This document shows positions 1-34,056 of a stretch of 34,056 bases of DNA, piece after piece. The DNA is from Acidobacteriota bacterium (GTDB taxonomy: Bacteria; Acidobacteriota; Vicinamibacteria; Vicinamibacterales; UBA2999). Position 1 is the stretch's first letter; the number at the start of each line of letters is the position of its first letter. The notes under the pieces were generated by a model. It saw only the letters and a program-made list of their open reading frames with translations. It did not search any database and was not told the DNA's origin. The DNA lies in assembly GCA_009694735.1 (NCBI GenBank), contig SHUG01000016.1, forward strand, positions 1 through 34,056, written 5' to 3'. The position numbers and the translations under genes were made by a program.

Positions 1-340
1 TGGCCCATCGCCTCTTCGATGACCCGCAGTGTGCGACGAATGTAGCCGAGGTCCAGCGAGTCGGCGCGCGCATGCAAAACGCCCCTGATATCGCCGACGT
101 CCTTCTCCCGCCCCGCGAGCACCTTGGTCAACACGAGATCCTCTGGAGCGATCACCAGTACCGTGAAGTCGCCAACCGGAACGGCGATCACGCGATCCAG
201 GAATTGCTCCTCCAGTCCAGGACCGGCCAGGACCACGTCGAGCGGCATGGTCGACTCGATGTGAATCAGCGGCAGCCGTGCGCCGAGAGCGCCTTCGACA
301 GCGCGCGAAGCAGGCTAGCGGGGTCGGATGGCGATGGCAC
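1..340 (-). pseudogene. Nucleotidyltransferase remnant with internal deletion and frameshift; 3' end outside window
   Basis: Two reading frames together look like a small nucleotidyltransferase of the kind found beside toxin-antitoxin loci. The N-terminal piece runs from a GTG at 340 to a TGA at 268-266 and contains LLRALSKALSAHG, a typical first helix. The C-terminal piece lies in another frame and runs off the window at base 1; it has the family-like stretches MPLDVVLAGPGLEEQ, IAPEDLVLTKVLAGREKD and LDLGYIRRTLRVIEE. The middle, where this fold carries its GG/GS and DxD nucleotide- and metal-binding residues, is absent, so the switch near 266-272 is best read as a deletion plus frameshift. 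The N-terminal piece overlaps the end of the upstream small gene by 26 bases, the coupling expected of an originally intact pair. Family assignment rests on pattern recognition; the defect is seen directly. Confidence 0.7.
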
Positions 341-560
341 CGAGCGCCTCGCTGACTCGGATGTGGTTTCGCAGGTCGTCGGCGCGATCGTCGGGACTGG
401 GCCAATCGGGCCGAACGGTCAGCACGTAGCGCCGCAATTGGTCGGCCGTGTGCAGATCCCCGCCGGCTGTTCGCTGGCCGGCCTGCCACGCGAACGCCTT
501 CGCAGCGGCCAGGCCCGCCCAATCGCGGGTCACGAATGCGCGGATCTGTTCCGGCGTCAT
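315..560 (-). CDS. Small hypothetical protein, partner of the broken nucleotidyltransferase
   Basis: An 81-residue protein beginning MTPEQIRAFVTRDW, rich in Trp, Arg and Asp, with no membrane segment. Small proteins of this type (N-terminal helix followed by RDW, then an HxxDxLRRYV-like helix and a late RxxHIRVSEALG helix) are often found directly upstream of nucleotidyltransferase-like genes; that is recalled association, not a search result. It overlaps the nucleotidyltransferase remnant by 26 bases, suggesting a former two-gene operon. The ATG at 560 is chosen because the homologous-looking part starts there; the frame is open further upstream to 845, but that extension runs antisense to vapB. 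It is divergent from vapBC, with about 130 bases between the two starts. No function is assigned. Confidence 0.65.
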   Translation of the reverse strand: MTPEQIRAFVTRDWAGLAAAKAFAWQAGQRTAGGDLHTADQLRRYVLTVRPDWPSPDDRADDLRNHIRVSEALGAIAIRPR

Positions 561-674
561 CGCCCGAATCGTAACATGCGAAAGCGCCGTGAGCGCCGGC
601 AGAACAACGACTCTTTTCGGCGGCCGCAGGCGCAGCATCGCGACGGAGTCTCTAAACTTACTGACAGCGTATGG

Positions 675-680
675 TATTAT
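675..680 (+). promoter_or_regulatory. Candidate -10 box of vapBC
   Basis: TATTAT lies 9 bases before the vapB ATG in a locally AT-rich patch of a GC-rich region. No convincing -35 hexamer stands 17 bases upstream. If used, transcription would begin at or within a few bases of the start codon, giving a nearly leaderless message. TGCC/GGCA arms (682-685 and 692-695) bracket the start codon and could be part of an autoregulatory operator. Confidence 0.35.
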
Positions 681-689
681 TGCCGTGTT

Positions 690-971
690 ATGGCACGGGT
701 CACCTTTTCGCTCGATGACGCCACGGTGGCGCAGATTCGGCACACTGCGGCCAGGTTGCAACGGCCGCAGAGTCACGTGGTTCGCGATGCCGTCGCGGAC
801 TATGCCGCGCGCACAGACCGCCTGAGCGAGCGTGAACGGCAGCACCTGATGGGCGTGCTAGAGCGACTGCGCGGCGCCAAGCCGACGCGTCCGGCCACCG
901 GGGTCGATGCGGAACTGCGCGCCATCCGCACCGCGCGCCGGGTGGGCGGACGGCGGCACCCCGGGGCATGA
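690..971 (+). CDS. vapB: VapB-type antitoxin (ribbon-helix-helix)
   Basis: A 93-residue protein starting MARVTFSLDDATVAQIR, the typical beta-strand plus helix opening of MetJ/Arc ribbon-helix-helix DNA-binding antitoxins; residues 1-42 form the RHH unit. The Arg-rich tail (about 55-93) would be the part that wraps and neutralises the toxin. The stop codon overlaps the start of the downstream PIN-domain gene (ATGA), the classic antitoxin-first, translationally coupled arrangement. By family behaviour the antitoxin alone or with its toxin represses its own promoter. The ATG at 690 is chosen because the RHH strand starts immediately after it; an in-frame extension back to 72 has no family likeness and runs across genes on the other strand. 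Confidence 0.85.
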   Translation: MARVTFSLDDATVAQIRHTAARLQRPQSHVVRDAVADYAARTDRLSERERQHLMGVLERLRGAKPTRPATGVDAELRAIRTARRVGGRRHPGA

Positions 972-1342
972 TCGTCCATGTCGACACGTCGGCTCTGGTC
1001 GATGCTCTCACCGGGCCGCGCCGTTCGCTCGAAACCCTGATCGCGCTCACCGATCGCGGGCACCGCCTCGCACTCTCGACCATCGTTTTGTACGAATGGC
1101 TACGGGGGCCTCGCACCCGCGAAGAACTGGCGGTGCAGGAAGAGCTGTTCCCGTCCGAACAAGCGGTCGCCTTTGGGCCGGCGGAGGCGGCGGTCGCCGC
1201 CCGTCTCTACAAGCAGGTGTCGCGAGCCCGGGGACGGGAGATCGACCTGGCCGTCGCCGCCTGCGCGATCGCCAACGGTGCTGGCGTCTGGACGCTCAAC
1301 CCCGGCGATTTTCGCGACCTCCCGGATCTCCGCCTCATCTAG
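968..1342 (+). CDS. vapC: VapC-type PIN-domain ribonuclease toxin
   Basis: A 124-residue single PIN domain. The acidic metal-binding residues are visible: Asp6 in VDTSALVDAL, Glu near residue 43 in YEWLRG, and Asp near 97 in REIDLAVAACAI, with a C-terminal TLNPGDFRDLPDL strand carrying the last acidic positions. Length and spacing are normal for VapC, so it looks catalytically intact. VapC toxins cut specific RNAs, often tRNA or the 23S sarcin-ricin loop, when released from VapB; the target here cannot be read from sequence. It overlaps vapB by four bases and converges on the ATP-grasp gene, whose end is 31 bases away. Confidence 0.92.
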   Translation: MIVHVDTSALVDALTGPRRSLETLIALTDRGHRLALSTIVLYEWLRGPRTREELAVQEELFPSEQAVAFGPAEAAVAARLYKQVSRARGREIDLAVAACAIANGAGVWTLNPGDFRDLPDLRLI

Positions 1343-1373
1343 CGCGTCGAATCGTTAAGCGACTGGCGGTCGC

Positions 1374-2396
1374 TCACCAGCGCGTCGCGCCCTCGGCGAT
1401 GCCCAGCGGCAGCAACACCGGAGGCACGTCCACGCGCAGTTGTTCGCGCTCGAGCCAGTTAGCCAGCCGCACGAACGGATCGAAACCCAGCACGCGTGGG
1501 GCGTCGGCGACGAAGTTCGACAGCGCGTTGATGTCGTAGTAGTAGCGCTGGCCGTCACGGTCATCGACGATGTACTCGACGCCGCCGATCTCGATGCCCG
1601 CAGCGGCCGTGATCGTCTCCACGTCGGCAATCACCTCAGCCGGCGGCGTGAAGGCTTCGACGCGCAGGTTGTTTTTTGGCGCATCGGCCGGGCATGCGCC
1701 GCGGTCGAGCGCGACGCCGTCGCTGGTCTGGCAAATATCGGCGGGGCACAGGTTGAACGTCTCGCCCGTGGTGTGAACGTTGATGGCGTACAGGAAGCGG
1801 CCGGCCAGCACTTCGACTCGCGTGATGTGGCCACCGCGGGCGGGAATGTATTCCTGCACCAGCACGGTCTGATCGAGCCCTAACTCCAGACGGCCTTCCG
1901 ACGCCGCGCGCTCAAGGTCCCGCGGCGAGTCAAACCGGATGATGCCGGCGCCGCTGCCGCCGATGTTGGCCTTGACCACGACCGGAAACCGCAGGCCCTC
2001 GGCCGCCGCGGGCGCCTGGCTGCCGTGGTTGATCACACGGGCGGCCGGATACGGCAGCCCGAGCGACCGCAGCAGCGTCAGCTGCCGCGCCTTCGAGGTT
2101 TCAATGCTGAAGGCCTGCGTGCCGTTGATCACGCGAACGCCCAACTGCTCCAGGTGTGCGAGGTAATTCTGCGTGTAGAGGATGCTGTGGCCGGCTCCGC
2201 GCAGGTGGGCGGATGGACTCATGCGGTTGAGCACGACCGAGTACGCCGCCTCGTCGCTGCCGTCGGCGTCATAGCGGTGCCGGCGCGCATCGATGCGCTC
2301 GTAGCGCGTGCCGCGCCGATCAAGTTCCGCAAACAGCGGGCGGAACCAATCCTGATGCTCGTGGTAAATGCCGATCGGTCGTGAACTCGTGGTCAT
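1374..2396 (-). CDS. ATP-grasp family ligase (RimK/D-Ala-D-Ala-ligase-like)
   Basis: A 340-residue protein with an ATP-grasp fold. An N-terminal pre-ATP domain (IGIYHEHQDWFRPLFAEL) is followed by the small ATP-binding lobe with FPVVVKANIGGSGAGI, the lysine and glycine-rich loop (about residues 145-165), then VLVQEYIP, and late metal-binding acidic residues in GGVEYIVDDRDGQRYYYDIN. RimK, LysX and related enzymes join a carboxylate to an amine through an acyl phosphate; substrate cannot be told here. The start is set at the ATG at 2396, preceded by GAGGG five bases upstream. A longer open frame runs into the tRNA and is not credible. It stands alone, downstream of tRNA-Cys on the same strand. 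Confidence 0.82.
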   Translation of the reverse strand: MTTSSRPIGIYHEHQDWFRPLFAELDRRGTRYERIDARRHRYDADGSDEAAYSVVLNRMSPSAHLRGAGHSILYTQNYLAHLEQLGVRVINGTQAFSIETSKARQLTLLRSLGLPYPAARVINHGSQAPAAAEGLRFPVVVKANIGGSGAGIIRFDSPRDLERAASEGRLELGLDQTVLVQEYIPARGGHITRVEVLAGRFLYAINVHTTGETFNLCPADICQTSDGVALDRGACPADAPKNNLRVEAFTPPAEVIADVETITAAAGIEIGGVEYIVDDRDGQRYYYDINALSNFVADAPRVLGFDPFVRLANWLEREQLRVDVPPVLLPLGIAEGATRW

Positions 2397-2448
2397 TTTT
2401 TCCCTCATGGCCTTGGCTTGCCAGCCGTAGCTCGTTGCGCCCGATGCG

Positions 2449-2481
2449 GCCCACCGCCGCGGCTTTGCCGCTATGGTGGGC
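2449..2481 (-). other. Hairpin between tRNA-Cys and the ATP-grasp gene
   Basis: GCCCACC (2449-2455) pairs with GGTGGGC (2475-2481), enclosing a second stem GCGGC/GCCGC (2459-2463 and 2467-2471) with a TTT loop. It lies just downstream of tRNA-Cys in the direction of transcription. No T-run follows, so a terminator role is only possible. It could be a processing structure or part of a dispersed GC-rich repeat. Confidence 0.5.
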
Positions 2482-2505
2482 AGCCTTCGCCCTGACATCT
2501 GAGCG

Positions 2506-2581
2506 TGGAGGTGCGAGAGGGATTCGAACCCTCGAATAACGGCTTTGCAGGCCGCCGCGTTTGCCACTTCGCCACCGCACC
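2506..2581 (-). tRNA. tRNA-Cys (anticodon GCA), CCA encoded
   Basis: The minus strand folds into a full cloverleaf: acceptor GGTGCGG with TCGCACC (one G-U pair), anticodon stem GCGGC/GCCGT around loop CTGCAAA giving anticodon GCA, and a T arm with GAGGG-TTCGAAT-CCCTC. The discriminator base is U73, the cysteine identity element, and CCA is encoded at 2508-2506. Length is 73 nt plus CCA. Confidence 0.97.
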
Positions 2582-2625
2582 GTGACTGAAACCGATTGCG
2601 CCGGCCGGGCTGTCCGCAAACGCAA

Positions 2626-2660
2626 AACGGCCCGGAAAGCGCGTTGCCTTCCGGGCCGTT
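2626..2660 (-). terminator. Strong hairpin terminator after the DUF4097-like gene
   Basis: A perfect 12-bp stem, AACGGCCCGGAA with TTCCGGGCCGTT, encloses an 11-base loop. Read on the minus strand the stem ends in TTTT then GCG, a short T-run, so it suits termination of leftward transcription from the lipoprotein gene before tRNA-Cys. The plus-strand flank lacks a T-run. The region 2661-2832 between this hairpin and the lipoprotein gene shows nothing else I can support. Confidence 0.7.
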
Positions 2661-2832
2661 CTGAACTCAGGTTCGTGGACGTGAAATCTAGCGGATCACG
2701 TTCATGCGTACAGACCGCGGCGCGGAAGCAGAAGCTCCACAACAACAACACGCGCGGTTGACGATGACGGTCACGATAGAGCGATGCTCACATGTTGATC
2801 GGGTCGGTGTCAAGCGCCCTACCGACAGCACC

Positions 2833-3534
2833 CTACCGATCGATGCGAATGGTGCCATCGCCGGTCCGCACGCGGAGGGTCTTGCCGCCATCGCCCATCT
2901 TCGTCCGCATGACGCGGCGGCGCTCGCGCCGATCGTCGCCGCCCTCGCCGCTGCGACGCTCGTCGCGCTCATCGTCCAGCATCGGGTGTGACGACCGCAC
3001 CGAGCCGTCGCCGGTCTTGAGCCGCAGGAAAGACGGCTTTCCTTCAAACCCAATACTGCCATCGTCGGTTTCGAGGTCGAGCTTGCCCGACACTTTGTCG
3101 AGGCGAATCGATCCGTCGCCGCTGCGGGCGACGATGTTGCTGGCGCGCGGCACCACGACGCGCAGGCGCGCGGTCGGAGAAATATGCACGCCGATGGTGA
3201 CGCCGCCAAAGTCGGTGCGCGACGGCCCGGTCACCTTCAGTACGATTTTGTCGCCTTGCTGGGTCGCCTCGACCTTGATCTGATCGATGAGCGACTGGTC
3301 CATGGCGCGCTTCTCGATCTCCACCTCCACTTCGGGCTTGTCCCACGAGTGGATTTCGATGGCACCGTCGAAGGTGTCCAGATCAATCTCGGGCAGGCCG
3401 GCAACCTTGAAGGTTTTGGTCTCGCGGGCCGACAGCCCCTCGGTGTTGAGGTTGACCTCGCACCCCGCCAAGACCGTCGACGCGAGAAGAAACGCGGCCG
3501 CAACGGGCAGTGAGCGGTGGACCGTGAGCCTCAT
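2833..3534 (-). CDS. DUF4097-like putative lipoprotein
   Basis: A 233-residue exported protein. The N-terminus MRLTVHRSLPVAAAFLLASTV is followed by a lipobox, LAGC, so the mature protein should be a lipid-anchored Cys near residue 24. The rest is beta-rich with recurring D/G-D-G-S-I turns (RSGDGSIRLDKVSG, LETDDGSIGFEG, LKTGDGSVRSS, RTGDGTIRID), the repeat pattern of DUF4097/putative-adhesin proteins forming a right-handed beta structure. A charged low-complexity insertion (DDERDERRSGEGGDDRRERRR and following) sits between the last two repeats. The start at 3534 is chosen for the signal peptide and the GAGGTG upstream. It follows nagA by 34 bases and may be last in that operon; the terminator at 2626-2660 lies downstream. 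Role unknown. Confidence 0.75.
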   Translation of the reverse strand: MRLTVHRSLPVAAAFLLASTVLAGCEVNLNTEGLSARETKTFKVAGLPEIDLDTFDGAIEIHSWDKPEVEVEIEKRAMDQSLIDQIKVEATQQGDKIVLKVTGPSRTDFGGVTIGVHISPTARLRVVVPRASNIVARSGDGSIRLDKVSGKLDLETDDGSIGFEGKPSFLRLKTGDGSVRSSHPMLDDERDERRSGEGGDDRRERRRVMRTKMGDGGKTLRVRTGDGTIRIDR

Positions 3535-3568
3535 GAGCACCTCAGGCAGATAGACGGACAGCTTGCGG

Positions 3569-4777
3569 TCAGTGTTCCAAGGCAGCCGCGCCGGCCAGGT
3601 AGGTCTGCCGGACCGCCAGTCCCGGCCCAAGCACCACCAGATCGGCCGTCATTCCGTGGGCAATCGCCCCCGCCTCGGTCAATCCCAACTCGGATGCCGG
3701 CGTCGTCGAACACATCTGGACGGCATCGACGAGGGACACACCGACGCGGTTGACGAGAGTGCGGAAGGCCGTGTCCATGGTCAGGACGCTGCCCGCGAGC
3801 GTGCCGTCCGCGAGTTCGGCCGTCCGTTCGGTGACGATAATTTCCTGCTCGCCGAGCCGCGCGCGGGCACCCACTGGCAGCCCGGAGCCGGCGGTGCCAT
3901 CGGTAATGGCCATCATGCGGCGAGCCGTTTTCATGCGAATCGCCAGTGCGACCAGCGCCGGGTGCACGTGAAAACCGTCGCAGATGATCTCGGCCGCCAC
4001 CGCCTCGGATTCCAGCACGGCGCCGACCACGCCCGGTGAACGCGACGTCATCGATGACATGCGATTGAACAAGTGCGTCGCGTGACGGACGCCGGCGTCG
4101 ATCGCGGCGCGAGCCTCGTCGTAGGTCGCACCGGTGTGCCCGATCGACACGCGATGGCCGGCGGCGACCAGGGCGCGCACCAGGTCCAGGCCACCCGGCA
4201 ACTCCGGCGCGAGGGTGATGATGCCGGTGGCCGCTCGATGACGCGCGATCACATCGAGGATGTCAGCGGCCCTGAAGTCGTGCCCGCCCTTTTCACTTTT
4301 GACTTTTGACTTTTCACTTTCCAGGGGCGGCAAGCGCAGGCAGCGGCGCGGCTGCGCGCCGATCCACTCGGGATTGATGAAGTTGCTCTCGAGGTGCGCC
4401 GGCAGCACACGGGCCGAACGCGGCGCGCGCGATGACCGCGCCGCAGTCACCGCCGCCAGCAATTCAGCCAAGGTTGACGGATCGCACGCGACCGCTGTCG
4501 GGCAAAAGCCCGTGACGCCAAACTTCGGCAGCCGGCTCGCGATGGCGGCAACCGCACCGCCGCCATCGAGCACATCAATGCCCTCGAGACCATGGACGTG
4601 TACGTCGATAAAGCCGGGAACAATGACGTGGCCCGAACAATCGATGCGAGTCGCACCGGCTGGTCCGTCGATGGCACGTGAGTCGATGGCCTCGATGCGG
4701 CCGGCGTCGATGACCAGGGTGCCTCGCTCGACGACGCGATCCGGCAGGACCAGGTCGGCGCCGGCGAGCACCATCAT
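3569..4777 (-). CDS. nagA: N-acetylglucosamine-6-phosphate deacetylase
   Basis: A 402-residue amidohydrolase that would convert GlcNAc-6-phosphate to glucosamine-6-phosphate and acetate in amino-sugar recycling. Visible landmarks: the HxH motif in PGFIDVHVHGLEG, a Glu metal ligand in AHLESNFINPEWIGA (usually HLEGPF-NP), histidines in SIGHTGATYDEA and HATHLFNRM, and the catalytic Asp in MAITDGTAGSG. It overlaps the ROK-family gene (ATG at 4777 inside ATGATGG, ROK stop at 4776-4774), so the two are translationally coupled. Oddity: between residues of a surface loop near RLPPLE and GGHDFRA sits a lysine/serine-rich stretch, SEKSKVKSEK, encoded by heptamer repeats. The frame is kept, so the gene is probably functional. 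Confidence 0.92.
   Translation of the reverse strand: MMVLAGADLVLPDRVVERGTLVIDAGRIEAIDSRAIDGPAGATRIDCSGHVIVPGFIDVHVHGLEGIDVLDGGGAVAAIASRLPKFGVTGFCPTAVACDPSTLAELLAAVTAARSSRAPRSARVLPAHLESNFINPEWIGAQPRRCLRLPPLESEKSKVKSEKGGHDFRAADILDVIARHRAATGIITLAPELPGGLDLVRALVAAGHRVSIGHTGATYDEARAAIDAGVRHATHLFNRMSSMTSRSPGVVGAVLESEAVAAEIICDGFHVHPALVALAIRMKTARRMMAITDGTAGSGLPVGARARLGEQEIIVTERTAELADGTLAGSVLTMDTAFRTLVNRVGVSLVDAVQMCSTTPASELGLTEAGAIAHGMTADLVVLGPGLAVRQTYLAGAAALEH
4287..4321 (-). repeat. Heptamer tandem repeat (AAAAGTS) inside nagA
   Basis: On the minus strand about five consecutive 7-base units read GAAAGTG, AAAAGTC, AAAAGTC, AAAAGTG, AAAAGGG. They are AT-rich within a GC-rich gene and encode the SEKSKVKSEK stretch. 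The pattern suggests slippage or insertion of a minisatellite that happened to keep the frame. Confidence 0.85.
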
Positions 4778-5679
4778 GCCGTCGGGCGCGCCGCGGCACG
4801 CGCCGCGCCGATGGCCACGGCATCGGCGCCAAGGGTGGAGAGCACGATGCGTACGCGCTCGTTCTGGACGGGCCGCAGCCGCCGGCGGCATTCGAGGCGG
4901 ATCGCCTCGAGCATCAGGTCGCCAGACGCGGCAATCGTGCCGCCGAGGACAATGGCCTCGGGATCCAGCATGGTCGCCAGGTTGGCAATCGCCATCCTGG
5001 CGTACTTCGCGGTGTCGCGAACCACGGAGATACACACGCCGTCACCCACCCGCGCGGCCTGGAACACGTCAGCGGCCGTGATGCGGGTGAGGTCGCCGCC
5101 GGCGTTGTCGGCAACGGCCGATCGATCTCCGGACTTGATGCGCCACACGAGCCGGCGGACGATGCCGGCGGCCGCCACCTCCGCTTCGAGTCCGCCGTAA
5201 CGTCGATGGTCTTCGCGCTCGACGGGGTTGAGCGCCAGCCACCCGATGGAACCGGCCAGGCCATGCGCGCCGAACCACGGCTCGCCGTTGATCACCACGC
5301 CGGCGGTCACATGCTCGCCGATGGCACACGTGATCACCTGCTTCAACCCACGCGCGGCGCCACACCACTGCTCGGCGATCGCCGCCGCCGTGCCTGCCGC
5401 GATCGGCATGGCTTCGCGCACGCCGGGTACCGCCTCAGATAGCGCCGCCGCGATCTCGGTGGGGACCGGGTCGCCCGCCTGCGGCAGCGCCACCGCCAGC
5501 GCCGACACCTTGCCACCGGCGCCAGCGACGGCGCGACGCGCGGCGGCGCGAACGGCATTGGCCTTGTTGCCCGGCGCTGGCGGCAGCTGGCCACGCGACA
5601 GCACCTGTCCGCCGTCGTTGACGACCACGACGCGGGCGACCAGGTCGGAGAGATCGACGCCAAGCGTCAGTTCAGGCAT
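4774..5679 (-). CDS. Degenerate ROK-family sugar-kinase-like protein
   Basis: A 301-residue protein with the overall ROK layout: N-terminal GVDLSDLVARVVVV strand pair, the AEQWCGAARGLKQV helix, GAHGLAGSIGW, and a C-terminal LDPEAIVLGGTIAASG nucleotide-binding segment. The usual catalytic and metal motifs are altered. Where ROK kinases have an NDAN segment with the catalytic Asp this protein reads AAGTA. The GEIGH segment reads GSIGW, and the Cys-rich zinc loop is replaced by EREDHRRYGG. The phosphate-binding GG-T of the N-terminus is also missing. It may be inactive as a kinase, use different chemistry, or have a regulatory role. Context (coupled to nagA) suggests a link to N-acetylhexosamine handling. 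Start at 5679 fits the first beta strand; it overlaps the upstream gene by 8 bases. Confidence 0.75.
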   Translation of the reverse strand: MPELTLGVDLSDLVARVVVVNDGGQVLSRGQLPPAPGNKANAVRAAARRAVAGAGGKVSALAVALPQAGDPVPTEIAAALSEAVPGVREAMPIAAGTAAAIAEQWCGAARGLKQVITCAIGEHVTAGVVINGEPWFGAHGLAGSIGWLALNPVEREDHRRYGGLEAEVAAAGIVRRLVWRIKSGDRSAVADNAGGDLTRITAADVFQAARVGDGVCISVVRDTAKYARMAIANLATMLDPEAIVLGGTIAASGDLMLEAIRLECRRRLRPVQNERVRIVLSTLGADAVAIGAARAAARPTA

Positions 5680-6088
5680 GTTCGGGTTGCCAATCAGGGT
5701 GCGCGTGCAACTTGCGGCGGTCAAGCGGCAGGGGCGCGCCGGTAAAGAGTTGTTGGTCGAGGCGCGCGATCAGGACCGTCAGTTCGCGTTGGTCGGGCGC
5801 GGCCATCACCAGCACGCCACAGCCTTGCTCGGGCGGAAACTGCCGATCGTCCAGGTAGTCGCGATCGAGCGTCACCAACGTGCGCCGCAGCTGGCGGGCC
5901 AGCCGGTAGTGTTCGGCGTCGCGGGCGCGCCGCAGGTCGGGATGATCCATCACGAACAGGACATCCCATCGCAATTGCTCGCGCATGTAGCGCACGAGGC
6001 CAGCTGGCAGGTTGGCATCGGCATACACCCGCGGGCGATCGGCAACCGCCTCGGCCACCGGCGCCAGTTCCGACCACAGGGTGGCCAT
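5672..6088 (-). CDS. DUF5615-type PIN-like protein
   Basis: A 138-residue protein of the small PIN-like group (DUF5615/Mut7-C-like). Acidic residues expected at the active site are present: Asp in VYADANLPAGLV near residue 24, then DHPDLRRARDAEHYRLARQ, and Asp residues in LVTLDRDYLDDRQFPP. Many such proteins are probable nucleases sitting next to DUF433-type antitoxins. No such partner is next to it here; it is instead wedged between the deoxyhypusine-synthase-like gene (10-base gap) and the ROK-like gene (8-base overlap). It may therefore have been captured into a metabolic operon. Cellular target unknown. Confidence 0.8.
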   Translation of the reverse strand: MATLWSELAPVAEAVADRPRVYADANLPAGLVRYMREQLRWDVLFVMDHPDLRRARDAEHYRLARQLRRTLVTLDRDYLDDRQFPPEQGCGVLVMAAPDQRELTVLIARLDQQLFTGAPLPLDRRKLHAHPDWQPEHA

Positions 6089-6098
6089 GGATCAGGCG

Positions 6099-7226
6099 TC
6101 AGGCGCGGGCCTTGTCGCGTTTCTTGATCTGCTTGCGCGCCTCGCGCTCGAGATCGTTCACGAGCGTCGCGCGCTGCGCGAGCAGGTTCTTGCGCGGGCG
6201 GCGGCCGTTCTTGTGGCCCACCGCGTACTCACAGAAGAGCGGAAAGGCGATGGTCGAGTCGGCGTAGACCACCGCCGTGTCGGGCAACACGCTGGGATTG
6301 ATCTTGCCCCAGCTCACGGCTTCGGCCGGCGTGGCGCCCGACAGGCCGCCCCACACCACCGAGTCGGTCGTGATCTGGATGAAGTAGTCGTTGCCGCCCT
6401 TGAGAATGCCGTAGACCTCCCACAGGGTGGGCTGTCCTTGCAGGTAGAAATTCTTCGGCGAGCCGCCGCCCAGGATCACGCAGCCGTTCTTCTCGGCGGC
6501 GCGGATGATGGCGCAGACCTCGTTGACGTCCTTGTTCGGATCGACTTGCAGCGTGCTGCGATTGATCAACGCATGGTAGGCCACGTTCATGCCGATCGAA
6601 CTGTCGCCCGGCGACGAGGTGTAGATCGGGACTCCGTACTTCGCGGCCGAGGCCACGAGCGAGTAGTTGGCGCAGCCAGGCCGCACCTTCAGCAAGTGCC
6701 TGCCCAGCGCTTCGTGCATGGCCGCCGACGACATCGGACCTTCGAGGCCGCTGGTCACGAGGAAGTCGCGGATGAAGCTATCAGTGTCGAGCAGCACCTG
6801 CGCGGGAAACAGCACGTCGTAGATGCGGATGACGCCCTCTTCGTAGAGCACGCGGTCGTCGACAAACGGCGAGCCACGGCGCAGCGTGAAGTTCAGGGCG
6901 TAGTGGAGGTCGTGATAGAGATTGGCGCCGGTGCTGATGATGAAGTCGACCAGCCCGCGCTTCATCAACTCGATGACGCAGCCGCCCAGGCCGGCGGGCG
7001 TCATGGCGCCGGCAATCGTCAGCGCGATGGTCGTGTTGTTTTGCTTGGCGAGCATCTTGTCGCCGTAGATCCGGCAGGCTTCGCCCAGCCGAGCCGCGTT
7101 GAAGGCCTGGAAGCCGTCATCGATCAGGGTGCGGATGGCCGCGCTCCCCTTCGGACGGTAGTAGCGGATTGGCTTGCCCTTGAGAAACGACTTGCCCTTT
7201 GGTGCGCCAGGGGAACGGTACGGCAT
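6099..7226 (-). CDS. Deoxyhypusine-synthase-like protein
   Basis: A 375-residue cytosolic protein of the deoxyhypusine synthase family, which uses NAD and a lysine to move an aminobutyl group from spermidine. The lysine-containing motif EAVSWGKI is intact near residue 306, and NAD-side segments such as STGANLYHDLHYAL and YTSSPGDSSIGMNVAY are recognisable. The eukaryotic KHHI segment that holds the spermidine-contacting histidine reads GGGSPKNFYLQGQP here, a form typical of bacterial homologues. Bacteria lack eIF5A, so the substrate is not deoxyhypusine-type; homospermidine or another aminobutyl transfer is possible. It starts the leftward run that includes the PIN-like, ROK-like and nagA genes, and is divergent from the gene at 7308 with 81 bases between. 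Confidence 0.85.
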   Translation of the reverse strand: MPYRSPGAPKGKSFLKGKPIRYYRPKGSAAIRTLIDDGFQAFNAARLGEACRIYGDKMLAKQNNTTIALTIAGAMTPAGLGGCVIELMKRGLVDFIISTGANLYHDLHYALNFTLRRGSPFVDDRVLYEEGVIRIYDVLFPAQVLLDTDSFIRDFLVTSGLEGPMSSAAMHEALGRHLLKVRPGCANYSLVASAAKYGVPIYTSSPGDSSIGMNVAYHALINRSTLQVDPNKDVNEVCAIIRAAEKNGCVILGGGSPKNFYLQGQPTLWEVYGILKGGNDYFIQITTDSVVWGGLSGATPAEAVSWGKINPSVLPDTAVVYADSTIAFPLFCEYAVGHKNGRRPRKNLLAQRATLVNDLEREARKQIKKRDKARA

Positions 7227-7307
7227 TGCTGCTAGCGTATGCCAAAATTGAGGTCCGGCGGCCGTGGTTTCAGGCAGGGTTCGGTCCTTTAGGGTAGCAT
7301 CTGGACT

Positions 7308-7742
7308 GTGACTGAGGGCGTTTGGATTCCGCTGGCCGGCGCACTGGCCGCCGCCATCGTGGCCCTCGTCGTGTTCTTCTGGCGGAAGGGCCAGCCGTTC
7401 GCCGAGGGCGACGTGTTTCGCGCCAGCCGGTGGTCACGGGGCAACCGGTGGTTCCCGACCCAGGTGTCGGTCACGCCGACCGCGGTGGTGCACTACACAC
7501 CGGAACTGGTCGGCCGCAAAGAACACTCGATCCATATGGCGCATGTGGCGTCGGTCAGCATTGATACCAACTTGTTCTTCTCCAACGTGCTCATTGAAAC
7601 GACCGGCGGCACGACGCCGGTGGCGTGCCATGGGCATCGCCAGGCCGACGCGATCCGCATGAAGCAACTGATCGAGCAATACCAGACGCAGTACTACCGT
7701 TCCGCCGGTGCGCCCCCTGCCGCCGAGGTGTCGCGTGGATGA
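7308..7742 (+). CDS. Small membrane-anchored protein with PH-like domain
   Basis: A 144-residue protein starting at GTG. Residues about 6-25 form one hydrophobic helix (WIPLAGALAAAIVALVVFFW), after which RKGQPFAEGDVFRASRW begins a soluble domain of alternating beta strands (FPTQVSVTPTAVVHYTP, HMAHVASVSIDTN, SNVLIETTGGTTPVACHG) ending in an amphipathic helix, DAIRMKQLIEQYQTQYY. This resembles bacterial PH-like domains; the likeness is structural impression, not a confirmed match. Its last bases overlap the start of the downstream regulator (GTGGATGA), so both are probably made together. It could act as a membrane anchor or sensor for that regulator; this is inferred only from the overlap. Confidence 0.7.
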   Translation: MTEGVWIPLAGALAAAIVALVVFFWRKGQPFAEGDVFRASRWSRGNRWFPTQVSVTPTAVVHYTPELVGRKEHSIHMAHVASVSIDTNLFFSNVLIETTGGTTPVACHGHRQADAIRMKQLIEQYQTQYYRSAGAPPAAEVSRG

Positions 7743-9087
7743 CCTCACCTTCGCCGCGCGCCGCCACAGCGCCGGCAGCAGCGGCCAGCGCGCCGAGCCG
7801 CCCGACATCGAGACCCGGTTCAAGACACTGGTGCAGTCGCCACTGCGCGCCGGCATCCTGCGCTTCCTGTCGGCCCGCCCCAACGAAAAGTTCGATACCG
7901 AAGTGATCATGCAGACGTTCGGGCGCATGCGCCAGGACGTCGAGAACTGCATTCACGAGCTGGTGGAATTCGGCGTCGTCCGCAAGGACTCCGGCGACCC
8001 GGCCACCTACGGCGCCATGCGTCCTGACGCCGAGCCAGCGGCAAAGCTGCTCGAGGTCTTCCTCGAGGGCCGCGCCTACCTCGGCATCGAGGAAGCCTCG
8101 CCCTCGGTGCAGCGCTTCCGCGAGATGATCGGGCGCGACGAGAAGATGCTGGCCATCTTCGAGTGGATCCGCACGGCGGCCAAGTCCGACATTTCGGTGC
8201 TGATCCTGGGCCCGACCGGCTCGGGCAAGGAGGTGGTCGCGCGGATGATCCACGAACTGTCGCGGCGCGGGCCCGAGAACTTCCAGGCCGTCAACTGCGC
8301 GGCGCTGCCCGATAGCCTGTTCGAATCGGAAATCTTCGGCTTCGAGAAAGGCGCGTTCACCGGCGCGCACGATCGAAAACCCGGCCGCCTCGAACTGGCC
8401 AACGGCGGCACGTTGTTCCTCGACGAAGTGGGCGACATGTCGCTGATGGCGCAAGCGAAGCTGCTGCGCGTGCTCGAAGAGCGCCGCTTCGAGCGCTTGG
8501 GCGGCAACAAGTCGATTCACGTCGACTTCCGCCTGATCTCGGCGACCAACCGCCCGCTCGACATGTTCGTGCGCGAGAGCCGCTTTCGCGAGGATCTCTA
8601 CTACCGGATCAACGCCTTCGCGATTCGCCTGCCTTCCCTGCGCGAGCGCGCGGTCGACATTCCGGTACTCGCCAACCGCTTCCTCGCGCGCTACTGCGCG
8701 GCCAACGGACTGCCGCTCGATGCCAAGCAGTTCTCATCCGAATCGCAAGACCTGCTCGCCTCGTACCACTGGCCCGGCAACATCCGCGAGCTCGAGAGCA
8801 CCGTGTCGAGAGCCGCGCTGTCGGCGCCAGGGCGATCGATTCGGGCCGCCGACATCGAGTTCCTGCATGGCCATGCGATGCCGCGAGCGGACGAGACCTC
8901 CAATCGCCTGCCGTCGCTGCGCGACTCCGAGCGAGCCCACATCATCCGCGTCCTCGAGGCGACGGAGTGGAACAAGCTCGAAGCGGCCAAGGTGCTCGAC
9001 ATCAGCCGGGGCACGCTCTACCGCAAGATCGACGAGTACGGTCTCGAGCCCGCCGTGGGCAGCGGCCGGCGCCGTGGCCGTTCCTGA
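7735..9087 (+). CDS. Sigma-54-interacting AAA+ transcriptional regulator
   Basis: A 450-residue bacterial enhancer-binding protein. It has an N-terminal winged-helix-like region (about 20-80: TRFKTLVQSPLRAGILRFLS, then VIMQTFGRMRQDVENCIHEL), a central AAA+ domain with Walker A GPTGSGKE near residue 158, the sigma-54 contact loop GAFTGA near 205, Walker B GGTLFLDEVGDM near 226, an arginine-rich SHWPGNIRELE-type sensor region (here YHWPGNIREL), and a C-terminal Fis-type helix-turn-helix (EAAKVLDISRGTLYRKIDEYGL). It should activate sigma-54 promoters. There is no phospho-receiver or GAF domain; a winged helix in that place is less usual. The GTG at 7735 overlaps the preceding gene and gives a better start than upstream ATG at 7708, which lies inside it. 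Confidence 0.88.
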   Translation: MDDLTFAARRHSAGSSGQRAEPPDIETRFKTLVQSPLRAGILRFLSARPNEKFDTEVIMQTFGRMRQDVENCIHELVEFGVVRKDSGDPATYGAMRPDAEPAAKLLEVFLEGRAYLGIEEASPSVQRFREMIGRDEKMLAIFEWIRTAAKSDISVLILGPTGSGKEVVARMIHELSRRGPENFQAVNCAALPDSLFESEIFGFEKGAFTGAHDRKPGRLELANGGTLFLDEVGDMSLMAQAKLLRVLEERRFERLGGNKSIHVDFRLISATNRPLDMFVRESRFREDLYYRINAFAIRLPSLRERAVDIPVLANRFLARYCAANGLPLDAKQFSSESQDLLASYHWPGNIRELESTVSRAALSAPGRSIRAADIEFLHGHAMPRADETSNRLPSLRDSERAHIIRVLEATEWNKLEAAKVLDISRGTLYRKIDEYGLEPAVGSGRRRGRS

Positions 9088-9148
9088 CGCCGACGGCGCG
9101 CCGAACTGCGACATACTGTCGCTTACTGTTTTATAGTCAAGAGTTGAA

Positions 9149-9220
9149 TTGTTGACATTTGCACAACAAATTGACCAGAAAAATATCCAGTAAGTGGCTT
9201 AAATAATAGACTTACTGGAT
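9149..9220. promoter_or_regulatory. AT-rich control region with two dyads before the HD-GYP gene
   Basis: The 328 bases between 9087 and 9416 hold no gene I can support, but 9120-9300 is strikingly AT-rich. TTGTTG (9149-9154) and CAACAA (9164-9169) form one dyad around a TTGACA (9152-9157). An 11-bp perfect inverted repeat follows: ATCCAGTAAGT (9185-9195) and ACTTACTGGAT (9210-9220) with a 14-base spacer. A further CTTACTG lies at 9122-9128. These look like operator sites or a stable hairpin in the leader of the c-di-GMP gene. No sigma-54 -24/-12 element with correct spacing was found. Confidence 0.6.
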
Positions 9221-9415
9221 TACATGTCTCCGGTTGCGTCCAATTCTAGAGATTTATCCTTTTTGTATGACTCTTTGGTTGTGTATGATCCGCAGGTTGT
9301 GAAGCTGTTACGCGCCCCCCAGCGCCCCGTCCACTCGTCTCGAGGCTCGAATTGGTTCGCTGCGGAAGCCATTCGATCCAAGGCGGTCTGGGGTTCAAAA
9401 GAAGAAACAGCGCAC

Positions 9416-11947
9416 ATGCGCTCCTTGCCCCTCCCTGCCCGAATCTACATCGGCGCCACCATCGCAATCGGCGCCCTGCTGGTGGTATTGCTCGGCCCGA
9501 AGTCGACATTTGCCAGTCCGCTCCTCTTCTCCGCCCTGCTCCTGACATCCGCCATTACCTCGGCCTTCAAGGTCAGCCTGCCGCTCGCCAAGAGTGGCTC
9601 GACGATGTCGGTGTCGTACGCGGTGGACTTCGCATCACTCCTCTTGCTGGGCCCCAACGAAACGATGCTCGTCGCGGTCATCAGCGCGTGGAGCCAGTGC
9701 ACCTTCCGCATGAAGGTGAGGAATCCCATCTACCGCACGCTGTTCCGCATGGCGTGCCTGGCGATCACGGTGCAGGCCGCCGGGTTCGCCTACGAAGTGC
9801 TCGGCGGCGATCCGGGAAAGCTGGCGCATGACGTTCTGGGCCTGGCCAAGCCGCTCGTCGCCGCCGGGGCGATGTACTTCGTGTTCAACACGTGCCTGAT
9901 CGCCATTGCCGTGGCGTTGGCCACGCGCCAGGCATTCGGAACGGTTTGGAACCAGAACTTCCTCTGGAGTGCTCCCAGCTACTTCGTCGGCGCGGGCGCC
10001 GCTGCCCTCGCGACCTGGGCGGTGATGACCTCGGGCGTCTACGTCTACGTCGTCCTGCTGGCCGCAGCGCCGCTTTACGTCACCTATCGCAGTTACAAGG
10101 TCTACCTCGGACGCATCGACGATGGGCGCCGGCGCGTCGAGGAGATGGCGGATCTTCACCTGGCGACCATGGAAGCGCTCGCGCTCGCCATCGACGCCAA
10201 GGACCAGACCGCGCAGTCGCACATTCGACGCGTCCAGGTTTATGCCACCGGCCTTGCGCGCGGTCTCGGCATGTCAGACACCGAGATCCAGGGCGTCAAG
10301 ACCGCAGCCCTGCTGCACGACATCGGCAAGCTCGCCGTGCCCGAGCACATTCTGTCCAAGCCCGGTCCGCTGACCCAGGAAGAGCTCCAGAAGATCCGTG
10401 TTCACCCCCAGGTGGGCGCCGAAATCATCAGCGCCGTGCCGTTCCCATACCCGGTGGCGCCGCTGATCCTCAGCCACCACGAGCGCTGGGACGGCAAGGG
10501 CTACCCGCAGGGCCTCAAGGGCGAAGAGATTCCCCTCGGCGCCCGCATCCTGTCGGTGGTCGATTACTTCGATGCCCTCACTTCGGATCGGCCGTACCAC
10601 AAGGCCATGACGCACGACGCGGCGGTCGCGCTGCTGCAGCAGGAGGCCGGACGGGCTCTCGACGCGACCGTGGTTGCCATGTTCGTGAAGATGGAAGTCG
10701 AGATGGCCGCGGCGGCGGGCACCATCGACACCGCCACGCCACGCCGCCTGTCAATCGAACCGACCAACGAGCGCGGCCGTCCGGCGGTGGGGTTCCAGCC
10801 CGAATCCACCAAGAGCAACACGGTGTTCGAAGACATCGCGCTCGCGCACCGCGAAATCTACGCCCTCTGCGAGATCGCCCAGACCATGGGCACCAGCCTC
10901 GGTGTCTCTGACACGATGGCGCTGATTTCGTCGAAACTCACGAACCTGGTGCCGTTCTCGTCATGCGCGCTGTTCCTGTTCGACGAGGAAGTCGACACGC
11001 TCCGCTGCCGCTTCGCCACCGGCGTCGAGGCCGAGGCGATTGGCACCATGTCGGTGCGCGCCGGCCAGGGACTCACCGGCTGGGTGGCCCGCAACCGCCG
11101 TCCGCTGGTCAACGCGCGGCCGAGCGCGGAATTCGAGGCCGCCGGGCTGACCGCGGTCGCCACCACGCTGCAATCGGCGCTGGTCACGCCGCTGGTGTTC
11201 AGCGATCGCTTCATCGGCACGCTGGTGGTCTACTCGACCCAGGCGGACTTCTACACCGACGATCATCGCCGCCTGCTCGATCGCGTCAGCGAGCAGGCCT
11301 CGGCGGTAATCCACAACTCGATCGTGTTCGAGCAGACGCAGGAAGACTCGCTGACTGACCCGCTCACGGGCCTGCCCAACACCCGCTTCATGTTCATGCA
11401 CCTGACGCGCGAGCTGGCGCGGGCCGAACGCCTGAAGGCCGAAGTGGCGCTGCTGGTCATGGACCTCGACAACTTCAAGGCAATCAACGACAGCCACGGC
11501 CACCACATCGGCGACCGCGTGCTGCGCGAAGTGGCCACCGTGCTGCGCTCCGCGATTCGCCCATACGACATCTGCGTGCGCTACGCCGGTGACGAGTTCA
11601 TCGTGGTGCTGTCCGGCTGCGGCGCGGAGGAAGCGGACCGCAAGCGGCTCGAGTTGCAGCGCACCGTGGACGATGTGCTGTTCGAGGCCCGTCCGGGCCG
11701 CCGGCTGCCGCTCGCGATCAGCGTCGGCGCCGCCATCTACCCGCAAGACGGCGAGAGCTACGAAGCGCTGCTGGTCACGGCCGACAGCCGCATGTATCGC
11801 GATAAGTCACGACGCAAGCAGCGCGTGCAGGTGCAGCCGGCCGCGACCGGCACCGACGGCCTCCCGGCGGTGAACGTGCCGTTGCAGCCGGTGATCACCG
11901 AAATCACCGAGATCGACATTCAGCGGGCAGGCTTTGGGGTGCTGTAG
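9416..11947 (+). CDS. Membrane c-di-GMP turnover protein: HD-GYP, GAF and GGDEF domains
   Basis: An 843-residue protein with about seven N-terminal membrane helices (residues 5-225), an HD-GYP phosphodiesterase domain (HDIGK near 300, LSHHERWDGKGYP ending near 363), a GAF sensor domain (about 480-630) and a C-terminal GGDEF cyclase domain (about 645-800). The cyclase signature is AGDEF near 723, a variant seen in active cyclases. Making and breaking activities in one polypeptide suggests signal-controlled switching, with the GAF domain between them. An in-frame extension to an ATG at 9224 exists, but its base composition and sequence do not resemble the rest, and it follows a dyad directly; the ATG at 9416, just before the first membrane helix, is preferred. 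It faces the oxidoreductase gene end to end. Confidence 0.88.
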   Translation: MRSLPLPARIYIGATIAIGALLVVLLGPKSTFASPLLFSALLLTSAITSAFKVSLPLAKSGSTMSVSYAVDFASLLLLGPNETMLVAVISAWSQCTFRMKVRNPIYRTLFRMACLAITVQAAGFAYEVLGGDPGKLAHDVLGLAKPLVAAGAMYFVFNTCLIAIAVALATRQAFGTVWNQNFLWSAPSYFVGAGAAALATWAVMTSGVYVYVVLLAAAPLYVTYRSYKVYLGRIDDGRRRVEEMADLHLATMEALALAIDAKDQTAQSHIRRVQVYATGLARGLGMSDTEIQGVKTAALLHDIGKLAVPEHILSKPGPLTQEELQKIRVHPQVGAEIISAVPFPYPVAPLILSHHERWDGKGYPQGLKGEEIPLGARILSVVDYFDALTSDRPYHKAMTHDAAVALLQQEAGRALDATVVAMFVKMEVEMAAAAGTIDTATPRRLSIEPTNERGRPAVGFQPESTKSNTVFEDIALAHREIYALCEIAQTMGTSLGVSDTMALISSKLTNLVPFSSCALFLFDEEVDTLRCRFATGVEAEAIGTMSVRAGQGLTGWVARNRRPLVNARPSAEFEAAGLTAVATTLQSALVTPLVFSDRFIGTLVVYSTQADFYTDDHRRLLDRVSEQASAVIHNSIVFEQTQEDSLTDPLTGLPNTRFMFMHLTRELARAERLKAEVALLVMDLDNFKAINDSHGHHIGDRVLREVATVLRSAIRPYDICVRYAGDEFIVVLSGCGAEEADRKRLELQRTVDDVLFEARPGRRLPLAISVGAAIYPQDGESYEALLVTADSRMYRDKSRRKQRVQVQPAATGTDGLPAVNVPLQPVITEITEIDIQRAGFGVL

Positions 11948-11950
11948 AGC

Positions 11951-11966
11951 GGGGATCAGGGATCAG
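11951..11966 (-). repeat. Two copies of the TGATCCC heptamer at the oxidoreductase stop codon
   Basis: On the minus strand the stop codon TGA is the first part of TGATCCC, followed by another TGATCCC and C. The same heptamer forms an eight-copy array at the other end of this gene (12679-12734). Confidence 0.8.
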
Positions 11967-12667
11967 TAGTGGTCGGTGAGAATGCTGGCCTCATTCACTC
12001 CCAGTTGCCGCAACAATCCGCGAGCATCGTCCACCAGTTGCGGCGGACCGCAAATCAAGCAGTGCGCGTCTAACGACGGCAACGCCAATCGCAGGAGGTC
12101 TTCCTGAATGCGTCCGCGTCGGCCGTCCCAGGAGCCCGCGGCGGCGCGCGTTGCCGTGAAGTGCGCGGTGATGCGACCGGCCTGGGCCATGGCATCGAGT
12201 TCGGTCCGATAGGCAAACTCTTCTGGAGATCGCGCGCTGTAGACCAGCGCAATGGCCGGCACAGAGGGCCGCGACAGCCGGTCCATCAACATCGATCGCA
12301 ATGGGGCGATGCCGGTTCCGCCCGCAATAAACAGCAAGGGCTTGTGCTCCGCCGCCGCCGGCACGGCAAAGGTGCCGAAGGGGCCCTCGAAGTCAATCAG
12401 GGTTCCCGGTGCCGCGAGTTCGAGGTGAGGGTCAAGGGCGCTGCTGTCGTCGACTTGCGCGAGTAACTGGAGGACGCCGGTCTTCGTCACCTCCCATGGT
12501 GCGGAAGCGATCGAGTATGGCTTCCGGAGAGGAGAGCCGTGCAACCCCACCATCACGGCCTGGCCCGCCACAAATGTGAACACGCCGTCAGCGATGCCGA
12601 GCTGAATATGTCGGGTTCGCGGCGTGGCCTTGGTAACGTGACGAACGGCGACGCTGATGAGTGGCAC
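11963..12667 (-). CDS. Ferredoxin-NADP reductase-like flavoprotein
   Basis: A 234-residue protein with the two-domain FNR layout. The FAD-binding barrel contains RKPYSIASAPWE (the RxYS flavin motif, near residue 48). The NAD(P) domain has FIAGGTGIAPLRSML near 113 and ends with HCLICGPPQLVDDA, the CGPP motif near 205. No 2Fe-2S domain is attached, so it would pass electrons between NAD(P)H and a separate carrier such as ferredoxin, or act as the reductase of an oxygenase; the partner is not in this window. Its neighbour fabI is on the same strand 66 bases upstream, separated mainly by a heptamer repeat array. Start ATG at 12667 begins the first barrel strand; no strong ribosome site is visible. 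Confidence 0.85.
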   Translation of the reverse strand: MPLISVAVRHVTKATPRTRHIQLGIADGVFTFVAGQAVMVGLHGSPLRKPYSIASAPWEVTKTGVLQLLAQVDDSSALDPHLELAAPGTLIDFEGPFGTFAVPAAAEHKPLLFIAGGTGIAPLRSMLMDRLSRPSVPAIALVYSARSPEEFAYRTELDAMAQAGRITAHFTATRAAAGSWDGRRGRIQEDLLRLALPSLDAHCLICGPPQLVDDARGLLRQLGVNEASILTDHY

Positions 12668-12678
12668 GGAGGTAGGTA

Positions 12679-12735
12679 TGATCCCTGATCCCTGATCCCT
12701 GATCCCTGATCCCTGATCCCTGATCCCTGATCCCT
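12679..12735. repeat. Tandem heptamer array, eight TGATCCC units
   Basis: Eight perfect 7-base units fill nearly the whole gap between fabI and the oxidoreductase gene, and the last unit supplies the first base of the fabI stop codon (12736-12734, TAG). Perfect identity of units points to recent slippage expansion. The array may vary in copy number between strains. Confidence 0.95.
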
Positions 12736-13506
12736 ACATCCCGATCACGTGAAATCCTGCGTCCACCATCAGGACTTCGCCGGTAATGCCGCGTCCCGCG
12801 TTGCCCAGCAGGAACGCTGCCGCGTCGCCCACTTCGGATGTTTCGATCGCCCGGCGCAAGGGCGCCTTCTCGCGCACCACACCGAGGATCGCGGAGAAAC
12901 CGCCGATGCCCGCCGCCGCGAGGGTCTTGACCGGCCCCGCGGAAATGGCGTTGACGCGGATGTTCTGGGGTCCCAGATCCGCCGCCAGATAGCGCACCGA
13001 CGATTCGAGGGCGGCCTTCGCGACCCCCATGACGTTGTAGTTGGGGAACACCCGGTCGCTGCCGAGGAACGTCAGCGTCAGCACGCTGCCGCCGCCGCGC
13101 GCCGCCATCAGCGGCTGGGCGCCGCGCGTCAGCGCAATCAGCGAATAGGCGCTGATGTCGAGCGCCTGCCTAAATCCTTCGCGCGACGTCTTCAGGAACC
13201 CGCCGGTGATTTCGTCACGCGACGCGAACGCCGCGCCATGCACCAGGAAATCCAGCCCGCCATGCTCCTGCTCGATCTGCGCGAACACCGCCGCGATCTG
13301 CTGGTCGTCCCCCACATCGCAGGGCAACACCGTCGGTCGCGGATCCAACGTGGCGGCCAGTTCGCTGACATGCTCCTCAAAGCGGCCCTGATAGGTGAGG
13401 ATGAGCTTGGCGCCCGCGTTCGCGGTGGCCTGCGCGATGGCCCAGGCGAGCGAACGATGGTTGGCGACGCCGACGATGAGTCCAACCTTGCCGGTGAAGT
13501 CGGCCA

Positions 13507-13507
<1 letters not shown>
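12734..13507 (-). CDS. fabI: Enoyl-[acyl-carrier-protein] reductase (NADH), FabI type
   Basis: A 257-residue short-chain dehydrogenase/reductase that performs the last reduction of fatty-acid chain elongation. N-terminal GLIVGVANHRSLAWAIA is the FabI-type cofactor loop, CDVGDDQQI follows the second beta strand, and the active-site pair Tyr-x6-Lys is in YNVMGVAKAALE (about 154-161). IRVNAISAGPVKTLAAAGI matches the FabI substrate-binding loop, and GEVLMVDAGFHV is the C-terminal strand. The ATG at 13507 shares one base with the stop of the upstream gene (TGATG), so translation is coupled. FabI is the classical target of triclosan and isoniazid-like inhibitors in other bacteria. Confidence 0.93.
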
Positions 13508-14259
<752 letters not shown>

Positions 14260-14434
14260 GCAACTCCCCCGAAAACCCGATCGGCTTCCCGCCAAGCCGC
14301 ATCGGTACTGGTCTTCTACTGCTTCGAACCGTTGGTCCACGGGCCGCGAACACGAGAGCGGCCGAGGGTCGTGTTGAGTGCGGGAAGCGCCTGTTCGGTC
14401 GGTAGACCGCAGGGCGCAGGGCATTCGCAATATA

Positions 14435-15823
14435 TCAGAGGCCCGTGCCCTGGGCAAGCCACGAACGCAGATTGACCAGCGCTGCCGCCACGGCATCTGG
14501 ATGGGTCGATTGTGGTGTCCTCCTGGCGCGGACCGAGGCGGCCGCCGTCACCCGGTCCTTGACATCGTCGCCAAACAGGCCGCTCGACTGGCGCCATTCG
14601 GCCAGTGACAGCGCCTCGAAGTCGCGGCCTTCCGACAGCAGCTTGCGAACCATGGCGCCAACCACTTCATGCGATTGGCGGAACGGCATGCCGCGCGACA
14701 CCAGGTAGTCAGCCACGTCGGTGGCAAGGAGCAACCCTGACGCCGCTTTCCCGGTGCGCTCCGGATGGAGTCCGAGCTTGCCAATCACCGCCGCCGTCGC
14801 CGCCAGCGACACCGCTAGCGTGTCTTCCGAATCGAACAGCGGCTCTTTGTCTTCCTGAAGGTCCTTGTTATAGCCAGTCGGCAGTCCCTTCATGGTGATC
14901 AGAAAGCCGGTCAGGTGACCAATGACGCGGCCCGACTTGCCCCGGACCAGCTCCAGCGGATCCGGGTTCTTCTTCTGCGGCATCATGCTGCTGCCGGTGG
15001 CCGACGAATCGGCCAGTTCGAAGAACCCGAATTCCTCGCCGGTCATCAGGATGAAGTCCTCGGCGATGCGCGACAAGTGCACCATCGACAGCGAGACGGC
15101 GTGCAGGAAGCTGACGGCGAAGTCGCGGTCGGACGAGGCGTCCATGCTGTTCGGCACGACGCGCGCGAAGCCGAGCCGTGCGGCGAGGGCGGCGGTGTCA
15201 ACCGCGTAGCCGGTGCCGGCAATCGCGCCAGACCCCAGTGGCAGCGCGTTGGCCTCTTCGCGCGCGATCTCGAGACGATGATGGTCGCGGCGCAAGGCGG
15301 CGGCGTGGCTCAGAAGAAAGTGCGACACCAGCACCGGCATGGCGCGGCGCATGTGGGTGTAGGACGGCATCAGCGCGTCGCCGGCCCGCTCAGCCTGGTC
15401 GGCAAACGCGGTGATCGCGGCCCGCAGCTTCTGCTGCAGCAGCGGAATGCGGCGGCGAAGATACAGGCGCAGGTCGAGCGACACCTGCTCGTTACGCGAA
15501 CGGCCGGTATGCAGGCGCCGGCCAGCATCGCCAACGCGGGTCACGAGCTGACGCTCGACGAAGCTGTGCACGTCTTCGTCGTCGCCGGTCACCCACGCCG
15601 GATCCTTCCGACCCTGTTCGAGAATGGCCGTGAGGGCCTCGGCGATCGACCGTGCGTCGGCGGCATCGAGCACCCCGGCGTGCGCCAGCGCCTCTGCCCA
15701 CGCCAGGCTCCCGGTGACATCGTCTTCGAAGAGCCGGCGATCGAAGAGAAACGACACACCAAAATCAAACGCCGCGGGATCGGGAGCGGAGTCAAAGCGG
15801 CCAGACCAGAGGTGTTGGGACAT
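14435..15823 (-). CDS. argH: Argininosuccinate lyase
   Basis: A 462-residue enzyme cleaving argininosuccinate to arginine and fumarate, the last step of arginine synthesis. The fumarase/aspartase signature GSSMMPQKKNPDPLE is intact near residue 280, TGRSRNEQVSLDLRLYLR near 105 and YTHMRRAMPV near 155 (usually YTHLQ-AQP) mark other active-site segments. The length matches the family. It follows argG with only 12 bases between, in the leftward unit argR-argG-argH, so it should share the control region at 17344-17490. Start ATG at 15823 is at the expected MSQHLWSGRFD. The 175 bases between argH and the next gene show no clear terminator. Confidence 0.96.
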   Translation of the reverse strand: MSQHLWSGRFDSAPDPAAFDFGVSFLFDRRLFEDDVTGSLAWAEALAHAGVLDAADARSIAEALTAILEQGRKDPAWVTGDDEDVHSFVERQLVTRVGDAGRRLHTGRSRNEQVSLDLRLYLRRRIPLLQQKLRAAITAFADQAERAGDALMPSYTHMRRAMPVLVSHFLLSHAAALRRDHHRLEIAREEANALPLGSGAIAGTGYAVDTAALAARLGFARVVPNSMDASSDRDFAVSFLHAVSLSMVHLSRIAEDFILMTGEEFGFFELADSSATGSSMMPQKKNPDPLELVRGKSGRVIGHLTGFLITMKGLPTGYNKDLQEDKEPLFDSEDTLAVSLAATAAVIGKLGLHPERTGKAASGLLLATDVADYLVSRGMPFRQSHEVVGAMVRKLLSEGRDFEALSLAEWRQSSGLFGDDVKDRVTAAASVRARRTPQSTHPDAVAAALVNLRSWLAQGTGL

Positions 15824-15835
15824 CGGCGTTAAGGG

Positions 15836-16897
15836 TTAGGCGTGCGGAGCAACGGGGTTGCCTGAGCGGCCGACCATGCGGCTATCGCCCTTGAATAGTC
15901 TCACACGCACGGTGCCGGTCACGCCTTCCTGCGCGGAGGTCACGAACGCGTCCAGTCCCTGGCGCAGCGGACTGAACCATTCGCCGCGACCGAGCACCCC
16001 GGCATAGGCGGCGGCTACCGCATGCGAAAATCGGATCAGGCTCTCAGAGGCGCTGAGGCGCTCGAGATCGCGGCGTGCGCCATGAAGCACGGCGGCCGCG
16101 GGCGCCTCGTAGAGCACCCGCCAGCGCGATCCATCAAGGCGGGTCTTCACGCGATCGAACCGGCCGACTCCGTGCTCACCAGCAATCGTCGACAGGCTGT
16201 CGACCAGTTCCGCCGGCGTCATGGCGACGCCGTTGATCCCCGTGGGCGCGCCCCGTTCGAACGACAGCTCGACAACGGCGGGACTGGCAGGCGTCTGCGC
16301 GAGACTGCGCGACAACTTGAAAGCCGTATCCGGCGCCTCTTGCGAGGCATCGTCGGTCGAACGGCCGACGGTACGACCCCACAGGTTGTCATCAATCCGG
16401 TCGGCGCCCGCCGCCGGCACCGAGATGCCAAGGCGGTCGGCATATTCCGACACCTGGGCGGGTGTCATGCCGTCACCGGAGGCCATCGCCAGTGAACCAT
16501 CGAGCGCGCGGAGGGGTTGCTCGATGCGCGCGCGATCGCGGCCCTTTGAACCGTGCGCCACCAGCGTCGCGCCCTCGATGTGCGCAATCTCGGCGAGTTT
16601 TTTCGCAATTAGCGGACGCGACATGGCCGTGGCCATGGGATAGCCACCGTCCGCCAGCGCGCCGGCCCGCAGCGTCGGCCACACGAAGTCGCGGACAAAC
16701 TCTTCGCGCGCGTCAATGACGTGCGCGCGTACCGCACCGGCCGCCACCGCGCGGTCGCGAATCTCGGCGAGGTCGGCGGACTGCCCGAGGTCGAGCGTGA
16801 CCGCGACCACCTCGGTATCGTGACGATCCGCCAGCCATGGAATGGCGACGGAGGACTGCAGCCCACCCGAATAGGCGATCACGATCGGCTTCTTCAA
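15836..16897 (-). CDS. argG: Divergent argininosuccinate synthase
   Basis: A 353-residue ArgG-type enzyme, shorter than the usual 400. It would join citrulline and aspartate using ATP. The P-loop-like ATP motif is AYSGGLQSS (usually SGGLDTS). The conserved TGKGNDQVRFE segment that binds citrulline and aspartate reads SKGRDRARIE, about two residues shorter and lacking the Asn. The YSIDENLWGR segment reads DRIDDNLWGR. FSPLRQGLDAFV, KHGVGR-like EHGVGRFD and VTGTVRVRLFKGD remain clear. The C-terminal helical tail is missing beyond GRSGNPVAPHA. Start codon is TTG at 16897, overlapping the argR stop (TTGA). Position between argR and argH makes an arginine role likely, but the altered pocket is notable. 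Confidence 0.85.
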   Translation of the reverse strand: MKKPIVIAYSGGLQSSVAIPWLADRHDTEVVAVTLDLGQSADLAEIRDRAVAAGAVRAHVIDAREEFVRDFVWPTLRAGALADGGYPMATAMSRPLIAKKLAEIAHIEGATLVAHGSKGRDRARIEQPLRALDGSLAMASGDGMTPAQVSEYADRLGISVPAAGADRIDDNLWGRTVGRSTDDASQEAPDTAFKLSRSLAQTPASPAVVELSFERGAPTGINGVAMTPAELVDSLSTIAGEHGVGRFDRVKTRLDGSRWRVLYEAPAAAVLHGARRDLERLSASESLIRFSHAVAAAYAGVLGRGEWFSPLRQGLDAFVTSAQEGVTGTVRVRLFKGDSRMVGRSGNPVAPHA

Positions 16898-17343
16898 CGT
16901 GCGAGGTCCTTCAGCTTCTTCACCACGGCCAGCGCGTTCTTCGCATCGCGGGCAATGATCAAGATGGTGTCGTCACCGGCAAGGGTGCCGACGACCTCCG
17001 GCAAACGCGAGCGATCGATCGTCAGGCCGAGCAGCTGCGCCTGGCCGGCGCCGGTCCGCAGCACGATCAGCTGCTGCACCGGTTCAATGTTGATCAGGTA
17101 CGCCGTCAGCGCCTTGCCGAGCGTACCCAACGCCGTCGGCTGAGGGGTCTCTTCACTGGCCGAGGGCTGATACGCCCCATCGGCCGATCGCTTCAACAAC
17201 CCCAGCTCCTTGATGTCGCGCGACAGCGTGGCCTGGGTGACGACGAACCCGCGCGTGGCGAGCCGTTGCCGGAGCTGTTCCTGGCTGCGCACGGCTTCGT
17301 GCTCGACCACGTCCTGGATGGCGGAGAGGCGTTGGGCTTTCAT
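16894..17343 (-). CDS. argR: Arginine repressor
   Basis: A 149-residue ArgR. The N-terminal winged helix (MKAQRLSAIQDVVEHEAVRSQEQLRQRL, then TQATLSRDIKELGLLK at about 40-55) contains the recognition helix; the C-terminal half carries the arginine-binding trimer interface with GAGQAQLLGLTIDRSRLPEVVGTLAGDDTILII. Length is typical. With arginine it forms hexamers that bind ARG boxes. It overlaps argG by three bases and lies divergently to argC, the usual setting for self-regulation plus control of the biosynthetic operon. The ATG at 17343 is favoured because the conserved part starts there; an upstream frame to 17391 reads through the promoter region. Confidence 0.93.
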   Translation of the reverse strand: MKAQRLSAIQDVVEHEAVRSQEQLRQRLATRGFVVTQATLSRDIKELGLLKRSADGAYQPSASEETPQPTALGTLGKALTAYLINIEPVQQLIVLRTGAGQAQLLGLTIDRSRLPEVVGTLAGDDTILIIARDAKNALAVVKKLKDLAR

Positions 17344-17358
17344 ATTTATGCGTCTGAA

Positions 17359-17372
17359 TGAATCAGTATACA
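17359..17372 (-). promoter_or_regulatory. ARG-box-like site overlapping argR -10
   Basis: TGAATCAGTATACA fits the TGAAT-N4-ATTCA half-site pattern with one mismatch in the second half. On the minus strand it overlaps TATACT (17370-17365), a good -10 for argR, giving a short leader. This would allow ArgR to repress itself. Nearby ATGCAATTACAT (17390-17401) is a 10-of-12 palindrome and may be a weaker third site. Confidence 0.55.
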
Positions 17373-17402
17373 CAACGACTAGGGAATACATGCAATTACA
17401 TG

Positions 17403-17431
17403 TTGACAGAGATGAATAGGCTTTGTATAAT
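17403..17431 (+). promoter_or_regulatory. Consensus sigma-70 promoter of argC operon
   Basis: TTGACA (17403-17408) and TATAAT (17426-17431) stand exactly 17 bases apart. Transcription would begin near 17438, leaving a leader of about 50 bases before argC. Confidence 0.85.
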
Positions 17432-17439
17432 TATTCTTT
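17422..17439 (+). promoter_or_regulatory. ARG box covering the argC -10 box
   Basis: The core TGTATAATTATTCT (17424-17437) matches the ARG-box pattern TGAATWWWWATTCA at 12 of 14 positions and contains the whole -10 hexamer of the argC promoter. Bound ArgR would block RNA polymerase directly. Confidence 0.65.
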
Positions 17440-17490
17440 TGGCCGCATAATTTTACAGCGCGTCCAGGGACCGAGGCAGGGCGAGGGAAG

Positions 17491-18534
17491 ATGGATACGC
17501 AGGTGGTCAACGAAACGGAAGGGGACCAGCGGGGCCAACATGCCCCCATTCGCGTGGCGGTAGCTGGTGCCACCGGCTTCGCCGGCCAGGAACTGATCCG
17601 CCTGCTCGCCCGCCATCCAAACGTCACCATCACGGCGGCCACCGGCTCGCAGTCGACCAGCGCGCCACGCCGTCTGCCTGCGCTCGCGCGAATTTGGGAC
17701 GGCACGGTGGTGCCGCTCGATGTCGCAGCCGTTGCCGCTGACGCTGACGCCGTATTCCTGGGGCTTCCCGAGGCCGCGTCGGCCGAGATCGCGCCGGTGC
17801 TGCTCGCCGCGGGGGTCCGGGTGATCGATCTGTCAGGGGCGTTCCGTTTGCGTGACGACGCGGTGCGGTCGCGTTGGTATCCGGCTACCAAGTCGCTGCC
17901 TGGTGGCGTCGCCTACGGCCTCACCGAGTTCGAGTTCGAGGCGATTCGCACGGCCAAGCTGTTGTCGAATCCCGGCTGCTACCCCACCGCGTCGTTGCTC
18001 GGCCTGCTGCCGTTGCAGCGTGCCGGCCTGTTGCTGCCGGGCGCCGACATCGTCATCGACGCGAAGTCTGGCATTTCTGGCGCCGGCAAGGCGCCCTCGG
18101 ATCGGACGCACTTTTCCGAGAACCACGGCAGCGTCGCCGCCTACAACCCGTTCGGCCATCGTCACGCGCCCGAAATGGAGCAGGCGCTGGGACGCAGCGT
18201 GACGTTTGTGCCGCACCTGGTGCCGCTCGACCGCGGGATCCTGTCGAGCCTCTACACGCGCCTCGTCCCTGGCACGACGCCGGCGGCGGTGGCGGCGGCG
18301 TTCGATGCGGCATACGCAAGCGCGCCGTTCGTCCGGCTGACCGGTGACGCACTGCCGGAGATCAAGCACGTTGCCCACACCAACTTTTGCGACATCGGCT
18401 GGAAGGTTGATGAAGCGACTGGTCGCGTGTTCGTCGTCAGCGTGATCGACAACCTGGTGAAGGGCGCAGCGGGACAGGCCATCCAGAACTTCAACGTGAT
18501 GTTCGGCCTTGACCAGAAGGCAGGTTTGCTGTGA
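17491..18534 (+). CDS. argC: N-acetyl-gamma-glutamyl-phosphate reductase
   Basis: A 347-residue NADPH-dependent enzyme reducing N-acetylglutamyl phosphate to the semialdehyde. Visible parts: nucleotide-binding GATGFAGQELIRLLARHP near residue 28, the catalytic cysteine in SNPGCYPTASLLGLLPL near 165, and HRHAPEMEQ in the substrate side. The first ~20 residues (MDTQVVNETEGDQRGQHAPI) are a short non-conserved tail. AGGGAAG lies directly before the ATG at 17491. First gene of a tight plus-strand operon; its stop overlaps the GTG of argB (GTGA). Confidence 0.96.
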   Translation: MDTQVVNETEGDQRGQHAPIRVAVAGATGFAGQELIRLLARHPNVTITAATGSQSTSAPRRLPALARIWDGTVVPLDVAAVAADADAVFLGLPEAASAEIAPVLLAAGVRVIDLSGAFRLRDDAVRSRWYPATKSLPGGVAYGLTEFEFEAIRTAKLLSNPGCYPTASLLGLLPLQRAGLLLPGADIVIDAKSGISGAGKAPSDRTHFSENHGSVAAYNPFGHRHAPEMEQALGRSVTFVPHLVPLDRGILSSLYTRLVPGTTPAAVAAAFDAAYASAPFVRLTGDALPEIKHVAHTNFCDIGWKVDEATGRVFVVSVIDNLVKGAAGQAIQNFNVMFGLDQKAGLL

Positions 18535-19340
18535 AGCGGCCGGTCGTGTTGAAGCTCGGTGGCGAGCTGATCGAAGGCGCGGAGCGGCTGAAGGCCATCG
18601 GCAAGGTCATCAAGCAGGCCTCGAAGACCCGGCCGTTGATTGTGGTGCACGGCGGGGGCCGCGAGATCGATGCGTCGCTGGCGCAGGTCGGCATCCCCAA
18701 GCGCCAGGTCGACGGCCTGCGCGTGACCGACCCCGAGACGCTGGAGATTGTCGTCTCGGTGCTGGCGGGATCGATTAACACGCGGTTTGTCGCGGCGATT
18801 AACGCCGCGGGTGGGCGCGCGATTGGCCTGACCGGCGCCGACGCCGGCGTGGCACCGGTGAAAAAGGCCGCGCCGCATAAGGCGACCAGCGGCGACACCG
18901 TGGATCTCGGCATGGTCGGCACCCCGGTGACCAGGGCTTTGGCGCCTGAACTGCTCACGCTGCTGTGCAATGCCGGCTACGTGCCCGTAATTGCCTGTGT
19001 CAGCGCGTCGAAGGAAGGGCAACTGTTCAACGTCAATGCCGACACCCTGGCTGGCAGCCTGGCGTCGCGCGTCAAGGCCAAGCGCCTCGTGATTGCCGGG
19101 GCAACCGCCGGCGTGCTCGACAAACGCGGACAGACCATTCCGCGCCTGAACCAGACGCAGATCGCGAAGCTGGTCACCTCGGGCACCGCGAATGCGGGCA
19201 TGGTGGCCAAGCTGAGCGCCTGCCAGGCGGCCCTGGCCGGCGCGAGCAGCGTGGTGATTATTGACGGGCGTGACGCCCGGCGGATCGCGCAGGCCGTCGC
19301 GCTGGAGAAGACCAGCGCCACCTCGAGGATTGTGAAATAG
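18531..19340 (+). CDS. argB: N-acetylglutamate kinase
   Basis: A 269-residue amino-acid kinase phosphorylating N-acetylglutamate. The fold is marked by LKLGGELIEG near residue 8, the VVHGGGREIDASLAQ glycine loop near 40, and FNVNADTLAGSLASRVKAKRLVIAGATAGVLD (nucleotide and substrate side). The start is GTG at 18531, overlapping argC. The enzyme lacks the N-terminal extra helix linked to arginine feedback in some ArgB forms, so feedback may instead act through ArgR only or on the acetylglutamate synthase; this is inference. Confidence 0.95.
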   Translation: MKRPVVLKLGGELIEGAERLKAIGKVIKQASKTRPLIVVHGGGREIDASLAQVGIPKRQVDGLRVTDPETLEIVVSVLAGSINTRFVAAINAAGGRAIGLTGADAGVAPVKKAAPHKATSGDTVDLGMVGTPVTRALAPELLTLLCNAGYVPVIACVSASKEGQLFNVNADTLAGSLASRVKAKRLVIAGATAGVLDKRGQTIPRLNQTQIAKLVTSGTANAGMVAKLSACQAALAGASSVVIIDGRDARRIAQAVALEKTSATSRIVK

Positions 19341-19342
19341 CC

Positions 19343-20566
19343 GTGAACACGAACACCCAGACCGTGACCGCGCTCGAAGCGCGGCACGTGCTTCAAACCT
19401 ACAAGCGGCAACCCGTGGTGTTTGTCCGCGGTGAAGGCACCCGGCTGTTCGACGTCGACGGGCGCTCCTACCTCGACTTCATTTCGGGGATCGGCGTGGT
19501 CGTGCTCGGCCATGCACATGCGGGTCTGGCGGCGGTCATTGCCGAGCAGGCGAAGACGCTCGTCCACACGTCGAATCTCTATTACCACCCGCTGCAGGGC
19601 CAGCTGGCCGCCCGCTTGTCGGCGCTCTCGGGCCTGCAGCGCGCGTTCTTCTGCAACAGCGGCACGGAAGCGGTCGAGGCGTGCCTCAAGTTCGCGCGCC
19701 GCTTCTGGTACTCGCAGGGTGTGAAGAACCGCACCGGGTACGTGGCACTCGAACACGGGTTCTCGGGCCGGACGATGGGCGCCTTGTCGGTGACCGCCAA
19801 CGCGCACTACCGCGACCCGTTCGAACCGCTGATTCCCGGCGTCACGTTCGTGTCGCCCGACGACATCGCCGGCCTCGAGGCCGCCGTCACGGAGGCGACC
19901 GCCGCAATCATCGCGGAACCGATCCAGGGCGAAGGCGGCGTGCGTCCGTTGTCGCCGGAGTTTGCGGCCGCCATCACCCGCGTGACCAAGAACACCGGCA
20001 CGCTGCTGATCGCCGACGAGATCCAGTGCGGCCTCGGCCGCACCGGCCGGCCGTTTCACTACCAGGCATTCGGCTGGACGCCGGACCTGGTCACGGTCGG
20101 CAAGGCGATTGGCTCGGGCGTCCCGATTGGCGCCGCGCTGGTTGCCGAACGTGTGGCCGCCCAGATTTTCGCCGGCGACCACGGCACCACTTACGGCGGC
20201 AACCTGCTGTCGACGCGCGCGGCACTGTACGTGCTCGACGAGCTGGCAGCGCTCGCGCCCCACATTGCCGACGCGGGCGGGCTGTTCGAGCGCCGCCTGC
20301 TCGACCTGCAGAAGAAGCACCCGGTCGTCGCGGCCGTGCGCGGAGCTGGCCTCATGCGCGGGCTCGAGCTGACCGTGGATGCGCAGCCGGTGGTCGAGGC
20401 GGCGTTGAAGGCCGGCCTGCTCGTGAACCGGACGGCCGAACGGGTGGTCCGCATGTTGCCGCCGCTCACGGTGTCGAAGGCGGAGATTGAAGAAGCCATC
20501 ACGATTCTTGATGGGGTGTTGGCGTCAGTCAGGGTCGAGGGATCGACGGCCGAGGTGAAAGCGTGA
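19343..20566 (+). CDS. argD: Acetylornithine aminotransferase
   Basis: A 407-residue class III PLP aminotransferase converting N-acetylglutamate semialdehyde to N-acetylornithine. Motifs: FISGIGVVVLGHAH, NSGTEAVEACLKFARRF (PLP phosphate side) near 110, DEIQCGLGRTG near 228 with the PLP-ring Asp, and the Schiff-base lysine in TVGKAIGSGVPIGA near 255. It begins with GTG, two bases after argB, and its stop overlaps the next GTG. Some ArgD enzymes also serve lysine synthesis as DapC. Confidence 0.95.
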   Translation: MNTNTQTVTALEARHVLQTYKRQPVVFVRGEGTRLFDVDGRSYLDFISGIGVVVLGHAHAGLAAVIAEQAKTLVHTSNLYYHPLQGQLAARLSALSGLQRAFFCNSGTEAVEACLKFARRFWYSQGVKNRTGYVALEHGFSGRTMGALSVTANAHYRDPFEPLIPGVTFVSPDDIAGLEAAVTEATAAIIAEPIQGEGGVRPLSPEFAAAITRVTKNTGTLLIADEIQCGLGRTGRPFHYQAFGWTPDLVTVGKAIGSGVPIGAALVAERVAAQIFAGDHGTTYGGNLLSTRAALYVLDELAALAPHIADAGGLFERRLLDLQKKHPVVAAVRGAGLMRGLELTVDAQPVVEAALKAGLLVNRTAERVVRMLPPLTVSKAEIEEAITILDGVLASVRVEGSTAEVKA

Positions 20567-21162
20567 CGATGCGTGTTGTCGTTGATAACGGACCAGGGAA
20601 AGGGCGACGCGCTGCGGGCGCCAAGAGTCGGCGGGCGGCCAAGCCCGCAACGGCGCTTCGTGCCGCCGTGTCGGCCGATGCGCCGGCCCTGCACGCCCTG
20701 ATCGCCGCGCACCTTGAAGAGGGACGGCTGCTGCCCCGCACGCTCGCCGAGCTGGCGGACCACGCGCATCGATTCGTCGTCGCCGTCCAGGCCGAACGCA
20801 TCGTCGGCTGCGCTGAACTGGCGCCGCTGTCGGCGGCGGTCGCCGAAGTGCGCTCGCTGGTGGTGAGCGCCGAGGCGCGTCAGGCAGGACTCGGTCAGCG
20901 CATGGTCGACGAACTGGGCCGTCGCGGGTGCCGCGAGGGCTTTACCAGCCTGTGCGCATTTGCTCACGACCCGCGGTTCTTCGTGCGGCTTGGCTTCTCG
21001 ATCGTGCCGCACACCTGGGTGCCCGAGAAGATCGCGCACGACTGCCATTCGTGTCCGCTGTTCCGCAACTGCGGGCAGTACGCCATCGTCCTGGATCTTG
21101 AACGCGCCCACGCCATGACCGATGCCGGCACGGGCGCGGCGGTTGGGAATCGCCGTGGGTAA
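20563..21162 (+). CDS. argA: GNAT-type short N-acetylglutamate synthase
   Basis: A 199-residue protein whose core is a single GNAT acetyltransferase domain: LRAAVSADAPALHALIAAHLEEG, IVGCAELAPL, and an acetyl-CoA loop in VSAEARQAGLGQRMVDELGRRG. The ending VPEKIAHDCHSCPLFRNCGQYAIVLDL, with its Cys-rich loop, is characteristic of the short stand-alone acetylglutamate synthases of many bacteria rather than the long kinase-fused ArgA. The first 30 residues are Lys/Arg-rich and not conserved; internal ATG at 20569 is an alternative start. Lying between argD and argJ, it would supply the first acetyl group, while ArgJ recycles it. Confidence 0.85.
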   Translation: MTMRVVVDNGPGKGRRAAGAKSRRAAKPATALRAAVSADAPALHALIAAHLEEGRLLPRTLAELADHAHRFVVAVQAERIVGCAELAPLSAAVAEVRSLVVSAEARQAGLGQRMVDELGRRGCREGFTSLCAFAHDPRFFVRLGFSIVPHTWVPEKIAHDCHSCPLFRNCGQYAIVLDLERAHAMTDAGTGAAVGNRRG

Positions 21163-22366
21163 CATCAACGCCATCGACGGCGGCATCACCGCTCCAGCCG
21201 GCTTTCGCGCCAGCGGCCTGCACTGCGGCATCAAGGCCAGCGGCAAACCCGACCTCTCGCTCGTCGTCAGCGACGCCGCGGCGCAGGCCGCCGGTGTCTT
21301 CACGCTCAACCTCGCTAAAGCGGCGCCGCTGCTGGTGTGCGAGGACCACCTGGCCGCCACGGGCGGACGCGCGCGCGCCATCATCACCAACAGCGGCTGC
21401 GCCAACGCCTGCACCGGACCACAAGGCATGACCGATGCGCGTGAGATGGCAGCACTAACCGCGGCCGCGGTCGGCTGCGATGTGCAGCAGGTGCTGGTTC
21501 TCTCAACCGGCGTGATCGGCGTCAACCTGAAGATGGACAAGCTCCGATCAGGCATTCCGCAGGCGGTCGCGGAACTGAGCGAGCAGGGCGGCGCTGCCGC
21601 GGCTCGCGGCATCATGACGACCGACCCGTTTCCGAAGGAGTACGCCGTCGAAGTGCGCACCGACATCGGATCGTTCCGGGTCGGCGGCATGGCCAAGGGC
21701 TCGGGGATGATCGAGCCGCGGATGGCGACGATGCTGGGTTACCTGACGACGGATGCGACGGTCGACCCCGTGATGCTGTCGCGCGTGCTGTCAGACGCGT
21801 GCCGGTTCACGTTCAATGCGATTACCGTCGACGGCGAGCCCTCGACCAACGACTGTGTGCTGGCGCTGGCCAATGGCGCCAGCGGCGTGGAGGTCACCGA
21901 GAACCTCTACCCGGAGCTGTTCGAGGCGTTTCGCACGGTGGCCCACGAGCTCGCGCTCGGCGTCGTTAGGGGCGGCGAAGGCGCCACCAAGCTGATTGCA
22001 ATTACCACCACTGGGGCGGCGACCGACGCCGATGCCTGGATGGCGGCTCGCGCGATTGCCAACTCACCGCTCGTCAAGACAGCCGTCCACGGCGGCGATC
22101 CCAACTGGGGCCGCCTGGTGGCCGCGGCCGGTCGTTCGGGTGCCGCGTTTGTGCTCGACGGCGCGCGGGTCCAGATTGGGTCGCTGGTGCTATTTGAGAA
22201 CGGCCGCCCGTTCGACGAACTGGCGCCCCAGGCAGCCGACTACCTCACCGGCAAGGACATCGCGATCGAGGTCAATCTCGGCACGGGCGGGACCCACCGC
22301 GCGACCGTGTGGACCTGCGATCTGTCGGCCGAATACGTCAAGATCAACGCTGAGTACAGAACCTAA
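21155..22366 (+). CDS. argJ: Bifunctional ornithine acetyltransferase / N-acetylglutamate synthase
   Basis: A 403-residue enzyme moving acetyl from acetylornithine to glutamate. ArgJ cuts itself at an Ala-Thr bond; here the site lies in KGSGMIEPRMATML (usual IAPNMATML), with the Thr near residue 188 as nucleophile. AIITNSGCANACTG, LVLSTGVIGV, CRFTFNAITVDGEPSTNDCVLALAN and GDPNWGRLVAAAGRSG are clear family segments. Start GTG at 21155 is chosen, with GGGA about seven bases before it, and gives an N-terminus NINAIDGGITAPAGF that is typical; an ATG at 21122 would overlap the preceding gene by 41 bases. Confidence 0.94.
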   Translation: MGNINAIDGGITAPAGFRASGLHCGIKASGKPDLSLVVSDAAAQAAGVFTLNLAKAAPLLVCEDHLAATGGRARAIITNSGCANACTGPQGMTDAREMAALTAAAVGCDVQQVLVLSTGVIGVNLKMDKLRSGIPQAVAELSEQGGAAAARGIMTTDPFPKEYAVEVRTDIGSFRVGGMAKGSGMIEPRMATMLGYLTTDATVDPVMLSRVLSDACRFTFNAITVDGEPSTNDCVLALANGASGVEVTENLYPELFEAFRTVAHELALGVVRGGEGATKLIAITTTGAATDADAWMAARAIANSPLVKTAVHGGDPNWGRLVAAAGRSGAAFVLDGARVQIGSLVLFENGRPFDELAPQAADYLTGKDIAIEVNLGTGGTHRATVWTCDLSAEYVKINAEYRT

Positions 22367-22374
22367 CCTTAGAG

Positions 22375-22427
22375 GGTTCACGCCCGGGGTTCAATCACCA
22401 CCGTTCAATCACGAAGGTTCAACGCAC
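22375..22427 (+). repeat. Degenerate ~14-base direct repeats before argF
   Basis: Four GTTCA words start at 22376, 22389, 22403 and 22417, spaced 13-14 bases, within units such as GGTTCAATCACCAC and CGTTCAATCACGAA. They fill the 61-base gap between argJ and argF. They could be a slippage remnant or a protein or RNA binding array. Confidence 0.55.
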
Positions 22428-23351
22428 GTGCAGAATTTTCTCTCTATTCTCGATCTCGATCCGGACCGCCTCGCCAAGGTGCTCGCGCTCGCCGCGAAGC
22501 TGAAGCGCGAACGCGTCAAGGGGATGAAGGCGCCAACCGCAGCCGCCCTCAATGGCAAGCATGTCGGTTTGCTGTTCGAGAAGCCGTCGCTGCGCACGCG
22601 CGTTACTTTCACGATCGGCGTCCGCGAACTCGGCGGTGACATCGTTGAGATTCCCGCCGACGTGATGCATGCCGACCGCGAGCCGATCCAGGACGTGGCT
22701 CGCAACCTGGAACGCTGGGTCGATGCCGTGGTCATCCGCACCTTCGCGCAGGAACGCCTGTCGCAGATCGCGGAGATGACCCCCAAGCTGCATGTCATCA
22801 ATGCGCTCAGCAACGAGGAACATCCGTGCCAAGCGCTGGCCGACATGCAGACCCTGACGGAAAAATGGAGTTCGTTCGAGGGCCGGCGGATCGCCTTTGT
22901 CGGCGACGGTAACAACGTCTGCGCATCGCTGGTTCACGTGGCGATGATGCTCGGCATGGCCGTGCGTGTGGCGACCCCGAAAGGCTACGAACTGCCGGAC
23001 GAGGTCGTCGACCAGGCCGCTGCCGTGTCGCAAGAGGGGGCCGGACTCACCGAGTTCACTGACCCCAAGGCGGCGGTGCGTGATGTCGACGCGGTCTACA
23101 CCGATGTCTGGACGTCGATGGGACAGGAAGTCGAGTACGCCGATCGCAAGAAGCTGTTCCAGCGCTACCAGGTGAACGAGAACCTGATGGCGCTGGCCAA
23201 GCCGGACGCGCTGTTCATGCATTGCCTCCCCGCCCACCGCGGCGAAGAGGTGACCGACGAGGTGATCGAGTCGCCAATCTCGGTGGTGTTCGATCAGGCC
23301 GAGAACCGTCTGCACGCGCAGAAAGCGCTGCTCGTGCAGATGCTCACGTAG
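22428..23351 (+). CDS. argF: Ornithine carbamoyltransferase
   Basis: A 307-residue transcarbamylase forming citrulline from ornithine and carbamoyl phosphate. The carbamoyl-phosphate motif is EKPSLRTRVTF (SxRTR) near residue 50, followed by HPCQALADMQT near 130, FVGDGNNVC near 155, DVWTSMGQE (the ornithine-specific SMG loop) near 225 and HCLPAHRGEE near 263. The SMG loop argues for ornithine rather than an acetylated or succinylated substrate. Start is GTG at 22428; GAAGG lies 10 bases upstream. Last gene of the operon, 61 bases after argJ; converges on the S9 peptidase. Confidence 0.95.
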   Translation: MQNFLSILDLDPDRLAKVLALAAKLKRERVKGMKAPTAAALNGKHVGLLFEKPSLRTRVTFTIGVRELGGDIVEIPADVMHADREPIQDVARNLERWVDAVVIRTFAQERLSQIAEMTPKLHVINALSNEEHPCQALADMQTLTEKWSSFEGRRIAFVGDGNNVCASLVHVAMMLGMAVRVATPKGYELPDEVVDQAAAVSQEGAGLTEFTDPKAAVRDVDAVYTDVWTSMGQEVEYADRKKLFQRYQVNENLMALAKPDALFMHCLPAHRGEEVTDEVIESPISVVFDQAENRLHAQKALLVQMLT

Positions 23352-23370
23352 CGCTCGAGCCACACGAGCG
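23352..23370. terminator. Hairpin between convergent argF and S9 peptidase genes
   Basis: CGCTCG (23352-23357) pairs with CGAGCG (23365-23370) around a seven-base loop directly after the argF stop. There is no T-run on either strand, so a terminator role is tentative. Confidence 0.4.
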
Positions 23371-23399
23371 GCGTAGCCGCGAGCCCCACGCGGTCGAAC

Positions 23400-25625
23400 C
23401 TACCGTTGTGTCCCTGGTGCCGGCCGCGCCTTCAAATACTTGTCGTACCACGCCACGATCCGCTGCTCGAAGTCGATACTTTCGGCCACGCTGTTCGGTG
23501 GGCGATGGCCGCCGTTGACGTAACGCACCCACTCCACCTCTTTGCCCAGCCGCCGCAACGCGTAGTACAACTCGCGTGACTGGTTCGCCGGCACGTTGGG
23601 ATCCTGATCGCCGCTGATGGTCAGGAGCGGCGTCTTCACGCGGTCGAGACGGAAGATCGCGGACTGCTCGATGTAGCGTTCCGGGTACTCCCACAGCGTG
23701 CCACCGATGCGGTCCTGGCTCTTCTCGGGCGCGTGGGTGTTGCGCACGCCCAGCCGCTCGCTGTCGGTGTAGAAGCTCACCATGTTCACTTTGCCCGACA
23801 CGTTGATCGCCGCCTTGAAGCGATCGGTCTCGGTCAGGAGCAGCACGGTCGCGTAGCCGCCGTAGCTGGTGCCATGCACGCCGAGTCGATCCGGATCGGC
23901 GACGCCCATGTCAATCAGCTTGTTCGCCGCCGCCGTGACGCCCTTGGCCCACGACTCACCGGGTCGGCCGACCACCAGGTTCACGGACGGGTGAAACACG
24001 GCGTAGCCCTGCCCGGCCAGGAAGGCGGCGCGACCGTTGAAGCCGTTGTCGAAGAACGTCTCGTAGATTTCGAACACCGTCGGGTACTGCTTGCCCTTTT
24101 CGTAGCCGACCGGGTAGCGCAGCACCCCGTACAGCACCTTCCCGTCCGCATCGCGGTACGACACCAGTTCGGACGCCGGTAACGCCTTCGCTGCCATCCA
24201 CGGATTGAGGTCGGTGAGCTTCCGGACGTGCTTGAACGAGGTGTCCGCGGCGAACATCTCCGGCGGCCTCGTGCCGTCGGACTTCTGGAACACGACCGTG
24301 CTGCCATCACGCGACATCCGGAAGCCCTGGTAGACGCCGTTGTCGCGGATCAGCGGCGTGAGCGCCTTGGTCTTCAGGTCCAGTCGCGACAAGCCGCGCT
24401 GCCATCGATCGGGCTCGCCGTAGTGCACCAGCAGCGCATCGCCGGACGGCGTCCAATCAACGACCGTGAGCTTGGGGTTCTTGTCCTCGTTCTTGTCGTC
24501 CAGTGTCAGCACGCGCTCGCGCACGCCGTCGGCCACCGAAGTCACGTACCAGCCCTTCTTGCTGGTCAGCAACAGCTTCGAGCCATCGCGGGAGAACGAC
24601 GTCACCGAAAACGATTCCGCCTCGTCTTCACCCGCGGGCTTGGCCGCTCCGTCCGGCTTGGGCTTGGGGGTAATCGATCGCGGCTTGGTCTCGTCGATGC
24701 GCTGGACGAACACTTCTCCCTTGTCCGCATAGGCCAGCGTACGCCGATCATCCGACCACCGCGGCTGGTTGGTCTTCAAGATCTTCGCATCGAGCACGGT
24801 TCGGGAGGCGCTGCCACGGGTCAGGGTTCGCACGGCGTTGTCGGTGCCGAAGATCACGTCGTAGCTGGTCTTCTCGGTACTGTCTTCGAGCCACGTCACA
24901 AACGAGCCGTCGCGCGAGAACTGATAGCTCGAAATGGCCGTGGTCGCCAGCACGGCGACCTTGCCCCCGGTAACCGGATCGATTTGCGCCAGTGCACGGC
25001 GGCGGTTGGTGCGGTTCATCGCATCCCAGTCGAGAAACGGTGCCGACGTCTGGACCACGACCGGCCCGGACACCAGGGTCTTGAACGCCGCGTTCGCGGC
25101 CTTGTCGTCCTCGGGATCCCGCAGGGCGACCAACAGCTTCGTCCCGTCCGGTGTCCACGAGAGATCCGAATTCGCTGCCACCTCTGCACCAGCCGAGCGC
25201 GGCACCTGGGTGAGGCGCTTGCCGACGACGTCGTACACCCACAACGTCGTCACCGGCAGGCCGGCAGAGGTTTCCGCGGCCGTCAGCAGCGCCAACCTGG
25301 CGCTGTCTTGCGTAAACGCGGCGGTTCGCACGTTCATCAGGCCGGTGCCGACACGGTCGGCGGCGCCGGTCGTGGTGTCGATGACCTGCACGTCCATCAT
25401 GGACGGCGCGAAGTAGGCCGGGTCACCGTAGCGGCGATGATCGGTAGTGGCGTTGTCACCCGGGCGGCGCACGCCGATCGCGACACGGCGCCCATCGTCA
25501 CTGAGGTCCAGCACCGACGCCGTCGTCACCTTGAGGATGTCCTCGACGGAAATCAGCGAACCGGACTGGGCCGATGGCGAGCCGAGCGCGAGCGCGACGA
25601 GGACCAGTGTGGCGAATCTCTTCAT
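23400..25625 (-). CDS. Exported S9-family prolyl-oligopeptidase-like peptidase
   Basis: A 741-residue protein with a signal peptide (MKRFATLVLVALALGSPSAQS). The N-terminal two thirds form a beta-propeller with repeated W/F-S-x-D-G-S blades (LSDDGRRVAIG, WTPDGTKLLV, FSRDGSFVTW, FSRDGSKLLL). The C-terminal alpha/beta-hydrolase has the catalytic Ser in GTSYGGY near 586, Asp in SGDQDPNVPANQS near 670 and His in NGGHRPP near 706, all intact. Peptidases of this kind cut after proline or alanine in small peptides in the periplasm or outside. GGAG just before the ATG overlaps the end of the upstream gene, whose stop is two bases away, so the two form an operon. Confidence 0.92.
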   Translation of the reverse strand: MKRFATLVLVALALGSPSAQSGSLISVEDILKVTTASVLDLSDDGRRVAIGVRRPGDNATTDHRRYGDPAYFAPSMMDVQVIDTTTGAADRVGTGLMNVRTAAFTQDSARLALLTAAETSAGLPVTTLWVYDVVGKRLTQVPRSAGAEVAANSDLSWTPDGTKLLVALRDPEDDKAANAAFKTLVSGPVVVQTSAPFLDWDAMNRTNRRRALAQIDPVTGGKVAVLATTAISSYQFSRDGSFVTWLEDSTEKTSYDVIFGTDNAVRTLTRGSASRTVLDAKILKTNQPRWSDDRRTLAYADKGEVFVQRIDETKPRSITPKPKPDGAAKPAGEDEAESFSVTSFSRDGSKLLLTSKKGWYVTSVADGVRERVLTLDDKNEDKNPKLTVVDWTPSGDALLVHYGEPDRWQRGLSRLDLKTKALTPLIRDNGVYQGFRMSRDGSTVVFQKSDGTRPPEMFAADTSFKHVRKLTDLNPWMAAKALPASELVSYRDADGKVLYGVLRYPVGYEKGKQYPTVFEIYETFFDNGFNGRAAFLAGQGYAVFHPSVNLVVGRPGESWAKGVTAAANKLIDMGVADPDRLGVHGTSYGGYATVLLLTETDRFKAAINVSGKVNMVSFYTDSERLGVRNTHAPEKSQDRIGGTLWEYPERYIEQSAIFRLDRVKTPLLTISGDQDPNVPANQSRELYYALRRLGKEVEWVRYVNGGHRPPNSVAESIDFEQRIVAWYDKYLKARPAPGTQR

Positions 25626-25627
25626 GG

Positions 25628-26890
25628 CTACTCCTTGACCCGGCGTGCGCGAATCAGCGCCTGGATCTCATCGTTGCGACCGTTCTCGAAGTACAACCGT
25701 TGGCGGCCATCGGCATCCTGCGAGATGACGGCGGGAATGGAGCTGGCCACGACCGTCCACTCGGCCGGCAGCACAACCGAGTTCCGCGGACGGCCGAAGG
25801 CGCGGTCCCAGACCAGCTCATCGCCTTCGCGGAGGTAGCGGTTGGGATCGGTGTAGGTCTCGGTAATCCGCAGCCGCGCCGACTGTCCCGGCTTCACGGC
25901 GGGAAACGAGATCACGACGATCTGCGTCGAGTCAGTGACCGGCTCGCCGGCGTCGAGGCCACGCTTCTTCAATTGCGCGCCATTGAGCGTCTCGACCTTC
26001 AGTGCTTCGCCGGTATCGAGCAACACCGCCGAAGGGTTTGACACCGAGCTACCGGCGCGCACGACGTTGAAGTAGTGGCCCACGCCAGGACGCGACTCGG
26101 TGTAGTCGTGGTACAGGCTGAACGAGTGCGTGGACGGGTCGTTAGGAAAGTAAACGATCTCGCGATCCTGATGCGCGCGATCCGAAAGGCGCGCGGCCTG
26201 CGAGGCCATGGTGACCGACGCCGGGGCACCTCGCGTCGTTGACAGCTTCGGGGTAAACGGCGCCAAGCCAGGTCGAGCGCGAATCACCAACGGCGCAGCA
26301 GCGGCGCTGGTGTTCATGAACGTGATCATCACGCGGCCGTCCGCCGTCGCCATCACTTGCGATGGCACATTGCAACTGATCAGCCGATAGCCCACCGGCA
26401 GCACGACTGCGTTCCGGCGAATGCCGAGGGAGCGATCGAAGACGATCGTCTCGCCGTCGCGGAAGTAGCTGTTGGCATCCTTGTAGGTCTTGTCGATCAG
26501 CACGCGTCCTTCGCCGCCTTTGGGAACCGGCCGGGCCAGGTAGACCTTCAGCCACTCGGTTTCCAGATCGGCCATCGGATGCCCTTCGGCGCGGGCCTGC
26601 GTGCCGCTCACCACTTCCCACTTGAGTGGTTGCCCCGTCATCATGTCGGTCACACGCTCGTCGGTCGCCACACTGCCGCGACGAATGGCGTTGAAGAAGA
26701 ACGGCGCCCCGACAGTAGTGGCGGTCACTTCATAAAGGATTCGGAATTGCGCGGTATCGGGCCCGAGCAGCTCATAACGGGTGTAGTCGTCCTCCTGGGT
26801 TTGACGCTGAGGCGTCTGGGCCAGGGCCAAGGGCGCCGCCGCCAGGATGAACACCGCCGCAAGAATTAGTCGGCGCATGGAGCGGATCAT
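25628..26890 (-). CDS. Exported protein with internal tandem domain duplication
   Basis: A protein of about 420 residues with a signal peptide (MRRLILAAVFILAAAPLALAQ). The mature part has two homologous halves of about 165 residues. Each starts FFN-or-YFN-x-VRxGS, includes LKVE or LKWE, then TYxDxNxYxRxGxxxxxDRxxGxxRNxVVLP, and closes with DGRxxxxFxN and IRAR. No catalytic motif is recognised. Predicted beta-sandwich domains could bind or present a substrate to the downstream S9 peptidase, with which it is co-transcribed. ATG at 26890 has AGGCAGT before it and is slightly favoured over the one at 26878. Confidence 0.8.
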   Translation of the reverse strand: MIRSMRRLILAAVFILAAAPLALAQTPQRQTQEDDYTRYELLGPDTAQFRILYEVTATTVGAPFFFNAIRRGSVATDERVTDMMTGQPLKWEVVSGTQARAEGHPMADLETEWLKVYLARPVPKGGEGRVLIDKTYKDANSYFRDGETIVFDRSLGIRRNAVVLPVGYRLISCNVPSQVMATADGRVMITFMNTSAAAAPLVIRARPGLAPFTPKLSTTRGAPASVTMASQAARLSDRAHQDREIVYFPNDPSTHSFSLYHDYTESRPGVGHYFNVVRAGSSVSNPSAVLLDTGEALKVETLNGAQLKKRGLDAGEPVTDSTQIVVISFPAVKPGQSARLRITETYTDPNRYLREGDELVWDRAFGRPRNSVVLPAEWTVVASSIPAVISQDADGRQRLYFENGRNDEIQALIRARRVKE

Positions 26891-26944
26891 ACTGCCTGCT
26901 GGTGCCCCCGACGATGGCCGACTAACATAGTCGTCAACAGAACG

Positions 26945-27742
26945 ATGAAGATTGACCTCAACTCGGATCTTGGCGAGTCGTTCGGTCCCTGGCCGATGGG
27001 ACAGGACACCGCCCTCATGGCGAGCATTTCCTCGGCCAACATCGCATGTGGTTTTCATGCCGGCGATCCTTCAGCCATGCGCGCCACCGTCACGCTGGCC
27101 AAGGCCAACGGAGTCGCCATTGGCGCGCATCCGGGCTTCCCTGACCTGGTCGGCTTCGGCCGGCGCGAAATCAAGGCCACGCCGCAGGAAGTCGAAGACT
27201 TCGTGCTGTACCAGGTGGCCGCGCTGGCTGGTGTCGCCGGTGCGCAGGGCATGCGCCTCCAGCACGTCAAGGCCCACGGCGCCCTCTACAACATGGCCTG
27301 CCGAGACCGCGCGCTCGCCGATGCGATTGCGCGAGCCGTGGCCGCATTCGACAAGCACCTGATCCTCTTTGGCCTACCGGAGTCGGAACTGATTAGCGCG
27401 GGCCAACAAGCCGGGCTGCGCGTTGCCGCCGAGGCGTTCGCCGACCGCGCTTACGAACGCGACGGCTCCCTGGCGTCACGACAGAAGCCGGGCAGCGTCA
27501 TCCACGATGAAGCGGCGGTCGTAGCGCGCGCGATCCGCATGGTGCGCCAGCGTCAGGTCGTGGCGATCGATGGTTCGGTGATTCCACTCGAGGCCGACAC
27601 TATCTGCTTGCACGGTGACACACCCGGCGCAGCCGACCTCGCCCGCGCCGTCCGCGCCGGGCTTGAATCCGCCGGGATTCAGATCTGCAGTCTGGGACAG
27701 CCGCCGATTACACGCCGATTGAATACGCAGAATCAGCCTTGA
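26945..27742 (+). CDS. pxpA: 5-oxoprolinase subunit A (LamB/YcsF family)
   Basis: A 265-residue protein with the family opening MKIDLNSDLGESFGPWPMG, then SISSANIACGFHAGDP, GVAIGAHPGFPDLVGFGRR and HVKAHGALYNM, followed by EAFADRAYERDGSLASR and ICLHGDTPGA. PxpA with PxpB and PxpC opens 5-oxoproline to glutamate using ATP; the other two subunits are not in this window, and it may pair with ones elsewhere. It is divergent from the duplicated exported protein (54 bases between starts) and converges on the permease remnant. A few extra residues at the C-terminus (NTQNQP) are not conserved. Confidence 0.92.
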   Translation: MKIDLNSDLGESFGPWPMGQDTALMASISSANIACGFHAGDPSAMRATVTLAKANGVAIGAHPGFPDLVGFGRREIKATPQEVEDFVLYQVAALAGVAGAQGMRLQHVKAHGALYNMACRDRALADAIARAVAAFDKHLILFGLPESELISAGQQAGLRVAAEAFADRAYERDGSLASRQKPGSVIHDEAAVVARAIRMVRQRQVVAIDGSVIPLEADTICLHGDTPGAADLARAVRAGLESAGIQICSLGQPPITRRLNTQNQP

Positions 27743-27784
27743 ATCCGCGGCTGTGGCATCCGGGGCGGCGTGAGAATCTGCCGC

Positions 27785-28924
27785 TCATTCATGGCGCATC
27801 GCATCGACTGGCTCGAGCGCCGCGGCCTTCATCGCCGGATAAAGACCAAATAGAATCCCGATACTCACCGACACGAAAAACCCTAGGGCCACGGCAGTGG
27901 TGGACACGTGCGTGCTCCAGCCCGCGTACGCCGAGCTGCCGGCCGACACCACGGCCCCCACCGCAATGCCGACGACGCCGCCGCCAACAGTCATGAGCAG
28001 AGTTTCGACCAGGAACTGCATGGTCACGTCGCGCCGCCGCGCGCCTACGGTACGGCGCACGCCAATCTCGCGGGTGCGCTCAACCACCGACGTGAGCATG
28101 ATGTTCATGATGCCGATGCCGCCGACCAGCAGCGCCAGCGCCGCCACGCTGCCCACTACCACGCTGAAGGTTCGCTGCGTGCGGTAGCGCTGCGCCAGCA
28201 ACTCGCGCGGCACGACGATGGTGAACTCATCGGCCTCACGGTTCTGGAGCAGGACGCGCCGGAACACCTCGCCCAATTCCTCGGACCGCTCGCCCTCGGC
28301 GACCTGAATCCAGACCTCGTCGACCGGTTGGTTGGGCGCGACGGCGAACGTGTGGCCGGTGAGCGTGGGCAACGGCACAAAGGCAGCCCCGTTGATGTTG
28401 TGCCACGCCATGGTGCTGCCGGCTTGCGGATCGGTCCCCTGCTCACGAAGCACGCCGACGACGCGATAGTGATCAGCGGCGATGGTGATGGTGTCGGCCA
28501 GTGGATCGCGGAAGCCGAACAACTGGCGGGCCAGCCCGGCGCCGATCACCGCCACCCGCGCGACCGCCGATTCATCGGTTTCGGAAATGAACCGTCCGCG
28601 CGCCACACCAAGGCGAAGGATCTGCTGAAAGGCAGGCGTGATGCCCAGCACTTGCCCCGTCAGCAAGTGCTCCGCACGACCGATTTTCAAGTATCTCGAG
28701 ACGACCGGCGACCCGACCCGCGCGGTCGGCACCAGGGACGCGGCTCGCGCGGCGTCAGCCGCCACCAAGCTTCGCTTCATGGTACCTCTGGCATTCAGGC
28801 CACCCGTGCTTTGCGCCACCAGGTTGTCGAGCCCGAGCGCGTCGACCTGGGCGAGTGCTTCGCGGGCGGCGCCTTCGCCGACATAGTAAAAGCCTGTCTG
28901 AACGAGCCGGTCGCGGTCGGTCCG
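27785..28924 (-). pseudogene. MacB/FtsX-type permease, 5'-truncated
   Basis: The minus strand encodes the periplasmic part and last three membrane helices of a MacB-type ABC permease: YVGEGAAREALAQVDALGLDNL, VAVIGAGLARQLFG, then VALLVGGIGIMNIMLTSVVERTREIGVRRTVGARRRDV and a final LFGLYPAMKAAALEPVDAMRHE. The first membrane helix and start are missing; an in-frame stop (28927-28925) lies just upstream, after which sequence of other origin begins. An internal ATG at 28819 would give a shorter protein, but without helix 1 a working permease is unlikely. It joins a fragment of a kinase gene upstream; see the fragments at 28925-29327. Confidence 0.75.
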
Positions 28925-28985
28925 TCACAGGTCTGTGAGATGACCGTATCGGTGCCGCTGAATTCACCCTTGCCGCTGACGCGAG
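28905..28985 (-). pseudogene. Unidentified coding fragment at the mosaic junction
   Basis: Between the kinase and permease remnants, one minus-strand frame reads VSGKGEFSGTDTVISQTCDG and then PTATGSFRQ, a beta-strand-like, exported-protein type of sequence unlike either neighbour. It may be part of a third gene caught in the rearrangement. Boundaries are approximate. Confidence 0.4.
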
Positions 28986-29327
28986 GATGCGGATCTTGCC
29001 TTCGAACGACAGGTCCTTGCGCTCGAGCACCTGCGACAGGTTCTCGCCCTGCAGATACTCCATCGCGATGTAGACAATGCCGTCGATCTGTCCCGCCTCG
29101 AAGACAGTGACGATGTGGGGATGTGAGAGGCGAGCGCAGGCCTGAGCCTCGCGCATCAGGCGGTCGAGGTACTCGGGACGGTCAATGTCCGGTCTGACCG
29201 TCTTCACCGCCACGGTTCGCTGCAGGGTGGGGTCGAAGGCTTTTTAGACCTCGCCCATCCCTCCGCGTCCCAACAACGCTTCCACTTGGAAGCGGCCGAT
29301 GTGTTCCGGCAACGGGGTCGATCGCAT
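28985..29327 (-). pseudogene. Ser/Thr protein kinase N-terminal fragment with nonsense codon
   Basis: From ATG at 29327 the minus strand reads MRSTPLPEHIGRFQVEALLG, the glycine loop GRGGMGEV, then a TAA (29246-29244), then KAFDPTLQRTVAVKTVRPD, REAQACARLSHPHIVTVFEAG and YIAMEYLQGENLSQVLERKDL. This is the first lobe of a PknB-type kinase. The TAA stands where kinases have Tyr or Trp (GEVYK), so a single base change would explain it. After ILASA (about residue 110 from the ATG) homology ends; the HRDxKPxN catalytic loop and all later parts are missing. Two independent defects mark it as a pseudogene. Confidence 0.85.
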
Positions 29328-29643
29328 TCCCAGAGGGCCTCGAATAAGCCTTTCCGACTTAGACAGGACGATCTTCGTAACGCAACATCTGTAACGGTCT
29401 TAGCTGTTGGATGAATGGGAGTGTAGCGGAAAGTCCCCAGGAATGAGTAAGGGCGGCGGAAGTTGCCGCCAACCTGGCTCCCCCAGCTACTACGGCACTA
29501 ATGCCGTAGTAAACAGACTGGCGACAGCCACCCTTAATCCAAAGTTTGTGCCGTGTCTTTTCAGGCCTTTTCCCGCGAATTTGCGCGCTGGGCCTTGCAC
29601 GGCGCCCACAACTCCGTGGGCGGGATCACAAATCTTTCCGGCC
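29328..29643. other. Intergenic region with two strong hairpins; no gene seen
   Basis: The 316 bases hold no supported gene. Two stems lie close together: GGCGGC (29452-29457) with GCCGCC (29465-29470), loop GGAAGTT, and TACTACGGCA (29488-29497) with TGCCGTAGTA (29502-29511), loop CTAA. The first is preceded by GTGTAGCGGAAAGTCCCC (from 29421), which looks like an insertion-sequence end to me, but no transposase or second end is visible. Confidence 0.5.
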
Positions 29644-30780
29644 TCAGCCCGCCGCACCCTCGGGGTATTGCAGGGCCAGGCGCAGCTCCTTGGCCAGGTT
29701 ATCCACCGTCGTGCCCTGGCGCTTCCAGGCACCGTCGGTTTCGAAGCGGAGCGCGCCGATGCGGCGGCCCCACGGCGAGATCACGCGGCCGATGGCGCGG
29801 AAGTCAGTGCGATCGGCGTGCTGCTGGTCGATCTTCTGGAGCACATCGGGCGCCACGCGGATGAACGCGCGCAAGGCAGTGGCCGACTTGACGCTGTACT
29901 TCCGGCCGTTCCACGCCGACTCGAAGATGCTGGCGATCTGCTTCAGGTAGTTGACGAAGAACTTCTTCGACTCTTCCCGGAACTCGGCGCTCTTCCTCGC
30001 CCCGCCGAGGGCGGCCTCGTCCGAGAACAGCTTCTTGAGTTCCTGCGCCAGGGGGGCCTGGCCGACGCGGCCCTTGCCGACGCCGAGCAGCTTGATCTCA
30101 CCGGCCAGCGGTGACTCGTCGCGGTCGTTCAACGCGCGCACCACGTCATGCGCGACCGCCAGCGACTCGTCGCGATAGAGCTGGCGTCCCGACAATGACA
30201 CCAGGTGTGACGCGTTGAGGCGCGTGTGCTTCGCGTTGATCGTCACGAACATCTGGACGACGTGATCTTCGGGCACGCGGTCGAAGATGATCGCCGGCAC
30301 CGTGAAGGGTTCGTCGCCGAATCGATCGATGTCGGCGTGCAACGCGAGCAACCGGTGCTGGCCGTCGATGGCGCGCAAGATGCCCTCGCGTTCCGGCACC
30401 TTCAAGCGGCCGAGCGACGAGCCGCTCTCAACCGCCTCGAAGCTCAGCTTCTCGTCGCACGAGATGATCACGGCGCCGGGAATGGACGGCAGGTCGCGGG
30501 CCTGCCGGCACTGCTCGTAGTACTGGACGAGCTCGTCGATCTTCTTGCGGATGATCTGGCGCTGGTACGCCTTTTCATTCGAGGCAATGCGACGCTCGAG
30601 CAGGTCCCAGTTGATCTTGGACTGCACGCCCTTTTTCTTGCCACGAACCCCGGCATGACCCTGGTCCTGGTAGCTCAACACCTCGAAACGCACGAGCTTG
30701 TCGATGTCACTGGCGGTCAGGGAGGCTTGATAGAATTGCACGCCGAACTGCTGCATCCGGATAGCGGCTACGCTGATCAT
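29644..30780 (-). CDS. DGQHR-domain (DndB-like) protein
   Basis: A 378-residue cytosolic protein. Its central motif is RAIDGQHRLLALH near residue 145, the DGQHR signature of DndB-type proteins, with FVTINAKHTRLNASHLVSL following, typical of the same family. DndB is the regulator in DNA phosphorothioation (Dnd) systems; DGQHR proteins also occur alone or in other defence islands. No dndACDE genes are near, so the role here is open. The ATG at 30780 gives an N-terminus MISVAAIRMQQFGVQFYQ; ATG at 30756 is an alternative. Neither has a clear ribosome site. Divergent from the M14 peptidase gene, and downstream lies the hairpin-bearing stretch and kinase remnant. Confidence 0.85.
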   Translation of the reverse strand: MISVAAIRMQQFGVQFYQASLTASDIDKLVRFEVLSYQDQGHAGVRGKKKGVQSKINWDLLERRIASNEKAYQRQIIRKKIDELVQYYEQCRQARDLPSIPGAVIISCDEKLSFEAVESGSSLGRLKVPEREGILRAIDGQHRLLALHADIDRFGDEPFTVPAIIFDRVPEDHVVQMFVTINAKHTRLNASHLVSLSGRQLYRDESLAVAHDVVRALNDRDESPLAGEIKLLGVGKGRVGQAPLAQELKKLFSDEAALGGARKSAEFREESKKFFVNYLKQIASIFESAWNGRKYSVKSATALRAFIRVAPDVLQKIDQQHADRTDFRAIGRVISPWGRRIGALRFETDGAWKRQGTTVDNLAKELRLALQYPEGAAG

Positions 30781-30918
30781 AAAAGTCTGTCCAAAGATGC
30801 AGATTCTATAATCGCCTCCGCGCCCGCTCAATGGCTTTTGCCAGAAATCGTGGGCGATCGACCCCTATAACGACCCGATAATTGACCTTAACTCTATGAA
30901 TTTGAAGGGTTTATAAAA

Positions 30919-33732
30919 ATGATCGCCATCGGGCGCAAAAATGCAGTTTTTGGCTTTCTCGTCCTCTTCGCCATGGGTTTTGGACCCGAAATGGCTCAGG
31001 GTAGGCAGGCCAAGCCGGTCGCCCCGGCGAACGACCCCGATTTCGCCGAGTTCGTGAAAAAGGCGACCACCAAGCCGGAATTCCTGTCGCCGCTAGTCGA
31101 TCACCTGCCCAGGAAGCTGGGCGTGCCAACGCCCAAGGACATTCTCGGGTACCACATCGGCACCGAAAAGAAGCTGACCTACGTGGCCGATCAGCAGCGC
31201 TACTTCCGCGCACTCGAGAAGGCGCTGCCTGGGCGATTCAAGACCGAAGTGGTGGCCAAGACCGAAGAAGGCCGCGACATCATGGTCGTCTACGTCTCGT
31301 CGGAAGCGAACATCAAGAACCTCGAGACCAACCGGCAGAACACGCGCAAGCTTGCGGATCCCCGCGGCCTGACCGACGCGCAGGTGCAACAGCTGATTGC
31401 CACCACCAAGCCGCACTACCACGTCAGCGCCGGCCTCCACAGTGGCGAAACCAATTCGCCCGAAGCCGTCATGGAGCTGGCGTATCGACTCGCGGTCAGC
31501 GAAGAGCCCTACCTTCAACACATTCGCGACCACGTGATCGTCAGCATCACCGGCGCCACCGACGTCGATGGCCGCGACCGTTACGTCGACTGGTACTACG
31601 CCTACAAGGTGGACGAACTCTACGACGGCGGCGAGAATTACGGCGGCCCTCCCTACTGGGGCAAGTACGTGTTCCACGACAACAACCGCGACATCAACTA
31701 CGGCGTTGATTCGCTGCGCGCGCACCTGACCTGGTACCTCAACTGGGTGCCGCCGATCTGGCACGACCTCCATGAAGCCCAGACGCTGCTCTACACCTTC
31801 AGCGGCCAGCCGCCCCAGAACGCGAATCTCGATCCGATTCTCTACACGGAACTGCCGTTCTTTGCGAACTACGAAGTCAACAAGATGACCGGCTACGGCA
31901 TGCCGGGCGTCTGGCACTTTGGCTTTGTCGACATGTGGTCGCCCGGCTACCTGGGCTTCGCCGCCGCCAACCACAACGGCATGCTCCGGATGTATGAGAT
32001 CTTCAACCAGGGCGGTGCCAACACCAAGAAGGCGCGGCTGTCTGGCGCGCAAACCACGCGGCAATGGTTCCGGCCGATGCCGGCACCGGCCGGCGAAGTG
32101 GACTGGTCAATCCGCAACTCCATCAATTACGCGCAGACCGGCCTGCTGACCGCGCTCGAACTGACCGCCAAGTTCCCCACCATGGTGGTCGAGAACTACT
32201 ACAAGAAGTCGTTCAACGCGATGAAGCGCGGCGCCGACCAGCCGCCGCATGCGTTTGTCATCCCCGCTGGCCAGCGCGACCAGTCGCAGGTGGACCGCGT
32301 GGCGAACCTCATTCGCCGGCAGGCCATCGAAGTGCATCGGGCCGCCGCCGAGATCACGGTCAAGGAAGGCACCTTCCCCGCCGGTTCGTACATCGTCAAG
32401 CTGAACCAGCCCTATGGTCCGCTGGCCAAGACGCTGCTCGAGAAGCAGAACTACCCGGATCCCTCGCTGACGACCTACGACGACAGCGCGTGGACCATGG
32501 GGATGGCCAACAACATCGACGTCAGGACCATCGAAGACAAGTCGATCCTCGATGCGCCGGCGAGGTTGCTCTCGGCCGATGTCACGACGCTCGGGGTGCT
32601 CGCCGACCACAGCGGAGCGATTGGCTCCGACCACCCGGTCTACATCGTCCGTCACAACGGTTCGCTCAACCTGATCACGCTGCGCTATCGCCTGAAGGAC
32701 ACGGCGATCAAGGCATCGCAGGCGGCGTTCACGGTCGGCGCCGACGAGTTCCCAGCGGGTTCATTCCTGATCCCCGGCTCGGATCGAGCGCGCAAGGAGA
32801 TTGAAGCACTGGGCCTGTCGGCCGTGGCCCTGCAGACCGGGCCTACCGACGTGCCGACCGTTGATGTCGACCTCCCGCGCATTGCCATGTATACGACCTG
32901 GTCCAACACCGAAAAAGTCGGCTGGGTGCGGCTGGCGTTCGATCGCTGGGAAATTCCGTTCGACCTGATCCACAAGGATCACGTGCAGGCAGGCGCGAAC
33001 CTGCGCGGCAAATACGACGTGATCGTGATGCCGCACCAGGCCACCAACGGCAAGTCGATGGTCTACGAGCAGCCGAAGCTGTCGAAACCGCTGGCCTACA
33101 AGAAGAACGACCAGTTCAAGTCGATGGGTTTCTATGCGGAGACCGACGATGTGCGCGGCGGCATGGGCCTGGCGGGCGCGGCGGAGTTCCAGAAGTTCGT
33201 GGACGAAGGCGGCGTGCTGATGACCCTTGGTGTGGCCAGCTACTTCCCCGCCGAGTTTGGCATTGCCAAGGGCGTGGATGCGCAGGGCCCGGCGCCCGGA
33301 TTCTACGCACCCGGTCCCTACGTCAACAGCGAGATCCTGATGCCGAACCATCCCGTGATGTTCGGCTACCCGCAAAAGACACTGGCGATTCGTTACGCCG
33401 GTGGGCCGCTGCTGCAGGCGGGACCGCCGGCAGGGTTCGAGCAGTTTGCCGGAACATCACCCGAGCGCCCGCAGGTAATCGCCCGCTTCACGGGCGGCGA
33501 GGCGGGTGTGCTGAGCGGATTGATGCGTAATCCCGACCAGACGAGGAACCGGCCGATGATCGTGGATGCGGCGTCAGGCAAGGGCCGCGTGATCATGTTT
33601 GCCAACAATCCCATCTACCGATGGCAGACCTTCGGCGAACACGGGATGGTGTTCAACGGGCTGTTATTCTGGAACGACATGCCGGCGGCGCCAGTTGGCG
33701 CAAAGCCGACGGCGACAGCGCCGGCGCAGTAA
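30919..33732 (+). CDS. Large exported M14-family zinc carboxypeptidase
   Basis: A 937-residue protein with a signal peptide (NAVFGFLVLFAMGFGPEMAQG). The M14 domain (about 60-430) has the zinc pair His174 and Glu177 in GLHSGETNSPEAVMEL, and further histidine-rich motifs HDNNRDIN near 253 and WHDLHEAQ near 282-285, one of which should supply the third zinc ligand. The remaining half (about 450-930) is beta-rich, includes a class-I glutamine-amidotransferase-like fold suggested by DVIVMPHQATNGKSM, GGMGLAGAAEFQKFVDEGGVLMTLG and GRVIMFANNPIYRWQTFG, and is common in the long exported M14 peptidases of soil bacteria. GAAGGG lies 12 bases before the ATG at 30919. It stands alone, divergent from the DGQHR gene. 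Confidence 0.9.
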   Translation: MIAIGRKNAVFGFLVLFAMGFGPEMAQGRQAKPVAPANDPDFAEFVKKATTKPEFLSPLVDHLPRKLGVPTPKDILGYHIGTEKKLTYVADQQRYFRALEKALPGRFKTEVVAKTEEGRDIMVVYVSSEANIKNLETNRQNTRKLADPRGLTDAQVQQLIATTKPHYHVSAGLHSGETNSPEAVMELAYRLAVSEEPYLQHIRDHVIVSITGATDVDGRDRYVDWYYAYKVDELYDGGENYGGPPYWGKYVFHDNNRDINYGVDSLRAHLTWYLNWVPPIWHDLHEAQTLLYTFSGQPPQNANLDPILYTELPFFANYEVNKMTGYGMPGVWHFGFVDMWSPGYLGFAAANHNGMLRMYEIFNQGGANTKKARLSGAQTTRQWFRPMPAPAGEVDWSIRNSINYAQTGLLTALELTAKFPTMVVENYYKKSFNAMKRGADQPPHAFVIPAGQRDQSQVDRVANLIRRQAIEVHRAAAEITVKEGTFPAGSYIVKLNQPYGPLAKTLLEKQNYPDPSLTTYDDSAWTMGMANNIDVRTIEDKSILDAPARLLSADVTTLGVLADHSGAIGSDHPVYIVRHNGSLNLITLRYRLKDTAIKASQAAFTVGADEFPAGSFLIPGSDRARKEIEALGLSAVALQTGPTDVPTVDVDLPRIAMYTTWSNTEKVGWVRLAFDRWEIPFDLIHKDHVQAGANLRGKYDVIVMPHQATNGKSMVYEQPKLSKPLAYKKNDQFKSMGFYAETDDVRGGMGLAGAAEFQKFVDEGGVLMTLGVASYFPAEFGIAKGVDAQGPAPGFYAPGPYVNSEILMPNHPVMFGYPQKTLAIRYAGGPLLQAGPPAGFEQFAGTSPERPQVIARFTGGEAGVLSGLMRNPDQTRNRPMIVDAASGKGRVIMFANNPIYRWQTFGEHGMVFNGLLFWNDMPAAPVGAKPTATAPAQ

Positions 33733-33813
33733 GACGGACCTGCTTCGCGGCGCTGAGCGAGAGGATTCGCTCGGTGCCGCGCAGACTGTTTGGTTGATGG
33801 CCCGGCCGTCTTA
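33730..33813 (+). other. Nested stem-loop element after the M14 gene
   Basis: An outer stem TAAGACGG (33730-33737) with CCGTCTTA (33806-33813) encloses an inner 14-bp stem (33747-33760 with 33767-33780, loop GAGGAT) that pairs throughout if G-U pairs are allowed. The outer stem includes the M14 stop codon. A weak TGTTTGGTT run follows the inner stem, so it may end transcription, but the nested form also fits a structured RNA or dispersed repeat. Confidence 0.55.
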
Positions 33814-33883
33814 GGTAAGCAGATGGCCGTGACCCAGGATTAATCGTGTCCGCGCGACGCTGACCGCTATAACTTCCAGCGTC

Positions 33884-34056
33884 TTGCCCCTCACCCCCGG
33901 TTCCCGTCTCGGCGTTTACGACATCACGGCCCAAATCGGCGAGGGCGGGATGGGGCAGGTCTGGCGGGGCACCGACACCACGCTCGGCCGCCAAGTCGCG
34001 ATCAAGATCCTGCCAGACGCGTTCGCCGCTGATCCCGAACGCCTCGCACGGTTCGA
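33884..34056 (+). CDS. Ser/Thr protein kinase, N-terminal part (cut by window edge)
   Basis: The first 57 residues of a PknB-type kinase: LTPGSRLGVYDITAQIG opens the fold, EGGMGQVW is the glycine loop, and VAIKILP carries the ATP-binding lysine, followed by AADPERLARF. The usual bacterial opening (L-T-P-G-x-R-L-G) starts right after a TTG at 33884, which I take as the start; no ATG or GTG is placed better, and no ribosome site is visible. Unlike the remnant at 28985-29327, the glycine loop is intact. The gene continues outside the window, so domains after the kinase are unknown. Confidence 0.85.
   Translation, partial: MPLTPGSRLGVYDITAQIGEGGMGQVWRGTDTTLGRQVAIKILPDAFAADPERLARF

Follow-up and report, generated by a model that had tools for sequence, protein, structure and literature searches.

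An argininosuccinate synthase without half of its catalytic residues in the arginine cluster of an acidobacterial order, probably kept as a pseudoenzyme

The window, that is the whole stretch of 34,056 nucleotides analysed here, carries between argR and argH a gene, argG1, whose product belongs to the argininosuccinate synthase (ArgG) superfamily. The catalytic site of this protein is lost, a canonical second ArgG is encoded elsewhere in the same genome, the same state recurs across the order, which we take to be Vicinamibacterales, and the degenerate copies are under purifying selection. In the best explanation, to which we assign a probability of roughly 0.6, the ancestral operon ArgG has become, in the window gene, a maintained pseudoenzyme with a non-catalytic role, most likely that of binding or regulating a short N-acetylglutamate synthase (NAGS). 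The gene is not free to decay, which the sequence-only reading of this DNA had not foreseen.

Results

The operon copy of ArgG in the window

The features of the locus are collected in Table 1. The genes argC, argB, argD, GNAT, argJ and argF run divergently from argR-argG1-argH. The TTG start of argG1, which has 353 codons, shares a TTGA overlap with the stop codon of argR (TGA), and argH starts 12 nt downstream of argG1; both the unusual start and the place in the arg cluster directly before argH were found as first described. In most relatives the gap between argH and fabI, which holds a further frame in the window, is about 0.8-1.1 kb.

Table 1. Coordinates of the arginine genes and of some neighbouring features in the window
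Feature	Coordinates	Strand	Remarks
sigma-54 activator	7708..9087		adjoins the signalling protein
large signalling protein	9224..11947	+	MASE9, HD, GAF and GGDEF domains
frame between argH and fabI	13507..14496	-	CxxC motif; Gly-Gln, Arg-rich tail; nothing matched in Pfam, nor in NCBIfam for the part 13507-14196
argH, argininosuccinate lyase	14435..15823	-	TIGR00838 514 bits, cut-off 279.5
argG1, putative pseudo-ArgG	15836..16897	-	argininosuccinate synthase fold; half of the catalytic residues and the C-terminal arm missing
argR, arginine repressor	16894..17391	-	Pfam domains over cut-off; TIGR01529 126.9 bits, just short of the cut-off 130.45
argC	17491..18534	+	TIGR01850 357 bits
argB	18531..19340	+	TIGR00761 182 bits
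argD	19343..20566	+	TIGR00707 443 bits
GNAT, short N-acetylglutamate synthase type, proposed partner of argG1	20563..21162	+	PRK07757 and the PRK12308 NAGS domain are the best models, both under cut-off
argJ	21122..22366	+	NF003802 478 bits
argF, ornithine carbamoyltransferase (extent of the family match)	22434..23345	+	TIGR00658 353.9 bits, over cut-off

The three motif changes claimed earlier are present in the protein: AYSGGLQSS is read where the P-loop should have SGGLDTS, the aspartate/citrulline loop has HGSKGRDRARIE in place of HGATGKGNDQVRFE, with two residues gapped in alignment A1, and the third motif reads DRIDDNLW. The protein is also shortened as claimed: it has 353 aa, whereas the 12 copies of the order with all 18 catalytic residues are 402-431 aa long. 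In a family alignment of 24 bacterial sequences conservation reaches 90% or more at the Asp and the Thr of SGGLDTS, which align with residues 14 and 15 of the window protein, and the changes in the window exceed the normal variation of the ArgG family. That the rest of the fold is kept is borne out by the AlphaFold2 model predicted from alignment A1 (24 sequences), with a mean pLDDT of 90.6 and a query-normalised TM of 0.91 to the solved ArgG 6xnq.

The closest known systems are the class-I ArgG enzymes (TIGR00032, PRK00509; T. thermophilus 1kh1, Legionella 6xnq), with which the window protein shares the fold, the argR-argG-argH context and 30-39% identity to the solved structures, scoring 293.8 bits with TIGR00032 (above the cut-off of 268.2) and 322.4 bits with PRK00509 (under the cut-off of 334). 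It differs from them in the replacement of the P-loop Asp and of Thr119, Asn123, Ser180, Ser189, Glu191 and Glu270, in the aspartate/citrulline loop, which is two residues shorter, and in the loss of the C-terminal arm. The E. coli-type ArgG (PRK05370, NF003779; 1k92) is of the same superfamily but a different subfamily; the window protein reaches 87.5 bits with NF003779 (cut-off 657). ArtA (9leh, 9lei) and argG_rel represent the ArgG fold under another function name; the window protein is 25-26% identical to ArtA and scores 152.7 bits with argG_rel (NF038212), under the cut-off of 425.

Loss of the catalytic site

ArgG is a homotetramer in which each active site is built from residues of two subunits, and the list of active-site residues was taken from the work on human argininosuccinate synthase (ASS) in PMC13289927, available in part. 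The accessible portion of that paper gives D16, T17, T119, N123, D124, R127, E191 and E270 as sensitive to substitution, together with Met377, which lies in the C-terminal loop reaching into the active site of the neighbouring subunit. The residues were put on human numbering by motif, the alignment containing no human sequence. On this numbering 9 of the 18 catalytic residues are kept in the window protein (Ser12, Gly14, Tyr87, Arg95, Gly117, Asp124, Arg127, Asp182 and Tyr282) and the other nine are lost (Asp16, Thr17, Thr119, Lys121, Asn123, Ser180, Ser189, Glu191 and Glu270). The P-loop has thus lost its Asp and Thr, and in the citrulline/aspartate site Thr119, Asn123 and Glu270 are replaced while Asp124 and Arg127 are still present. 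The citrulline-binding Glu270 is a Lys, a loss beyond those named by the sequence-only reading. The C-terminal arm, which in ArgG serves oligomerisation and the active site of the neighbour, is absent. Catalytic residues lost from a fold that is predicted to be kept is the first mark of a pseudoenzyme.

A second ArgG in the genome

The genome of the window is 85.7% complete. On a different contig it encodes a full-length ArgG of the E. coli type (G000:C10:14703-16106; locus L002, 742-2145), with SGGLDTS and STYKGNDIERF and with 879 bits for NF003779 (cut-off 657). This intact enzyme supports the earlier suggestion that another copy does the job; of the refuting case set out in advance, a canonical argG elsewhere with a non-essential operon copy, the first half was borne out. 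In a related genome an extra, broken-up match to the E. coli-type ArgG (G001:C248:885-2094) was seen beside a full copy.

A second ArgG is found in many lineages, mostly one of the E. coli type; in the Luteitalea family it is another class-I ArgG (546 bits, NF001770). It is of another subfamily than argG1 and 27-32% identical to it over long matches. Among the matches listed, another ArgG is present in 67 of the 76 genomes whose operon copy is degenerate or absent, and in none of the 12 that have a perfect copy (Fisher p 1.4e-9, without correction for relatedness; the table was compiled by hand and some counted copies are contig-end pieces). The nine genomes without one among these matches are G015, G027, G031, G040, G044, G053, G063, G071 and G116; incompleteness would lead one to expect 5.6 (P of nine or more 0.10), and three of the nine are 94-98% complete. 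Six genomes with near-intact operon copies stand outside this count; a second copy was found in four (G029, G045, G059, G114) and none in G052 and G069, G052 being 97% complete with a near-intact operon copy in which Asn123 is Ile. At least eight genomes have a near full-length class-I match together with an E. coli-type copy (G066, G067, G075, G076, G088, G098, G107, G109) and, judged from the matches, look like the state before the loss.

In G040, G044, G052 and G053 (loci L063, L064, L067 and L066, respectively), which are 90-98% complete, argF and argH are kept and argG1 is altered. Neither TIGR00032 nor the E. coli-type query found an intact ArgG in these four, which would reflect either an assembly gap or an active altered copy.

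Recurrence across the order

The order belongs to the Acidobacteria and has Luteitalea among its members. Searches were made in 60 relatives, then in the family (43 genomes) and then in the order (162 genomes), and the fetched loci share a conserved arg gene order. The 85 scored operon copies comprise 12 that keep 18/18 residues, 6 that keep 15-17 and 67 that keep at most 9. Beyond the first 60 relatives mainly genomes with altered or missing copies were fetched, and many genomes of the order with near full-length class-I matches stand outside the scoring; since the sample favours altered copies, 67/85 is no prevalence. The six near-intact copies, 371-378 aa long, already miss the region of the oligomerising C-terminal helix, which suggests that the C-terminal arm goes first. 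In 57 of the 67 degenerate copies the position of the P-loop Asp is not Asp (Q, R, A, E, G, H, N, P, S, T, V, or uncovered) and in the other 10 the Asp is still aligned; across the 67 no shared new P-loop motif was found. Luteitalea pratensis, a cultured member of the order, carries a degenerate operon copy.

A quick tree was built from concatenated ArgH, ArgR, ArgC, ArgB and ArgD (97 rows; support is under 80 on 24 of its 94 inner branches). On it the 76 rows lacking an intact copy form 16 maximal clades spread over eight families, a count that assumes irreversible loss and scores near-intact copies as intact; one of the clades is a single row with the gene absent and another a single degenerate row. 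The states form a graded series from perfect copies through a 101-aa remnant (G027) to absence, and several copies of 150-300 aa lack the middle. The remnants between argR and argH at L140 (G027) and L142 (G014) retain a segment like FE.GVPV.VNGV. At L152 / L250 (G085) the operon argG1 has 406 aa, with the catalytic residues altered and the C-terminal part retained, and the GNAT was not found in that genome among the matches listed; this state looks like a recent loss. At nine loci (L133, L135, L139, L141, L143, L235, L238, L239 and L240) argR and argH are adjacent without an argG1 match, by which a role of argG1 as an operon placeholder for the expression of argH was rejected.

Selection on the degenerate copies

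Within genera, the medians of NG86 dN/dS between degenerate copies were 0.14-0.62 in 12 groups, and the shifted-frame controls (0.83-3.16) were higher than the in-frame value in each group. The argH values in the same pairs were 0.06-0.15, those of argG1 being about 2-4 times as high and rough, because dS in many pairs approaches or exceeds 1. The lowest values were the median of g26 (0.14) and the two closest g41 pairs (0.10-0.11); the single g74 pair, with 0.62 in frame against 0.83 in the +1 frame, is hardly distinct from no constraint. The argR values near 2 in g65, g15, canonical g37 and g33, probably artefacts of out-of-frame HSP ends, were left unused. Since these ratios show purifying selection after the loss of the site, the degenerate copies are pseudoenzymes and not pseudogenes, and the medians with their frame controls rule out the pseudogene as the sole account. 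The loss of the site would predate each genus. The copies read have open frames, a few of them lacking a common start codon about where one is expected.

The substrate loops show a rate inversion. Of all parts, KGND and VENR change most slowly in canonical pairs (pN 0.02 and 0.00), whereas in degenerate groups they show 0.08-0.34 and 0.06-0.66, respectively. In g1, g41 and mixed degenerate pairs both loops (0.22-0.66) change faster than the HUP core (0.14-0.21), and g21 has 0.20 for KGND and 0.46 for VENR against 0.22 for the core; the exception is genus g26, which has the lowest loop values (0.08 and 0.06, core 0.07). Among 21 degenerate copies of the window's family, retention was 0.21 in 19 active-site columns and 0.42 in 112 other invariant columns (permutation p 0.003), the contrast being weaker in the window's genus (0.51 vs 0.67, p 0.06). 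Selected positions are conserved in these copies (E107 21/21, L238 21/21, G53 20/21), and the conserved segments span reference residues 33-75 and 214-252. An RNA or DNA element inside argG1 was considered as well and rejected, since synonymous divergence showed no consistent reduction in the conserved segments.

Link to the short NAGS

The GNAT gene that lies between argD and argJ has a product similar to short NAGS proteins, with scores under the model cut-offs, and this product is without the kinase-fold domain of the classical ArgA. In loci that hold both intervals the GNAT is present in 36/36 cases with a degenerate argG1, in 1/9 with argG1 absent or a remnant and in 5/7 with an intact copy; at genome level the values are 66/73 for degenerate, 1/11 for absent and 16/22 for intact copies, with the 101-aa remnant of G027 (GNAT present) counted as degenerate and the G014 remnant (GNAT absent) as absent. 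When both are scored as remnants, the GNAT is found in 2/12 rather than 1/11. The rule that absence of argG1 goes with absence of the GNAT is not strict, G077 having the GNAT without argG1; the GNAT was not seen at genome level in 7 of the 73 degenerate genomes, and the six intact genomes without it belong to families f11, f13 and part of f14. Of five independent locus comparisons for co-loss, 4 agreed, none opposed and 1 was neutral (p 0.125 by sign test); the six at genome level gave on average 4.2, 0.3 and 1.4. The loci L133, L135, L139, L141, L142 and L143 have no GNAT, and there argD runs into argJ by about 15-60 nt, the ends being estimated from matches.

Rate covariation was measured over the 59 branches of a fixed tree, whose 31 rows all have degenerate copies, against seven operon-gene partners. 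The GNAT was the top rate partner of ArgG1 in all five settings (rho 0.42-0.49; 0.40-0.52 after clade removal), and ArgG1 rates showed nothing with argH (rho -0.13) or argR (0.08). Because seven partners were compared, the p value of 0.001 becomes about 0.008 after correction; on internal branches alone the pair ranks 5/28. An artefact of fast genes was checked with quadratic and cubic terms, internal-only and tip-only branches and clade removal, and rejected; argR and argB, the next fastest genes, had no significant covariation with argG1 where listed. GNAT-ArgJ, a functionally linked pair, covaries as strongly as GNAT-ArgG1, by which the method gains credit, and so does argR-argB (0.48), by which the specificity of rate covariation is limited. 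Co-loss, with its few independent events, and rate covariation are two signals that appear to tie the degenerate ArgG1 to the short NAGS.

Discussion

Since argR-argG-argH with an active-looking class-I copy occurs in many families of the order, this state is most simply ancestral. The data support further steps: a second ArgG is present in numerous lineages, mostly of the E. coli type and in the Luteitalea family of class I; some copies miss little more than the C-terminal arm; the wholesale loss of catalytic residues is found in the 16 clades; and the degenerate protein stands under purifying selection. In the window's genome the second ArgG would make argininosuccinate, the window protein would be inactive, and it is probably kept for a non-catalytic job in the arginine pathway. 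It is possibly the partner of the neighbouring acetyltransferase, and most likely would bind or regulate this short NAGS. The wider proposition, that in this order ArgG repeatedly became a non-catalytic subunit or regulator of the short NAGS, the first enzyme of the same pathway, and that the fold of the last-but-one enzyme would in this way supply a control which this NAGS, having no amino-acid-kinase domain, lacks, is a tentative one and on balance we doubt it.

A relic in slow decay, functionless since the second ArgG arrived and seen in lineages at different stages of loss, would account well for the graded series down to the remnant of G027 and to full loss, for losses in as many as 16 clades, for the dN/dS excess over argH and for the several copies without their middle part. 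We consider it unlikely, given dN/dS values well under 1 within genera such as g26 and in the closest g41 pairs, the near-complete conservation of E107, L238 and G53 in the degenerate copies of the window's family, and argG1 rates that follow the GNAT and not argH or argR. An enzyme of the same fold with a new substrate, comparable to the nitrile synthetase ArtA, is improbable. The fold is predicted to be intact and ArgG folds under other names do exist (the ArtA structures match the window protein, and argG_rel is an exception family of NCBIfam), but the argG_rel score lies under its cut-off, there is no new conserved P-loop or substrate motif, and the position of the P-loop Asp and the substrate loops differ between related genera. 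The earlier proposal of a different binding mode or substrate thus found no support: no new motif is shared, the P-loop Asp is lost in most degenerate copies, and the substrate loops are, genus g26 excepted, among their faster-changing parts.

The tetrameric architecture of ArgG, with active sites shared between two subunits, and the second ArgG found so often beside a degenerate or absent copy would also suit a non-catalytic subunit in a mixed tetramer. There is little to recommend it when the oligomerising C-terminal helix region is gone already in the six near-intact copies, the second ArgG is of another subfamily and some lineages without argG1 still keep it. That the window protein is a still-active argininosuccinate synthase with an unusual site seems very improbable to us: its TIGR00032 score is above cut-off and four rather complete genomes have an altered copy with no other ArgG found, but Asp16, Thr119, Asn123 and Glu270, particularly sensitive in human ASS according to the accessible part of PMC13289927, are all replaced, and a canonical copy stands in the window's own genome.

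A comparable case is the TSB-like pseudoenzyme of tryptophan synthase in eudicots, a non-catalytic paralogue that activates a pathway partner (PMC12727527, available in part). The kind of mechanism is that proposed for the pseudo-ArgG, with activation reported there and inferred here, and the enzyme and pathway are unrelated to ArgG. Short NAGS genes are reported to cluster with argH in Thermus and Deinococcus, and an ArgH(A) fusion is known (PMC1382215, available in part); the GNAT beside the pseudo-ArgG resembles this type, and an ArgG partner is not described in the accessible part of that paper. No report of a pseudo-ArgG was found among the literature titles and abstract openings covered, a coverage that leaves out most subscription journals, and the word 'arginine' is absent from the main text of PMC5900883.

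The same enzyme of core metabolism has lost its active site in many clades of this order while the protein is still selected and intermediate stages are alive, a rare natural series for asking what metabolic enzymes do besides catalysis. Because the cultured Luteitalea pratensis carries such a copy, the role of the pseudo-ArgG can be tested. Automatic 'argininosuccinate synthase' labels in this group may denote an inactive protein.
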